Assembly (NCBI GenBank): GCA_017744735.1
Contig: JAGIAR010000013.1
Coordinates: 1 to 64,000 of the forward strand
Direction of reading: 5' to 3'
DNA: 64,000 bases
DNA from: Novosphingobium sp.
GTDB taxonomy: Bacteria; Pseudomonadota; Alphaproteobacteria; Sphingomonadales; Sphingomonadaceae
Shown: piece after piece, positions 1 through 64,000 of the stretch
Layout: each line of letters starts with the position of its first letter
Numbering within the stretch: the stretch's first letter is position 1
Notes under the pieces: model-generated
The model's input: the letters and a program-made list of their open reading frames with translations, nothing else
What the model was told of the DNA's origin: nothing
Database searches by the model: none
Translations under genes and position numbers: made by a program

Positions 1-1521
<1,521 letters not shown>

Positions 1522-1541
1522 GCCCGCGATGAAAAGCCAGG

Positions 1542-1573
1542 CCGCCGCCGGTGCCGAAACGCGCCGGCGGCGG
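1542..1573 (+). terminator. dnaK-dnaJ intergenic hairpin (attenuator-like)
   Basis: A 10-bp perfect stem, CCGCCGCCGG (1542-1551) pairing with CCGGCGGCGG (1564-1573), with a 12-nt loop, is followed by only a weak TCGGTTT tract. It sits between the dnaK stop and the dnaJ start. It probably gives partial termination or mRNA processing that lowers DnaJ relative to DnaK; this role is inferred. Confidence 0.6.
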
Positions 1574-1597
1574 TCGGTTTAGGGACTTGACCGAGTT

Positions 1598-2743
1598 GTG
1601 AGCACCCAGATCGACTATTACGAACTGCTCGAAGTCGAGCGGACCGCGGACGACAAGACCATCAAGACGTCGTTCCGCCGCCTCGCCATGCAGTACCACC
1701 CGGACCGCAATCCGGGCGATCACGAGGCCGAAGCCAGGTTCAAGGCGATCAACGAAGCCTATGACTGCCTGAAGGACCCCCAGAAGCGGGCGGCCTACGA
1801 CCGGTTCGGCCATGCCGCGTTCCAGAACGGCGGCCCCGGTGCGGGCGGGTTCGGCGGCGGCTTCGGCGGGGCGCAGGATTTCGGCGACATCGGCGACATT
1901 TTCGAGACGATCTTCGGCAACGCCTTCGGTGCCGGCGGGGCGCGCCAGCGTCCGCGGCGCGGGGCCGACATGCGCTACGACATGCAGATCTCGCTCGAGG
2001 AAGCGTTCCACGGCAAGCACAGCGAGATCGAGGTCGAGGTCTCGGTCCCCTGCGAGCCCTGCAACGGCTCCGGCGCGGAAGACGGTACCGGCCGACGCAC
2101 CTGCAATCTGTGTGGCGGGCGCGGCAAGGTCCGCGCGCAGCAGGGCCTGTTCGTGATCGAGCGTCCGTGCCCGACCTGCCACGGCAGCGGCCAGGTGATC
2201 GAGAACCCGTGCCGCAACTGCCGCGGCGAAGGCCGGGTGGACGAGCTCCAGAAGCTCGAGGTCACGATCCCGCCGGGGGTCGACAACGGCACCCGCATCC
2301 GCCTGACCGGCAAGGGCGAGGCCGGGCCGCACGGCGCGCCTCCGGGCGATCTCTACATCTTCATCCACGTCAAGCAGCACCCGGTGTTCGAGCGCGAAGG
2401 GACCGACCTGTTCACCCGCATGCCGATCAGCTTCACCAGCGCCGCGCTAGGCGGCAAGGTCGAAATCCCCGGCCTCGACGGCGAAGTGAGCACGATCGAA
2501 ATCCCGGCGGGGATCCAGTCGGGCAAGCAGCTGCGCAAGCGCGGCGCCGGCATGCCGGTGCTGCAGGGCCGCGGGCGCGGCGATCTGGTGGTCGAGATCG
2601 CGGTCGAGACCCCGACCCGGCTGTCGGCCCGGCAGAAAGAGCTGCTGCGCGAGTTCCAGGAAACCGAGACCGGCGAGGAATGCCCCGAAAGCGCGGGCTT
2701 CTTCGCCAAGCTCAAGCACGCCTGGAACGATCTGACCGAATGA
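1598..2743 (+). CDS. dnaJ: Co-chaperone DnaJ (Hsp40)
   Basis: J-domain co-chaperone that stimulates the DnaK ATPase and delivers substrates. The 381-aa product is full length for type I DnaJ. It has an N-terminal J domain with the HPD motif (QYHPDRNPGD), a Gly/Phe-rich linker around residues 75-115, and a zinc-finger region with four CxxCxGxG repeats (CEPCNGSG, CNLCGGRG, CPTCHGSG, CRNCRGEG). The C-terminal substrate-binding domains follow. The start is GTG at 1598, reading MSTQIDYYELLEV, which matches the family N-terminus. It is downstream of dnaK and probably co-transcribed through the 1542-1573 hairpin. Confidence 0.98.
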   Translation: MSTQIDYYELLEVERTADDKTIKTSFRRLAMQYHPDRNPGDHEAEARFKAINEAYDCLKDPQKRAAYDRFGHAAFQNGGPGAGGFGGGFGGAQDFGDIGDIFETIFGNAFGAGGARQRPRRGADMRYDMQISLEEAFHGKHSEIEVEVSVPCEPCNGSGAEDGTGRRTCNLCGGRGKVRAQQGLFVIERPCPTCHGSGQVIENPCRNCRGEGRVDELQKLEVTIPPGVDNGTRIRLTGKGEAGPHGAPPGDLYIFIHVKQHPVFEREGTDLFTRMPISFTSAALGGKVEIPGLDGEVSTIEIPAGIQSGKQLRKRGAGMPVLQGRGRGDLVVEIAVETPTRLSARQKELLREFQETETGEECPESAGFFAKLKHAWNDLTE

Positions 2744-2747
2744 TCGT

Positions 2748-3239
2748 TTGGCGGCCGTGAAGTCTACCGTTCTGCCTGCCGTCCTGTTCGTCTGCCTCGG
2801 CAACATCATCCGCTCTCCCCTCGCCGAAGCCGCCTTGCGACGGGCTGCGGAGCGTGCCGGGCTGGACCTCGAAGTGGACTCGGCGGCGACCTCCTCCTAC
2901 CATACCGGCAAGGCGCCCGATCCCCGCGCCTTCGCCGCCGCCGAGCGCCACGGCCTGGACATATCCGCATGCAGCGCGCGGCAGATCGGCCCCGAGGATT
3001 TCCTGCGCTTCACCCATATCTTCGCCGCGGACCGCGGAGTGCTCAAATCGGTCCGGCATGTCGTCCCGACCGGCTCGATCGCCGAGATCGCGCTGATGCT
3101 CGACTGCGTGAAGGGCCGCGAGGGCCAGTCGGTCGCCGATCCCTATTTCAGCGAGGAGCCGGCTTTCGATGCCACGGTGGCCGACGTGACCGCGGTTGCC
3201 GACGCGCTGATCAAGCGTTTCGGCCGTCGATCTTCATAG
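2748..3239 (+). CDS. Low-molecular-weight protein-tyrosine phosphatase family
   Basis: Cytoplasmic phosphatase of the LMW-PTP/ArsC fold. The P-loop CX5R(S) is CLGNIIRS, nucleophile Cys16 and Arg22 with the start used here; many relatives have CRSP where this one has IRSP. The general-acid DPY motif is present as VADPYF in the C-terminal third. Length (163 aa) is normal. The start is uncertain: TTG at 2748, four bases after the dnaJ stop, or GTG at 2757. The 3' end overlaps the convergent patatin gene by 29 bp. Physiological substrates cannot be told from sequence. Confidence 0.9.
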   Translation: MAAVKSTVLPAVLFVCLGNIIRSPLAEAALRRAAERAGLDLEVDSAATSSYHTGKAPDPRAFAAAERHGLDISACSARQIGPEDFLRFTHIFAADRGVLKSVRHVVPTGSIAEIALMLDCVKGREGQSVADPYFSEEPAFDATVADVTAVADALIKRFGRRSS

Positions 3240-5541
3240 CTTCCACTTCTTTGCGGATCCCCGCGACCAGGCCGCTGTCCGCTTTCAGCCGCGGTTCTTC
3301 CTCGTCGAGGATCGCCAGGAAGATGCGCTGCTTGAAGCTCCGGATCTCATGCTCTTCCATCGCGCCTTCGAGCGTCGAGCAGACCAGGTCGACCATTCGC
3401 TCGGCGCCGTGGAGCCGGCCCCAGAGATAGTCGTTCTCGCGATAGGCACGGCTGAAGAAGGCCCCGAAATTGTAGAACTCGACCCCGCGCAGCGTGGCCA
3501 GCGTGCCACCGGCGCGGATGGAGACGGCATCGTCGGGCGAGATGCGGTCGACCTTGATCGGATCGAACTCGGTCAGGCCCTCGTTGCGCAGCAGCGGCAG
3601 GGTCGCGACGTCGTAGAAGGGAAAGCCCAGATAGGCGAACAGGATGCGCCGCCTGAGTGGTTTGGGCATCTTCGCGAGCGCCTTGGCGAGCAGATCGTCG
3701 ACCTGCCGGTCGAGCTCGATCAGCCCGCGCATCCGCGCCAGCGCATCGAGCGCCGCTCCCGGATCGTCGAGCACCTTCTCGGCGATCGGCTTGAAGTCGG
3801 GGCCGAGCGTGGCCGATCCCTCGCGCGCGAAATAGAGCGCCAGCCCCTGGTAGATCACCTCACGCGCGGCGTCGCGGTCGGCGTCGGCGATCTCGGGATC
3901 GTCCTCCCAGTCGCGCGACAGGCGGCGCGCGAGCAGCCGCAGCCGGCGGATGCGGAAGCCGATGTCATGCTCGCGGTAGAACTGCATCGCCTGCTGGGTG
4001 GCCCCGCCGAGCGGTTCCACCAGCGTCGCCAGTCCCCGCGCCTCCAGCTCCTCGCGCAGCCGGTCGGCGATAGGCGCGGAATCGTGCAGCAGCAGGCCCG
4101 GCGCATGGGCGAAGATGATCCCGGCGAGCCGGTCGATCACCCCGGCGAACTTGGTCTGGGCGTAGGAATGGAACGCATAGCCGGCGCGCTCGGCGGCTTC
4201 CTGCTGCGCGGTGTTGCGCCAGGTGGCGAGTCGCTTGGCGCTTGGCCGGTCGATGAAGAAGGTCCGGCCGAAGATCCGGTCGACCGTGCGCTCGACATCG
4301 GGGCGCAGGGCAGCGGCGATCAGCGCCATGCGCTCGGCCTCGCGCGATTGCGCCGCGATCAGTTCGAGGTTGTCGCGGATCGGCTGCTCGCGCGGGATCG
4401 CCGAGATCGAACCGAAGATCGCGCGGAAGAAGCCGATTTCCTCGTCCTCCTCGGGCCGGATGCGGCCGCGCCGGTCGGGCCGCGGGTCGATATAGACGAA
4501 GCGCCGGTCGGTCTCGCGCTGCGCGGGGCGGCCCTTGAGCGCCTCCATCGCCTCTGAGAACGGCGCGTTGACCAGCACCGAACCGTCGATCAGCGAGACC
4601 TTGTCGACATCCTGCTGGCGGACGTGTGCCGGCATGACCCGCTCGATGAAGCGATCGCGTCCGGGCCAATCCATCGCGCGATGCCGTGCCAGTTCGTCGA
4701 TCTCTTCGACCTTCATCGGCGGGAAGGCGCCGGGGAAGCTCGCGGTCGAGCGCGCGGCGAACACCAGTTCCAGCGGATGGGCGAGCGGCTTGCCCGGTTC
4801 CTGGGGGGTCTGCGAGCGAAAGCCGATCGGCAGGCGATGCTCGCTTTCCTGCACCACCGGGGGGCTGTTGAGCCGCAGCAACTCGATATAGCCGCCGAAG
4901 TCGGTCGAGGTGACGAACAGGTCGAGCGGATGGCCGGGCGGCAGCAGCGGCGCCCCGGCGGGTGACTGCTCCATCGCCTTGAGCGCATCGGCGATCAGCC
5001 CGGCGAAGCCGATACCGGAGAAGGGCGGGGCGAACCAGCGGGACTTGACGAAGCCGCCGAGCTTGCGCCGGACCTGCTCGCGCGTCTCGGGCGCGACGCT
5101 CTCGTTGATCGCATTGCCCGGCCGGCTGAACAGGAACTCGACCACCGGCGGCGCCCAGAACTTCGCCATGCGGGTGAGTTTGTGGGCCTCGGGATCGAGC
5201 AGGCGGTCCACATCCGCATGGTCGAGCCACAGCTCGGTCAGCGGCTCGAGCGACTGGCCCGAATGCACCGCCTGCGCCAGGAACACCGCATTGATCCCGC
5301 CCGCGCTGGCGCCGGTGAGGATGTCGGGCAGCACCCGCAGGATCAATTGCCGCCGTTCGCGCAGATGTTGCAGCAGCTCGAAATAGACCGTTTCGCTGCC
5401 CGAGGCGCAGTCGGTCTCGGCATGGATCGCCCGGCTTGCCCGGGTGAGCTTCCACAACTCCTTGGTCACGCCGTGCATGTAGACGGCCAGACTCACCCCG
5501 CCGTAGCAGATGAGCGCGATGCGGAGTTCCTTCTGGCGCAT
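3211..5541 (-). CDS. Patatin-like phospholipase family protein (DUF3376-type C-terminus)
   Basis: Predicted Ser-Asp dyad lipid acyl hydrolase, 776 aa, far longer than single-domain patatins. The N-terminus carries the glycine-rich oxyanion segment CYGGVSLAVYMHG, the nucleophile elbow GASAG in ILTGASAGGINAV, and the catalytic Asp in LIDGSVLVNAPF. The long C-terminal half (with FYNFGAFFSRAYREN) resembles the DUF3376 region found in patatin-related proteins. There is no signal peptide. The ATG at 5541 is only 35 bp from the left end of the IS1595-family insertion, so its native promoter has probably been displaced. The TATAAT box in the IS end points towards it. The substrate is unknown. Confidence 0.85.
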   Translation of the reverse strand: MRQKELRIALICYGGVSLAVYMHGVTKELWKLTRASRAIHAETDCASGSETVYFELLQHLRERRQLILRVLPDILTGASAGGINAVFLAQAVHSGQSLEPLTELWLDHADVDRLLDPEAHKLTRMAKFWAPPVVEFLFSRPGNAINESVAPETREQVRRKLGGFVKSRWFAPPFSGIGFAGLIADALKAMEQSPAGAPLLPPGHPLDLFVTSTDFGGYIELLRLNSPPVVQESEHRLPIGFRSQTPQEPGKPLAHPLELVFAARSTASFPGAFPPMKVEEIDELARHRAMDWPGRDRFIERVMPAHVRQQDVDKVSLIDGSVLVNAPFSEAMEALKGRPAQRETDRRFVYIDPRPDRRGRIRPEEDEEIGFFRAIFGSISAIPREQPIRDNLELIAAQSREAERMALIAAALRPDVERTVDRIFGRTFFIDRPSAKRLATWRNTAQQEAAERAGYAFHSYAQTKFAGVIDRLAGIIFAHAPGLLLHDSAPIADRLREELEARGLATLVEPLGGATQQAMQFYREHDIGFRIRRLRLLARRLSRDWEDDPEIADADRDAAREVIYQGLALYFAREGSATLGPDFKPIAEKVLDDPGAALDALARMRGLIELDRQVDDLLAKALAKMPKPLRRRILFAYLGFPFYDVATLPLLRNEGLTEFDPIKVDRISPDDAVSIRAGGTLATLRGVEFYNFGAFFSRAYRENDYLWGRLHGAERMVDLVCSTLEGAMEEHEIRSFKQRIFLAILDEEEPRLKADSGLVAGIRKEVEAMKIDGRNA

Positions 5542-5568
5542 GGAGGGCTTGTGGCGGCTATCGCGCGC

Positions 5569-5576
5569 TTAGGCAA
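5569..5576 (+). repeat. 8-bp target-site duplication, left copy
   Basis: TTAGGCAA directly abuts the left inverted end of the IS and is repeated exactly at 7586-7593. Eight bp is the duplication length known for IS1595-family elements. Removing 5577-7585 plus one copy restores a 71-bp patatin-radA divergent intergenic region. Confidence 0.93.
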
Positions 5577-5602
5577 GGCGTTATTATACTTGACGTACCC
5601 AA
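5577..5602 (+). repeat. Left terminal inverted repeat of the IS
   Basis: The 26-bp end starts GGCGTTATTATA and finishes CGTACCCAA. On the outward (minus) strand it contains a perfect TATAAT at 5588-5583, pointing at the patatin gene. Confidence 0.92.
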
Positions 5603-5643
5603 ATTAGGAACGTAAGGTGACTCTACAAACGGAGCACCTTGAA

Positions 5644-6552
5644 ATGTCGAACCTTTCCGCCCCTCATTTCCACGACGAAGAAGCGGCTTACGCTTACGTT
5701 GAGGCTCGCATCTGGCCGCAAGGTCCGGTGTGCCCGCATTGCGGCGGTGTGGAGCGTCTGGGCAAGCTTAAGGGCAAGTCCACCCGCGTCGGCGTCTGGA
5801 AATGCTACCAGTGCCGCAAGCCCTTCACCGTGAAGATCGGCACCATCTTTGAGGACAGCAAGGTTCCGATGCGCCTGTGGCTTCAGGCCATGTATCTCAT
5901 CGCGGGATCGAAGAAGGGCATTTCGAGCAATCAGCTTCACCGCATCCTTGGCGTCACCCTGAAAACCGCTTGGTTCATGTCGCACCGTATTCGCGAAGCG
6001 ATGGCGGGCGATGATGGCTGGCCGCTTGGCGGACTTGGCAAGGTCGTTGAAGCGGACGAGACTTTCATCGGCACCCTTCCGGGCCGCGAAGTCAAAACCG
6101 CCTATTTCCACAAAATGAAAATCCTCGCTCTTGTGGAGCGCGGCGGTCGTTCGCGCGCTATGGTCGTGGACTCAATCAGCATCCCCGAAATCCAGCCCAT
6201 CCTGCTCGACAACGTGCGCCGCCAATCGAAGCTGCACACCGACGAAGCGCCGCTCTACAAGTCGATTGGCCGCTTCTTCTTCGAGCACAACACCGTGCGC
6301 CACATGTCCGGCGAGTTCGGGCGCGGGCCGGTGCATACCAACACCATCGAAGGCTATTTCAGCATCTTCAAGCGCGGCATGAAGGGCATCTACCAGCATT
6401 GCTCGCACAAGCATCTGCATCGCTACGTTGCCGAGTTCAATTTCCGCTACTCGAACCGCGTTGCGCTCGGTTACAACGACACCGACCGCGCCGATAACCT
6501 GCTTCGGGGTATCATCGGCAAGCGACTGACTTATCAAACAACTGGTGCGTGA
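5644..6552 (+). CDS. IS1595-family (ISXO2-like) DDE transposase
   Basis: Catalyses transposition of the element. The N-terminus has a zinc ribbon (CPHCGG followed by CYQC). The core shows the acidic triad in VVEADETFIG (D and E), LHTDEAPLYK (D) and NTIEGYFSIFKRGMKG (E), followed by a basic C-terminal segment with HKHLHRYVAEFNFRYSNR. The chosen ATG at 5644 (302 aa) has a GGAG Shine-Dalgarno 9 nt upstream and matches the family start MSNLSAPHFHDEEAA. A GTG at 5617 would add nine residues. The stop codon overlaps the start of the next small ORF (TGATG). No frameshift or missing catalytic residue is visible, so it looks functional. Confidence 0.95.
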   Translation: MSNLSAPHFHDEEAAYAYVEARIWPQGPVCPHCGGVERLGKLKGKSTRVGVWKCYQCRKPFTVKIGTIFEDSKVPMRLWLQAMYLIAGSKKGISSNQLHRILGVTLKTAWFMSHRIREAMAGDDGWPLGGLGKVVEADETFIGTLPGREVKTAYFHKMKILALVERGGRSRAMVVDSISIPEIQPILLDNVRRQSKLHTDEAPLYKSIGRFFFEHNTVRHMSGEFGRGPVHTNTIEGYFSIFKRGMKGIYQHCSHKHLHRYVAEFNFRYSNRVALGYNDTDRADNLLRGIIGKRLTYQTTGA

Positions 6553-6710
6553 TGCCGAAAAAGCAAAAGCAGGAAAGCCAAACCGAGCAGAGCGCAAGGT
6601 TCAAGGCGGAAGTGGAAAGGCTGGTCGCCGCTGGCGAACTAAGCCCCACCGACGCCGACGCGGCGCTAGATAAGCTTGTTAAGGGGTCTCGCTCGCCAGC
6701 GCCACGCTGA
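6552..6710 (+). CDS. Small IS-companion ORF, 52 aa, coupled to the transposase
   Basis: I do not recognise a characterised family. The ATG overlaps the transposase stop (TGATG, 6550-6554), a layout typical of translational coupling. The product is highly charged: a lysine/glutamine-rich start (MPKKQKQESQTEQSAR), a short predicted helix (FKAEVERLVAAGELS), and a basic Pro/Arg tail. From memory, short basic proteins often follow alphaproteobacterial IS1595-family transposases, so this may be a conserved accessory protein rather than noise. Its 3' end overlaps the convergent passenger gene by 32 bp. Confidence 0.55.
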   Translation: MPKKQKQESQTEQSARFKAEVERLVAAGELSPTDADAALDKLVKGSRSPAPR

Positions 6711-7560
6711 CCGCTACGGGCCTCCCCCTCTCTTTGAGGCCCTTATCGGCAAGTCGCTGCATTAGCGCCATCACGGCATTATAGATGGTCGTAGCCTTTT
6801 CGGTGCCGTACTCGTTCACGATATGCATGGTGGGATTGCGCCACGCCACTTTCACCGCGACAAGATCTCCGAGAACCTCCTTATAGAAGGGCTCTTTTCG
6901 CTTCCATGCCGGCGCCTTTTGGGCGTGCTTTTCGCTGATCTTTGCGTCGATCTGGCGAATATACGCCTCCCAACTAGGAGCGTATGGAATGCCAAGATCG
7001 CGCCCTATGACTTTAAGGGCTACTTCCATCACGCGCATAAGGTGGAATACCCCCGCGGTTCCTTGCCCCAGGATTATGCACTTTCCGGCATTCTGAATGT
7101 CCAAACGAGCGGACGGGAAGTTATTGTAGACCTCCTCCCCGAATGGAGTTTCGTTGTAATAGGTATCAGCATAAGCCTTGGTTATCGGGTAATAGTAGTG
7201 GTCTTGCAGCTCGTCGAGCAGTCGTAGGTTGAGTTGCCCAAGCTCCTGATAGAGAATTAACGGGATATCCCCCCTTGCGATGGTTTGGCTGGTGCGATCG
7301 ATTTGCGCGACGACCTTTTGCAGCGAGGGAATGTTGCCGCACAGATCGCGTGCTTCGATCAGGGCCAGTTCCGCAGATTGTCCAGCGACATTGCCTGAAG
7401 TGACAGGCTCCACGCTCCCTTGAGCCATTAGCGCCGCAAGCTGTCCGCGCGCGTATTCTATCGCAGCAGTGCAAGTCGCAAAGGCGCGGGCGTAAGTGAG
7501 CAGCATTTCGATGAGCCTCCCCGGATGTAGCGGGGCACCCTTATCATAACGCGGCTTCAT
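6679..7560 (-). CDS. IS passenger gene: putative HEPN-motif protein, 293 aa
   Basis: Function unknown; it is not a transposase. The protein is soluble and largely helical, with no signal peptide. Near the C-terminus it has WRNPTMH, that is R241-N-x3-H246, followed by a helix (EKATTIYNAVMALMQRL). This fits the Rx4-6H motif of the HEPN fold, where Arg is often followed by a polar residue and Arg/His serve RNA cleavage. The match is by motif only; there is no alignment. The ATG coincides with the inner edge of the right inverted repeat, so its promoter must lie within or beyond the 26-bp end and the leader is very short. It runs convergent to the transposase and the 52-aa ORF. Confidence 0.8.
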   Translation of the reverse strand: MKPRYDKGAPLHPGRLIEMLLTYARAFATCTAAIEYARGQLAALMAQGSVEPVTSGNVAGQSAELALIEARDLCGNIPSLQKVVAQIDRTSQTIARGDIPLILYQELGQLNLRLLDELQDHYYYPITKAYADTYYNETPFGEEVYNNFPSARLDIQNAGKCIILGQGTAGVFHLMRVMEVALKVIGRDLGIPYAPSWEAYIRQIDAKISEKHAQKAPAWKRKEPFYKEVLGDLVAVKVAWRNPTMHIVNEYGTEKATTIYNAVMALMQRLADKGLKERGRPVAVSVALASETP

Positions 7561-7585
7561 TGGGTACGCTTTCTATAATAACGCC
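7560..7585 (-). repeat. Right terminal inverted repeat of the IS
   Basis: 26 bp; the reverse complement begins GGCGTTATTATA and ends CGTACCCAA, matching the left end at 21 of 26 positions. The plus strand carries TATAAT at 7574-7579, pointing outward to radA. The passenger start codon abuts its inner edge. Confidence 0.92.
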
Positions 7586-7593
7586 TTAGGCAA
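7586..7593 (+). repeat. 8-bp target-site duplication, right copy
   Basis: TTAGGCAA, identical to 5569-5576, immediately outside the right inverted repeat. Confidence 0.93.
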
Positions 7594-7620
7594 TTGCGTT
7601 CCACTTATGTTCTCTATATT
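7594..7620 (+). promoter_or_regulatory. radA promoter with candidate LexA (SOS) box
   Basis: GTTC-N7-GTTC at 7598-7612 matches the alphaproteobacterial LexA operator exactly. It overlaps a plausible core promoter, with a TTGCGT -35 at 7594-7599 and a TATATT -10 at 7615-7620. The 15-bp spacer is short. The site is 17 bp before the radA ATG. One or two such matches are expected by chance in 64 kb, so weight comes from its position in front of a DNA-repair gene. Confidence 0.55.
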
Positions 7621-7629
7621 CCGAAGCCC

Positions 7630-8997
7630 ATGGCCAAAGCGAAACGCCGATATGTCTGCCAGGCTTGCGGGAGCGTGACGCACCGCTGGCAGGGGCAATG
7701 CGCCGATTGCGCGGAGTGGAACACGCTGGTCGAGGAAGCGCCGGCAACGGTGTTTTCGGCCAAGCACGATCTCTCGAGCGGCGGCCGGGCGGTGAGCTTC
7801 GTCTCGCTCGACGAGCCGGCCGAAATGCCCGTTCGGCGCGCGACCGGGCTGGCGGAGTTCGACCGCGCGCTCGGTGGGGGGCTGGTGCCGGGATCGGCGG
7901 TGCTGATGGGCGGCGATCCGGGGATCGGCAAGTCGACCCTCCTGCTGCAGGCCGCCGCGGCGATCGCGCGTTCGGGCGCGGAGGCGGTCTATATCAGCGG
8001 CGAGGAAGCGGCCGGGCAGGTGCGGATGCGCGCGCATCGGCTGGGGCTGGGCGATGCGCCGATCCGGCTCGCCTCGGTGACTTCGGTGCGCGACATCCTG
8101 ACCACGCTCGGCAGCATGAACCCGCCCGCGCTGCTGGTGATCGATTCGATCCAGACCATGCATTCCGACCAGATCGAGGGTGCGCCGGGGACGGTCAGCC
8201 AGGTGCGCGGCTGCGCCTTCGAACTGATTCGCTATGCGAAGGAGAACGGTACCGCGCTGGTACTGGTCGGGCATGTCACCAAGGACGGCTCGATCGCCGG
8301 GCCGCGCGTGCTCGAGCACATGGTCGACGTGGTGATGGCCTTCGAAGGCGAGCGCAGCCACCAGTATCGCATCCTGCGCGCGCTCAAGAACCGCTTCGGC
8401 GCGGTCGACGAGATCGGCGTCTTCGCGATGGCCGGGGCGGGGCTGGAGGAAGTGGGCAATCCCTCGCTGCTGTTCCTCTCCGGCAATGACGAGCCGCTGG
8501 CGGGCAGCGCGGTGTTCCCGGCGCTCGAAGGGACGCGGCCGGTGCTGGTCGAGGTGCAGGCGCTGATCGTGCGGCTGCAATCGGGCGCGACCCCGCGGCG
8601 CGCGGTGGTCGGGTGGGATTCGGGCCGGCTCGCGATGCTGCTGGCGGTGCTGGAAGCGCGCTGCGGGCTCAATTTCTCCTCGGCGGAGGTCTATCTCAAC
8701 GTTGCGGGCGGGTATCGCCTGTCCGATCCGGCGGCGGATCTCGCGGTCGCGGCCGCGCTGATGTCGGCCCTCGCCGACAAGCCGCTCCCCGCGAACAGCG
8801 TGTGGTTCGGTGAAATTTCGCTCGCCGGGGAGATTCGCCCGGTTGCCCACGGCGCGCTGCGGCTGCGTGAAGCGGTCAAGCTCGGCTTCGACAAGGGCCA
8901 TGGACCGTGCGAGGGCTGCGACAGTCCGAAAGCGATGCGCTACGAACCGCTCAAGCGGGTTGCCAACCTCGTTGACCGGGTCATGGCGAGCGCATAA
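7630..8997 (+). CDS. radA: DNA repair protein RadA
   Basis: RecA-like ATPase that drives branch migration during recombinational repair. The N-terminus has a C4 zinc finger (CQACG followed by CADC), Walker A is GGDPGIGKST, and the RadA-specific KNRFG motif appears in ALKNRFGAVDEIGVF. The C-terminal part is the Lon-protease-like domain. The chosen ATG at 7630 gives the canonical MAKAKRRYVCQACG start and 455 aa, normal for the family. The leader carries a LexA-box-like site. The IS insertion ends 44 bp upstream, so any regulation from further upstream is now cut off. Confidence 0.97.
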   Translation: MAKAKRRYVCQACGSVTHRWQGQCADCAEWNTLVEEAPATVFSAKHDLSSGGRAVSFVSLDEPAEMPVRRATGLAEFDRALGGGLVPGSAVLMGGDPGIGKSTLLLQAAAAIARSGAEAVYISGEEAAGQVRMRAHRLGLGDAPIRLASVTSVRDILTTLGSMNPPALLVIDSIQTMHSDQIEGAPGTVSQVRGCAFELIRYAKENGTALVLVGHVTKDGSIAGPRVLEHMVDVVMAFEGERSHQYRILRALKNRFGAVDEIGVFAMAGAGLEEVGNPSLLFLSGNDEPLAGSAVFPALEGTRPVLVEVQALIVRLQSGATPRRAVVGWDSGRLAMLLAVLEARCGLNFSSAEVYLNVAGGYRLSDPAADLAVAAALMSALADKPLPANSVWFGEISLAGEIRPVAHGALRLREAVKLGFDKGHGPCEGCDSPKAMRYEPLKRVANLVDRVMASA

Positions 8998-9009
8998 AAT
9001 TCACGGCGA

Positions 9010-9552
9010 ATGACCGGCTTCGACATCATCGTCCTGATCATCATCGGGGTGGGGGCCGTCGGGGGCTTTCTGCGGGGCTTCGTGCAGGAAGTCCTCTCGC
9101 TCTCCGCCTGGATCCTTGCGCTGTTCGCGATCCATTATCTCCACACTCCGCTGACCGACTGGCTCTCGGCGAACGTCGGCGAACTGCCGGGTTCGGCGCT
9201 GACGGCCTTCGCCCTGCTGCTGCTGATCCCCTACGCGGGCATGAAGCTGATCGCCGGGCGCCTCGGCGAAAGCTCGCGCAATTCGATCCTCGGCCCGATC
9301 GACCGCGTGCTCGGCTTCGGCTTCGGCGCAGTGAAGGGCGGGATCGTGGCGGTGATGGCCTTCTCGCTGCTCGTGCTTGGGTACGATTCGATCTGGGGCA
9401 TCGCCGGACGCCCGCCGTGGATCGTGAACGCGCGGACCTACCCTGCGATCAACGCCGGCTCGGATGCGCTGGTGCAGATGATCGACAGCCGCCATGAGGA
9501 ACGCGAGACCAGCGACGCCGACGTCGCCGGCCATGACGGCAAGCCGGACTAG
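9010..9552 (+). CDS. cvpA: CvpA family inner-membrane protein
   Basis: Colicin V production-type membrane protein of 180 aa with about four hydrophobic helices in the first 125 residues. The N-terminus FDIIVLIIIGVGAVGGFLRGFVQE is typical of CvpA, including the GxxRGF signature. The C-terminal tail is short, hydrophilic and acidic. It starts 12 bp after radA and ends one base before the next ATG, so the three genes are probably one transcript. Members have been linked to envelope and division functions; the exact role is not visible here. Confidence 0.85.
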   Translation: MTGFDIIVLIIIGVGAVGGFLRGFVQEVLSLSAWILALFAIHYLHTPLTDWLSANVGELPGSALTAFALLLLIPYAGMKLIAGRLGESSRNSILGPIDRVLGFGFGAVKGGIVAVMAFSLLVLGYDSIWGIAGRPPWIVNARTYPAINAGSDALVQMIDSRHEERETSDADVAGHDGKPD

Positions 9553-9987
9553 ATGAGCGGCTCCGAACGGCTCTACACGCCCGAGCTTCTCGCGCTCACG
9601 CTGCGGCTGGCCGACTATCCCTGGGCGGAGGATCTCGCATTCGCAGGCGATGCGCGCTCGCGCAGTTGCGGTAGCACGCTGGCGATCGGGCTCGATCTGG
9701 ACGGGGCGGGGCGCATCGCGCGGATCGGTCTGCGCGCGCGGGCCTGCGCGGTCGGGCAGGCGAGCGCGGCGATCTTCGCCGATGCCGCGGCCGGAAGGGA
9801 TCGCGCGGCGATCGCCGCCGCACGCGATGCAATGGTGCAATGGCTCGCGGGGAGCGGGCCGCTGCCCGACTGGCCCGGGATCGCGGCGATCGCGGCGGCG
9901 CAGGCCTATCCGGCACGGCACGGCGCGATGATGCTGCCGTGGGAAGCTGCGCTCGCGGCCCTTTCCACGAACGAGGCGAGCGTTTAG
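9553..9987 (+). CDS. Iron-sulfur scaffold (IscU/NifU-N)-like protein with incomplete ligand set
   Basis: 144 aa with the IscU-like fold signature: RSCGSTLAI (Cys39), RACAVGQASAAI (Cys65, matching the GCAxxxAS segment) and a C-terminal MMLPWEAAL matching the LPW segment. True IscU/SufU scaffolds have three Cys and a conserved Asp. Here the third Cys position reads ARHGAMMLPW with no Cys, and the residue after Cys39-Gly is Ser rather than Asp. It is therefore either a divergent scaffold or a protein that no longer assembles clusters. It is directly adjacent to cvpA with no spacer. Homology is well supported but function is not. Confidence 0.75.
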   Translation: MSGSERLYTPELLALTLRLADYPWAEDLAFAGDARSRSCGSTLAIGLDLDGAGRIARIGLRARACAVGQASAAIFADAAAGRDRAAIAAARDAMVQWLAGSGPLPDWPGIAAIAAAQAYPARHGAMMLPWEAALAALSTNEASV

Positions 9988-10027
9988 GGCCCGCGGCGGG
10001 AACAGGGCCGCAGGGGGTACACCGCAC

Positions 10028-11689
10028 ATGTCGGACGCGAGCGCAATCGCCGCGCATCAGCCGAGCGCTAAAGAGATCCGGCTGGTGATCGCCGCGTCGA
10101 GCGCCGGGACGGTGTTCGAATGGTACGATTTCTTCGTCTACGGCACGCTCGCCGCGCTGATCGGCAAAGCCTTCTTCCCGGCCGACAACGAGACATTGCA
10201 GATGCTGCTGGTCTGGGCCGGCTTCGCGGTCGGCTTCGGGTTCCGCCCGCTGGGCGCGGTGCTGTTCGGCTTCCTCGGCGACCGGCTCGGCCGCAAGTAC
10301 ACATTTCTCGTGACGGTCAGCGTGATGGGCCTCGCCACCGCGGCGATCGGCTTCATTCCCTCGGCCGCGAGCATCGGACTGGCCGCACCACTCATCGTGC
10401 TGACGCTTCGCATCCTGCAGGGCCTCGCGCTCGGCGGCGAATACGGCGGAGCGACGATCTACGTCTCCGAACATTGCGCGCCGGAAAAGCGCGGCTGGTA
10501 CACCAGCTTCATCCAGGCGAGCGTGGTCGGTGGCTTCGTGCTCAGCGTTGCGATGGTGCTCGCCTGCCGGGTAAGCCTGACACCCGAGCAATTCGCCGCC
10601 TGGGGCTGGCGCATTCCCTTCGTGAGCTCGATCGCGATGCTGGCTATCTCGCTGTGGATGCGGCTCAAGCTGAGCGAGAGCCCGGTGTTCAAGGCGATGA
10701 AGGCCGCCAACCGCACCGCGAAGAATCCGTTCAAGGAAAGCTTCACCTATCCCGGCAACAAGAAACGCATCTTCGTCGCCCTGTTCGGGGTGACCGGCAG
10801 CCTGACGACGATCTTCTACGCTTCGTTCTTCTCCAGCCTGTCGTTCCTCAAGGGCCCCATGCGGGTCGATCCGACCACGGTCGAGATGCTGGTGCTGGTC
10901 GCGGCGCCGGTGATCATGGGCGTGTTTCTGTGGGTCGGCCGCTGGTCGGACCGGGTCGGGCGCAAGATCCCGATCATCGTCGGCAATCTCATGATCCTGC
11001 TGACGATCTTCCCGGCCTTCTGGCTGCTGGGCGGAGTCGCCAATCCCGGGCTCAAGGCGTCGGCCAAGGCCGCGCCGGTCACGGTTGCCGGGCGAAACTG
11101 TGACTATGATCCGTTTGCCAATAAACAAGCTACGCTTTGCGGCCGATTGCTGCAGGATTTGACTTCGCTGGGAGTTCCCTATGAAACCACCCGCGCCGTA
11201 ACTCCAATCGATATCTCTCCGGAAGACCCGTCGGTTTTTCTAGTCATGGGAAGTTCGAGCACGCCTCTTGCTGACGATGTGTTCGACAACGATGCAGCCC
11301 GGATGTCTCTCGTCCGGAAGACCCTGGAATCTCGTGGCTATGACTTCTCCGTCCAGCATCCCGACTGGTTGCACAAGCTCGGCATCGCCGCGCTGCTCGC
11401 ATGGTTCGGGATCCTCTCCGCCTTCAACTACGGCTCGGTCGCGGCGTTGCTGTCGGAGATGTTCCCCGCGCGCATCCGCTACAGTTCGATGTCCATCCCC
11501 TATCATATCGGCGCGGGCTATTTCGGCGGCTTCCTGCCGGTGATCGCCGGGTATATCGTCGCGCGCACGGGCGACGTCTATGCCGGGCTCTGGTATACGT
11601 GGGCATTCGTGTTTATCGCGCTCATCGTCGGCTGGTGGGGCATCCCGTCAGGCCCACCCAAAGATTTTAGCGAGCCTGAAACTGCCTGA
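10028..11689 (+). CDS. MFS transporter, metabolite:H+ symporter type
   Basis: Twelve-helix major facilitator of the metabolite/H+ symporter (ShiA/ProP-like) group. The N-terminus has GTVFEWYDFFVYGTLAAL, loop 2-3 has GDRLGRKYTF, and helix 5 has LALGGEYGGATIYVSE, all diagnostic of this group. At 553 aa it is about 100 residues longer than average. The excess is a periplasmic-side insert at about residues 354-446, with two Cys and visibly lower GC than the rest of the gene. Comparable loops occur in MHS-type transporters. The substrate is probably an organic acid, betaine or similar, and is not determinable. The 3' end overlaps the alr frame. Confidence 0.88.
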   Translation: MSDASAIAAHQPSAKEIRLVIAASSAGTVFEWYDFFVYGTLAALIGKAFFPADNETLQMLLVWAGFAVGFGFRPLGAVLFGFLGDRLGRKYTFLVTVSVMGLATAAIGFIPSAASIGLAAPLIVLTLRILQGLALGGEYGGATIYVSEHCAPEKRGWYTSFIQASVVGGFVLSVAMVLACRVSLTPEQFAAWGWRIPFVSSIAMLAISLWMRLKLSESPVFKAMKAANRTAKNPFKESFTYPGNKKRIFVALFGVTGSLTTIFYASFFSSLSFLKGPMRVDPTTVEMLVLVAAPVIMGVFLWVGRWSDRVGRKIPIIVGNLMILLTIFPAFWLLGGVANPGLKASAKAAPVTVAGRNCDYDPFANKQATLCGRLLQDLTSLGVPYETTRAVTPIDISPEDPSVFLVMGSSSTPLADDVFDNDAARMSLVRKTLESRGYDFSVQHPDWLHKLGIAALLAWFGILSAFNYGSVAALLSEMFPARIRYSSMSIPYHIGAGYFGGFLPVIAGYIVARTGDVYAGLWYTWAFVFIALIVGWWGIPSGPPKDFSEPETA

Positions 11690-12749
11690 GATAGACCTGC
11701 CCCCCGAGCCCCAGCGTAGTCTCCGCCTGCATCTCGACCAGGAGGCGCTTGCCGACAACTGGCGCGCGCTGGACCGGCTTTCGGGCAGCGCGAGCGCGAG
11801 CGCGGTGGTCAAGTCCAACAGCTACGGGCTCGGGCTCGGCCAGGCGATGCCGGTGCTGCTCGAAGCCGGCGCGCGTGAGTTCTTCATCGCTCGCTGGAAC
11901 GAGATCGTCGGCATACTGCGCCATGTCGCACCCGACCGGGTCGGCGTGCTGCACGGTCCGCGATCGCCCGAGCATGCCGCCTATGCCCGCGCGGCGGGGG
12001 TGCGCCCGGTGATCAACAGCCTCGAGCAGGCGCGCTACTGGCTCGATGCCGGCGGCGGGTCCTGCCATCTGATGGTCGATACCGGGATCAACCGGCTGGG
12101 GATCGCGATGGCGCAAATCGGCGAGCCGCTGCTCGCCCGGCTCGAGATCGACCTGCTGATGTCGCATCTCGCCTCGGCGGACGAGGATGTGGCGTTGAAC
12201 GCGGTCCAGCGCGCCCGTTTCGGCGAGGCCTGTGCGGCGATCCCGGCAAAGCGCCGCAGCCTGGCGAACAGCGCCGGCATCGCGCTGGGCTCCGACTATG
12301 CCTTCGACCTGACCCGCCCGGGGGTAGCGCTCTACGGCGGGGTGCCGCGGCCCGAGCTGGCCGGCATCATCCGCCAGGTCGCCTTTCCGCAGGCCGCGAT
12401 CATTCAGGTCCGCCAACTCGTCGCGGGCGACATCGTCGGCTACAACGCCCAGTTCACCGCCCCCGGACCGATGCGCGTCGGAGTGGTCTCGCTCGGCTAT
12501 GCCGACGGCTTCATGCGGAGCTGGGGCGCGCGGGGCGCGCTGCAGTTCGGTGCCGCGCGCCTGCCCCTGCTCGGCAAGGTCTCGATGGACATGGTGGTGG
12601 TCGATCTCGCCGCCGCGCCCGAGGCGGGCGAGGGCGACTGGCTCGACGTACCCTATTACCTGCCCGATGCCGCACCCGCGAGCGGCCTCTCGCAATACGA
12701 ACTGCTTACCGTGCTCGGCTCACGCTTCGCCCGGCAACCGGCACCGTAA
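11580..12749 (+). CDS. alr: Alanine racemase (start uncertain)
   Basis: PLP enzyme interconverting L- and D-alanine for peptidoglycan. The PLP lysine segment is AVVKSNSYGLGLG, and the C-terminal beta domain has VGYNAQFTA (carrying the catalytic Tyr) and SLGYADGFMR with KVSMDMVVVD. The first ATG (11580) overlaps the MFS gene by 110 bp and would add about 36 residues unlike any racemase N-terminus. The recognisable protein begins near LRLHLDQEALADNWRAL, about 11716. No ATG, GTG or TTG lies between, only CTG codons at 11676, 11682 and 11697 near the MFS stop. A CTG start or an unusual coupled start is likely; the 5' coordinate is nominal. Confidence 0.85.
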   Translation: MPGSGIRGHSCLSRSSSAGGASRQAHPKILASLKLPEIDLPPEPQRSLRLHLDQEALADNWRALDRLSGSASASAVVKSNSYGLGLGQAMPVLLEAGAREFFIARWNEIVGILRHVAPDRVGVLHGPRSPEHAAYARAAGVRPVINSLEQARYWLDAGGGSCHLMVDTGINRLGIAMAQIGEPLLARLEIDLLMSHLASADEDVALNAVQRARFGEACAAIPAKRRSLANSAGIALGSDYAFDLTRPGVALYGGVPRPELAGIIRQVAFPQAAIIQVRQLVAGDIVGYNAQFTAPGPMRVGVVSLGYADGFMRSWGARGALQFGAARLPLLGKVSMDMVVVDLAAAPEAGEGDWLDVPYYLPDAAPASGLSQYELLTVLGSRFARQPAP

Positions 12750-12788
12750 AACCGGCCAGGGCCCCACTATTGCAATCATGTTGCACTG

Positions 12789-12803
12789 CACTTGCTGCAA
12801 GTG
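12789..12803 (+). promoter_or_regulatory. Candidate PhaR operator (palindrome)
   Basis: CACTTGCTGCAAGTG is a palindrome with perfect 7-bp arms around one base, set in a TTGC/GCAA-rich stretch (12771-12812) that includes TTGCACTGCA just before it. PhaR regulators bind TGC-rich palindromes of CTGC...GCAG type and often repress their own gene. This site is 39 bp before the phaR ATG. Confidence 0.55.
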
Positions 12804-12842
12804 CTAAGCGCAACATGGACCGCAGCAGGGAGTAGAAGGCCG

Positions 12843-13409
12843 ATGGCGAAGGGTGAAGGCAGTGCGGGCGATCCCGTGATCATCAAGAAATACGCCAACC
12901 GTCGGCTCTACAACACCAGTTCTTCCAGCTACATCACGCTCGACGATCTTGCCAAGATGACCCGCGAGGGGGTCGAGTTCCAGGTGCTCGACGCCAAGAC
13001 CGGCGCCGACATCACCCACCAGATCCTGACCCAGATCATCATGGAGGAAGAGGCGAGCGGCGCCGAGCAGATGCTGCCGATCAGCTTCCTGCGCCAGCTG
13101 ATCGCGATGTACGGCAATTCGATGCAGGCGCTGATGCCGCATTACCTCGAAGCGTCGATGGAAAACTTCCAGGCCAACCAGCGCAAGCTGGAGGACATGT
13201 TCAAGTCCAGCATGGGCGGCAACGCCTTCGCCAAGATGGCCGAGACCAACATGGCGATGTTCAAGGCCGCGGCCAGCGCCTTCATGCCCAATGCGGGCGG
13301 CGCAGCGGGCGAAGAGGCCGAGCCGGCGAAATCGTCCGAAGACGATCTGGAAGCGCTGCGCGCGCAGATGGCCGCGATGCAGAAGAAGCTGGATTCGCTC
13401 GGAAGCTGA
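12843..13409 (+). CDS. phaR: Polyhydroxyalkanoate synthesis regulator PhaR
   Basis: DNA- and PHA-binding repressor controlling phasin and PHA-cycle genes. The conserved N-terminal DNA-binding domain is evident (VIIKKYANRRLYNT, SYITLDDLAKMTREG, FQVLDAKTGADITHQILTQI), followed by the PHB-accumulation regulatory region (LPISFLRQLIAMYGNSMQALMPHYLE). The tail is acidic with a coiled-coil-like C-terminus. Length is 188 aa. The ATG at 12843 gives the standard start just before the conserved block. No phaC or phasin gene lies in the window, so the targets are elsewhere. A palindrome at 12789-12803 suggests autoregulation. Confidence 0.93.
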   Translation: MAKGEGSAGDPVIIKKYANRRLYNTSSSSYITLDDLAKMTREGVEFQVLDAKTGADITHQILTQIIMEEEASGAEQMLPISFLRQLIAMYGNSMQALMPHYLEASMENFQANQRKLEDMFKSSMGGNAFAKMAETNMAMFKAAASAFMPNAGGAAGEEAEPAKSSEDDLEALRAQMAAMQKKLDSLGS

Positions 13410-13423
13410 ACCCTTCATGTCCG

Positions 13424-13495
13424 CGTCCCCGCGTCGGCGGGGGCCTCATGCAGCTTTGGCGCTCGTCCCCCCGAAACCCCTGCCTGCGCAGGGCA
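13424..13495 (+). repeat. Palindromic (REP-like) element A, two hairpins
   Basis: In the phaR-proS gap. The first hairpin is CCCCGC-gtcg-GCGGGG (13427-13442), followed by CCTCATGC. The second is CCCTGC-ctgc-GCAGGG (13478-13493). The twin hairpins with 4-nt loops share a design with elements at 17066, 23044 and 60111. Confidence 0.75.
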
Positions 13496-13560
13496 TCGGT
13501 TAGTGACGAAGTGCGCGCGACCCGCTAGTGCACCCCAAACCAACCAAGAAGCAGGAAACC

Positions 13561-15102
13561 GTGTCCGCAATTCGCCATGCCCTGTCGGTCAAGCGCGCCG
13601 ACGATTTTGCCCAGTGGTACCAGGAAGTCATCTCGGCCGCCGACATGGCCGAGGAATCGGGCGTGCGCGGCTGCATGGTGATCAAGCCGTGGGGCTACGG
13701 CATCTGGGAACGGATCCAGCGCCTGATGGACGCGCGGATCAAGGATGCGGGGGTGCAGAACTGCTATTTCCCGATCTTCATCCCGCTCGGCAATTTCGAG
13801 CGCGAGGCAAGCCACGTCGAGGGCTTCGCCAAGGAAATGGCGGTGGTCACGCATCACCGCCTGATCTCCGACGGCAAGGGCGGGCTGATCCCCGATCCGG
13901 AAGCCAAGCTGGAAGAGCCGCTGGTGGTCCGCCCGACCTCCGAGACGATCATCGGCGACGCGATGAGCCGCTGGATCCAGAGCTGGCGCGACCTGCCGCT
14001 GCTGACCAACCAGTGGGCCAATGTCGTGCGCTGGGAAATGCGCACCCGCATGTTCCTGCGCACCAGCGAATTCCTGTGGCAGGAAGGCCATACCGCGCAC
14101 GAGAGCCGCGAAGACGCGAAGGCCGAGACGATGCGCGCGCTCGAGATGTACCGCGCCTGCGCCGAGGAAGACCTCGCCCTGCCGGTGATCGCGGGCGAGA
14201 AGCCCGAGAACGAACGCTTCCCCGGCGCCGAGGAGACCTGGTCGATCGAGGCGATGATGCAGGACGGCAAGGCGCTTCAGGCCGGCACCAGCCATTATCT
14301 CGGCACCAATTTCGCGCATGCCGCGAACATCAGGTACCAAGACCGTGAGGGCGGGCAGCAATTCTGCCACACGACCAGCTGGGGCGTGTCCACGCGCATG
14401 ATCGGCGGGGTGATCATGGTGCATGGCGACGACGACGGGCTGCGGGTGCCGCCCCGGATCGCGCCCTATCAGGTCGTGATCCTGCCGATGCTGCGCGAGG
14501 ACGAGGGCGATGCGGCGCTGCTCGACTATTGCGCAACGCTCAAGCTCGGGCTGGCCGAACAAAGCGCCTGCGGCGAGCCGGTGCGCGTGCTGCTCGACAG
14601 CAAGCCCGGCAAGGCCGCGGCCAAGCGCTGGGACTGGGTGCGCAAGGGCGCCCCGATTATCGTCGAGGTCGGACCGCGCGACATGGCCGACGGCAAGGTC
14701 GCGGTGCTGCGCCGCGACCGGCTATGGACCGAGCAGGGCAAGCCCGATTTCGCCTTCCGCGCCCTGGGCGACTTCGTCGGAGATGCCTGCGCCACGCTGG
14801 AGGCGATCCAGTCGGGCCTGCTCGAGCAGGCGCGCGAACGGCGCGACGCGAACATCACGCGCGGCGTCACCTCGGTGGACGAGGTTGCAGCGTTTTTTGC
14901 CGAAGACCAGCGCTATCCGGGCTGGGTCGAAGTCCAGTGGTCGAAGCCGACCGGCGCCGCGCTCGACAGGGTGGTCGAGCAGCTCAAGGCGCTCAAGCTG
15001 ACCATCCGCAACGTTCCGATCGGCGCCGAGCCGGCGGATGGAAGCTGCATCTTTACCGGCGAACCGGCTGTGGAAAGGATCTACGTCGCGCGCGCCTATT
15101 AG
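13561..15102 (+). CDS. proS: Prolyl-tRNA synthetase, archaeal/eukaryotic-like type
   Basis: Charges tRNA-Pro with proline. Class II features include the motif 2 region TNQWANVVRWEMRTRMFLRT, FLWQEGHTAH and CHTTSWGVSTRMIGG, with an anticodon-binding domain (APYQVVILPMLRED). The layout lacks the large editing insert of typical bacterial ProRS and ends in a Tyr (YVARAY), as in the archaeal/eukaryotic class. The C-terminal zinc domain is reduced: only one Cys remains near the end (SCIFTGEP). GTG 13561 is chosen (513 aa) because an AGGA motif sits just upstream and MSAIRHALSVKRADDF begins the conserved region. GTG 13528 would add 11 residues and has no ribosome site. Confidence 0.93.
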   Translation: MSAIRHALSVKRADDFAQWYQEVISAADMAEESGVRGCMVIKPWGYGIWERIQRLMDARIKDAGVQNCYFPIFIPLGNFEREASHVEGFAKEMAVVTHHRLISDGKGGLIPDPEAKLEEPLVVRPTSETIIGDAMSRWIQSWRDLPLLTNQWANVVRWEMRTRMFLRTSEFLWQEGHTAHESREDAKAETMRALEMYRACAEEDLALPVIAGEKPENERFPGAEETWSIEAMMQDGKALQAGTSHYLGTNFAHAANIRYQDREGGQQFCHTTSWGVSTRMIGGVIMVHGDDDGLRVPPRIAPYQVVILPMLREDEGDAALLDYCATLKLGLAEQSACGEPVRVLLDSKPGKAAAKRWDWVRKGAPIIVEVGPRDMADGKVAVLRRDRLWTEQGKPDFAFRALGDFVGDACATLEAIQSGLLEQARERRDANITRGVTSVDEVAAFFAEDQRYPGWVEVQWSKPTGAALDRVVEQLKALKLTIRNVPIGAEPADGSCIFTGEPAVERIYVARAY

Positions 15103-15114
15103 GGAGAGGATACC

Positions 15115-15726
15115 ATGCTGGGTTCGATCAAATACAATCTCACCCACCTGCTCGACTTTCGCGGCCGCGACGCCCGCCAGACCTTCTGGTATTACGTATT
15201 GTTCCTTGCCATCCTCTATGTGATCGGCTGGGTGATCGCCCTCGCGCCGCTGATCGGATCGGCGGTGCAGGGGGCGATGAAGGCGGCTCAGGCGGGCGTG
15301 CCTCAAGACCAGATCGGCGCCCGGATGATGCAGGGCATGGGTCCCGGCATGACCTCGATCGCCTGGTTCGGGCTGATCGCGAACCTCGCCTTCACCCTGC
15401 TGATCCTCGCGGCCTTCGTCCGGCGGCTGCACGATTCCGGCAATCCGGGCTGGTGGGCCGGCGCGGTTCTGGCGATCCGTCTGGCGACGGTGGGCTTCGG
15501 CATCGCGGCGATCGGCAAGATCGATGCGGCGGTGCAGCAGGTGACCGCGGCGATGGGCGACCCGGCCAAGCTTCAACAGATCCAGGCTCAGAGCATGCAT
15601 CAAAGCGCTGGCCAGACGCTGCTCGGCCTGGCCGGGTGGATCGCTTTCATCGTGGTGCTGGTGTTCGGCGTGTTCGGATCGACCGACGGGCCCAACCGCT
15701 ACGGCGAAGCCCCGGTGGTGTTCTGA
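15115..15726 (+). CDS. DUF805 family membrane protein
   Basis: Integral membrane protein of 203 aa with four predicted helices. DUF805 hallmarks are an N-terminal FRGRDARQTFWYYVLFLAIL segment, a central FVRRLHDSGNPGWW motif and a closing GPNRYGEAP. Residues 50-85 and 125-160 are hydrophilic insertions rich in Gln, Ala and Met. An AGGGAGAGG ribosome site precedes the ATG. It starts 12 bp after proS and its stop overlaps the ATG of the M28 peptidase (TGATG). The family role is unknown. Confidence 0.85.
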   Translation: MLGSIKYNLTHLLDFRGRDARQTFWYYVLFLAILYVIGWVIALAPLIGSAVQGAMKAAQAGVPQDQIGARMMQGMGPGMTSIAWFGLIANLAFTLLILAAFVRRLHDSGNPGWWAGAVLAIRLATVGFGIAAIGKIDAAVQQVTAAMGDPAKLQQIQAQSMHQSAGQTLLGLAGWIAFIVVLVFGVFGSTDGPNRYGEAPVVF

Positions 15727-17063
15727 TGGGAAGGACGGCACGGGCTGCGGCCATTCCCATTGCGCTCGTGCTCGCGGCGCCGCTCGCCGCCAAGGATCCG
15801 GCGGACGACGTGTCGCAGGCGCGGCTCGCCGCCTCGGTCAGGGCGCTGGCCGGCTTCGGCACCCGTCACACGCTGTCGTCGCAGACCGATCCGAAGCGCG
15901 GGATCGGCGCGGCGCGCGCGTGGGGCGAAGCCGAGTTCCGCAAGACCGCAGCGGCCTGCAACGGCTGTCTCGACATCGTGCTGCCCGAGAAGATGGTCTC
16001 GGGCGCGCGCATCCCCGATCCGGTGCGCCTGGTCGACGTGGTCGCGATCCAGCGCGGCAGCGAACGCCCGAACGAGGTCGTGATCGTCCAGGGCCATATC
16101 GACAGCCGCGCATCCGATGCGCTCGATGCGACCAGCGATGCGCCGGGCGCGAACGACGATGCCTCGGGCACCTCGCTCGTGCTCGAGGCGGCCCGGGTGT
16201 TGTCGCAGCGCAAATATCCGACCACCATCGTCTACGCGCTGCTCTCGGGCGAGGAGCAGGGACTCTACGGCGGGCAGCTGTTGGCGGATTATGCGAAGGC
16301 CCAGGGCTGGACGGTCAAGGCGGTGCTCAACAACGACATCGTCGGCGGCAGCTGCGGTTCGGACGGGATCTGCGACGCCGGCCACGTGCGGGTGTTCTCC
16401 GAAGGCCCGCGCGGCGATGCCGACGCGAAGCTTGCCGCTGCCCAGCGCAGCAACGGCGGCGAGAACGACAGCCCTTCGCGCAATCTCTCGCGCTTCGTCG
16501 ATCGGCTCGCCGACACCGATCCCTCGGGGCTCGACGTCCGCCAGATCTGGCGCGCCGACCGGATGGGGCGGGGCGGGGATCACCTGCCGTTCCTCGCGCT
16601 GGGCTATCCCGCGATCCGCTTCACCGTCGCGATCGAGAATTACAACCGCCAACACCAGAACGTGCGGATCGAAGACGGCGTGCCCTATGGCGACGTGCCC
16701 GACCAGGTCGATTACCCCTATCTCGCGAAGGTAACCCGGCTGAATGTCGAGACGCTCGACCGGCTCGCCCGCGCGCCGATGCCGCCGGTGGCGACGGTGC
16801 AGGGCGCGGTCCAGACCTTCACCGAACTGAGCTGGACCCCGGTCCCCGGTGCCGGGAGCTACACGATCTGGCAGCGGCGCACCGACCAGCCCGACTGGGA
16901 CCCGAAACCGCTCCGCAGCGGCGTGACCGCAACCCAGGCCAGGCTCCCCGGCGTCCGCGGCGACGACTGGTTCTTCGGGGTCAGCGCGGTTTCGGCCGAC
17001 GGGGTCGAGAGCCCGATCGCCAGCGCGCTGCCGGGCGGAGGATTTGCGCCGACCGCTCCCTGA
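15726..17063 (+). CDS. Secreted M28 family zinc peptidase
   Basis: Predicted exported aminopeptidase-like enzyme with a signal peptide (RTARAAAIPIALVLAAPLAA). Co-catalytic zinc ligands are visible as GHIDS (His), GANDDASGTS (bridging Asp), LLSGEEQGLYGG (catalytic and ligand Glu), NNDIVGG and GGDHLPF (His). After the peptidase domain, residues about 360-440 form a fibronectin-III-like C-terminal domain (FTELSWTPVPGAGSYTIWQR). Length is 445 aa with the ATG overlapping the DUF805 stop. A palindromic repeat begins directly after the stop codon. Confidence 0.9.
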   Translation: MGRTARAAAIPIALVLAAPLAAKDPADDVSQARLAASVRALAGFGTRHTLSSQTDPKRGIGAARAWGEAEFRKTAAACNGCLDIVLPEKMVSGARIPDPVRLVDVVAIQRGSERPNEVVIVQGHIDSRASDALDATSDAPGANDDASGTSLVLEAARVLSQRKYPTTIVYALLSGEEQGLYGGQLLADYAKAQGWTVKAVLNNDIVGGSCGSDGICDAGHVRVFSEGPRGDADAKLAAAQRSNGGENDSPSRNLSRFVDRLADTDPSGLDVRQIWRADRMGRGGDHLPFLALGYPAIRFTVAIENYNRQHQNVRIEDGVPYGDVPDQVDYPYLAKVTRLNVETLDRLARAPMPPVATVQGAVQTFTELSWTPVPGAGSYTIWQRRTDQPDWDPKPLRSGVTATQARLPGVRGDDWFFGVSAVSADGVESPIASALPGGGFAPTAP

Positions 17064-17065
17064 CC

Positions 17066-17138
17066 GTCATCCCGGCGGAGGCCGGGATCTCCAATCGTTA
17101 GGTGCTCGTTGGCCAGAGACCCCAGCCTGCGCTGGGGT
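17066..17138 (+). repeat. Palindromic (REP-like) element B, two hairpins
   Basis: The first hairpin is ATCCCGGC-ggag-GCCGGGAT (17069-17088). The second is ACCCCAGC-ctgc-GCTGGGGT (17119-17138). The element lies between the convergent M28 and M3 peptidase genes, so it could also act as a bidirectional terminator; a further small GGCGGC/GCCGCC hairpin follows at 17139-17153. Confidence 0.78.
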
Positions 17139-17152
17139 GGCGGCTTGGCCGC

Positions 17153-19183
17153 CTATTGCGCCGCCTTCGCCATGTCCGCGCGATAGGCGTCGAGGCTGAT
17201 ATCGCGGCCAAGGAAGTCCTTGACCAGCTGGGCCGCGGGTTCGGTGCCGCCCTTGGCGAGCACGCGCTCGCGGTATTCCTTCGCGGTCTCGGGATCGCGC
17301 AACCCGTCCTTCTCGAAGCGGGTGAACAGATCGTCGGCGATCACCTTCGACCAGCGATAGGTGTAATAGATCGCCGAGTAGCCGTTCAGATGGCCGAAGG
17401 AATCCTGCATCTGGACGAAATCGGGCGTCGGGATCAGGTCGAACGCGCCGCGATAATAGCGCGCGGCCTGGCCGAGGTTCTCGGGCACGGGTTCCTGATG
17501 CAATTCGAGCGAGATGTTCGAATAGCCGAGCTGGCGCATGTCGCCGAAGCCGAGGTTGAAATAGCGCGCGCGGTTCATCTTCTCGACCAGGTCGCGCGGG
17601 ATCGGGTTGCCGTCCTTGTCCTTCGCGAACTTGGCCAGCGTGTCGTAGTCGTAGACCCAGTTCTCGAGCATCTGCGACGGGGCCTCGACGAAGTCCCATT
17701 CGGTCGCCACCCCCGACTGGGCGAACCAGCGCTGGGTGCCGCCGAAGATATGGTGCAGCATGTGCCCGAACTCGTGCAGGAAGGTCTCGACGTCCTGGTG
17801 CTCCATCAGCCCGGTGGTGTGATCGCCCTGCGGCAGGTTCATCACCAGCGCGCCGAGCGGCACCGACTTGCCGCCGACCACGCCGGGGCGCAGCGGGATC
17901 ATGTTCGCGTGGCTGTACTTGCCCGGCCGCGGGTGGGAATCGAAATAGAACCGGCCGATCAGCTTCCCGTGATCGCGCACCTCGTAGGTCTCGATCTGCT
18001 TGTCCCACACCGGGGTCTTCCACGGGGTGATGGTGACGCCGAACAGGTCCTCGGCAAGCTTGAGGATTCCGTCGCGCACGTCGTTGTAGGCGAAGTACTT
18101 GCGCGCTTCCTGCGGATCGTAATCGTAATAGCGCTGCTGCACGATCGGCGCGAGCCAGCCGGTCTCCCAGAAGCGGATGTCGGTCGCCCCGGGGCGCAGC
18201 TCCTGCAGCACCTTGAGGTTCTTGGCGTAATCGCCTTCGGCCGCCGGGCGCGCGGCATCGGCCATGTCCTGCAGCAGGGTCTCGACCTTCTGCGGGGTGT
18301 TGACCATCTTGTCCTCGAGCACGAGCTGCGCATAGTTGCGCCGGCCGAGCTTCTCGGCGAGCTGCTGGCGCAGTTCGAGCAATTGCCGCAGCTTGTCGTC
18401 GTTGGCCGGCCAGGCCCGCTGGTTGTAGATCACCGACAGGTCGTGGCGCAGCGTGTCGCTCTTGGCGTAGCTCATCACCGGGCTGTAGTCGGGCGTGGCG
18501 GTGGTGATCGTGACCATGCCGTCGGCGCCGGGCTTGTGCGCGTCGATCCAGTCCTGCGGCAGCCCGGCGAGCTCGGACGGCGCGACCTTGAGCGACTTTT
18601 CGCCCGCGGCGATATTGGCGTCGAAATCGTTGCCGACCTGGGCGATCTTCTCCTGTAGTGCCTGAACCTCGGCGCGCTGCGCATCGTCCAGCGCGACCCC
18701 GCTGCGCTCGAAATTGGCGAGGGCCTGCTTGAGGTAATATCTGGTCTGCGCATCCTCGCCCGACGCGTCGATCGCCTTCAGCCGGTCGTAGATCGGGCGC
18801 GAGAGGCCGATCTTGCTCGAAATGCCCGAGAGCCGCACCTGGCAAGCGCCGCCGGCGTTGCGCCGGGCGTCGTCGGCCATCACCTGCTGGTAGAGGGTAA
18901 ACTCGCCCGAGCCGCCGCCGAGCAGCGCGGTGATCGCATCGAAGCGGGTGAGCGTGGTGCCCACGCTGGCCGGGCCGGTCTCGCCCTCGAGCTCGGTCAC
19001 CCGCCGCTGGATTTCGGCGACCAGGCTGTCGCATTTCGCATCGATCGCGGCCGCGTCGGGCGCGGTGGCGAGGATCGGCCCCATGGCCGCGACAACCGCA
19101 TCCCCCGGAGCGTCCTTGGCCGAGGCGGAGGTGGCGGTGAGGGCGGTGGCGGCGAGCAGGATGCCCGCAAGTTCGGTGCGCAT
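17153..19183 (-). CDS. M3 family metallopeptidase (Dcp/thimet oligopeptidase-like), exported
   Basis: Zinc oligopeptidase degrading short peptides. The catalytic HExxH is HEFGH within FLHEFGHMLHHIFGG, with the third-ligand region SQMLENWVYDYDTL downstream. The N-terminus MRTELAGILLAATALTATSASA is a cleavable signal peptide, pointing to the periplasm. The start is taken at 19183 (676 aa); the open frame continues upstream to 19330 but that part looks non-coding. Length is normal for M3A enzymes. The short secreted-protein gene upstream runs the same way, separated by 153 bp. Confidence 0.93.
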   Translation of the reverse strand: MRTELAGILLAATALTATSASAKDAPGDAVVAAMGPILATAPDAAAIDAKCDSLVAEIQRRVTELEGETGPASVGTTLTRFDAITALLGGGSGEFTLYQQVMADDARRNAGGACQVRLSGISSKIGLSRPIYDRLKAIDASGEDAQTRYYLKQALANFERSGVALDDAQRAEVQALQEKIAQVGNDFDANIAAGEKSLKVAPSELAGLPQDWIDAHKPGADGMVTITTATPDYSPVMSYAKSDTLRHDLSVIYNQRAWPANDDKLRQLLELRQQLAEKLGRRNYAQLVLEDKMVNTPQKVETLLQDMADAARPAAEGDYAKNLKVLQELRPGATDIRFWETGWLAPIVQQRYYDYDPQEARKYFAYNDVRDGILKLAEDLFGVTITPWKTPVWDKQIETYEVRDHGKLIGRFYFDSHPRPGKYSHANMIPLRPGVVGGKSVPLGALVMNLPQGDHTTGLMEHQDVETFLHEFGHMLHHIFGGTQRWFAQSGVATEWDFVEAPSQMLENWVYDYDTLAKFAKDKDGNPIPRDLVEKMNRARYFNLGFGDMRQLGYSNISLELHQEPVPENLGQAARYYRGAFDLIPTPDFVQMQDSFGHLNGYSAIYYTYRWSKVIADDLFTRFEKDGLRDPETAKEYRERVLAKGGTEPAAQLVKDFLGRDISLDAYRADMAKAAQ

Positions 19184-19336
19184 GATGCTGTCAGTCCCTG
19201 TAGGTTTCTGTTCGATTGGTTTCGTTTGGAACCAGCGGGCACCGGGCCGCGCGGCGGGCAAGGGGCAATCGACGAACCGCCGGCGCGCGAGGGCGAACGA
19301 CTTGCCGGCGCCCCGGGCGATCTCTTGCAATCGGCC

Positions 19337-19747
19337 TCAGGGCTTCTTCTCGACCTCGACCTGGTTCATCAGCGTGCCGCAGGCAGCCATGCCGCCGTCC
19401 GGCTCCATCGAGATCTGCTGGAACACCGCCGCCTGGAAACCGTCGTCGGGCACCGCGTTGAGCTTGTCGACCAGCGCATTGCTGCGCTCGACGATCTCGT
19501 GGTCGATCTGGTCGTCGGTCTTGCCTTCCGTCGGGCCCATCTCGTGGAGCATCCCGCCGACCGAGCCGAGGATGGAGGAATAGTTCTCCTGCAGCTCCGC
19601 CGGGGCGTTGGTCTGCTCGAGCAGCATGGTCGAAACCTTCGCCGCGGCGGCGCATTGCAGGCCGAGTTCGAAGCGCGAGGGATCCTCCGCCAGCGCCGGA
19701 GCGGAGAGAGCCGCCGTAAAAAGGCCGCCGATCAGGTAATGCCGCAT
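19337..19747 (-). CDS. Small secreted hypothetical protein
   Basis: Not recognised. It encodes 136 aa beginning with a clear signal peptide (MRHYLIGGLFTAALSAPALA). The mature part is acidic and helical with two Cys (LQCAAAA and MAACGTL) that may form a disulfide. The start at 19747 has a GGGGA element about 8 nt upstream; an in-frame ATG at 19762 would add MGNDC. It is divergent from rnr, with 60 bp between the starts. Confidence 0.75.
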   Translation of the reverse strand: MRHYLIGGLFTAALSAPALAEDPSRFELGLQCAAAAKVSTMLLEQTNAPAELQENYSSILGSVGGMLHEMGPTEGKTDDQIDHEIVERSNALVDKLNAVPDDGFQAAVFQQISMEPDGGMAACGTLMNQVEVEKKP

Positions 19748-19807
19748 GCAGTCGTTCCCCATGATTCCGTAAGTGACGCGGGGTGGGATTAGCACTATCG
19801 CGGTTCG

Positions 19808-22096
19808 ATGCCCAAGCGCCCCGTCAGCAGCAGGTTCGCGGGCCTGCCTTCGAAAGAGCAGGTGCTCGACTTCATCCAGACTTCCGACAAGCCCGCCGGC
19901 AAGCGCGACATCGCGCGCGCCTTCGGGCTCAAGGGGCAGGAGAAGATCGCGCTCAAGAAACTGCTCAAGGACATGGCCGACGAAGGCCTGATCGACGGCA
20001 AGAAGACCGCCTTCCACAAGATGGGCGGGATCCCGAAGGTCACCGTGCTGCGGGTGGTCGAGATCGACGACGGCGAAGCGCTGGCAGTCCCGGACAATTG
20101 GGATCCCGACGACCGCGCCCCGCCGCCGCGGATCCGCCTGATCGAACGCAAGAAGGGGCCGGGGAAGCAGGCCGCGCTCAAGGCCGGCGACCGCGTGCTT
20201 GCCCGCACCGAAGAGACTGGCACCGGCTGGATCGCGCATCCGATGAAGGTGCTGCCGTCGCTCGGCGCCTCGCTGATGGGCGTGGTCGAGCTGGACGGGG
20301 CCGGGAAGGGCTGGCTCGCGCCGGTCGACAAGAAGATCCGCACTTCCTCGCCGATTGCCGATCTCGGCGGGGCCGAGGCCGGGCAGCTGGTGCTGGCCGA
20401 ACCCGCCGGAAGATCGCCGCGCGCCGGGGTCAAGGTGGTCGAAGTGCTCGGCGATCCGCTGGCGCCCAAGGCCTTCAGCCTGATCGCGATCGCCAAGTAC
20501 AACATCCCCTTTGCCTTCTCGGGCGAGACTCTGGCCGAGGCGGAACTGGCCGCCAAGTTGCCGCTGTCGGAGGACAAGCGCGAGGACTTGCGCCACGTGC
20601 CGATCGTCGCGATCGACCCCGCCGACGCGCGCGACCACGACGATGCGATCTGGGCCGAGCCCGACGGCAAGGGCGGGTTCGACGCGATCGTAGCGATCGC
20701 GGACGTATCGTTCTACGTCCGCCCCGGCGGCGCGGTCGACCGCGAGGCGCGCAAGCGCGGCAATTCGGTCTATTTCCCCGACCGCGTGGTACCGATGCTG
20801 CCAGAGGTGCTCAGCGCCGACGTCTGCTCGCTCAAAGAGGGGCAGGACCGCGCGGCGATGGTCTGCCACATGCAGATCGACAAGACCGGAAAGATCGCCG
20901 GCTGGCGCTTCACGCGCGCGCTGGTGCGTATCGCGGCGAACATCGCCTATGAGAAGGCACAGGCGGCGATCGACGACGGTTCGGCCGACGCCAATCTGAA
21001 GAACCTCTGGGCCGCGTGGCAGGCGCTCGACGCGGCTCGGAGCCGGCGCGATCCGCTCGATCTCGACCTGCCCGAACGCCGCGTGATGCTCGACGAAAAG
21101 GGCCGAATCGCCGAGATCGCGGTCCGCGAGCGGCTCGATGCCCACCGGGTGGTCGAGGAATTCATGGTCGCGGCGAACGTCGCGGCGGCCAAGGCGCTCG
21201 AAAGCAAGACCTCGCCGGTGGTCTACCGCATCCACGAGCCGCCGAGCCGCGAGAAGCTGGTCGCGCTGCGCGAATATCTCAAGACGATGGATAAGAGCCT
21301 CGCGCTCGGCCAGGTGATCACGCCGAGCCTGTTCAACCGCATGCTCAAGGACGTCACCGACGAGGGCGAGAAGGCGCTGGTGATGGAGGCGGTGCTGCGC
21401 AGCCAGACCCAGGCCTATTACGGGCCGAAGAACGCGGGCCACTTCGGCCTCGCGCTGGGCAGCTACGCCCATTTCACCTCGCCGATCCGCCGCTATTCGG
21501 ATTTGCTGGTGCACCGCTCGCTGGTCGACGCCTTCGGGCTGGAGCAGCCGAAACCGCAGAAACTGCCGCCGACCTCGGGCCTGTCGGACCGCGACCGCGC
21601 CGATCTGGAGAAGGTCAGCGAGGCGATCAGCGGCGCCGAACGCCGCGCGATGGAGGCCGAACGCGAGACGATCGACCGCTACATTGCGACGTGGCTCTCG
21701 GGCAAGGTCGGCGAGACCTTCGATACCCGTATCACCGGGGTGCAGAAATTCGGCTTCTTCGCGACCATCCTCGGCCTCGGCGGCGACGGGCTGGTGCCCG
21801 TCTCGACGCTGGGCAACGACTATTACCACTATGACGAGAAGGCCCAGGCGCTGGTCGGGGACAAGACCGGGCAACGCTATGCGACCGGCGATCGGCTCAA
21901 GCTCAAGCTGGCGGAAGCCAATCCGCTGACCGGGGCTCTGAAGTTCGAGACGCTTGAGGGCGACGGGGTTCCGATCGAACGGCGGGGCGAGCGACTGCCC
22001 GACCGCAAGCCGGCCGAGCGCAAGCAGGGCAAATACCTCGCCGGAAAACGCGGCAGGCCGGGGAATATCCGGCACCAGGGGCGGAAGAAGAAGTAG
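19808..22096 (+). CDS. rnr: Ribonuclease R
   Basis: Processive 3'-5' exoribonuclease of the RNase II/R family that degrades structured RNA. The N-terminal winged-helix is followed by OB-fold cold-shock domains and the RNB catalytic domain with clustered aspartates (VAIDPADARDHDDAIWAEPD). The RNB end segment has YAHFTSPIRRYSDLLVHRSL, then an S1 domain (VQKFGFFATILGLGGDGLVP) and a basic C-terminal tail (KRGRPGNIRHQGRKKK). Length (762 aa) is normal. It is followed at once by a terminator hairpin. Confidence 0.97.
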   Translation: MPKRPVSSRFAGLPSKEQVLDFIQTSDKPAGKRDIARAFGLKGQEKIALKKLLKDMADEGLIDGKKTAFHKMGGIPKVTVLRVVEIDDGEALAVPDNWDPDDRAPPPRIRLIERKKGPGKQAALKAGDRVLARTEETGTGWIAHPMKVLPSLGASLMGVVELDGAGKGWLAPVDKKIRTSSPIADLGGAEAGQLVLAEPAGRSPRAGVKVVEVLGDPLAPKAFSLIAIAKYNIPFAFSGETLAEAELAAKLPLSEDKREDLRHVPIVAIDPADARDHDDAIWAEPDGKGGFDAIVAIADVSFYVRPGGAVDREARKRGNSVYFPDRVVPMLPEVLSADVCSLKEGQDRAAMVCHMQIDKTGKIAGWRFTRALVRIAANIAYEKAQAAIDDGSADANLKNLWAAWQALDAARSRRDPLDLDLPERRVMLDEKGRIAEIAVRERLDAHRVVEEFMVAANVAAAKALESKTSPVVYRIHEPPSREKLVALREYLKTMDKSLALGQVITPSLFNRMLKDVTDEGEKALVMEAVLRSQTQAYYGPKNAGHFGLALGSYAHFTSPIRRYSDLLVHRSLVDAFGLEQPKPQKLPPTSGLSDRDRADLEKVSEAISGAERRAMEAERETIDRYIATWLSGKVGETFDTRITGVQKFGFFATILGLGGDGLVPVSTLGNDYYHYDEKAQALVGDKTGQRYATGDRLKLKLAEANPLTGALKFETLEGDGVPIERRGERLPDRKPAERKQGKYLAGKRGRPGNIRHQGRKKK

Positions 22097-22120
22097 TTCC
22101 TCCCCGGAACGGGGGAGGAA
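22097..22120. terminator. Bidirectional hairpin between rnr and usp
   Basis: TTCCTCCCC (22097-22105) pairs perfectly with GGGGAGGAA (22112-22120) around a 6-nt loop. It fills the 25-bp gap between two converging stop codons. Confidence 0.7.
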
Positions 22121-22121
22121 T

Positions 22122-22571
22122 TCAACTCAACCTATCGATCTCGTCGTCGCCCAGCCCGCCGGGGACCACGAACAGCGGGCAGGGCAGGCTTCCCGAAACC
22201 GCGGCGAAATGCGTCACCAGCGGCCCCGGCGAATCCGCCCCCGCACCCAGCACCAGCGCTGCGACTTCGGCATGCTCGGCGAGATAGTCGCGGATCACCT
22301 TCACGCCTTCGCCCTGCCGAACGGAGATGACGGGCAGCTTGCCGCCTTCCGATTGCAGCGCGCCCGCCGCGCTTGCGGCAAGCATCTCGGCCCGGTCGCG
22401 CGCTTCCTGCTCGATGGTCGCCTGAACCCCTCCGAAAGCGACGAAATCCTGCGGCGGCACCAGCGCGAGTATGTGTACCGCGCCCCCGGTCTTGGCCGCA
22501 CGGCGCGACGCAAAGCGCAGCGCCACGCGCGCTTCCTCGGTCTCGTCCATGATCACCAGATAGACGCGCAT
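22122..22571 (-). CDS. Universal stress protein (UspA) family
   Basis: Cytoplasmic stress protein of 149 aa with an alpha/beta Usp fold: N-terminal strand [20 protein letters not shown], a long central helix ([18 protein letters not shown]), and the C-terminal [19 protein letters not shown]...[10 protein letters not shown]. The nucleotide-binding signature Gx2Gx9G(S/T) is degenerate ([13 protein letters not shown]...SGSLP), so ATP binding is uncertain. A good GGAGAGGG ribosome site precedes the ATG. Confidence 0.82.
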
Positions 22572-22719
22572 CGCGACCCTCTCCTTGGGTCTTTCCCCTC
22601 ATCGCCGTATCCGCCGAAAGCAGATTTCGCGCAAGACGGATGCTTGCGCCCTTGCTCCCGCGCGCCAAATTGGCCAGAGAACCATGCAGCAAATCACCAA
22701 AGGGATGAAACCCCGCGCC

Positions 22720-24021
22720 ATGTCGATCGCGATCAAGATGCCTGCCCTGTCCCCCACGATGGAAGAGGGCACGCTGTCGCGCTGGCTGGTCAAGGTCGGC
22801 GACACGGTCAAGTCGGGCGACATCATGGCCGAGATCGAGACCGACAAGGCGACGATGGAGTTCGAGGCGGTCGACGAGGGTACGATCGCCGATATCGCAG
22901 TGCCCGAGGGGACCGAAGGCGTGAAGGTCGGCGCAGTGATCGCGACCCTGGCCGAGGATGGCGAGGATGTGGCGAGCGTGAAGCCGGCCGCGGCGAGTGC
23001 GGCGCCGGCGTCTGGCGCGAAGGAAGAAGTCAAGTCTGAAGCCGTCGTCCCAGCGAAGGCTGGGGCCTCATGCGGCGATACTCAACCTTCCGCCCAACCG
23101 ACCGAGGTCCCAGCCTTCGCTGGGACGACGAAAGGTGGCGACCGCGTGGTCGCCTCGCCGCTCGCCAAGCGCATTGCCGCCGATAAGGGCATCGACCTTG
23201 CGAGCGTCCAAGGCTCCGGTCCGCATGGCCGGATCGTCAAGGCCGACGTCGAGGGCGCGAAGCCCGGAGGCGCCGCCGCTCCGGCGCCCAATCTCGCCGC
23301 GAGCGCACCGGCTGCTGCACAGGATTTCGGCATCCCGCACGAAGTCGAGAAGCTTTCGGGCATGCGCAAGACGATCGCGCGCCGCCTGACCGAATCGAAG
23401 CAGCAGATCCCGCACATCTACCTCACGGTCGATATCCAGCTCGACAAGCTGCTCAAGCTGCGCGCCGAGCTCAACGGGGCGCTCGAAGCGGACGGCGTGA
23501 AGCTGTCGGTCAACGACATGCTGATCAAGGCGCTCGCCAAGGCGCTGCTGCGCGTGCCGAGCTGCAACGTCCAGTTTGCCGGCGACGAATTGCTCAAGTT
23601 CGGCCGCGCCGACATTTCGGTCGCGGTCTCGATCCCAGGCGGGCTGATTACCCCGATCGTCGTCGATGCCGGCGCCAAGTCGCTGTCGCAGATCTCGACC
23701 GAGATGAAGGATCTCGCCACCCGCGCACGCGACGGCAAATTGCAGCCGCACGAATACCAGGGCGGCACCGCCAGCATCTCCAACATGGGCATGTTCGGGA
23801 TCAAGCAGTTCGAGGCGGTGATCAACCCGCCGCAGGCGATGATCATGGCGATCGGCGCGGGCGAGCAACGGCCCTACGTGGTCGACGGCGCGCTCTCGGT
23901 CGCAACCGTGATGAGTGCCACCGGCAGCTTCGACCACCGCGCGATCGACGGCGCCGACGGCGCGCAGCTGATGCAGGCGTTCAAGCAGCTGGTCGAGAAC
24001 CCGCTCGGGCTGGTGGCCTGA
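22720..24021 (+). CDS. pdhC: Pyruvate dehydrogenase E2, dihydrolipoamide acetyltransferase
   Basis: Core of the pyruvate dehydrogenase complex, transferring acetyl from lipoate to CoA. The lipoyl domain has Lys43 in [11 protein letters not shown]. The peripheral subunit-binding domain begins near residue 143 ([17 protein letters not shown]), and the acetyltransferase domain ends with the DHRAIDG motif at 405-411. The Ala/Pro linker between the first two contains a palindromic repeat (23044-23129) translated in frame as VVPAKAGAS...[11 protein letters not shown] 22720 gives the family start [12 protein letters not shown] and 433 aa; ATGs at 22684 and 22705 are alternatives. A thioesterase, a membrane protein and lpdA (E3) follow; E1 genes are at 60.2-62.6 kb. 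Confidence 0.96.
23044..23129 (+). repeat. Palindromic repeat C inserted in frame within pdhC
   Basis: An 86-bp inverted repeat. The two 26-bp arms (23044-23069 and 23104-23129) are reverse complements with one mismatch. Each arm is itself a hairpin (CCCAGC-gaag-GCTGGG and TCCCAGC-cttc-GCTGGGA). Same design as elements A, B and D, but inside the E2 linker with the frame kept open. Confidence 0.88.
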
Positions 24022-24043
24022 GCGCTCTTTTACGGAGCGCCGC

Positions 24044-24430
24044 ATGACGGAGCCTCGCGATCCCGCGATCCGCGTCACCGCCATGCCGCGGGATGCCAAT
24101 GCCTATGGCGACATCTTCGGCGGCTGGCTGGTCAGCATCATGGACAATGGCGCGGGCCTTGCCGCCGCGCGCCGGGCCCATGGCAGGGCGGTCACCATCG
24201 CGATCGACGGGATGCAGTTCCTCGAGCCGGTGAAGGTGGGCGACGAGGTCTCGGTGTTCTGCACGATCGAGCATGTCGGCCGCACCTCGATGAAGATCGA
24301 CGTCGAAGCGTGGCGCCGGCCGCGGCATTCGGAAGATCGGATCAAGGTGACCGAGGCGAAGTTCACCTTCGTCGCGGTGGACGATGACGGACGGCCCCGG
24401 GCGGTGGATTTGGGGCCGTTGGACGAATGA
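24044..24430 (+). CDS. Acyl-CoA thioesterase, hotdog fold (YciA-like)
   Basis: Predicted acyl-CoA hydrolase, 128 aa. It shows the hotdog-thioesterase signature NAYGDIFGGWLVSIMDNGAG (catalytic Asp within the helix start), followed by VTIAIDGMQFLEPVKVGDEV and ending in a strand with KVTEAKFTFVAVDDDG. There is no signal peptide. It lies 22 bp after pdhC, and its stop overlaps the next ATG (ATGA), so it is probably in the pdhC-lpdA transcript. Chain-length preference cannot be inferred. Confidence 0.88.
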   Translation: MTEPRDPAIRVTAMPRDANAYGDIFGGWLVSIMDNGAGLAAARRAHGRAVTIAIDGMQFLEPVKVGDEVSVFCTIEHVGRTSMKIDVEAWRRPRHSEDRIKVTEAKFTFVAVDDDGRPRAVDLGPLDE

Positions 24431-24744
24431 GCCAGGTCGACCCCCGAAACGGAAGCGACAGAAACCTGGTCCGTTATCTCGGTTCAGGGCATTCGACGGC
24501 GGGGCTGGTGCTGTTTTTTCTCGGGATTGGCATCTGCCTGGCAACGACATTCTATCTGGCGATGGGAGACTATTCCCGAAGTGATTGGCCGCTTGCTGCA
24601 TATCCACTTTGGGGGGTGGTCGCTGTTCCACTCGGCTTATCGATGCGCCGCAAGGCGCCCACACGGTGGCAGTTTTTTTTGGCGTGTGTCTGGTTGGGAA
24701 TAGCGATCGCCTCATGCATGTTCATGAAATTCAACGGAAAGTAA
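24427..24744 (+). CDS. Small three-helix membrane protein, unknown
   Basis: Not recognised. 105 aa with three hydrophobic segments (about residues 25-45, 58-72 and 84-100) and a hydrophilic N-terminus. It overlaps the thioesterase stop by 4 nt (ATGA) and ends 3 bp before the lpdA ATG, so it is embedded in the PDH transcript. Its base composition and codon use are more AT-rich than both neighbours (runs of T such as at 24512-24519 and 24673-24680), suggesting a later arrival or relaxed selection. Confidence 0.65.
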   Translation: MSQVDPRNGSDRNLVRYLGSGHSTAGLVLFFLGIGICLATTFYLAMGDYSRSDWPLAAYPLWGVVAVPLGLSMRRKAPTRWQFFLACVWLGIAIASCMFMKFNGK

Positions 24745-24747
24745 TCA

Positions 24748-26157
24748 ATGGCTGATCAATACGACGTAATCGTGCTCGGTTCCGGCCCCGGCGGCTATGT
24801 CGCCGCGATCCGGAGCGCGCAGCTCGGGCTCAAGACCGCGATCGTCGAGCGCGAATTGCTCGGCGGTATCTGCCTCAACTGGGGCTGCATCCCGACCAAG
24901 GCGCTGCTGCGCTCGGCCGAAATCTTCCACTACATGCAGCACGCCAAGGATTATGGGCTGGCGGCGGAGAAGATCACCGCCGATCTCGAAGCGGTGGTGA
25001 AGCGGTCGCGCGGGGTGGCGAAGCAGCTCAACCAGGGCGTCACGCATTTGATGAAGAAGAACAAGATTGCGGTGCACATGGGCACCGGCACGATCAAGAG
25101 CGCCAACACGCTGGAGGTGAAGGGCGAGAAGGGGACCGAGACCCTCACCGCCAAGCACATCATCGTCGCCACCGGCGCGCGCGCGCGCGACCTGCCCTTC
25201 GCCCCGGCCGACGGCAAGCGCGTGTGGACCTATCGCCACGCGATGACCCCACCGGAAATGCCGGGCAAGCTGCTGGTGATCGGATCGGGCGCGATCGGGA
25301 TCGAATTCGCGAGCTTCTACAACGACATGGGCGCGGACGTGACGGTGGTCGAAATGCTCGACCGGATCGTGCCGGTGGAAGACGCCGACGTCTCGACCTT
25401 CCTTCAGAAGGCGTTGACCAAGCAGGGGATGACCATCCTCACCGGCGCGGCGCTGGAAGAGCTCAAGGTTTCGGACAAGGGCGTCAGCGCGAAGATCAAG
25501 GACAAGGACGGCAAGGTCTCGAGCGGCGAATACAGCCATGTGATCGTCGCGATCGGCATCGTGCCCAACACCGAGAACATCGGGATCGAGAAGCTGGTCG
25601 AGTTGGACCGCGGCTTCATCAAGATCGACGGCTACGGCCGCACCAGGACCAAGGGCCTGTGGGCGATCGGCGACTGCGTGCCCGGTCCGTGGCTGGCGCA
25701 CAAGGCGAGTCACGAAGGCGTCACCGCGGCCGAGGCGATCGCGCAGGAGCTGGGCAACAAGGAGGTCCATCCGCACCCGCTCGACCGCAACAACATCCCC
25801 GGCTGCACCTATTGCCACCCGCAGATCGCCAGCGTCGGGATGACCGAGGCCAAGGCCAAGGAGGCCGGCTACACGGTCAAGGTCGGCAATTTCCCCTTCA
25901 TCGGCAACGGCAAGGCGATCGCGCTGGGCGAGCCGGAGGGCTTCATCAAGACCGTGTTCGACGCCAAGACCGGCGAACTGCTCGGCGCGCACATGATCGG
26001 CGCCGAAGTGACCGAGCTGATCCAGGGCTATGTCGTCGGCAAGACGCTCGAGACCACCGAGGCCGAGCTGATGAACGCGATCTTCCCGCATCCGACGCTC
26101 AGCGAGATGATGCACGAAAGCGTCCTGAGCGCCTACGGGAGGGCGCTGCACTTCTGA
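24748..26157 (+). CDS. lpdA: Dihydrolipoyl dehydrogenase (E3)
   Basis: FAD flavoprotein reoxidising dihydrolipoamide in pyruvate and related dehydrogenase complexes. The FAD motif is VLGSGPGGYVAAIRSAQLG, the redox disulfide is in GGICLNWGCIPTKALLRS, the NAD motif is LLVIGSGAIGIEFASFYND, and the second FAD contact is GLWAIGDCVPGPWLAHKASH. The dimer-interface His-Glu pair is in HPHPTLSEMMHESVL (written FPHPTLSEMMHESVL here). Length is 469 aa. It is the last gene of the pdhC-lpdA cluster. Confidence 0.97.
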   Translation: MADQYDVIVLGSGPGGYVAAIRSAQLGLKTAIVERELLGGICLNWGCIPTKALLRSAEIFHYMQHAKDYGLAAEKITADLEAVVKRSRGVAKQLNQGVTHLMKKNKIAVHMGTGTIKSANTLEVKGEKGTETLTAKHIIVATGARARDLPFAPADGKRVWTYRHAMTPPEMPGKLLVIGSGAIGIEFASFYNDMGADVTVVEMLDRIVPVEDADVSTFLQKALTKQGMTILTGAALEELKVSDKGVSAKIKDKDGKVSSGEYSHVIVAIGIVPNTENIGIEKLVELDRGFIKIDGYGRTRTKGLWAIGDCVPGPWLAHKASHEGVTAAEAIAQELGNKEVHPHPLDRNNIPGCTYCHPQIASVGMTEAKAKEAGYTVKVGNFPFIGNGKAIALGEPEGFIKTVFDAKTGELLGAHMIGAEVTELIQGYVVGKTLETTEAELMNAIFPHPTLSEMMHESVLSAYGRALHF

Positions 26158-26197
26158 GCTCCGGAACGAACGCGCGCTGCCGGGCGTAATCTAGTTC

Positions 26198-26401
26198 ATG
26201 GAACAGGATAAGCCCGCCAAGCGCGACCACGAGTTGGAAAACCTCGACGATTTCGGGGAGACCCGGTTCGATCCCGATGACCTGGCCAATACCCCGCAGG
26301 AACGGGAAGAGCTCGATACCGAACGCTATTACCAGGGCCGCGACGCCAAGCCTTCGAGCAAGCGCGCGCCCGGCGGAAAGGGCAATCCCGAGCGCCCCTA
26401 G
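26198..26401 (+). CDS. Short charged hypothetical protein
   Basis: Not recognised. 67 aa, very hydrophilic and probably disordered: acidic N-terminal two thirds (HELENLDDFGETRFDPDDLA) and a basic Gly/Pro tail (KRAPGGKGNPERP). No membrane segment or Cys. It begins 40 bp after lpdA. Codon use looks coding (third-position GC), which is the main support. Confidence 0.6.
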   Translation: MEQDKPAKRDHELENLDDFGETRFDPDDLANTPQEREELDTERYYQGRDAKPSSKRAPGGKGNPERP

Positions 26402-26417
26402 GCACCGGAATTTCCCG

Positions 26418-26436
26418 GCTGACCGTTCAGGTCAGC
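26418..26436. terminator. Small hairpin between convergent short genes
   Basis: GCTGACC (26418-26424) and GGTCAGC (26430-26436) form a perfect 7-bp stem with a 5-nt loop, and overlap the stop of the 41-aa minus-strand gene. There is no clear T tract, so terminator activity is only possible. Confidence 0.4.
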
Positions 26437-26557
26437 AGAGCGGCTTGCCGAGCTGCCGCACCGCGATCCTCAGCCGTTCGTTGATCTGGAGCTGCTCGTA
26501 CCGCTCGCCCACCTTGCGCATGCGCGCGGCGACTTGCTGCAGCTTCTCGTCGTTCAA
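26432..26557 (-). CDS. 41-aa small protein with TTG start and strong ribosome site
   Basis: Not recognised. The reading frame starts TTG at 26557, five bases after a full GGAGGT Shine-Dalgarno, an unusually strong site for a minor ORF. The product MNDEKLQQVAARMRKVGER... is one amphipathic, charged helix likely to form a coiled coil, ending GKPLC. It lies between the 67-aa gene and tRNA-Ser, on the same strand as the tRNA and 147 bp downstream of the tRNA 3' end, so the two might share a transcript. Confidence 0.6.
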   Translation of the reverse strand: MNDEKLQQVAARMRKVGERYEQLQINERLRIAVRQLGKPLC

Positions 26558-26700
26558 GGATGACCTCCGTCGCGGGTTACCGGGAGGACGATGCAGAGCG
26601 CGCGCCGTTCCGGCTCGATGGGCGTCATTCGACGGACGGTTTTCGCGGTTCGACAGGCTGTGGCGGCGTCCAAAAAGAGGGAGGCCGGAAGAACGGAAAA

Positions 26701-26790
26701 TGGCGGACAGGGTGGGATTCGAACCCACGGAGAGCTTGCACCCTCGCCGGTTTTCAAGACCGGTGCCTTAAACCGCTCGGCCACCTGTCC
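26701..26790 (-). tRNA. tRNA-Ser (anticodon UGA)
   Basis: Class II tRNA on the minus strand with 7-bp acceptor stem GGACAGG/CCTGTCC, D-arm (GGCCGAGCGGTTTAAGGC), anticodon loop CTTGAAA with UGA at 26756-26754, a long variable arm (GAGGGTGCAAGCTCTC), T-arm GGGTTCGAATCCC, G discriminator and encoded CCA (TGG at 26701-26703). Reads UCN serine codons, chiefly UCA. Confidence 0.98.
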
Positions 26791-26956
26791 GCATGGAAAA
26801 TCCCGCTAGACCGGCAGAAGCTGCTTGTCACCCCGTGACACCGCCGCCGCTTGCCGTTAGGCAAAGTCAACGAGTGCGAAGACGCGCCGTTGGAGAGTTT
26901 TGAGCTCCGCCGGTCGGCCCGGAAGCGGCACGGCGGACAGTTGGGAGACCCTTGCG

Positions 26957-27814
26957 ATGAAACGCCTGATTATCGCCGCCGTTTCGGCCTTCGCCGCCCT
27001 TTCGCTGGCTTCGCCCGCCTCGGCCCAGGCCGGCTGCACCCGCGAGCAACTGGACACGATGGCGCAGAGCTGGGTCAACGCGCTCGAGGCTGGCGATCCT
27101 TTCAAGATGGAACTCGGCGAATGGGCCGATTACCGTGAGAACTTCAAGATCGGCACGCTGTCTGGCTTGTTCACCAAGCCGCGCAAGGTCGATTTCGCGC
27201 GCAAGGTGCTCGACACCACGACCTGTCAGGTGATGATCGAGACGGTGATGACCGACCCCGAGCATCCCTATGTGATGGCGACCCAGATGGGCAGCGGCTT
27301 CAACGGCGGCATCGGCCAGATCCAGAACATCGTGACCGACGAGGGCGACTGGCTGTTCAGCGCCGCCAACACGCTCAAATACGCCAAGGCCGAAAACTGG
27401 GGCGTGATCCCCGAAGCCCAGCGCAACACCCGCGCCGAACTGCTCGCCGCCGCCAATGCCTATCTCGACCTGTTCGACGACAAGAGCGTGCAGGTTCCCT
27501 GGGGCACGCCCTGCGCCCGGCTCGAAGGCGGTGCCTACACCGGCAAGGGCGAGCCGAGCGACAGCTGCAACGTCGGCGTTCCCTCGGGCATCAAGATGGC
27601 GGACAGGGTCTATGTGGTCGACGAGACGATCGGCGCGGTCGACGTGTTCCTCAAGATGGGCGACCACATGCGTCCCGACAGCCACCTGTTCCGCATCGAG
27701 AACGGCAAGATCCGCTACGTCCACACCGTCACCAATTGCGGCGACCAGGTGAACTGCGGCTTCCCGCCATTCGACCCGAACAAGCCGATGGGTGCGCCGA
27801 AGGCGGGGAACTGA
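26957..27814 (+). CDS. Secreted hypothetical protein, cystatin/SnoaL-like size
   Basis: No firm family. 285 aa with a signal peptide (MKRLIIAAVSAFAALSLASPASAQ). The mature protein has six Cys (AGCTRE, TTCQVM, TPCARL, DSCNVG, TNCGDQ, VNCGFP), suggesting disulfides in the periplasm or outside. The arrangement of an N-terminal SWVNALEAGDP segment, a central strand region and the late IENGKIRYVHTV strand resembles SnoaL/NTF2-like proteins and the DUF8021 group, a tentative guess. The ATG at 26957 follows a GGGAGACC ribosome site. Confidence 0.75.
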   Translation: MKRLIIAAVSAFAALSLASPASAQAGCTREQLDTMAQSWVNALEAGDPFKMELGEWADYRENFKIGTLSGLFTKPRKVDFARKVLDTTTCQVMIETVMTDPEHPYVMATQMGSGFNGGIGQIQNIVTDEGDWLFSAANTLKYAKAENWGVIPEAQRNTRAELLAAANAYLDLFDDKSVQVPWGTPCARLEGGAYTGKGEPSDSCNVGVPSGIKMADRVYVVDETIGAVDVFLKMGDHMRPDSHLFRIENGKIRYVHTVTNCGDQVNCGFPPFDPNKPMGAPKAGN

Positions 27815-27882
27815 GCAAAAGCAGCGGCATATCGTCCGATCGGGCCTTTGCCTGAATCGCCCGCTGTGACAGGGTGGAGAAC

Positions 27883-28941
27883 ATGAGCCTCCGCAGCCAG
27901 CTTCTTGCCCTCACCGCAGTCTTCGGCCTTTGCACCCTGTCGGCGGACGCCGCGGCGCAGGAGGTGGTGCAGCCGCTGCCGCCCGCGGCTGCCGCCGATG
28001 CCGGGTTCGACTCCTATGTCGCGCAGCTTGCTGCGCAGGCCCGTGCCCAGGGGGTAAGCGCGGCCACCGTTTCGGCGATGACCGCGGGGCTGACCCCGAA
28101 CAGCCGGGTCATCGCGCTCGACCGGTCGCAGCCCGCCGGGCCGCCGGGAAGCGGATTTCCGCCGCTCGCGCCCTATCTGTCGCAGCACATCGACGCGAAC
28201 CGCATCGGCGGGGGCAAGCGGGTGCTCGCAGGCAGTGCCGACCTGGCGCAGCGGATCGAAGCGCAATACGGCGTTCCGGCCCAGATCCTGATCGCGATCT
28301 GGGGGCACGAGACCAACTACGGCAGCGTGAAGGGCGATTTCGATCTCGCCCGCTCGCTCGCCTCGCTCGCGTGGGAGGGCCGCCGGCGCGAACTGTTCGC
28401 GCAGGAATTCATCGACGTGCTCAAGATCGCCGACAGCGGCGTGCCGCGTTCCACGCTGGTCGGCAGCTATGCCGGGGCTTTCGGCAATCCGCAGTTCCTT
28501 CCCAGCGTCTATTTGCGCCTCGCGGTCGACGGCGACGGCGACGGCCGCAAGGACATCTGGAACAACCGCACCGACACGCTCTATTCGATCGCAAACTATT
28601 TCCGCGACGCCGGGTGGCGGGCGGGGCAGCCCTGGGGCGTGGGCGCCGCGGTGCCCGCCGGTTTCGACGTCGGCGCCTACAAGGGCGAGATCGCATCCCC
28701 CGTCTGCCCGCGGGTGCATGAGCGCTTCAGCCAGTGGAAGACGGTTAACGAGTGGAAGCAGCTCGGCGTTCAGCCGCTCGCGCCGATCGGCGACAGCGTG
28801 ATGGCCAGCCTGTTCCAGCCCGACGGCCCTGGCACGCGCGCGTGGCTATTAACCGGGAATTATAGGGTTATCCTCGAATACAACTGCTCGAACTACTACG
28901 CGATGAGTGTGGGGCTTCTGGCAGATGAAATCGTCAAATAG
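27883..28941 (+). CDS. Lytic murein transglycosylase (MltB family)
   Basis: Cleaves peptidoglycan glycan strands to 1,6-anhydro products. It has a signal peptide (SLRSQLLALTAVFGLCTLSADAAAQ, no lipobox). The catalytic Glu is in IAIWGHETNYGSVKGDFD, and the SLT_2 signatures GSYAGAFGNPQFLPS, DGDGDGRKDIWNN and SIANYFRDAGW are present. Length is 352 aa with the ATG at 27883, supported by a GGAG site. The 3' end overlaps the rlpA-like gene by 17 bp. Confidence 0.92.
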   Translation: MSLRSQLLALTAVFGLCTLSADAAAQEVVQPLPPAAAADAGFDSYVAQLAAQARAQGVSAATVSAMTAGLTPNSRVIALDRSQPAGPPGSGFPPLAPYLSQHIDANRIGGGKRVLAGSADLAQRIEAQYGVPAQILIAIWGHETNYGSVKGDFDLARSLASLAWEGRRRELFAQEFIDVLKIADSGVPRSTLVGSYAGAFGNPQFLPSVYLRLAVDGDGDGRKDIWNNRTDTLYSIANYFRDAGWRAGQPWGVGAAVPAGFDVGAYKGEIASPVCPRVHERFSQWKTVNEWKQLGVQPLAPIGDSVMASLFQPDGPGTRAWLLTGNYRVILEYNCSNYYAMSVGLLADEIVK

Positions 28942-29917
28942 AAAATTCGCCGCACTGCTGCTGGCGGGGATAGGGTTAACGGCGGCGCTTCAGGCGGCCG
29001 AGCCCGTACCTGCGAGCGCAAACGGCCCGGCGGCCGATTACCCGGTCACGATCGGCGACCCCTATACGGTGGCCGGAACGAGCTACACGCCGGCCGATGT
29101 GTGGAACTACGACCAGGTCGGCGCGATCGCGCCCGATCCGGCCGGGGGCGGCGCGATCTCCGGTTCGCACCATACGCTGCCGATTCCGAGTTACGTCGAG
29201 GTCACCTCGCTCGACACCGGGCGGACGATTCTCGTCCGGCTCGAGCGGCGCGGACCGATGAACGGCAACCAGCTGATCGGCCTGTCGCCCGGGGCGATTG
29301 CGCAGCTCGGCGCAAGTCCGTCGACGCTGGTGCGGGTGCGCCGGGTCAACCCGCCGGAGCCCGAACGCGCGGCGCTGCGTGCAGGCCAGAGCGCGCCACT
29401 GCGGATGGATACGCCGATGTCGCTGGTCAATGTGCTGCGGCTCAAACTGCCCGGCGCCGGGCCGGTGCCGATGCCCAGCGCCCCGCCGCCGCTCGCGAGC
29501 GCTGCGGTGCCGCCGTCGAACGCCGGAGGCGCACCGTCCACGGGCAGCGAGCCGCTGGCACTTCCGCCACTGGATGGCAGGAAGGATACGTTGCCACGGC
29601 CCGTGGGGACCGCAGCGCCCAAAGCGCCGCCGGCGAGGCCCGCGCCTCCGCTGCCTGCGCCGGTGCCCACTGCGGCTCCCAAGCCCGCGCCGAAGCCCGT
29701 CACCGCTTCCGCGGCGAAGGGTACGCTGGTGGTGCAGGCCGGGGCCTTTTCCACGCGCGAGCGCGCCGAGCGGGTCGCCAAGGCGATCGGCGGCACGGTA
29801 TCTCCCGCTGGAAAGCTTTTCCGCGTCCGGGTCGGACCTTTCGCGACACGCCAACAGGCCGAGGCGTCGCTCGCCAAGGTCAAGGCCGCAGGGTATAGCG
29901 ACGCCCGAATCTATTAG
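28925..29917 (+). CDS. RlpA-like protein with C-terminal SPOR domain
   Basis: Periplasmic septal-ring protein, 330 aa. Order: signal peptide (FAALLLAGIGLTAALQA), RlpA-like double-psi beta-barrel (TLPIPSYVEVTSLDTGRTIL), a long Pro/Ala linker (about 180-255), and a SPOR domain (TLVVQAGAFSTRERAERVA...LFRVRVGPFATRQQAEASLA) that binds denuded septal glycan. The active-site region, normally DRGPF in RlpA, reads LERRGPM, so lytic activity is doubtful. ATG 28925 lies inside the mltB 3' end. The gene order mltB-rlpA-dac-tmk-holB suggests a cell-wall and division transcript. Confidence 0.85.
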   Translation: MKSSNRKFAALLLAGIGLTAALQAAEPVPASANGPAADYPVTIGDPYTVAGTSYTPADVWNYDQVGAIAPDPAGGGAISGSHHTLPIPSYVEVTSLDTGRTILVRLERRGPMNGNQLIGLSPGAIAQLGASPSTLVRVRRVNPPEPERAALRAGQSAPLRMDTPMSLVNVLRLKLPGAGPVPMPSAPPPLASAAVPPSNAGGAPSTGSEPLALPPLDGRKDTLPRPVGTAAPKAPPARPAPPLPAPVPTAAPKPAPKPVTASAAKGTLVVQAGAFSTRERAERVAKAIGGTVSPAGKLFRVRVGPFATRQQAEASLAKVKAAGYSDARIY

Positions 29918-29965
29918 CCCGGCCAAGAGCGTCCATGCTCCGGCCACACAGGAGCAGGAGCGGAT

Positions 29966-31123
29966 TTGAGGCGAATCGGCAGGATTGCAGTGCTGGCTCT
30001 GGGCAGCGTTGCGCTCGCCCTCCCGGCCGGCCTGCATGCCGATGCCGCCGCGCCGGCCGAAAGCGCAGCTCCGATTGCGCTGCTGATCGATCTCGACTCG
30101 GGCCAGACGCTTCACGCGCGCGACATCGACCGGCGGTTCCTGCCGGCCTCGGTCACGAAGGTGATGACCACCTATCTCGCCTTCGAGATGCTGGCCGACG
30201 GTCGGCTCCAGCCCGACACCCGATATACCGTCAGCGACAGGCTCGCGCAGGATTGGTCGGGCAAGGGTTCGAGCCTGTTCCTCAAGGCAGGGGAGAAGGT
30301 CAGCGTCGATACGCTGATCCACGGCATCACGACCGTCTCCGCGAACGACGGCGCAATCCTGCTGGCCGAGGGTACCGCCGGCTCGGTGAACAAATGGACC
30401 GCGCTGATGAACCGCACGGCGCGCGACCTGGGCATGCGCGACAGCCATTTCGGCACGCCGAACGGCTGGCCCGACGAGGGCGCGACCTACACCACTGCGC
30501 ACGATCTCGCGATACTGGCCGGGGCGCTGATCACGCGGCATCCGGAACTCTATCGCCGTTATTTCGGCAAGCGGTCGTTCGGCCACGACGGAATCGGGCA
30601 GGACAATCACGATCCGATCACGGGGATCGTGCCGGGCGCGGACGGGATAAAGACGGGCTTCACCCGCGAGGCAGGCTATAATTTTCTCGGCAGCGCGCAG
30701 CGCGGGGGAAGGCGGCTGGTGATGGTGGTCGCGGGAGTGGACAGCGAGGAAATTCGCGCCAAAGTGTCGCGCGATTACATCGAATGGGGCTTTTCGGCCT
30801 TCGATCCGAAGGTGATCTTCGCGAAGGGCGCGCCGCTGGGCAGCGCCCTGGTTCAGGATGGCCGGACAGGCTCGGTAAAGCTGCGCGCGGCGCGCGATAT
30901 CGTCGTCGACATGCCCAAAATGGTAAAACCTCAAGTAACCTTGAGAATGCACTATCGTGGGCCGCTGAAAGCCCCGATAAGGGCGGGGGAACAGGTTGCG
31001 GCGCTCCAGGTGAGCATCGCCGGCTTCTCTCCCTACGATGTCCCGCTCGAAGCGGCCGAAGACGTGCCTCAGGCCAATCTCCTGCAGCGGATCCGCAATG
31101 CCGTGCTAGGCTGGATCGCGTGA
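29966..31123 (+). CDS. D-alanyl-D-alanine carboxypeptidase (PBP5/DacF family)
   Basis: Low-molecular-weight penicillin-binding protein trimming peptidoglycan stem peptides. All three active-site motifs are present: SVTK (Ser62-Lys65), SAN in TVSANDGAI, and KTG in GIKTGFTREAG. A C-terminal beta domain follows (residues about 275-360), with an amphipathic end (LLQRIRNAVLGWIA) for membrane attachment. The start is TTG 29966, preceded by AGGAG and yielding a clear signal peptide. The stop overlaps tmk by 4 nt (GTGA). Confidence 0.94.
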   Translation: MRRIGRIAVLALGSVALALPAGLHADAAAPAESAAPIALLIDLDSGQTLHARDIDRRFLPASVTKVMTTYLAFEMLADGRLQPDTRYTVSDRLAQDWSGKGSSLFLKAGEKVSVDTLIHGITTVSANDGAILLAEGTAGSVNKWTALMNRTARDLGMRDSHFGTPNGWPDEGATYTTAHDLAILAGALITRHPELYRRYFGKRSFGHDGIGQDNHDPITGIVPGADGIKTGFTREAGYNFLGSAQRGGRRLVMVVAGVDSEEIRAKVSRDYIEWGFSAFDPKVIFAKGAPLGSALVQDGRTGSVKLRAARDIVVDMPKMVKPQVTLRMHYRGPLKAPIRAGEQVAALQVSIAGFSPYDVPLEAAEDVPQANLLQRIRNAVLGWIA

Positions 31124-31758
31124 GCAAGGGACGATTCATCGCGCTGGAGGGCGGCGAAGGGGCGGGCAAGTCCACCCAGGCCCGGCTCCTTGCCGATGCG
31201 CTGGAGCAGCGCGGAATCGCGGTGGTGCGCACCCGCGAGCCCGGCGGCACGATCGGAGCGGAGGCAATCCGGCAATTGCTGCTGCACCCACCCAACGAGG
31301 GCTGGAATCCGCGCGCCGAGGCGCTGTTGTTTGCGGCCGCCCGGGCTGACCATGTCGAGAAGCTGATCCGCCCGGCGCTGGACGAGGGCAGGTGGGTCAT
31401 CTGCGATCGCTTCATCGATTCGACCCGCGCCTATCAGGGCGGCGGCGGTGGACTGTCGGACGAGGACATCCGTGCCCTGCATCGCCTGGGAAGCGAGGAT
31501 CTCTATCCCGACCTGACGTTGCTGATCGAGCTACGCCCCGAAGCCGCCCAGAAGCGGCTCGCGGCCCGCGATCCCGACGGCTCCGACGCGATCGGCGGGC
31601 GCAGCGCTGCATACCATGCCCGGGTCGCAGCGGCATTCGCCGCCTTCGCCGAGGCCGAGCCGGCGCGGTTCGTCCGCATCGACGGGGAAGGGGAGCCTGA
31701 CGAAATCCACGCGCGGGTGCTGGCCGCGCTCACGCCGTTGCTGGAAACCGCGCAATGA
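31120..31758 (+). CDS. tmk: Thymidylate kinase
   Basis: Phosphorylates dTMP to dTDP. Walker A is GGEGAGKSTQ, the DR(Y/F) motif is ICDRFIDSTRAYQGGG, and the lid region is LAARDPDGSDAIGGRS. The start is GTG 31120 overlapping the carboxypeptidase stop, giving MSKGRFIALEGGEGAGKS and 212 aa. The stop overlaps holB by 4 nt (ATGA), the common tmk-holB pairing. Confidence 0.96.
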   Translation: MSKGRFIALEGGEGAGKSTQARLLADALEQRGIAVVRTREPGGTIGAEAIRQLLLHPPNEGWNPRAEALLFAAARADHVEKLIRPALDEGRWVICDRFIDSTRAYQGGGGGLSDEDIRALHRLGSEDLYPDLTLLIELRPEAAQKRLAARDPDGSDAIGGRSAAYHARVAAAFAAFAEAEPARFVRIDGEGEPDEIHARVLAALTPLLETAQ

Positions 31759-32711
31759 GCCATTCGGGACACGAGGAGCCATGGCGCGCCTGGCGGGCGG
31801 CACTTGCGGGTCCGCGGATGCACCACGGCTGGCTCCTCGCGGGCAAGCGCGGCATCGGCAAGTTCGCCTTCGCGCTCGCAGCCGCCCGCGAACTGGTAGC
31901 GGAAGCGGGCGTGCCTCAGCCCGCGGGCGACCATCCGGACATCGTGCTGCTCACCCATCAGCCGAAGGATGAGAAAGAGGAACGCAAACGCGACGAGGGC
32001 AAGGAATACGAGGTCCGCCGCAACATCACGGTCGGCCAGATCCGCGAAATGCAGCACCGGCTGACCACGCGCCCGACGCTCGGCAGTCGCCGGGCGGTGA
32101 TCGTCCATCCGGCTGACGATCTCGAAAAGAACGCCGCCAATGCGCTGCTCAAGAGCCTCGAGGAGCCGCCCGCCGGGACGTTCTTCCTGCTGATCGCGCA
32201 CCGCCCTGGCCGGCTGTTGCCGACGATCCGCTCGCGGTGCCGCGTGCTGCGCTTCGGCGACGCGCCTGACAGCGAAATCGAAGCGGTGCTCGCTCGCGAG
32301 GCGCCGCAACTCGACGCATCCGCGCGCGCGCTGGCCGTGCGTGCGGCCGCCGGCTCCCCCGGAGCCGCGCTGGAGTTCGTGGCCCAGGATCTCGCCCCGC
32401 TGGCGATGCTGATGCAGCGGATCGTCGCCGCCGGCGATCCCGAATTCGAGCGTCGCGGTGCGCTCGCCGAAGCGATCGGGGCGCGGCCGTCGCGTGAACG
32501 GCAACTCGCCGCGATCGATCTTGCGCGCACCGTGATCGGGCAGGAAATGCGCCGCGCCGAACCGGCCCGGCTTCCGGCGATCGTCGAGACCCATGCGGCA
32601 CTGGTCAGGCTGGCGGCGCAGGCCCCGACCTACAACTTCGATCCCGGCCTGCTGGCCATGGAAATCGGCAGCTTGCTCGCATCCGCAGCAATGAATAGGG
32701 AAGCCGCCTGA
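31755..32711 (+). CDS. holB: DNA polymerase III subunit delta'
   Basis: Clamp-loader subunit, AAA+ fold. Visible are a modified P-loop region (LLAGKRGIGKFAFALAAAREL), the sensor segment (DDLEKNAANALLKSLEEPP, with LEEPP typical of HolB/DnaX) and RPGRLLPTIRSRCRVLRF (the SRC motif, arginine finger). 318 aa. A charged insert KDEKEERKRDEGKEYEVRR near residue 75 precedes IREMQHRLTTRPT. Coupled to tmk. Confidence 0.93.
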   Translation: MSHSGHEEPWRAWRAALAGPRMHHGWLLAGKRGIGKFAFALAAARELVAEAGVPQPAGDHPDIVLLTHQPKDEKEERKRDEGKEYEVRRNITVGQIREMQHRLTTRPTLGSRRAVIVHPADDLEKNAANALLKSLEEPPAGTFFLLIAHRPGRLLPTIRSRCRVLRFGDAPDSEIEAVLAREAPQLDASARALAVRAAAGSPGAALEFVAQDLAPLAMLMQRIVAAGDPEFERRGALAEAIGARPSRERQLAAIDLARTVIGQEMRRAEPARLPAIVETHAALVRLAAQAPTYNFDPGLLAMEIGSLLASAAMNREAA

Positions 32712-32734
32712 ATCCGGAAATTGGAAAGGGCCCG

Positions 32735-34285
32735 ATGGCCGACCCCTATTATCTCACTACGGCAATATCCTATCCCAACGGCCCGCCGCATATCGGCCAC
32801 GCCTACGAAGCGATCGCGGCCGACGTGATGGCGCGGTTCCAGCGTCTGCGCGGGCGCGAGGTCCGCTTCCAGACCGGGACCGACGAGCATGGGCTGAAGA
32901 TGGCGCAGAAGGCGCGCGATCTGGGCAAGACCCCGCGCGAGCTGGCAGACGAGATGTCTGCGCTGTTCAAGGACATGTGCGACCGGCTGAACGTCTCCTA
33001 CGATCGCTTCATTCGCACCAGCGAGGCGGTGCATCACGAAGCAAGCCAGGCGCTGTGGCGGGCGATGGAGGCCAATGGCGATCTCTATCTCGACCGCTAC
33101 GAAGGCTGGTACTCGGTCCGCGACGAAGCCTATTACGATGAAAGCGAGCTGAGCGACGGGGAGGGCGGGGAAAAGCTCTCGCCGCAGGGCACGCCGGTCG
33201 AATGGACGGTCGAGGAAAGCTGGTTCTTCCGCCTTTCGGCCTATCAGGACCGGCTGCTCGAACTGTATCGGACCAATCCCGGCTTCATCGAGCCGGAAAG
33301 CCGCCGCAACGAGGTGCTGCGCTTCGTCGAGGGCGGCCTGCGCGACCTCTCGGTCAGCCGCACCAGCTTCGACTGGGGGGTCAAGGTTCCGGGCAACGAA
33401 GAGCATGTGATGTACGTCTGGGTCGATGCGCTGACCAACTACCTCACCGGGCTCGGCTACCCGAAGCAGACGCCCGAGATGGCAAAGTTTTGGCCCGCAG
33501 ACCTGCACCTGATCGGCAAGGACATCGTCCGCTTCCACACGGTCTACTGGCCCGCCTTCCTGTGGAGCGCAGGGTTGGAGTTGCCGAAGCAGGTCTATGG
33601 TCACGGCTTCCTCCTCAACCGGGGGCAGAAGGAATCGAAGTCGCTCGGCAATGTCACCGATCCGCTCGAACTCGCGGAACGTTACGGCGTGGACGTGCTG
33701 CGCTATTTCTTCCTGCGCGAGGTTACCTTCGGAAGCGATGGCAGCTGGTCGCAGGAAGCGATTGTTCTGCGGGCAAATTCCGAGCTGGCAAACAGCTTCG
33801 GCAACCTTGCTCAGCGGGTGATGAGCTTCATCGCGAAGAACTGCGACGGAGGCTTCACCGCGGCGGCGCCGGTCGAGCCGGCGGACAGCGAACTGCGCGC
33901 CAAGGTTTTGCAGGCATGCGCGAAGGAGCTGCCGGAAGCTTTTGAAAAGCTTTCCTTTACCGCCGGGTTGGAAGGCTGGATGCAGGCGGTGTTCGCGTGC
34001 AATGCCTATATCGACGAGCAGGCGCCCTGGACGCTGCGCAAGACCGATCCCGCACGGATGGAGCGTGTGCTGGCGACGCTGTGTGGCTGCATCCGCGATC
34101 TGGCAGTGGCGGTTTCGCCGGTGACGCCGGCTGCTTCGGCGAAGATTCTCGACGCGCTGTGCGTTCCTGCCGACAAGCGGGACTATGCCGCTTTGGCAGA
34201 CGATCCGGCGCTGGGCGCGATCAGGATCGAAAACCCGACCCCGGCCTTCCCGCGACTCGAACTGCCGGCGGAGGAGGCGGTCTGA
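32735..34285 (+). CDS. metG: Methionyl-tRNA synthetase
   Basis: Class I synthetase, 516 aa, the short form without a C-terminal tRNA-binding extension. Class I signatures are HIGH at residues 19-22 (NGPPHIGHAYEA) and KESKS near residue 300 (GQKESKSLGNVTDPLELAERYG). The helical anticodon-binding domain follows with NSELANSFGNLAQRV. The stop overlaps the tatD ATG (TGATG). The order holB-metG-tatD-MBL hydrolase is widely conserved in alphaproteobacteria. Confidence 0.97.
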   Translation: MADPYYLTTAISYPNGPPHIGHAYEAIAADVMARFQRLRGREVRFQTGTDEHGLKMAQKARDLGKTPRELADEMSALFKDMCDRLNVSYDRFIRTSEAVHHEASQALWRAMEANGDLYLDRYEGWYSVRDEAYYDESELSDGEGGEKLSPQGTPVEWTVEESWFFRLSAYQDRLLELYRTNPGFIEPESRRNEVLRFVEGGLRDLSVSRTSFDWGVKVPGNEEHVMYVWVDALTNYLTGLGYPKQTPEMAKFWPADLHLIGKDIVRFHTVYWPAFLWSAGLELPKQVYGHGFLLNRGQKESKSLGNVTDPLELAERYGVDVLRYFFLREVTFGSDGSWSQEAIVLRANSELANSFGNLAQRVMSFIAKNCDGGFTAAAPVEPADSELRAKVLQACAKELPEAFEKLSFTAGLEGWMQAVFACNAYIDEQAPWTLRKTDPARMERVLATLCGCIRDLAVAVSPVTPAASAKILDALCVPADKRDYAALADDPALGAIRIENPTPAFPRLELPAEEAV

Positions 34286-35079
34286 TGCTCGTCGACAGCC
34301 ACTGCCACCTCGAATACGAAGGCCTGGTCGAAGACCAGCAGGGCGTGCTCGCACGGGCGCGGGCGGCCGGAGTGCAGGGCTTCCTCAATATCTCGACCCG
34401 GCGGAGCGAATGGGACCGGGTGGTCGGCACCGCCGCTCGCGAAAGCGACGTCTGGGCGAGCGTCGGCATTCATCCGCACGAGGCCGACGCCCACGCGGAC
34501 CTCGGCGCCGGGGTGCTGCTGAAGGCCACCGAACACCCGAAGGTGATCGGGATCGGTGAGACGGGGCTCGACTATTATTACGACAAGTCCGACCGGCAGG
34601 TGCAGCAGGCGCTGTTCCGCATGCATATCGGCGTCGCGCGCGAAACCGGCCTGCCGCTGATCACCCACACGCGCGACGCGGAGGACGACACCGCCGCGAT
34701 CCTGACCGAGGAAATGGAGAAGGGCGCCTTCCCCGCTCTGATCCACTGCTTCACCGCCTCGGCCGAATTCGGGCGCAAAGTGCTCGATCTCGGACTGACC
34801 ATCTCGATCTCCGGCATCGTGACCTTCAAGAACGCGCAGGAGTTGCAGCAGGTCGCCGCGTCGCTTCCGGCCGACCGGATGCTGGTCGAAACCGACAGCC
34901 CGTTCCTCGCGCCGGTGCCGCATCGCGGGCGCAAGTGCGAGCCGGCCTTCGTCGCCGACACCGCCGCCTTCGTTGCGAATTTGCGCGGAGAGAGCCTAGA
35001 AGCGCTCGCCGGGAACACCACGCGGAACTTTCATGCTTTGTTCCAGAAGGCGGCCAGGCCAGGGCAGGGGGCGGCGTGA
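34285..35079 (+). CDS. tatD: TatD family metal-dependent hydrolase/deoxyribonuclease
   Basis: TIM-barrel metal-dependent nuclease-type hydrolase, 264 aa. Metal ligands are visible as DSHCHLEY (HxH), GIGETGLDYYYD (Glu), ITHTRDAEDD (His), LIHCFTASAEF (His) and LVETDSPFLAPVPHRGRKCEP (Asp). The ATG shares bases with the metG stop, and its own stop overlaps the next GTG (GTGA). Likely role in 3'-5' DNA or RNA end processing by family knowledge. Confidence 0.94.
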   Translation: MLVDSHCHLEYEGLVEDQQGVLARARAAGVQGFLNISTRRSEWDRVVGTAARESDVWASVGIHPHEADAHADLGAGVLLKATEHPKVIGIGETGLDYYYDKSDRQVQQALFRMHIGVARETGLPLITHTRDAEDDTAAILTEEMEKGAFPALIHCFTASAEFGRKVLDLGLTISISGIVTFKNAQELQQVAASLPADRMLVETDSPFLAPVPHRGRKCEPAFVADTAAFVANLRGESLEALAGNTTRNFHALFQKAARPGQGAA

Positions 35080-35843
35080 AGCTGATCGTGCTCGGCTCCG
35101 GCACGTCGACCGGCGTTCCGCGGATCGGCAACGACTGGGGCGATTGCGACCCCAAGGAGCCCAAGAACCGGCGGACGCGGGTCTCGATCGTGGTCCAGAG
35201 CGACGAAGGCTGCCGGCTGCTGGTCGATACCTCGACCGATCTGCGGCAGCAGTTGCTGGCCAACCAGATCGACCGGGTCGACGGCGTGTTCTGGACCCAC
35301 GACCACGCCGATCATTGCCACGGGATCGATGACCTCAGGGTGATGCGCTATGGCCGGAATTCGGCGCTGCCGGGCTTCGGCTCGCAGGAAACCGTCCACC
35401 GGCTGCGGCAGCGCTTCAGCTATGTCTTCGCGGGCCAATACGGCTATCCGACGATCGTCGATCTCGAAGTGCTCGACCGTCTGCGAATCCATGCCGGGTT
35501 CGGCGTGCGCTGGTGCCAGCTGCCGCACGGTCCGACCGAAAGCACCGCCTACCGCTTCGACGCCGACGGCAAGGCGATCGGCTACGCGACCGACTTCAGC
35601 GCGATCACCGACGAGCTGGTCGAATTGTTCGCCGACATCGACATCCTGGTATGCGACTGCCTGCGCCGCGAACCGCATCCGACCCATGCGCATCTCGGGA
35701 TGGCGCTCGAGCTGGCAAGGCGCACGCGCGCGAAGAAGACGGTGCTGTCGCATCTCGACAAGAGCCTCGATTACCTGACGCTGCAAACTGAAGTGCCGCC
35801 CGGCGTGCTGGTCGGCTACGACGGGCTGGAACTGGTCGCGTGA
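35076..35843 (+). CDS. MBL-fold metallo-hydrolase (PhnP-like)
   Basis: Metallo-beta-lactamase fold hydrolase of 255 aa. N-terminal LGSGTSTGVPRIG and the metal motif THDHADHCHGIDDLR (HxHxDH) resemble PhnP phosphodiesterases. Further ligands are in LPHGPTES and VCDCLRREPHPTHAHLGM, with a terminal SHLDKSLDY. GTG 35076 overlaps tatD; the 3' end overlaps the next small gene. Pairing with tatD downstream of metG is common, but the substrate (possibly a cyclic phosphodiester) is inferred. Confidence 0.88.
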   Translation: MKLIVLGSGTSTGVPRIGNDWGDCDPKEPKNRRTRVSIVVQSDEGCRLLVDTSTDLRQQLLANQIDRVDGVFWTHDHADHCHGIDDLRVMRYGRNSALPGFGSQETVHRLRQRFSYVFAGQYGYPTIVDLEVLDRLRIHAGFGVRWCQLPHGPTESTAYRFDADGKAIGYATDFSAITDELVELFADIDILVCDCLRREPHPTHAHLGMALELARRTRAKKTVLSHLDKSLDYLTLQTEVPPGVLVGYDGLELVA

Positions 35844-36049
35844 CCGACCGGCTGGAAACCGCGCGGCTGATCGCGCTGGTTGCCTGGCTGGTCGTGATGA
35901 TCGCGAGCTATTCTTCCTACCGGCTGCACTGGAAGAAGAGCGTGACGATGGCGCTGATCTGGCTGGCGATCTTCATCGGTGTGGCCGGGCTGGTGGCAAT
36001 GATCCAGCGGTTCGAGGGCGCCGGGGAAGCGATAGGACTGTCCCTGTGA
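35840..36049 (+). CDS. Two-helix small membrane protein
   Basis: 69 aa, not recognised by function. Two hydrophobic helices (about residues 9-25 and 34-57) flank a positively charged turn (YRLHWKKS). The GTG start overlaps the hydrolase stop by 4 nt (GTGA), so it is the last gene of the metG-tatD transcript. The stop lies within the first copy of a 12-bp tandem repeat. Short membrane proteins at this position are common in sphingomonads, from memory. Confidence 0.7.
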   Translation: MTDRLETARLIALVAWLVVMIASYSSYRLHWKKSVTMALIWLAIFIGVAGLVAMIQRFEGAGEAIGLSL

Positions 36050-36109
36050 TTTACGATGTGATTTACGATTTAACATAATACTTATTATCATTCTAATTGA
36101 AGTCCGCAT
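36046..36109 (+). promoter_or_regulatory. AT-rich mazG leader with tandem 12-bp repeat
   Basis: GTGATTTACGAT occurs twice in tandem (36046-36057 and 36058-36069). About 40 very AT-rich bases follow (TTAACATAATACTTATTATC) before the mazG ATG. This is the most AT-rich short stretch I noticed and probably holds the mazG promoter, for example a TATTAT/CATAAT -10 region; exact elements are not clear. Confidence 0.5.
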
Positions 36110-36853
36110 ATGTCCGAGCAAACCGACCGCCTCCTCCGCATCATGGCCCGGCTGCGCGATCCGCAGGACGGCTGCGACTGGGACATTGCGCAGACCTTCG
36201 CGACGATCGCGCCGTATACGATCGAGGAAGCCTACGAGGTTGCCGACGCGATCGAGCGCGACGACCTGGCGGACCTGCGCGGCGAACTCGGCGACCTGTT
36301 GCTCCAGGTCGTATTCCACGCGCGCATGGCGGAGGAAGCCGGAGCATTCGATTTCGAACAGGTCGCCGCCGCGATCTGCGACAAGATGGAATCGCGCCAT
36401 CCACATATCTTCGGCAGCGGTCAGTCGACCGGCTGGGAAGAGCTCAAGGCGCAGGAGCGCGCGCAATCGGGTGCCACCAGCGCGATGGATGGCGTAGCGC
36501 GGGCGCTGCCGGCTCTGCTGCGAGCCGAGAAGCTGCAGAAGCGCGCGGCGGGGCAAGGTTTCGATTGGCCGGATACCGAAGGTCCCACAGCCAAGCTGGC
36601 GGAGGAAATCGCGGAGCTGCACGAAGCTTCGGAAGCCGAGCGCTTGGGCGAAGCCGGCGACGTGCTGTTCGCGGCGGTCAATCTGGTGCGCGCCTACGGA
36701 ATTGCTCCGGAAGATGCGCTTCGCGCTACCAACGACAAGTTCGAGCGGCGGTTTCGCGGAATGGAGGCGCTCGCCGGGGACAGCTTTGCGAGCCTCAGCC
36801 TCGAGGAGCAGGAAGCGCTGTGGCAGCGGGTCAAGGCTGCGGAGCGCGCCTAG
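36110..36853 (+). CDS. mazG: Nucleoside triphosphate pyrophosphohydrolase MazG
   Basis: House-cleaning NTP pyrophosphatase of 247 aa with two MazG domains. The first has the WDIAQTFATIAPYTIEEAYEV segment with ELGDLLLQVVFHARMA (EExxD-type metal site). The second has KLAEEIAELHEASEAERLGEAGDVLFAAVNL. It could hydrolyse damaged dNTPs or lower ppGpp-related stress, by family knowledge. It converges on hflX with only 13 bp between the stops and no obvious hairpin. Confidence 0.95.
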   Translation: MSEQTDRLLRIMARLRDPQDGCDWDIAQTFATIAPYTIEEAYEVADAIERDDLADLRGELGDLLLQVVFHARMAEEAGAFDFEQVAAAICDKMESRHPHIFGSGQSTGWEELKAQERAQSGATSAMDGVARALPALLRAEKLQKRAAGQGFDWPDTEGPTAKLAEEIAELHEASEAERLGEAGDVLFAAVNLVRAYGIAPEDALRATNDKFERRFRGMEALAGDSFASLSLEEQEALWQRVKAAERA

Positions 36854-36866
36854 CCGCACCTTTCGG

Positions 36867-38153
36867 TCAAAGCGTCGAGTACCGCCCGAATTCCTTGGCA
36901 TTCAGCCTTACCGCCAGCCTGATCCGCGGCTCGCCTTCCCCGACCAGCTCGCTTTCTTCGATCACCTCGCCATGGGCATGCAGCCACGCTAGCCGCTGAC
37001 CATCGCTCGCGGAGAGGATGAATTCGTAAGTTTTTGCGTTCTTTGTCAGGATGTTCGCGACCGTTTCGAACAGCGTCTCCAAACCAAAGCCGGTGACGGC
37101 CGAGATCGGCACGATGCGCTCATCGCCCTCTGCCACCTCGGTCAGCTCCGACTTTCGCGGTTCTTCGAGCAGGTCCCACTTGTTCCACGCCTCGACGATC
37201 GGGATCGTGCTTTCCCCGCCCTCCTCCAGCACCCCGAGATCGGCGAGAATATCGAGCACCTGCGCCTTCTGCGCACCGTTTGCCGGGTTCGCCATGTCGC
37301 GCACATGCACGATCACATCGGCCGCGGTCACTTCTTCCAGCGTCGCCCGGAACGCAGCCACCAGCTGCGTCGGCAGGTCCGAGATGAACCCCACCGTATC
37401 CGACAGAATCGCCTTCTCGACCCCCGGCAGGCGCACCGCGCGCATCGTGGGGTCGAGCGTGGCGAACAGCAGATCCTCCGCCATGACGTCGGCCCCGGTA
37501 ACCCGGTTGAACAGCGTCGATTTGCCCGCGTTGGTATAGCCGACCAGCGCGACCACCGGCCAGGGCGCCCTGCCCCGGCGTTCGCGATGCAACGCGCGCG
37601 TGCGGCGGACCTGGTCGAGCTCCTTGCGCAACTTGCCCATGCGCGCGCGGATCATCCGGCGGTCGGCCTCGATCTGGGTTTCGCCCGGGCCGCCGAGGAA
37701 GCCGAAGCCGCCGCGCTGGCGCTCCAAGTGGGTCCAACTCCGCACCAGGCGGCTCTGCTGGTAATCGAGATGTGCGAGCTCGACCTGCAGCCGGCCTTCC
37801 GCGGTCGCCGCGCGCTCGCCGAAAATCTCGAGGATCAGACCGGTACGGTCGATCACCTTGCGCTTGAGCTTCTCTTCCAGATTGCGCTGCTGGATCGCGG
37901 AGAGCGCTCCGTCGACGATCACCAGCTCGGCCTGCTCCTGCACGCAAGCAAGGTCGATCCGCTGGATCTGGCCCTCGCCGAACAGCGTGGCCGCCCGCAC
38001 GTCGCGGATCGGCACGACGAAGGCTTCGGCGACGACGATCCCGATCGCAAGCGCGAGGCCTTTGGCCTCCTCCAGCCGCGCTTCGGGATCCTCGCTCTTC
38101 CGTTGCCCCCGAATATCGGGGCACACGACGACGGCGCGCGCTCCGCGCGTCAC
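36867..38153 (-). CDS. hflX: Ribosome-associated GTPase HflX
   Basis: GTPase that splits or rescues stalled ribosomes. The N-terminal HflX domain has VDGALSAIQQRNLEEKL and GGPGETQIEADRRMIRARM. The G domain follows with G1 GYTNAGKSTLFNRVTG, G3 DTVGFISDLP and G4 NKWD. 428 aa from GTG 38153. The conserved coding signal may begin slightly earlier at a CTG overlapping the hfq end, since FTDDLAGEVTRGARA reads as a natural N-terminus. Downstream of hfq, as in the classical hfq-hflX pair. Confidence 0.95.
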   Translation of the reverse strand: MTRGARAVVVCPDIRGQRKSEDPEARLEEAKGLALAIGIVVAEAFVVPIRDVRAATLFGEGQIQRIDLACVQEQAELVIVDGALSAIQQRNLEEKLKRKVIDRTGLILEIFGERAATAEGRLQVELAHLDYQQSRLVRSWTHLERQRGGFGFLGGPGETQIEADRRMIRARMGKLRKELDQVRRTRALHRERRGRAPWPVVALVGYTNAGKSTLFNRVTGADVMAEDLLFATLDPTMRAVRLPGVEKAILSDTVGFISDLPTQLVAAFRATLEEVTAADVIVHVRDMANPANGAQKAQVLDILADLGVLEEGGESTIPIVEAWNKWDLLEEPRKSELTEVAEGDERIVPISAVTGFGLETLFETVANILTKNAKTYEFILSASDGQRLAWLHAHGEVIEESELVGEGEPRIRLAVRLNAKEFGRYSTL

Positions 38154-38179
38154 CTCGCCGGCAAGATCGTCTGTAAAGC

Positions 38180-38758
38180 TCAGTCTTCCTCGCTATCCCC
38201 GTCCCAGTCGCCGGTCAGATCGACCGGCGCAGCAGGTTGTATCGTCGAGACCGCATGCTTGTAGGCGAGCTGCACGAAACCTTCGCGCTCTAGCAGCATG
38301 CAGAACAGGTCGTAAGCGGCGATCCGGCCCTGGAGCATAACACCGTTGACCAGGAACATGGTGACGCTGACCCCCGCATCGCGCACGCTGCCCAGGAACA
38401 CGTCCTGAAGCAGCCGCTGCTTCTTCGCCGCCTCGGCGCCGAACTGCCCGGCATCGACCGGCGCGCTGGGCATGATGGTCGAGATCGCGTGCTTGTAGAC
38501 GAGTTGCGACTGGCCGTCGCGCCGAAGCAGGATCGAGAAATTGTCGAACCAGGTCACGATCCCCTGCAGCTTGACGCCCTTGACGAGGAACATCGTCACG
38601 GGGGTCTTGTTCTTGCGCAGCAGATTGAGGAACGCGTCCTGAAGGCTCTGGTTGCTCGCGCCCTTCGCCGCGCTTGCGGCAGGCTTGGCGGCGGGGGCGG
38701 GGGCTGGCGCAGGCTCGGGTGCGGGCCGAGGCCGTGCCGAAAGCGTCTTACCGGTCAT
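38180..38758 (-). CDS. hfq: RNA chaperone Hfq with two tandem Sm domains
   Basis: sRNA-mRNA pairing chaperone, 192 aa, about twice the usual length. After a disordered Ala/Pro N-terminus (1-35) come two complete Hfq domains: residues 36-99 ([32 protein letters not shown]) and 113-179 ([33 protein letters not shown]), then an acidic tail. Domain 1 is closer to canonical Hfq. Domain 2 has lost the KLQG lysine (MLQG) and the polar residue in the FDxF segment (YDLF), so the two halves may contact RNA differently. A ring of three copies would give six Sm units. It has an AGGAG site and a 177-bp upstream gap likely holding its own promoter. Confidence 0.96.
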
Positions 38759-38935
38759 TCAACTGACTCCTGTTGTTGGCAGCCGCGATTGCGGTTCCGC
38801 ATTCTGGTCGCCCTGCCCTTGCCCGCGTTCGCTGACTCGGGTGTGACAACCGGATAGCTTGCGAAGTCTAATGCGAGTTTGTCGGCAGCGGCAAGAATTT
38901 TGTGCAACTGCGAACAAGCCATTCGCTCCCGGCCT

Positions 38936-40321
38936 TCAACCCAGCGTATCTTCGCCCTCGCGATCGCCCATGCCGAGGAGCTTGAGCTTGCGGTGGAGCG
39001 CGGACCGCTCCATCCCGATGAACCCGGCGGTCTTCGAGATGTTCCCGGAGAAGCGACGGATTTGGATACGGAGGTATTCGCGCTCGAAATTCTCGCGCGC
39101 CTCGCGCAGCGGAACGCCCATCAGCGAAGTCATCCCCGGGCCGCCGCTGGCCTTGCCCCCCGAGATTTCGGGCGGAAGCATATCCGGTTCGATCCGGGCC
39201 ATGCGATCGCGCGGGGTCAGGATCACCGTGCGTTCGATCACGTTGCGGAGTTGCCGGACATTGCCCGGCCAGTCGTATGCCTGCAGCGCAGCCATCGCTT
39301 CGGGCGACACCGCCGGCGGCTTGATCGCCTGCTCGGCCGAATAGCGGGTGAAGAAATGGTCGGCGAGCGTCGGGATGTCCTCGCGCCGGTCGGACAGCGA
39401 AGGAATCGCCACCGGGACCACGTTGAGGCGATAGAACAGATCCTCGCGGAAGCGCTTTTCCGCGATTTCCTTCTCGAGATCGCGCGAGGAAGACGAGACC
39501 ACCCGCACATCGACCGCAATCTGGCGGCTGCCGCCCACCCGCACGAAGCTCTGCTCGGTCAACACGCGCAGAATCCGCGCCTGGGTGCTCTCGGGCATGT
39601 CGGCCACTTCATCGAGGTAGAGCGTGCCGCCGTCAGCCAGCTCAAGCAGGCCGGCGCGGACCAGCTTGCCGTCCGCCTCTTCGCCGAACAGCTCCTGTTC
39701 GAAGCGCTCGGGCGTGATCCGCGCCGAGTTCACGGTGACGAAGGCCTTGTCGGCACGTGCGCTCCACGAATGCAGCAGCCGAGCGGCGACTTCCTTGCCC
39801 GCCCCCGCCGGCCCGGCGATCAGCACCCGGCTGCCGGTGTTCGCGACCCGCTTGAGCGTCGCGCGCACCTGGTTGATCGCGGACGAGTTGCCGGTGAACT
39901 CGTCGTTGGAGATCAGGCCCTGGCGCAGCCGCGCGTTTTCGCGGCGCAGGCGCTCGGTCTCGGTCGCGCGGTGGACCAGATGGAGCAGGCGCTCGGCTTC
40001 GAACGGCTTCTCGATGAAGTCCATCGCCCCGCGGCTGACCGCGCTCACCGCCGTATCGATATTGCCGTGGCCGGAGAAGATGATCACCGGCAGCTCGGGC
40101 TCGCGCTGCTTGATCGCATCGAGAACTTCCAGCCCATCCATCGGGCTGCCGTGGAGCCACACATCGAGCAGGACCAGGCTCGGGCGGCGCTCGTCGATCG
40201 CGGCCAGCGCCGAGGTGCTGTCCCCCGCGGTGCGGCATTCATAGCCCTCGTCGCTCAAAACGCCGGCGACGAGTTCGCGAATGTCGCGTTCGTCGTCCAC
40301 CACCAGGATATCCAGCGCCAT
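38936..40321 (-). CDS. ntrX: NtrX-type response regulator
   Basis: Response regulator of the NtrY/NtrX pair: receiver (DILVVDDERDIREL, with the phospho-Asp in LVLLDVWLHGSPMDG), AAA+ domain (Walker A AGPAGAGKEVAARLL; LYLDEVADMPE) and a Fis-type HTH (FSGNISKTAGFIGMERSALHRKLKLLGM). 461 aa. The sigma-54 contact loop GAFTGA is missing (the region reads FGEEADGKLVRAGLLE), as known for alphaproteobacterial NtrX, so it is unlikely to activate sigma-54 promoters directly. It starts 28 bp after ntrY. Confidence 0.94.
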   Translation of the reverse strand: MALDILVVDDERDIRELVAGVLSDEGYECRTAGDSTSALAAIDERRPSLVLLDVWLHGSPMDGLEVLDAIKQREPELPVIIFSGHGNIDTAVSAVSRGAMDFIEKPFEAERLLHLVHRATETERLRRENARLRQGLISNDEFTGNSSAINQVRATLKRVANTGSRVLIAGPAGAGKEVAARLLHSWSARADKAFVTVNSARITPERFEQELFGEEADGKLVRAGLLELADGGTLYLDEVADMPESTQARILRVLTEQSFVRVGGSRQIAVDVRVVSSSSRDLEKEIAEKRFREDLFYRLNVVPVAIPSLSDRREDIPTLADHFFTRYSAEQAIKPPAVSPEAMAALQAYDWPGNVRQLRNVIERTVILTPRDRMARIEPDMLPPEISGGKASGGPGMTSLMGVPLREARENFEREYLRIQIRRFSGNISKTAGFIGMERSALHRKLKLLGMGDREGEDTLG

Positions 40322-40349
40322 CAGGAAAACTCCGTCTTCAAAATCTTGC

Positions 40350-42557
40350 TCATTCGGCAGCCTCGGTACCTGCCCGCAGCGTCAGCGGATCGCGCGCGAA
40401 GCGCAGGGTCACGCGGGTGCCGCCGCTTTCTGCCGAGGTAAAGGCCATGTCTCCGCCGTGTTCCTCGACGATCTTGTTCACGATCGCGAGGCCGAGGCCA
40501 GTGCCCTTCTCGCGGGTGGTGACATACGGCTCGACGATCCGCTCGCGGTCCTGCGGCAGGCCGATGCCGTTGTCCTCCACCGCTACGGCGAAAGTGTCGT
40601 CGTCGAACAGCGTGCTTACCGAGATGCGGCCGCGATAATCTGGTTCGGCCCCCTGCGCCTTGGCGTCGACCGCCTCGGCGGCGTTCTTCAGCACATTGGT
40701 CATCGCCTGGCCGAACTGATGGCGGTCGCAGGCGATGAGGTGGGAACCGTCCTCTTCGGCCGCGAAGCTGTAGGCGATCTCTGGATGGCCGACTTCCTGC
40801 AGGAACAGGGCCTGCCGGACCAGATCGACCGCATCCTCCTGGCGGAACACCGGCTTGGGCAGGCGCGCGAAGGACGAGAATTCGTCGACCATCTTCCTCA
40901 GATCGCCGACCTGACGGATGATCGTGCTGGTCAGTTCCTCGAACAGTTCAACGTCGGTCTCGATCTGGCGCTTGTAGCGGCGGCTGAGGCGCTCGGTCGC
41001 GAGCTGGATCGGGGTCAGCGGATTCTTGATCTCGTGCGCGATCCGCCGGGCGACATCGGACCATGCGGCCTGCCGCTGGTCCAGCAATTGGCGGGTGATG
41101 TCCTCGAAGGTGATCACGCAGCCGCCCGCCGCGGGCGACAGCTTGACCGCCAGGGTCAACAATTCGCCCCCCTTGTTGTACTGGGTTATCCCGCTCGACA
41201 GGTGGGCGTCGCTCATGGCGGCGATTTCCGGTGCAATATCCGCCAGCTTAAGTCCTGCGGCCGCGGGGCCGACCCGGTCGAGCAGCAACTTCTGCGCTGA
41301 GCTGTTCATCAGCAGCACGGCCCCATCTTCGTCCACCGACACGATTCCGGCGGTGATCGATTCGAGCACCGCCTCGATGAAGGCGCGCCGGTCTTCGAGC
41401 GCGGTGGTCTGGCGCTCGATCTGCGCGGTCATGCGGTTGAAGGCCCGGTTGAGCAGCCCGATCTCGTCCGCCCCGGTCCGCTCTTCGATCCGCAGCGCAT
41501 AATTGCCCTGCCCGACCTCGCGCGCCGCGCCCACCAGTTCGGTCAGCGGACGTACCTGCCGGTCGGCGAAACGCAGCGCGAACAGGATCGCGGTCCAGAC
41601 CAGCCCCAGCGATACGAAGAACAGCAGCAGGTTGAAGCGCAACTGGAACGACCGGGCCCGCTGGCTCAAATCCTGGAAGCCGGTCACAACACCCTGCGCA
41701 CGCTCCCATTGGCTCAGCGCCAGCTTGTCCGACTTGCGCGCATTGTAGAGATAGATGCCGGCGTTCCGGTCTATCTCGGTCACCGCTTCGATCCGGTCGC
41801 GGGCGGCGTTGACCACCACCGGCTCGCCGGCGAGCAGGCGCGGAATCGCGTCATTGACGGCCCGCTTGACCCGGTCGCCTTCGGCTGGGTCCACGATGAC
41901 CGCTATACTCAGCCCGCCGTTGGGGCTGCGCTGCACGATCGCGGTCCGGCTCAGCTCGCGCTGCGAAGCCTGGACATAGAGCGCATCCGGAAAGTCGGGA
42001 TTGGCGATCGAGGAATGGCTGAGGTAATAGCGCATGTCCCCGGCCATGGTGATGGTGTTGTCGGCCAGAGACCGCTGGTTCTGGTCGTAATATCCGCGTG
42101 CCAGCTCGTTGGCACTTTCGAGGATTCCGCGCGACTTGTCGGAAAACCAGAACTCATTGCTAGACTGGAACAGGAAGGCTGCGAAGATCGCGACCAGCAG
42201 CGTCGGGATCGCCGCGACCAGCGAGAAGAAGAACACCAGGCGGACATGCAGGCGAGCGGTCTTGCCGCCGGCGCGGCGGATCGCGAGCCGGCGGCCGATC
42301 AGCACCAGCAAGGTCATGGCTGGAATCAGCGTGCCGATCAGCAGCGCCGCCGCCTCGTCCGAAGGGATGACCTGGGCGTCGGCGGCACTTGTCAGGCGGA
42401 ACCCGCTCCACACCAGCATCAGGATGAGCGTGACGGCGGCCGTGCCCTCGAGCACCCCGAACACGTTCGCGCGCCGCGCGCCGACCAGCGCACGCCGCCA
42501 CCAGCGGGGCCAGCGCCGTCCGCTCCGGACGGCAGTTTCGACGGCGTTTTCTCTCAT
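40350..42557 (-). CDS. ntrY: NtrY-type membrane sensor histidine kinase
   Basis: Membrane histidine kinase partner of NtrX, 735 aa from ATG 42557 (TTG 42587 possible). N-terminal membrane helices and a periplasmic domain (residues about 115-270) are followed by HAMP (RPLTELVGAAREVGQGNYALR), PAS (AFIEAVLESITAGIVSVDEDG), HisKA with phospho-His in [21 protein letters not shown], and an ATPase domain (VEDNGIGLPQ, KGTGLGLAIVNKIVEEHGG). The likely signal relates to nitrogen or redox state, by family knowledge. An inverted repeat, CCCGTT-AC-AACGGG (42564-42577), lies just before the start. Confidence 0.94.
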   Translation of the reverse strand: MRENAVETAVRSGRRWPRWWRRALVGARRANVFGVLEGTAAVTLILMLVWSGFRLTSAADAQVIPSDEAAALLIGTLIPAMTLLVLIGRRLAIRRAGGKTARLHVRLVFFFSLVAAIPTLLVAIFAAFLFQSSNEFWFSDKSRGILESANELARGYYDQNQRSLADNTITMAGDMRYYLSHSSIANPDFPDALYVQASQRELSRTAIVQRSPNGGLSIAVIVDPAEGDRVKRAVNDAIPRLLAGEPVVVNAARDRIEAVTEIDRNAGIYLYNARKSDKLALSQWERAQGVVTGFQDLSQRARSFQLRFNLLLFFVSLGLVWTAILFALRFADRQVRPLTELVGAAREVGQGNYALRIEERTGADEIGLLNRAFNRMTAQIERQTTALEDRRAFIEAVLESITAGIVSVDEDGAVLLMNSSAQKLLLDRVGPAAAGLKLADIAPEIAAMSDAHLSSGITQYNKGGELLTLAVKLSPAAGGCVITFEDITRQLLDQRQAAWSDVARRIAHEIKNPLTPIQLATERLSRRYKRQIETDVELFEELTSTIIRQVGDLRKMVDEFSSFARLPKPVFRQEDAVDLVRQALFLQEVGHPEIAYSFAAEEDGSHLIACDRHQFGQAMTNVLKNAAEAVDAKAQGAEPDYRGRISVSTLFDDDTFAVAVEDNGIGLPQDRERIVEPYVTTREKGTGLGLAIVNKIVEEHGGDMAFTSAESGGTRVTLRFARDPLTLRAGTEAAE

Positions 42558-42652
42558 CGTTGCCCCGTTACAACGGGACTGTTGCAAATATGCAAGTGGT
42601 TTTCGGCGAAGCGTCCCGAAGCGCGGCGAACCGACACTGCGCAGCTCCGCGC

Positions 42653-44068
<1,416 letters not shown>

Positions 44069-44079
44069 AGTTCCCTCCC

Positions 44080-45132
44080 TCAACGCGCCACCGGCAGGTG
44101 GACCTTGAAATGGGTCCAACCTTCGGAATCGTCGCGCTCGTGGCTGATTCGCCCGTCCATGTCGCGCACCAGCTTGTTGACCAGCGCGAGGCCCAGGCCC
44201 TGGCCGTTCTTCTTGCTGGTGACGAAGGGTTCGAAAATGTGATCGCGCAGGGCCTTGTCGATGCCCGGGCCGTTGTCGCTCACCCGTACCTCGATCGGCA
44301 GCTTGACCGGCCGGCCGAGGCGGATCGCGGTGAGCACCAGGCCCGAGACGAAGCGTGTGCGGATCACGATCCGCGGGCTGCGACTCTCGCGGCAGGCGTC
44401 GCGCGCATTGGCGACGAGGTTGAGCAGCACCTGCACCAGCCCGTCCTCGTTGCCCAGCACGTCGGGCAGCGAAGGGTCGAATTCCTCGACCAGTTCGATG
44501 CCGTCGTCGCCGGTCGCGGAGATCACGCTGATCGCGCGCCGCACGGCCTCGTGCAAATTGCAGGGCGCAACCGGCTCGGGCTGCTCGCGGCCGAGCGACT
44601 GCATCCGGTCGACCAGCTTCGCGATCCGGTCGACCTCGTCGGTGATCAGCTGGGTCATCGCCTTCTCGGCCGGTTCGAGCTTGCGCCCGAGCAATTGCGC
44701 CGCGCCGCGGATGGCCGAGAGCGGGTTCTTTATCTCATGCGCGAGGATCGCCGGAGCGCGCAGGAAGGGTTCCTCGCCCTCACCCAGCGTCTCGGTTGCC
44801 CCGACGTCGTTCATCGCGAGCATCTGCCAGCCCGGATGATCGATCACCGGCGACAGGATCAGGTCCAGCTTGTGCTCGATATGTCCGGCGAAGCGCGCCT
44901 TCACCGACAGCGCGGTGATTGGCGAATCCGCACGTTCGAGCCATTCCCCGAACCGCGCTTCGTCGAATTGCGCGACGTCCTCGAGCCTGCGCCCGATCAG
45001 CCGCTTGGCACCGATGCCCATAAGCACCTCGGCCGCCGGATTGGCGCTTTTGATCACTTGCCCGGGACCGAGCAGCAGCACGGCGCTGGACAGGCTCGCG
45101 AGCTGTTCCTCGGGCTGCGGCTGGCTGCTCAC
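44080..45132 (-). CDS. ntrB: Nitrogen regulation sensor kinase/phosphatase NtrB
   Basis: Soluble PAS histidine kinase that phosphorylates NtrC under PII control. N-terminal PAS ([24 protein letters not shown]), phospho-His in [20 protein letters not shown], ATPase motifs [14 protein letters not shown] and [18 protein letters not shown]. 350 aa. The GTG start overlaps the dusB stop (GTGA), matching the classic nifR3-ntrB-ntrC operon. Confidence 0.95.
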
Positions 45133-46148
45133 GCGGCGCGGCGCTCGCGCGGCTGGTCCAGGAGCGGCGCGTAGAACCGCTCAAGCTCACCGAGCACCTT
45201 GTCGGCATCGTCGACGAAGTTGACCATGTTGCGGAACTCGGCCGAGCCGGGCAGGCCCTTGGTGTACCAACCCAGGTGCTTGCGCGCGATCTTGACGCCG
45301 GTGTCCCTGCCATAATGCTCGAGCATTCCGCGATAATGCTCTATCAGCACTGCATATTGTGCCGCCATATCGGGAGCGGCAAGCTTCTCGCCGGTCTGGA
45401 GCCAATGCATGACCTGCGCGAGCAGCCACGGCCTGCCGTAAGCGCCGCGCCCGATCATCACCCCGTCGGCGCCGCTCTGTTCGAGCGCGGCGAGCGCGTC
45501 TTCCTCGCGGCAAATGTCGCCGTTGGCGATCACCGGGATCGCAACAGCGTCTTTGACCTTGCGAATGAAGGCCCAGTCCGCCTCGCCCTTGTACATCTGG
45601 TTGCGGGTGCGGCCGTGGACGGTGATCATCCTCACCCCGAGGTCCTCGGCGATATGCGCCAGCTCGGGTGCATTGAGGCTGGCATGATCCCAGCCCATCC
45701 GCATCTTCACCGTCACCGGCACGCCGACCGCCTTGACGGTGGCTTCCATCAGCTTCACCGCGAGCGGCACCTCGCGCATCAGCGCCGAGCCGGCATACTG
45801 GCCGACCACCTTGCGCACAGGGCAGCCGAAATTGATGTCGATGATCGCGGCGCCGTTCGCTTCCTGCAATTTCGCCGCCTCGGCCATCGAATGCGGATCG
45901 CAGCCGACCAGCTGCATCGACACGGGCTCCTCGATCCGGTCCCATTCCGCTTTCTGGATCGACTGGCGGGTTTCGCGGATCGCGGCCTCGCTCGCGATCA
46001 TCTCGGTGACGTTAAGACCCGAGCCGAACCGGCGCACCAGCCGGCGAAACGGCAGGTCGGTCACGCCGGTCATCGGCGCGAGCACCACCGGCGTCTCGAT
46101 CCGGACGGGGCCGATCTCGATCGGCTTCAACAGCGGTGCATGAACCAT
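45129..46148 (-). CDS. dusB: tRNA-dihydrouridine synthase (DusB/NifR3)
   Basis: FMN enzyme reducing uridines in the tRNA D-loop. Conserved blocks are [40 protein letters not shown] (catalytic Cys in GCP), [18 protein letters not shown] and [10 protein letters not shown]. 339 aa. First gene of the ntr operon. It is divergent from ispDF, with 79 bp between the starts holding both promoters. Confidence 0.96.
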
Positions 46149-46227
46149 AGGGTGCGACGGTGCCTAAAAAACGGGCAGCGCATAGTGGATTGCGACCCGC
46201 CCCGCAAGCCGCTACCCGCGCGGAGGA

Positions 46228-47376
46228 ATGAGCGCACCTTCCGCCCTCCCCCAATTCGCTGCCGTGATCGTGGCCGCCGGGAAAGGCCTGCGGTCGGGTG
46301 GAGCGATCCCCAAGCAGTTCGCGAACTGGCGCGGCAAGCCGGTGCTGCGCCATTCGGCAGAGGCGCTCGCCGCAGCCGGCGCGTCACCTATCGTGGTCGC
46401 AATTCCGGAAAATGGCGCTGCTCTCGCCGAGGCGGCATTGACCGGGATCGCGGGCACTATCCTCGTGGCCGGCGGGGAAACGCGCCAGGCCTCGGTTCGC
46501 AAGGCGCTCGAGGAACTCGATGCCGCTGGCGTCGAAAGAGTGCTCATCCACGATGCCGCGCGGCCGGTGCTGCCGCTGCCGGTCATCGAACGCCTGCTTG
46601 CGGCGCTTGACGACCATATGGGCGCGATTCCGGTCCTGCCGGTCGTCGACAGCCTCGCCCGGGCCGAGCGCGGGCTGATGGCCGGAAGCGCCGCGCGCGA
46701 AGGTCTGCGCCGCGTGCAGACCCCGCAAGCGTTCCGCTACGCCGCGATTCTTGCTGCGCATCGTCTGTGGGAAGGCGCCCCGCTTGCCGGGGACGATGCG
46801 CAGGTCGGGATGAAAGTCGGGATGGACATCGCGCTGGTCGAAGGCGACGAAGCGCTGCGCAAACTCACCTTCGCGGAGGATTTCTTGCCCGAGACACCGC
46901 CTGTCAGGGTCGGCACCGGCTACGACGTCCATCGCCTCGCCGAAGGGGAAGAATTGTGGCTCTGCGGGGTGAAGATCGAGCACGCCAAGGGCCTCGCCGG
47001 GCATAGCGATGCCGACGTCGCGATCCACGCGGCGGTCGACGCGATCCTCGGCGCAGCGGGCGCTGGCGACATCGGCCTGCACTTTTCGCCGAGCGATCCG
47101 CAATGGCGCGGCGTTTCTTCCGATCGTTTCCTGTCCCATGCGCTGAAGCTCGCGGCCGAAGCCGGGTACCGCCTCGGCAATCTCGACGTCACGATCGTCT
47201 GCGAAGCTCCCAAGATCGGCCCTCACCGGGATGCGATGCGCGCAAGGCTCGCCGAAATCGCCGGCGTCGATACCGGCTGCATTAATGTGAAGGCGACCAC
47301 GACGGAGCGGCTCGGCTTTGCCGGCCGCGGCGAAGGGATCGCGGCCCAGGCGGCCGCGACCCTCTACAGAAACTGA
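46228..47376 (+). CDS. ispDF: Bifunctional IspD/IspF (MEP isoprenoid pathway)
   Basis: One polypeptide with two non-consecutive MEP-pathway activities. The N-terminal IspD (residues 1 to about 220) makes CDP-methylerythritol: AAVIVAAGKGLRSGGAIPKQF, HDAARPVLPLPVI. The C-terminal IspF (about 225-382) makes the cyclodiphosphate: RVGTGYDVHRLAEG, GHSDADVAIHAAVDAILGA (zinc ligands DxH and H) and CINVKATTTERLGF. Such fusions are typical of Alphaproteobacteria. A secreted hypothetical and cinA follow closely. Confidence 0.97.
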   Translation: MSAPSALPQFAAVIVAAGKGLRSGGAIPKQFANWRGKPVLRHSAEALAAAGASPIVVAIPENGAALAEAALTGIAGTILVAGGETRQASVRKALEELDAAGVERVLIHDAARPVLPLPVIERLLAALDDHMGAIPVLPVVDSLARAERGLMAGSAAREGLRRVQTPQAFRYAAILAAHRLWEGAPLAGDDAQVGMKVGMDIALVEGDEALRKLTFAEDFLPETPPVRVGTGYDVHRLAEGEELWLCGVKIEHAKGLAGHSDADVAIHAAVDAILGAAGAGDIGLHFSPSDPQWRGVSSDRFLSHALKLAAEAGYRLGNLDVTIVCEAPKIGPHRDAMRARLAEIAGVDTGCINVKATTTERLGFAGRGEGIAAQAAATLYRN

Positions 47377-47386
47377 GGATTCGCCG

Positions 47387-47941
47387 ATGAGATTTCGCAA
47401 ATCCGCCGTTGTGCTTGCATCGATCGCACTCGTCGGCTCGCAGGGAGCCATGGCCCAGCAGCAATGCGTCAGCGGCAGCGAGATCGCCTCGCTGTTCGTC
47501 TACGCTGTGCCGCCGACGATGGAAGCGGTGAAAAACAGCTGCGACGGCCAACTCGCGCCGAACGGGTTCTTCGCCAATGGCAGCGCCCGGCTTTCGGCGC
47601 GCTACGCCTCGATGCAGGACGAGACCTGGCCCAAGGCGCGCCGCGCGCTGCTGATGCTGATCGCCAGCCAGCAGAAGAAGATCGGCCAAGGCGACGGAAA
47701 GGCATTGGGCGGCATGGACCCGCTCAAGCTGGCCGAATCCCTGCCCGACAAGGTCGCCCGGCCGCTGGTCGAGACCCTCATCATGCAAAAGGTGGCGGAA
47801 AAGGTGAAACCCGATCAGTGCCGGACGCTGGAACGGATCTTCGGCGCGATGGCGCCGTTCGATCCCAGGGACGCCGGCATGTTGCTGGGCGTGGCGATGC
47901 CTCTGGTCGGCATCAAGGATCCGAAGGTGTGCGACGAATGA
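47387..47941 (+). CDS. Secreted hypothetical protein
   Basis: Not recognised. 184 aa with a signal peptide (MRFRKSAVVLASIALVGSQGAMAQ). The mature region is helical with four Cys (QQCVSG, NSCDGQ, DQCRTL, KVCDE) that could form two disulfides. It starts 10 bp after ispDF and its stop overlaps the cinA ATG (ATGA). The position inside ispDF-cinA is tight, so it is a genuine gene, but no function can be assigned. Confidence 0.75.
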   Translation: MRFRKSAVVLASIALVGSQGAMAQQQCVSGSEIASLFVYAVPPTMEAVKNSCDGQLAPNGFFANGSARLSARYASMQDETWPKARRALLMLIASQQKKIGQGDGKALGGMDPLKLAESLPDKVARPLVETLIMQKVAEKVKPDQCRTLERIFGAMAPFDPRDAGMLLGVAMPLVGIKDPKVCDE

Positions 47942-48435
47942 GCGACAGCCTGCTTCCGAAAGACATCGTCGATCTCGCCCGGCGGGTGGTCGAGGAAAAC
48001 ATCGCCGCGGGCCGGCGGATCGCGCTGGCCGAGAGCTGCACCGGGGGGCTGGTCGCGGCGGCGATTACCGAGATCGGGGGCTCCTCCGCCGTGCTCGACC
48101 GCAGCTTCGTGACCTATTCCAACGAGGCCAAGCAGCAGATGCTGGGCGTGGCCGGCGACATCATCGACGCCTTCGGCGCGGTGTCGATCGCCTGCGTCTA
48201 CGCCATGGCCGAAGGCGCGCTGAAACGCAGCGGAGCCGACATCGCGGTCGCGATCAGCGGCATCGCCGGGCCCGAAGGCGGATCGCCGCAGAAGCCCGTG
48301 GGCACCGTCGTGTTCGCCAAGGCGATCCGCGATCCGGAGGAAAAGGACGCCGAGCAGCGCATCTTCGCCGAGCAGGACCGCGCCGGGGTCCGCCGTCAGG
48401 CGACGCTGGTCGCGCTCGAACTGCTGCTGCCGTAA
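47938..48435 (+). CDS. CinA-family nicotinamide-nucleotide amidohydrolase domain protein
   Basis: 165 aa, only the C-terminal CinA (PncC) domain, so a single-domain NMN deamidase for pyridine-nucleotide salvage. Conserved features are IALAESCTGGLVAAAITEIGG (nucleophile Ser in ESCTGG), FVTYSNEAKQQMLGV, AVAISGIAGPEGGSPQKPVG and GTVVFA. The 3' end overlaps the convergent RatA-like gene by 40 bp. Confidence 0.92.
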   Translation: MSDSLLPKDIVDLARRVVEENIAAGRRIALAESCTGGLVAAAITEIGGSSAVLDRSFVTYSNEAKQQMLGVAGDIIDAFGAVSIACVYAMAEGALKRSGADIAVAISGIAGPEGGSPQKPVGTVVFAKAIRDPEEKDAEQRIFAEQDRAGVRRQATLVALELLLP

Positions 48436-48857
48436 AGGTCTTCCGCGCGGGCCTCGAATGCCGCGACCATCTTGCGGAAAGCCCGGTCGAAATACTGCCC
48501 GGCCAAGGCCTCGAACAGGCGGTTGCGGAAGGTGAACTGGACGTCGAACAGGATCTCACAGCCGCCGTCCGCGGTCGGGGTAAAGGTCCAGCGATTGTCG
48601 AGGTCCTTCATCGGTCCATCGAGATAGATCACCTCGATCGAACGCGGCCGGTCCTTGATCACCCTGGAAGTGAACTTCTCGCGCAGCGCCTTGAAGCCGA
48701 CCAGCAGGTCGGCGACCATCTCGGTCTCGCTGTCGGACTTCACCCGCACCCCGGCAACCCAGGGCAGGAACTCGCCGTATCGGGAAACGTCCGCCACCAG
48801 ATCGAACATCTGCTCGGCGCTCCACGGAAGACGCCGGGTCTCGCGGATCCCGGGCAT
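48396..48857 (-). CDS. RatA/COQ10-like START-domain protein
   Basis: 153 aa SRPBCC (START-like) protein. N-terminal ETRRLPWSAEQMFDLVADVSRYGEFLPWV and central strands (ADLLVGFKALREKFTSRV, RWTFTPTADGGCEILFDVQF) match the COQ10/RatA family, thought to bind ubiquinone-like lipids. One residue gap separates it from lipA upstream on the same strand (48857/48859), so they are co-transcribed. The Ser-rich C-terminus (YGSSSSSATSVA) overlaps cinA. The bacterial toxin label for RatA is not implied. Confidence 0.87.
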   Translation of the reverse strand: MPGIRETRRLPWSAEQMFDLVADVSRYGEFLPWVAGVRVKSDSETEMVADLLVGFKALREKFTSRVIKDRPRSIEVIYLDGPMKDLDNRWTFTPTADGGCEILFDVQFTFRNRLFEALAGQYFDRAFRKMVAAFEARAEDLYGSSSSSATSVA

Positions 48858-48858
48858 C

Positions 48859-49782
48859 TCAGCCCTGCTTGGCCAGCTTCGCCGCGCGCGCGCTGCGCAT
48901 CTGCGCGAAATCCTCGCCCGCGTGATAGCTCGACCGGGTCAGCGGGCTCGCGGCGACCTGCAGGAAGCCCTTGGCCCGCGCGATTGCGCCATAGGCGCCG
49001 AACACTTGCGGCGTGACGAAGTCGATCACATTGGCGTGCTTGGGGGTCGGCTGGAGGTACTGGCCCATGGTGATGAAATCGACGTCGGCGCTGCGCATGT
49101 CGTCCATCACCTGATGGACCTCGAGCCGCTCCTCGCCGAGCCCCAGCATGATCCCGCTCTTGGTGAAGACCAGCGGATTGTGGCGCTTGACCTCCTCCAG
49201 CAGCCGCAGCGACGCGTAATAGCGCGCGCCCGGGCGGATCGTGGGATAGAGCCGCGGGACGGTTTCGAGATTGTGGTTGTAGACGTCGGGACCCGCGGCG
49301 ACGATCGCCTCGACCGCCTCGCGCATCTTGCCGCGGAAATCGGGGGTGAGGATCTCGATCGTGGTGTTCGGCGTGGTCCGCCGCAGCGCCTCGATCACCT
49401 TCACGAACTGGCCCGCGCCGCCATCGGGCAAATCGTCGCGATCGACCGAGGTGATCACGATATGCTCCAGCCCCATCTTCGCCGCCGCGGTCGCGACATG
49501 TTCGGGCTCGAGCGAATCGACCTTGCGCGGCATCCCGGTCTTGACGTTGCAGAAGGCGCAGGCGCGGGTGCAGACGTCGCCGAGGATCATCACCGTGGCG
49601 TGCTTCTTGGTCCAGCACTCGCCGATATTCGGGCAGGCCGCCTCTTCGCACACCGTGTTGAGCCCGAGCCCGCGCATCAGCTCGCGCGTCTCGTGATAGC
49701 CCTTGCTCACCGGGGCCTTGACCCGGATCCAGTCGGGCTTGCGCTTGCGTTCGGGCTGCGGAGCGGACGAGAGGTCGTTCAT
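48859..49782 (-). CDS. lipA: Lipoyl synthase
   Basis: Radical-SAM enzyme inserting sulfur into octanoyl groups of E2 and related proteins. The auxiliary cluster ligands are [12 protein letters not shown] (CX4CX5C) and the radical-SAM cluster is [10 protein letters not shown] (CX3CX2C). The C-terminal RSSY ([12 protein letters not shown]) provides the conserved Ser ligand. ATG 49782 is chosen (307 aa); the longer frame adds residues unlike the family. It supplies lipoate for the pdhC and pdhB lipoyl domains in this window. Confidence 0.97.
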
Positions 49783-49841
49783 CGGGGACCACTTAGGCGC
49801 GGCACTTGCAAGCCGCAAGCGCGCGCGGCATGGCACCGTGT

Positions 49842-50513
49842 ATGACGACCCCCTCCTCCCCAGAACTCGACACGCTTCTCGAAGGCTATCGCCGTTTCCG
49901 CGAGAAGAGCTGGAATCCGCAGCGCGAGCGCTGGGCCGCGCTGCGCGAAGGCCAGGAGCCGCGGGTGATGATCATCGCCTGCTCCGACAGCCGGGTCGAT
50001 CCCTCGCAGATCTTCGACACCGATCCGGGCGAGATGTTCGTGGTCCGCAACGTGGCGGCGATGGTCCCGCCGTTCGAGACCACGCCGGGCCACCACGGCG
50101 TTTCGGCCGCGCTCGAATTCGCGGTGCAGGTTCTGAAGGTGCGCGAGATCATGGTGATGGGCCACGGCATGTGCGGCGGCTGCAAGGCGGCGCTGACCCA
50201 GGAACTGCACGGCACCGAGCCGGGCCAGGGCGGCTTCATCGCGAACTGGATTGCGATGCTCGACCGTGTGCGCGAGCCGATCGTGGAGGAATTCGGCACC
50301 ACCGGGCGCCCGGCGGAGCGCGCGATGGAACAGGCCGGGGTGAAGGTCAGCCTCGAGAATTTGCGCACCTTCCCCTGCGTCCGGACCAAGGAAGCCTCGG
50401 GCGAACTGACCCTGCGCGGCAGTGTGTTCGCGATCTCGGACGGGGTGCTGCGGCTGCTCGACGAGGAAACCGGCGAGTTCAGTCCTGCGCTCGGGGAAGC
50501 CGGCGATGACTGA
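49842..50513 (+). CDS. Beta-class carbonic anhydrase
   Basis: Zinc enzyme interconverting CO2 and bicarbonate. Zinc ligands are Cys47, His108 and Cys111, with the Asp49-Arg51 dyad in ACSDSRVDP and [10 protein letters not shown]. 223 aa from ATG 49842; ATG 49830 would add four residues. No signal peptide, so cytoplasmic. Its 3' end overlaps the NYN gene by 8 bp. Confidence 0.95.
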
Positions 50514-51234
50514 GTCCGCCCTGAAAAACATCGCGCTGCTGATCGACGCGGACAATGCCGGCGCGCGCGAGATCGACGCGGTGCTGACCGTCCTTGCCGG
50601 GCTGGGCCAGGTCAACATCCGCCGCGCCTACGGCAACTGGGCCAAGGTCGGCCTCAAGGGCTGGAGCAACGTGCTCCACCGCTACGGCATCAGCCCGCAT
50701 CAGCAGTTCGACCTGACCAAGGGCAAGAACGCGACCGACATGGCGATGACGATCGACGCGATGGACCTGCTCTACCAGGGCAAGGTCGACGGCTTCGGTA
50801 TCGTCAGTTCCGACAGCGACTTCACCCCGCTGGCGATGCGCCTGCGGCAGGACGGCGTGCTGGTCTACGGCTTCGGGCGGAGCAAGACCCCCGAGGCGTT
50901 CAAGACCGCCTGCACCCGCTTCATCGAGGTCGATTCGCTGACCGAGACCGCAGTCGAGGAAGAAACGCCCAGCCCGGCGAAGCAGGCCGCGCCGGCGCGC
51001 AAGAAGGTCGACGATGCGGTGGTCGAGGAACTGGCGACCGCCTGGAAGGCCTCGAAGCGCGACGAGCAGGGTTTCGCGAGCCTGTCCGAAATGGGCAAGA
51101 TCGCCAACAACCGCTCGAGCTTCGACGCGCGGACCTATGGCTTCAAGCGGCTGTCGGACCTGATCGAGGCGGTCGGCGACCAGTTCAAGGTCGAGCGGCG
51201 TGCGGACGGGGTCTACGTCAAGCGCCAGCGCTGA
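50506..51234 (+). CDS. NYN-domain (LabA-like) protein with C-terminal OST-HTH/LOTUS-like domain
   Basis: Predicted PIN-like ribonuclease domain plus an RNA-binding module, 242 aa. The NYN domain shows acidic residues in IALLIDADNAGAREID, KGKNATDMAMTIDAMDLLY and FGIVSSDSDFTPLAMRLRQDG. A charged linker (residues about 150-170) is followed by a LOTUS/OST-HTH-like segment with FASLSEMGKIANNRSSFDARTYGFKRLSDLIEA ending in YVKRQR. ATG 50506 overlaps carbonic anhydrase by 8 bp. The RNA target is unknown. Confidence 0.88.
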   Translation: MTESALKNIALLIDADNAGAREIDAVLTVLAGLGQVNIRRAYGNWAKVGLKGWSNVLHRYGISPHQQFDLTKGKNATDMAMTIDAMDLLYQGKVDGFGIVSSDSDFTPLAMRLRQDGVLVYGFGRSKTPEAFKTACTRFIEVDSLTETAVEEETPSPAKQAAPARKKVDDAVVEELATAWKASKRDEQGFASLSEMGKIANNRSSFDARTYGFKRLSDLIEAVGDQFKVERRADGVYVKRQR

Positions 51235-51246
51235 GCGCAAACGGAA

Positions 51247-51276
51247 GCGGCGCGGAAAGCATCCTTCCCGCGCCGC
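51247..51276. terminator. Bidirectional terminator-like hairpin
   Basis: GCGGCGCGG (51247-51255) pairs with CCGCGCCGC (51268-51276) between the converging NYN and secreted-repeat genes. There is no long T tract. Only about 60 bp separate the two stops. Confidence 0.6.
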
Positions 51277-51296
51277 CCGGATTACTCTGGATGGGC

Positions 51297-52709
51297 TCAG
51301 CCGGCGCCGCCGGCCTTGCTGTCGATATAGGCGAGCCACAGCGCGGCGAGCGGCGCGCGCGGCCCCTGGACCTTGGCGAAATTGGCGCGCGCATCGGCGT
51401 ATTTGCCTTCGTCGGCCTGCGCGATCGCCAGGCGCATGGTCACGCGATCGGCATCGACCCCGCCCTTCTGCAGTGCCAGCTGGAACATCTGCTCGGCATT
51501 CGTGCTGTCGCCGAACGACTGGTAGACGTCGCCCGCGTCGCGCGCGTTCGCGCCGTTGGCGCCCTTCTTGGCATCGGCCACGATCGCGCCGATCGAGTTG
51601 TGGTCTTCGGGAGCGCGCTTCGTCGCAATGTCGAGATTGGTGGTGGTGAAGCTGGCGAGATCGGCCGAGACGCTACCCCCGGCGGTCTTCGCCAGCAGGC
51701 CCTTCGAGATCGCCTCGTTGAGCAGCGGCAGAGTTTCGTTGGCCATGCTGCGCGAATCCGCCGCCTCGATGTAGCGCACGTAATCGGTCACGCTGTTGAG
51801 CGCGCCAACCCGCTTGAGCAGGCGATAGGCGTCGAGCTGTTCCTGCGGACCGTATTTGCCGGTCTGCATTACCAGCGTGGTCGCGGCGTTCCAACTCTGC
51901 GGAGTGTTCCCGCCCTTGGCGTAGAGCGCGGCCCAGTGCCCGATCTTCGAGGTATCGCCGAGTGCGCGGGCCTTGGTCAGACCGTTGCCGTACCATTCGA
52001 GCGGCACCGTCTGCCCCGCGGCGAGGCGCGCCTTGATGAGGCCCTCGAGATAGTCGAGCCCTTCGGCCACGCGGTTGGTCGAGTAATAGGTATCGGCGGC
52101 ATAAAGCGCTGACTCGATCTTGCCCGCCTTGTAGGCGCCTTCGAAGGCGGTGCGCGCCTTGTCGACCTGATTGGTCGTGTAATAGAGCTGGCCGAGTTCG
52201 AACCAGCTCGACTGGACCGCGTCGGCCTTCAGGACGCCGCTGTCGAGCTTGAGCTGCAGCCCCTGCGCGCGCAGGCCCTGGTTGCCGGTGAAGGTGCCGA
52301 GGAAGTTCATCAGGTCGCCGGCGAGATACTTGTCGTCCGGCGTCTCGGCCTTGGCCGCGAGATCCTGCAGTTCCTTGTACTCGGCCGAGGTCATTCCCTG
52401 GATACGCTGGGCCACCGCATCGAACTGAGCCTGAGCCGGCGCGACCGCGTCGCCCTTGGCCGCGCCGAGCGCGTTGGACGCCGCGACCAGATTGTTGAGC
52501 TCGGCGACGACCTCGGGCTTGTTGCGGGCCGCGTTGACATCCTGCGAGGCCTGCTGGGCCGGCTTGACGAAGCTTTTCGAATATTGCGGCTTCTCGGATT
52601 GCGCTGAGGCGGGCACCGCGAAACCCATCGCCGCGGTAAGGGCCACGGCCAGTGCAAGGCCGGAAACAAATCCGTTGCGCCGGGGGGCGCGCATGGACAC
52701 TCGACGCAT
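51297..52709 (-). CDS. Secreted TPR-like helical repeat protein
   Basis: 470 aa with a signal peptide (RRNGFVSGLALAVALTAAMGFAVPASAQ). The mature protein is helical and Ala/Gly-rich, with TPR-like pairs such as AVQSSWFELGQLYYTTNQVDKARTAFEGAYKAG and MFQLALQKGGVDADRVTMRLAIAQADEGKYADARANF. No enzyme motif. ATG 52709 is preceded by AGGAGAG at good spacing. It is probably a periplasmic scaffold; the partner is unknown. An 18-bp perfect palindrome lies in its leader. Confidence 0.82.
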   Translation of the reverse strand: MRRVSMRAPRRNGFVSGLALAVALTAAMGFAVPASAQSEKPQYSKSFVKPAQQASQDVNAARNKPEVVAELNNLVAASNALGAAKGDAVAPAQAQFDAVAQRIQGMTSAEYKELQDLAAKAETPDDKYLAGDLMNFLGTFTGNQGLRAQGLQLKLDSGVLKADAVQSSWFELGQLYYTTNQVDKARTAFEGAYKAGKIESALYAADTYYSTNRVAEGLDYLEGLIKARLAAGQTVPLEWYGNGLTKARALGDTSKIGHWAALYAKGGNTPQSWNAATTLVMQTGKYGPQEQLDAYRLLKRVGALNSVTDYVRYIEAADSRSMANETLPLLNEAISKGLLAKTAGGSVSADLASFTTTNLDIATKRAPEDHNSIGAIVADAKKGANGANARDAGDVYQSFGDSTNAEQMFQLALQKGGVDADRVTMRLAIAQADEGKYADARANFAKVQGPRAPLAALWLAYIDSKAGGAG

Positions 52710-52986
52710 CAAACTCTCTCCTGTCAGGCAAATTCCGGCGGGAAGGCCTTCCCGCGTCGCTAGCGCGGACGCGCTACTGCCGTGTTGCTCTGCATAATGC
52801 AATCGCTTCGCTAGCTAAGGGGCACTGAACGCCGATTGAACACGGTTTGCGGCGGGCTGTTGCGATGTGTGGATAAAAGCCCGCTCCGGGCGTCTCGAAC
52901 ACCCCTTTTGCTGGCCAATTTGGGCTCATTCGCCTAGGGCTTGAGGTCAAGCAAAAGACCATAATCATAAAGAACGAAGAACGCAG
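52710..52986. promoter_or_regulatory. 277-bp divergent intergenic region before gyrA
   Basis: Holds both promoters of the divergent pair. Seen here: an 18-bp perfect palindrome (GCGGGAAGGCCTTCCCGC, 52738-52755) in the leader of the minus-strand gene, and an inverted repeat GCTTGA-GG-TCAAGC (52939-52952) followed by an AT-rich CATAATCATAAAG near the gyrA start. A GAAC-N7-GAAC match at 52827-52841 is probably chance. No gene is visible. Confidence 0.5.
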
Positions 52987-55720
<2,734 letters not shown>

Positions 55721-55728
<8 letters not shown>

Positions 55729-56074
55729 GTTGCCCGACGTCGCCTACAAGGTTCTGACCGCGGCCGAAATGGCCGCGCTCGAACATGAGGGCAGCTTCAC
55801 CGGCGCACCGGTCGACCTGGCCGACGGCTTCATCCATCTCTCGACCGCGGCGCAGCTCGACGAAACCGTCGCGAAGCATTTCGCCGGACAGACCGACCTC
55901 CACGTCGCCGCCGTCGATCTGCCGGTGCTGGGCGATGCGGTGAAGTGGGAGCCGTCGCGCGGCGGGCAGCTTTTCCCGCATATCTACGCCACGCTGCCGC
56001 TCGACGCCGTGCTCGCCTATGGGCCGCTCGAACGCGATCACGACGGCCGGATCAGGCTGCCGGTCGCGGGGTGA
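55721..56074 (+). CDS. DUF952 domain protein
   Basis: 117-aa protein of the DUF952 family, recognisable from [41 protein letters not shown] with the FIHLS segment and a [21 protein letters not shown] strand. It has structural similarity to ADP-ribosyltransferase-like folds by family description, but no activity is established. ATG 55721 overlaps the gyrA stop by 8 bp. Confidence 0.88.
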
Positions 56075-56084
56075 CATTCGCCGC

Positions 56085-56115
56085 TTGACCCTCACGCGGC
56101 GTGAGAGACTATCTG
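56085..56115 (+). promoter_or_regulatory. MerR-type promoter with operator dyad
   Basis: -35 TTGACC (56085-56090) and -10 TATCTG (56110-56115) are separated by exactly 19 bp, the overlong spacing characteristic of MerR-activated promoters. The palindrome CTCACGC-g-GCGTGAG (56091-56105) fills the spacer. The merR-type gene starts 27 bp downstream, so autoregulation is likely. Confidence 0.72.
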
Positions 56116-56141
56116 CCGTCCTCGCGGAAAGGACGACGACC

Positions 56142-56924
56142 ATGGGCAAGCCCGCCATCTACACCGTCAAGCAGCTCGCCAGGCTCTCCGGAGTCTCGGT
56201 GCGCGCGCTGCACCATTATGACGAGATCGGGCTCCTGCGGCCGGCGTTCATCGGCGAGAACCGCTATCGCTATTACGGGCGCGAGGAACTGCTGCGGCTG
56301 CAGGATATCCTGTTCCACCGCGAATTGGGCGTGCCGCTGCAGATGATCGGGCGGCTGCTGGCGCAGGACGGCCGCGCGCGGGTGGAAATCCTCGCCGAGC
56401 ACCGCGCCATCCTGGCCGGGCGGGTCGAACGGTCGCGCCAGCTGCTCGAGACGATCGACCGCACGATCGCCGAACTGGGTGGAGCATGCGCGATGAAGGA
56501 CAAGGATTTCTACAAGGGGTTCACTCCCGAGAAGCAGGCCGAATACGAAAACTGGCTGGTCGACCGCTTCGGCGACGGCATTCGCGAACGCATCGCCGAG
56601 AGCAAGGCCAAGGCCGCCGCGCTCGGCCCCGATGCGATGGCGGCACGGGTGGCTGAAGGCGAAGCGGCCGCCCTCGCCCTTGCCGGAGCATTCAAGGCCG
56701 GCGCCACCGCTGAGGATCCCGCCAACGACACGCTGCTCGCGCGCCACCACGGCTGGATCGCCGGCATGTGGGACCGCGCCTGCCCGCCCCAGGCCTACGC
56801 CGGGCTGGCCGACATCTACACCGACCATCCGGATTTCCGGTCCCATCTCGAACGCCACGGCAACGGCTTCACCGACTGGCTGGCGACCGCGATGAAGAGC
56901 TACGCGGCGCGGCTCGCCGCCTGA
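56142..56924 (+). CDS. MerR family regulator with TipAS effector domain
   Basis: 260-aa transcription regulator. The winged HTH (YTVKQLARLSGVSVRALHHYDEIGLLRP) and recognition wing NRYRYYGREELLRLQ are classic MerR. A coiled-coil dimerisation helix follows (about residues 85-120), then a TipAS-type ligand-binding domain beginning FTPEKQAEYENWLVDRFG and ending ACPPQAYAGLADIYTDHPDFRSHLE. TipAS domains bind drugs or peptides covalently or tightly in other bacteria. The promoter upstream has a 19-bp spacer and a palindrome, so it probably controls itself. Confidence 0.92.
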   Translation: MGKPAIYTVKQLARLSGVSVRALHHYDEIGLLRPAFIGENRYRYYGREELLRLQDILFHRELGVPLQMIGRLLAQDGRARVEILAEHRAILAGRVERSRQLLETIDRTIAELGGACAMKDKDFYKGFTPEKQAEYENWLVDRFGDGIRERIAESKAKAAALGPDAMAARVAEGEAAALALAGAFKAGATAEDPANDTLLARHHGWIAGMWDRACPPQAYAGLADIYTDHPDFRSHLERHGNGFTDWLATAMKSYAARLAA

Positions 56925-56933
56925 GGCGGCGCG

Positions 56934-57614
56934 CTAGTTGCTGCTGACCAGCCTCAGTTCCGGATCGCGCTTGCGCAGGCTTTGCAGCACCCCGACGCAG
57001 ATCAGGAACTGGCCGCAATAATAGGCTGGCCAGATCGTCCAGTGCGGGATCGGGCTTTGCGACAGCGGACCCATTTCGGCGAAGATCAGCAAATCCGAGG
57101 CGACGAACAGCAGCGCACCCACGCCGACGCGGTAGCGCGAGAAGCTGCTCGCCCAGGCGCTCGCCGCCATTCCGCCGAGCGCGAGCGCGTAGAGCGCGAC
57201 GCCCTGCGCGGCGGTGCGGTCCTCCGGGAGCAGCCAGGCGATCGCCGGGGTAAGCAGCAGCAGCACGACGACTGCGGCCTTCTGGCTCGGGGTCAGCGCC
57301 TCGCGGCGGTGGCGCCAGTAGAGCGCGATCGCGATCAGGTGCCCGAGGAAGAACAGCAGTCCGCCGATTTCCTGGCTGTATTCGACCGCAATGTCGCCCA
57401 AGGCGCCGATCGCCATCACCCAGGCGATCGAGCGCGCGTCGCTGCTCGAGTGGCGCTGCCAGGCATAGGCCGCGAGCAGCGCGACCGCCGCGCCCTTGAC
57501 CGCGACCGCCAGGATTTCGGGCAATTCGGCGTCGCGCAGGAAGAAATAGGCCACCGCCGCGGCGATGCTCGCGAGCAGGAACGGCCGTTTCTCTGACAGG
57601 GCGTGGCGCGACAT
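56934..57614 (-). CDS. YhhN family lysoplasmalogenase-like membrane protein
   Basis: 226 aa with seven or eight hydrophobic helices. Family landmarks are GALGDIAVE (acidic residues), LFFLGHLIAIALYW, LLFVASDLLIFAEM and the closing WPAYYCGQFLICVGVL. The YhhN/TMEM86 group hydrolyses lysoplasmalogens or related ether lipids in characterised members. ATG 57614 is chosen; upstream in-frame codons look non-coding. Converges on the MerR gene with 9 bp between. Confidence 0.85.
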   Translation of the reverse strand: MSRHALSEKRPFLLASIAAAVAYFFLRDAELPEILAVAVKGAAVALLAAYAWQRHSSSDARSIAWVMAIGALGDIAVEYSQEIGGLLFFLGHLIAIALYWRHRREALTPSQKAAVVVLLLLTPAIAWLLPEDRTAAQGVALYALALGGMAASAWASSFSRYRVGVGALLFVASDLLIFAEMGPLSQSPIPHWTIWPAYYCGQFLICVGVLQSLRKRDPELRLVSSN

Positions 57615-57667
57615 GCGGCTACGCTTGGCCTTGAACTTGGCCGAGTGCAAGGCGTAGGGCGCTCCGC

Positions 57668-59029
57668 ATGACTTACGACGTGCATATCATCGGCGGCGGA
57701 CTGGCCGGCAGCGAAGCGGCCTGGCAGCTCGGCCGCCGCGGGTTCAGGGTGCGGCTGTCCGAAATGCGCGGGGGCGGCGACATGACCCCGGCCCACCAGG
57801 GCGATGGACTGGCCGAGCTGGTCTGCTCGAACAGCTTCCGCTCGGACGACGACCGGATGAACGCGGTCGGGCTGCTGCATCACGAAATGCGGCGGCTGGA
57901 TTCGCTGGTGATGCGCGCGGGGGAGACCGCGCGGGTGCCGGCCGGCAGCGCGATGGCGGTCGACCGCGAGGTGTTCTCGGGCGAGGTGGAGAAAGCCCTC
58001 GCGGCGCTGCCCAACGTGGAGATCGTGCGCGAGCGGATCGACGCGCTGCCCGACGCGGGGCTGACGATCGTCGCCACCGGGCCGCTCACCGCCGCCGCGC
58101 TGGCGCACAGCATCGGCCGCGCGACCGGCGCCGAGAGCCTCGCCTTCTTCGATGCGATCGCGCCGATCGTCCACCGCGACACGATCGACATGGACATCTG
58201 CTGGATGGCCGCGCGCTGGGACAAGGGCGGCAAGGACTACATCAACTGCCCGATGGACAAGGAGCAGTATCTCGCCTTCCACCAGGGCCTGCTCGACGGC
58301 GAGAAGGGCGAGTTCCGCGAATGGGAGGCGAACACCCCCTATTTCGACGGCTGCATGCCGATCGAGGTGATGGCCGAACGCGGGGTGGACACGCTACGCT
58401 ACGGCCCGATGAAGCCGGTCGGGCTCGACAATCCGCACAGCGCGACCCCCGAATTCCCCAACGGCCGCTGGCCCTATGCGGTGGTCCAGCTGCGGCAGGA
58501 CAACAAGCTCGGCACGCTGTGGAACATGGTCGGGTTCCAGACCAAGCTGAAGCACGCCGAGCAGGTGCGGCTGTTCCGCACCATCCCTGGCCTCCAGAAC
58601 GCCGAATTCGCCCGGCTCGGCGGGCTGCACCGCAACACCTTCCTCAATTCGCCGGTGCTGCTCGATCGCCAGCTGCGGCTGAAGGGCGCGGGCCATATCC
58701 GCTTCGCCGGGCAGATCACCGGCTGCGAAGGCTATGTCGAAAGCAGCGCGGTCGGCCTGCTGGTCGGGATGATGGCGGCGAGCGAACTGGCCGGGCGCGA
58801 CTGGATCGCCCCGCCCCGCACCTCGGCGATGGGCGCGCTGCTCGCGCATATCACCGGCGATGCCGAGGCCGAGCACTATCAGCCGATGAACGTCAATTTC
58901 GGCCTGTTCCCGCCGCTGCACGAGGTCGCGAAGAAATCGCGCAAGGAAGCCTATACCGAACGGGCCAAAGCGGACTTCGGCGACTGGCTCAGCACTTGCA
59001 CTTCGGCTTGCGCACCGGCGGCGGCCTAG
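57668..59029 (+). CDS. trmFO: tRNA m5U54 methyltransferase TrmFO
   Basis: Folate/FAD-dependent methylation of U54 in the T-loop of tRNA. N-terminal FAD fingerprint [21 protein letters not shown], then [11 protein letters not shown] and a C-terminal [20 protein letters not shown]. 453 aa, normal. Divergent from the YhhN gene (54 bp between starts). The final 41 bp overlap the convergent EF-hand gene. Confidence 0.96.
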
Positions 59030-59444
59030 TCGTCGCAAACTCCTTCTCGCTCAGCCAGCCATCCCTGTTCGCATCGGCCTTGTCGAAGCGGTCAACCGTC
59101 GCCACCGCCCATTCCTCGAAGGTCAGCAGATTGTTGCCGTCCTTGTCGAGCTTGCGGAACGCGTCGGCGCGGGTCGAGAGCATCTCGTTACGCGAGATCT
59201 TCCAGTCGCGGTTGCGGTCGTAGCGCGCGAAGCGCTGCTGCTCCTGATCGAGCTCGGTGGCGGCGGGCGGAGCCGGGCCCTTCAGCCCCTTGGCGTCGGC
59301 CAAAGGCAGTGCGTCGCTTTTCGGCGGCCCCGGCGCGACCGGCGGCGGCGCGCCGCGCTCCACTTCCGCGCGGCCCTGCCACCAGAACAGGCCGACCGCG
59401 GCAAAGGCCAGCAGACCCAGCGCCCCCAACAGCAAACGGTTCAT
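58989..59444 (-). CDS. Membrane-anchored EF-hand protein
   Basis: 151 aa with one N-terminal membrane helix ([19 protein letters not shown]), a Pro-rich linker, and three EF-hand-like loops: [26 protein letters not shown] and [13 protein letters not shown]. The latter two have good calcium-ligand spacing. The end KPKCKC is basic. It is likely periplasmic or inner-membrane and may sense or buffer Ca2+. Converges on trmFO with a 41-bp overlap. Function unassigned. Confidence 0.82.
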
Positions 59445-59474
59445 CAGCGTTCCCCCCGCTGATGCGAGGATAAT

Positions 59475-60107
59475 CTATCGTCCGGCCAGCCCCAAGCGGA
59501 TTGCGCTAAGCATTGCTCCGGGTCCGTCGAGCAGCGGGCTCCCGCCCCGGGCAAGGCTGCGGCGCGCCAGCCCGTCGAGCACCGCGAGGCTGCGCAAGGC
59601 CTTGGGCAGTGCGATCCGCCGGCCCTGCCCCGCCAGATCGAGGACCGCCTGCCGCTCGTCGGCCTCGCTCAGATTGGCGGCCAGATCCGCCAGCGCGTAT
59701 CGCCGCCCGGCCTCGGCAGAGGGCTCGTCCGGCACGCCCAAGCGGCGCGCGAGCGCCGCAAAGCCGCGTGCCCGCCCCATTGCGAAGCCGTCCGCGTCGA
59801 GCTGTTCCGAAATCAGCGTCTCCCAACCGTCGACCAGCCCGATCAGCGCGGCCTCCTCGCCGGCGAAGACATCGAGTGCGCGGATCAACTCGTCGGAACG
59901 CTCGCGCCGGTCCGGCAGCAGCGCGAACTGGTCGCGCCACCACGCGAGCCGCATCTGCGCCATGATCGGCTCGGATGCCTGGCGAAGCGCATGGCCAAGC
60001 CGCGCATCGAGCGCGAACAGCGCCAGAACCGCAGGCTTCGCGGACGCAGGGGCATAGGCGAGCGCAAGGCGCTGGGGCAGCGGGAGAGAATCGGTCAGGC
60101 CAGGCAC
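59475..60107 (-). CDS. Squalene/phytoene-synthase-like protein, short
   Basis: 210 aa with the phytoene-synthase family segment PIMAQMRLAWWRDQFALLP and a matching helical layout. The two Asp-rich substrate/Mg motifs (DxxxD) of active synthases are not visible, and the length is about 70 residues short, so catalysis is doubtful. Family members without these motifs act as respiratory complex assembly factors in mitochondria. The start is GTG 60107. It follows pdhB after a palindromic repeat. Confidence 0.65.
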   Translation of the reverse strand: MPGLTDSLPLPQRLALAYAPASAKPAVLALFALDARLGHALRQASEPIMAQMRLAWWRDQFALLPDRRERSDELIRALDVFAGEEAALIGLVDGWETLISEQLDADGFAMGRARGFAALARRLGVPDEPSAEAGRRYALADLAANLSEADERQAVLDLAGQGRRIALPKALRSLAVLDGLARRSLARGGSPLLDGPGAMLSAIRLGLAGR

Positions 60108-60110
60108 ATC

Positions 60111-60186
60111 TCAGTCCCCGCGCAGGCGGGGACCTCGGGCGAGGACGCTCCGGCCGGCATGAGGCCCCCGCCTGCGCGGGGGCTCG
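60111..60186 (+). repeat. Palindromic (REP-like) element D, two hairpins
   Basis: Hairpins GTCCCCGC-gcag-GCGGGGAC (60114-60133) and GCCCCCGC-ctgc-GCGGGGGC (60164-60183), separated by a 30-bp spacer with CATGAG before the second. Fills the gap between pdhB and the phytoene-synthase-like gene and may reduce read-through. Confidence 0.82.
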
Positions 60187-60188
60187 GC

Positions 60189-61544
60189 TTAACGATAGCA
60201 GACCTTCTTCGCCGCCTCGACGATCCGCGCCGCATCGACCAGCGCCATCTTCTCGAGATTCGCGGCATAAGGCAGCGGCACGTCCTCGTTGCACACCCGC
60301 GCGACCGGGGCGTCGAGATCGTCGAAGCCCTGCTCCATGCAGACCGCGACGATTTCCGACGCGATCGAGCATTGCGGCCAGCCTTCCTCGGCCACCACCA
60401 CGCGGTTGGTCTTGGCGAGGCTCTTGAGCACGGTCTCGGTATCGAGCGGGCGCAGCGTGCGCAGGTCGATCACCTCGGCGTCGATGCCCTCGCCCGCCAG
60501 CGTTTCGGCGGCTTCGAGCGCCAGCCCGACGCCGATCGAATAGGACACGATCGTCACGTCCTTGCCTTCGCGCACGATCCGCGCCTTGCCGATCGGCAGC
60601 ACGTGGTCGTCGAGCTGGGCAAGCTCGAAGTGACGCCCATAGACCAGCTCGTTCTCGAGGAACACCACCGGATCGTCGCAGCGGATCGCCGCCTTGAGCA
60701 GGCCCTTGGCGTCCGACGCGTCATAGGGCGCGATCACGATCAGGCCGGGGACGCTGGCGTACCACGGGCCGTAGTTCTGGCTGTGCTGCGCGCCGACGCG
60801 GCTGGCCGCGCCGTTGGGGCCGCGGAACACCACCGGGCAGCGCATCTGGCCGCCCGACATGTAGTTGGTCTTCGCGGCCGAGTTGATGATGTGGTCGATC
60901 GCCTGCATCGCGAAGTTGAAAGTCATGAATTCGACGATCGGGCGCAGCCCGCCCATCGCCGCGCCGGTGCCGATGCCGGCAAAGCCGTATTCGGTGATCG
61001 GCGTGTCGATCACCCGCTTGGCGCCGAATTCCTCGAGCAGGCCCTGGGTCACCTTGTAGGCGCCCTGGTACTCGGCGACTTCCTCGCCCATCACGAACAC
61101 GCGGTCGTCGCGGCGCATTTCCTCGGCCATCGCGTCGCGCAAGGCTTCGCGGACGGTCACGGTGATCATGTTGGTCCCGGCCGGGATTTCCGGATCCGCC
61201 GCCGGAGCCGCAGCCGGCTTTTCCGCCTTGGCGGCCGGTGCGGGCGCCGGCGCTTCGGCCGGAGCGGGCGCAGCCGCCGGCGCGGGAGCGGACACCGCTT
61301 CGCCGTCGCCGCCGATCACCGCGATCACGGTGCCGACCTTCACGCCCTCGGTCCCTTCGGGAACCACGATCTTGCCGATCGTGCCTTCATCGACCGCTTC
61401 GAATTCCATCGTCGCCTTGTCGGTCTCGATCTCGGCGAGAATGTCGCCCGATTTAACCTCGTCGCCTTCCTTGACCAGCCACTTGGACAGCGTGCCTTCT
61501 TCCATCGTCGGCGAAAGTGCGGGCATCTTCAGTTCGATCGACAT
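60189..61544 (-). CDS. pdhB: Pyruvate dehydrogenase E1 component subunit beta, with lipoyl domain
   Basis: E1 beta subunit of the thiamine-dependent decarboxylation step, 451 aa. Unlike most E1 beta proteins it begins with a full lipoyl domain (Lys43 in [11 protein letters not shown]), then an Ala/Pro linker (about 80-125) and the transketolase-like E1 beta domain ([54 protein letters not shown]). An N-terminal lipoyl domain on E1 beta is known in Alphaproteobacteria. ATG 61544 is 1 bp from the pdhA stop, so pdhA-pdhB are one transcript. Confidence 0.96.
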
Positions 61545-61545
61545 C

Positions 61546-62649
61546 TCAGTAGCTCCCCACCAGCACATCGGTGTAGAGCTCGGACGGTGCCGGCTCGGGC
61601 GAGTTTTCGGCGAAATCCGCCGCTTCGGTCACCCTGGCGCGGATGTCCGCGTCGATCTGCTTCAATTTGTCCTCCGCAATGCCGCGCTCGATCAGCTCGG
61701 CCTTGGCATGTTCGATCGGGTCGCGGGTCTGGCGGACGCCGTCCACTTCCTCGCGCGTGCGGTATTTCGCCGGGTCCGACATCGAGTGGCCGCGATAGCG
61801 ATAGGTGCTGAGCTCCATCAGCACCGGGCCATTGCCCTCGCGGACATGCTTGACCGCGATCTCGGTCGCCTGGCGCACCTCGAGCACGTCCATCCCGTCG
61901 ACCTGCATGCCGGGGATGCGGAACGCGGTGCCGCGGCGATAGAAATGGGTTTCGGCCGAGCTGCGCTTGACCGAGGTGCCCATCGCATACTGGTTGTTCT
62001 CGATCACGAACACGATCGGCAGGCCCCACAGCGAGGCCATGTTGAAGGTTTCGTAGACCTGGCCCTGGTTCGCCGCACCATCGCCGAAATAGGCGACACA
62101 GACGCCGCCATCCTCGCGATATTTGTGCGCGAAGGCCAGCCCCGCGCCGAGCGGCACCTGCGCGCCGACGATCCCGTGGCCGCCGTAGAAGGCGTGGTCG
62201 GTCGAGAACATATGCATCGAGCCGCCCTTGCCGTGGCTGATCCCGGCCTGGCGCCCGGTCAGCTCGGCCATGATGATCTTGGGGTCGATGCCGTAGGCGA
62301 GCATGTGGCCATGGTCGCGATAGCCGGTGATGACGCTGTCCTTGCCTTCGTCGAGCGCGGACTGGATGCCGACTGCGACCGCTTCCTGGCCGATGTAGAG
62401 GTGGCAGAAGCCGCCGATCAGACCGAGGCCGTAGAGCTGCCCGGCACGTTCCTCGAACCGGCGGATCAACAGCATCTTCTGGTAAAATTCGAGGAATTCC
62501 TCGGTGCTGGCGTCGAAGCGCTTCTGCCTGGCATGTTCATCCTGCAGGCTGCGGAGCGCGAAATTGTCGTCGGAAGCGGCGGAGTCCGTTACAGCAGGCT
62601 CGGCATTTTTCTTGCTGGAAGCAGCGGATTTGGAGGCGGCTTTGGCCAA
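61546..62649 (-). CDS. pdhA: Pyruvate dehydrogenase E1 component subunit alpha
   Basis: E1 alpha with the thiamine-diphosphate motif [31 protein letters not shown]. Other blocks are [28 protein letters not shown] and the phosphorylation-loop-like [20 protein letters not shown]. The start is TTG 62649 (367 aa): an AGGA motif lies 8 nt upstream and the frame further up encodes no family sequence. The N-terminal 35 residues are Ala/Ser/Lys-rich. The E2 and E3 genes sit 35 kb away in this window. Confidence 0.95.
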
Positions 62650-62810
62650 GAGGTCGTTCCTTCGTCGGGCGCGCCGGAGAACGGCGCAAGGCATCCTTCG
62701 CTCCCGCCTATAGGCGCAAGCCGCGCGCATAGGCAACGCCCCGAATGCACCGCAATGAAAAGGTTTCGACGCGTTTAGGTGCAGCGCACAACAAAAAGTA
62801 ACCCTTTTGG

Positions 62811-63134
62811 TTACTTGAGCGTGATCACCACTTCGTCGGGGTGGACCACGTTGAGGTTCTTGCGGACCAGTTCGCCCGCCAGGTCGGGATCGACATGCGC
62901 CGGGTCCAGCAGGGCGACGCGATTGCGCAGTTCGTCCCGCTCGGCGCGCAACTGCTTTATCTGCGCCTCGCGCTTGTCGAGGAGCGAAAGGTTTTCGCCC
63001 CAGGCGAGCACACCGCTCGGACCCGCGAGCGCCAATCCGCCCAGCAGCAGCAACCAGGACAGCGCAAGCACCTGCACGCGCTTTTCGCGACGGCTGAGCA
63101 ACTTGGAATCCGGGCGCAACATGGTCTTTCGCAT
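62811..63134 (-). CDS. ftsB: Septum formation initiator family protein (FtsB)
   Basis: 107 aa bitopic divisome protein: a short basic cytoplasmic N-terminus, one membrane helix (VLALSWLLLLGGLALAGPSG), then a periplasmic coiled coil (LLDKREAQIKQLRAERDELRNRVALLD) ending with LVRKNLNVVHPDEVVITLK. This matches FtsB/DivIC-type proteins that link FtsQ and FtsL. It lies 161 bp upstream of pdhA on the same strand. Confidence 0.88.
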   Translation of the reverse strand: MRKTMLRPDSKLLSRREKRVQVLALSWLLLLGGLALAGPSGVLAWGENLSLLDKREAQIKQLRAERDELRNRVALLDPAHVDPDLAGELVRKNLNVVHPDEVVITLK

Positions 63135-63249
63135 GAATCACAGATAAGGCTTGGATTCAAGGGATTTTGGTGGGTTATCCGATGGGTTGAGGGGCGAGGA
63201 GTCGGGACATCGCACCGCCCCCCGATCCTAAACCTCCATCTCAACCCAT

Positions 63250-63395
63250 CCGTCATCCTGAACTTGTTTCAGGATCCATTTGACGGCTTGCCCGGAGTTG
63301 CGAATGGGATGCTCTGTCATCGGCACACGCCGCACGAAAACCTCGGTAACTGAGCGTCATGCGCAATGGATCCTGAAACAAGTTCAGGATGACGG
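63250..63395. repeat. Long inverted repeat element E (146 bp)
   Basis: Two perfect 31-bp inverted arms at 63250-63280 and 63365-63395 (one arm reads ATCCTGAACTTGTTTCAGGAT at its core), 84 bp apart. Each arm also folds on itself (ATCCTGAA-cttg-TTTCAGGAT). The same core sequence is a common interspersed repeat in sphingomonads, from memory. It makes up most of the ftsB-aldo/keto reductase gap (63135-63422), where I see no gene. Confidence 0.88.
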
Positions 63396-63422
63396 GAGTG
63401 AGGAAGCCAAGAAACCGATTAC

Positions 63423-64000
63423 CTAGCGCGTCCGCCGCGTCACATCCTTCGCCGTTCCGCTCGGCAGATCGACCACCGCATTCAACGACGTCCCGGGCGG
63501 GCACAGTGCGTCGATCGCGTCGAGCACGGCCGGATCGAGCCTCAAATCGCCCGCATCGAGCAACGTTTCGAGATGCTCCATCGTCCGCGGTCCGATGATC
63601 GCGCTCGTCACCGCCGGGTGCTCGATCGTGAACCCCACCGCCATCTGGGCCAGCGAAACCCCTGCATCCGCAGCCAGTTTTTCGAGCTCCGGGATCAGCG
63701 CCAGCTTGCGCTGGATCACTTCGGATTCGGCATCGAACGTGCCGGTGAAACGCTTGGAAAAATTGACGATCCGGCTGCTGTCGTCGAAATCCTTGGCGGC
63801 CTTGTACTTGCCCGACAGGAATCCGCCGTCGAGCGGGCTCCACACGATCATCCCCATTCCGTAGCGCTGGCAGGCGGGCAGCACGAAGCGTTCGATGTCG
63901 CGGTTGAACATCGAATAGACGCTCTGCTCGCAGCGGAACGGTAGGTAGTTGCGGCGATCGGCGACCCACTGCGCCTCGACGATCCGGTCGGCCGGGAACA
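63423..64000 (-). CDS. Aldo/keto reductase, N-terminal part beyond the window
   Basis: C-terminal half of an NADPH-dependent aldo/keto reductase (YajO/Tas-like group). The frame is open to base 64000, so the start lies outside. Visible are EAQWVADRRNYLPFRCEQSVYSMFNRDIE, YGMGMIVWSPLDGGFLSGKY (strand 6-7 segment), and the NADPH-binding C-terminal region SLAQMAVGFTIEHPAVTSAIIGPRTMEHLE. The catalytic Asp-Tyr-Lys-His tetrad lies mainly in the missing part. The substrate is unknown. Confidence 0.93.
   Translation of the reverse strand, partial: FPADRIVEAQWVADRRNYLPFRCEQSVYSMFNRDIERFVLPACQRYGMGMIVWSPLDGGFLSGKYKAAKDFDDSSRIVNFSKRFTGTFDAESEVIQRKLALIPELEKLAADAGVSLAQMAVGFTIEHPAVTSAIIGPRTMEHLETLLDAGDLRLDPAVLDAIDALCPPGTSLNAVVDLPSGTAKDVTRRTR

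Follow-up and report, generated by a model that had tools for sequence, protein, structure and literature searches.

The 64,000 nucleotides of Novosphingobium sp. DNA analysed here (the window; contig JAGIAR010000013.1, positions 1 to 64,000) raise the question of how a gene for the E2 subunit of pyruvate dehydrogenase comes to hold, within its reading frame, a palindromic repeat of a type that in this genome appears to lie mainly between genes. In what follows, L numbers denote loci, G numbers genomes, C-numbers before a coordinate contigs, and g numbers genera.

A REP dimer within the pdhC reading frame

The first-pass annotation had described an 86-bp inverted repeat at 23044-23129, inside pdhC and between the lipoyl and subunit-binding domains. 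The repeat is real and its place in the gene holds, with recognised Pfam domains on either side of it in an intact frame (Table 1); its true edges, however, lie one base further out on each side, which gives 88 bp with CGTC...GACG ends. Each 27-nt arm (complementary at 26 of 27 positions, with 34 nt between them) is a REP unit made up of a CGTC tag, an 8-bp stem, a GAAG loop and a three-base tail, CTC, and the two units are paired in opposite orientation with their tags outward and unpaired (23043-23046, and the inverse GACG at 23127-23130). The stem-loop-stem of unit 2 reads GTCCCAGC-GAAG-GCTGGGAC. Folded as RNA, the 88 nt reached -64.7 kcal/mol, whereas shuffled versions averaged -29.6 (z -9.4) and none of 200 came as low.

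Table 1. Features of pdhC and of the CGTC-type repeats in the window
Feature	Position	Strand	Remarks
pdhC, pyruvate dehydrogenase E2 (dihydrolipoamide acetyltransferase)	22720..24021	+	intact ORF, 433 aa + stop
Lipoyl domain (Biotin_lipoyl), residues 5-77	22732..22950	+	Pfam
Peripheral subunit-binding domain, PSBD (E3_binding), residues 143-178	23146..23253	+	Pfam
CGTC REP inverted dimer	23043..23130	+	88 bp; codes residues 109-137
REP unit 1	23043..23069	+	CGTC tag, 8-bp stem with one T/G position, loop GAAG, tail CTC
Spacer between REP units	23070..23103	+	34 nt
REP unit 2	23104..23130	-	inverted, perfect 8-bp stem, tag outward
REP, same type, second unit degenerate	13424..13495	.	no frame coding on both sides found
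REP dimer directly 3' of minus-strand ORF 17153-19330	17066..17146	.	REP-unit pattern
REP dimer, same type	60111..60186	.	no frame coding on both sides found

The PdhC protein scored 520.6 bits against TIGR01349 (pyruvate dehydrogenase E2; cut-off 445), with its catalytic domain at residues 207-431 by Pfam. An AlphaFold2 model built from 24 aligned sequences had pLDDT values below 50 at residues 93-110 and 112-140 (also at 185-196 and 363-367) and above 80 over most of the lipoyl, subunit-binding and catalytic blocks; the linker is thus predicted to be disordered, in keeping with the earlier suggestion that it served as a flexible landing site. A pseudogene or frameshift was ruled out by the intact ORF with all its domains, and an assembly error is unlikely, as an 88-bp element lies at the same place in the one-contig genome G164.

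Copies elsewhere in the genome

The elements at 13424, 17066 and 60111 had been held to be of the same type as that in pdhC, and their units (at 13426, 17070/17120 and 60115/60165) indeed match one degenerate REP-unit pattern with 0 mismatches. This pattern has 25 exact places in the genome (G000; 18 contigs totalling 3.53 Mb, completeness 92.7%), and with up to one mismatch on the two strands it gave 81+86 matches versus 23+28 for a reversed control. The best other match to the whole element had 75% identity over query positions 1-81 (C10:56714), and there were several shorter ones. We assessed 24 places with a codon score derived from five ORFs of the window (L292 left out), and at 21 of them no frame scored as coding on both flanks; the other three are the two pdhC units and one single unit (L284). 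With so few places in a coding frame, the pdhC dimer is an exception in this genome, the other copies being mainly between genes.

A RAYT gene beside the repeat was not found: the sole Y1_Tnp match of the genome (C10:199167-199496, L047, in an ORF of 230 aa) scored 63 bits against NF047646, the REP-associated tyrosine transposase model (cut-off 80), and there was no REP unit within 1.5 kb of this ORF.

Relation to known repeats

The single pdhC case is known in kind from the CGTC REPs as defined in the main text of Di Nocera et al. 2013 (PMC3733652), which reports intragenic copies in many unrelated genes and where flexible linkers are proposed as tolerant insertion sites. The repeats studied here resemble CGTC-1 as described there in their CGTC tag, 8-bp stem, 4-base loop and 3-base tail, in pairing as inverted dimers across spacers of 20-100 bp, in being mainly intergenic, alphaproteobacterial and without a linked transposase, and in that some copies are intragenic, coding 20-30 residues. 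The pdhC copy differs from that description in its first stem pair, which is G-C (followed by T-A) where AT is almost invariable in CGTC-1, and in its tail, the usual CGTC-1 tail being CCA; the other window copy, at 17066, has AT.

The parallel drawn earlier with palindromes inside Rickettsia ORFs is apt, since PMC3733652 counts the R. conorii elements RPE-4 and RPE-6 among the CGTC REPs and states that the intragenic repeats of R. conorii correspond to them; we set these beside the pdhC element by description, not by sequence. RPE-1 of Rickettsia, as told in the same text, is also a palindrome translated inside host genes, and differs, again by description only, in consisting of longer palindromic insertions. 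The GTAG REPs with RAYT share with our element the small tagged palindromes, the dimers and some intragenic copies; they have, however, a GTAG tag and associated RAYT genes, whereas the pdhC element is tagged CGTC. The words pyruvate, dihydrolipo and acetyltransferase do not occur in the main text of PMC3733652, as distinct from its Additional file 3 on target ORFs, and a literature search confined to texts without their supplements showed, among the papers listed, none besides that one on palindromes in these linkers.

Comparison with other species of the genus

The element is absent from pdhC of five other species of the genus (one genome each), as had been predicted for an alignment to relatives. 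An unbroken frame, a gene that is otherwise whole and relatives lacking the repeat are the traits expected of a coding palindrome (intragenic REP or RPE type). Two further expectations, a net gain of about 29 residues and clean edges, were not borne out. The E2 protein of 433 aa is just 2-8 residues longer than those of the five congeners (425-431), the linker between the lipoyl and subunit-binding domains (linker 1) measures 59 residues versus 49-55, and in an alignment to three congeners the REP block falls on an Ala/Pro-rich tract at the same place, with edges that are not clean. A two-base target duplication was considered and set aside, the flanks agreeing in some cases only.

The near identity of the arms had been read as a mark of recent insertion. 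Arm identity is a poor clock, because pdhC copies of the Sphingopyxis type show hardly any divergence at the four-fold sites of their stems (see below); late arrival itself fits the dS of pdhC to the five congeners (0.74-0.95, compared with 0.72 to G018, of another genus), which is far above the single arm mismatch, with the caution that this contrast is affected by stem conservation.

Palindromes recur in E2 linkers of relatives

We collected 290 distinct E2 genes and delimited linker 1 in 288 of them (in the other two no start of the PSBD was recognised). The sample is biased to carriers, as a search of 397 genomes listed its best-scoring matches only and was run with a query that carried the element. 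A frame-blind test for inverted repeats (14 nt, at most one mismatch) was positive in 34 of the 288 linkers, as compared to 20 of 1440 after codon shuffling and 0 of 284 stretches from the catalytic domain. By regular expressions that we wrote on the peptides, these 34 comprised 18 of class A (the CGTC elements), 11 of class B, two of class C and three unclassified, namely L088, an apparent decayed A in the same frame, and L218 and L311, which are without REP. Class B is a second palindrome in the same pdhC linker, reading RPEPVEG...STSSGRTE or decayed forms thereof (e.g., in linker 1 of L020, L025, L133, L141, L174, L267, L268, L329, L331, L333, L337 and L340). Peptides of class C (SPSPAKAGEGQ, PSPPSGGEG and the like) were seen in linker 1 of pdhC in other genera (L087, L241, L257, L066 and L193), with inverted repeats confirmed in L087 and L257 only. 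The peptide rules alone found A in 24, B in 17 and C in five of the 288 linkers, the B count standing after removal by hand of the false match L122; six of the 24 A linkers had no inverted repeat at our threshold, and edges were unclear in six.

Counted by genome in this carrier-biased sample of 221, A was present in 23, B in 17 and C in three, with none in 178; for the 80 named loci the figures were two, one, two and 75. Genus g64, which we call Sphingopyxis-type as three of its genomes have a pdhC identical, in the part compared, to that of named Sphingopyxis records, had 15 genomes with A, seven with B and 37 with none (59 of 60 genomes searched), and in genus g88 one species had A, three had B and one had neither. 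On a family tree of E2 without linkers (258 of the 288 rows) A required 19 changes and B 15, and on a g64 tree (54 rows) A required 10 and B four, these trees being weakly resolved and not distinguishing gain from loss. Within g64, A shows hardly any clustering on the tree (11 changes versus a shuffled mean of 13.3, with 36 of 500 shuffles as low). The pdhC element is not a one-off: palindromes recur in E2 linkers. Median linker lengths were 57.5 aa with A, 56 with B (L122 still included) and 51 with none, and linker length thus appears to be nearly held even though the CGTC block comes to at least 25 residues.

All A elements, some of them decayed, read in the PAxAG frame (VPAxAG), which the A rule presupposes, so that our claim on the frame rests on the frame-blind set of 34 linkers: here 18 of 18 CGTC elements are in the PAxAG frame, and no linker-1 CGTC element of this set was found in another. 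The start NNC-GTC is kept in 22 of the 24 A elements and lost in two of genus g5 (L164 and L183).

Other lipoyl-bearing subunits

A control survey of 36 genomes, picked because their pdhC carries A or B, supplied 34 SucB-like regions and 26 regions of a third E2 class, which we take to be BkdB, fetched from a larger number listed. L433, of this third class, was recognised by the NCBIfam models as an E2 only, below every cut-off. Linker 1 of the third class had B peptides in 10 of 26 genes and A in none, the B peptides standing shortly before the subunit-binding domain (L433, L434, L436, L439, L440, L444, L446, L447, L454 and L457). Neither A nor B was found in linker 1 of the 34 SucB-like genes of these carrier genomes, so that not every lipoyl linker seems to take up palindromes; the SucB-like linkers look shorter, in a comparison that is not length-normalised. 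Of the SucB-like genes, L417 has B peptides elsewhere in its reading frame, and the inverted repeat found in L401 encodes no REP peptides.

PdhB, the E1 beta subunit, which here bears a lipoyl domain, was surveyed in the best-scoring 30 of the 56 g64 genomes with a match. It had A by rule in nine of 30 genes and B in one, while a further gene, L485, looks like a decayed A. In genome G464 the pdhB and pdhC spacers agree at 19 of 22 positions, while its pdhB spacer agrees at 11-14 of 22 with the other ten pdhC copies, which points to copying between pdhB and pdhC. Same-genome conversion of whole lipoyl domains between the two genes found no support, the two identities within genomes (0.87 and 0.84) not exceeding those between genomes (0.84-0.87; the L305 rows, out of register, were ignored, and L471 was absent from the comparison).

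The recurrence of unrelated palindromes in lipoyl linkers, in one frame, is more interesting than the single case. It goes beyond the main text of PMC3733652 and may not have been reported before. One class of site holds unrelated palindrome families repeatedly, nearly always in one reading frame, and lipoyl linkers may serve as a replicated natural experiment on mobile DNA turning into protein, one that tests whether palindromes are merely tolerated or also maintained as hairpins.

Origin and maintenance of the element

Tolerated, frame-filtered insertions of palindromes are the most likely reading of these data, nucleotide-level maintenance being possible in addition, and for the window we think it quite probable that a CGTC REP dimer was gained in the linker and kept as a tolerated linker peptide under a filter of frame, composition and length. 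We envisage that a CGTC-type REP dimer would have come into the Ala/Pro-rich linker between the lipoyl domain and PSBD of pdhC by mobilisation or copying, and would have been kept because its frame VVPAKAG...VPAFAGTT is stop-free, rich in small residues and predicted to be disordered, so usable as linker. The segment would then be translated with a near-neutral effect on the enzyme, and linker length could have been rebalanced as the former Ala/Pro tract lost some of its residues, presumably in this order. More generally, the lipoyl-bearing subunits (PdhC, PdhB and the third E2 class) would repeatedly take unrelated palindrome families, with selection mainly filtering frame, composition and length. 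Against this explanation we count that PMC3733652, in its main text, gives no dedicated transposase for the CGTC REPs, that the one Y1_Tnp ORF of this genome has no REP unit near it, that the element flanks have no constant target-site signature and the edges are unclean, that the SucB-like genes of carrier genomes are free of A and B in linker 1, that the second E2 linker of L064 holds a CGTC-like inverted repeat apparently in another frame (DPGLRRE), and that a purely neutral reading would not explain stem conservation beyond drift.

One or a few old insertions in ancestors, lost many times, in which palindrome correction or gene conversion (e.g., between pdhB and pdhC) kept the arms similar, are a possible though doubtful alternative to many separate insertions. 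It would account for the 88-bp elements at the same place in four genera, for the common spacer of ten g64 pdhC copies (15-22 of 22 positions) and for the likeness of the two G464 spacers; however, the window spacer agrees with other 88-bp spacers at just 12-16 of 34 positions, all five congeners are without the element, two stem types (CAGC and CCGC) occupy the same place, and the 19 family and 10 g64 changes of A weigh against it as far as those trees allow. An old insertion would fit the filter part of our preferred explanation and conflicts with late arrival in the lineage of the window.

The stems themselves were compared in ten pdhC elements of g64 that share a spacer family, taken as five disjoint pairs. 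Only 2 of 75 four-fold sites differed in the stems, whereas the domains differed at 184 of 916 (Fisher p 3.8e-5), and by column 2 of 11 stem four-fold columns were variable versus 96 of 162 (p 0.011); the stems have also kept CCA and GCT, two codons that these genes rarely use. Spacers differed at 3 of 33 sites in the five disjoint pairs, and over all pairs, which are not independent, at 0.26 versus 0.22 for the domains. In pdhB there was no such effect, 5 of 10 stem columns varying in nine elements of two mixed stem types. Some nucleotide-level process (selection, conversion or repeated arrival) thus seems to act on the pdhC stems of this genus.

One form this could take is that the lipoyl-subunit linkers of Sphingomonadaceae are a recurrent home of palindromes in which the hairpin itself is maintained by selection at the domain boundary or by conversion between copies, including pdhB-pdhC; we find this unlikely, and were it true the linker would be built and rebuilt from mobile repeats with its length nearly held. 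Also unlikely, in our judgement, is that the palindrome is kept for a role as nucleic acid: a very stable hairpin that pdhC mRNA (or DNA) would form between the lipoyl and subunit-binding domains and that might, for example, slow translation to let the lipoyl domain fold first, or tune mRNA decay. The low folding energy, the conserved four-fold sites, the retained rare codons and the presence of two unrelated palindrome families, often near the PSBD, would all be in line with such a role; yet most genomes, even in our carrier-biased sample, have no recognised palindrome there, the pdhB stems vary, and REP gene conversion or repeated arrival could conserve stems equally in the one genus compared. 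That the inverted repeat arose by chance from GC-rich Ala/Pro codons can be dismissed, for while some codon-shuffled Ala/Pro linkers also gave inverted repeats and L311 looks like a chance case, the 27-nt arms with a single mismatch, the CGTC tags and the matching units elsewhere in the genome, together with the low shuffled counts, make it next to inconceivable.

Related copies outside pdhC

Intact dimers are 1 modulo 3 long, as both units read in the PAxAG frame. Copies of 76 bp outside pdhC in eight g64 genomes were all within genes and in the PAxAG frame in the six places examined (pdhB in four, ligA in one and glyS in one; one further 76-bp place, G465:C1:1675141, is outside these six). 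The ligA (NAD-dependent DNA ligase, L469) and glyS (glycyl-tRNA synthetase beta, L470) copies of g64 are in-frame CGTC REP dimers. None of four 75-bp copies examined, nor the 83-bp copy L474, was covered by an ORF in which both units take the PAxAG frame, and the ORFs over these copies were without Pfam match. Linker 2 of the L025 E2 holds a CGTC element, this protein having two palindrome families with B in linker 1. An 82-bp copy (L478) reads both units in the PAxAG frame, within a putative 476-aa open frame without Pfam match.
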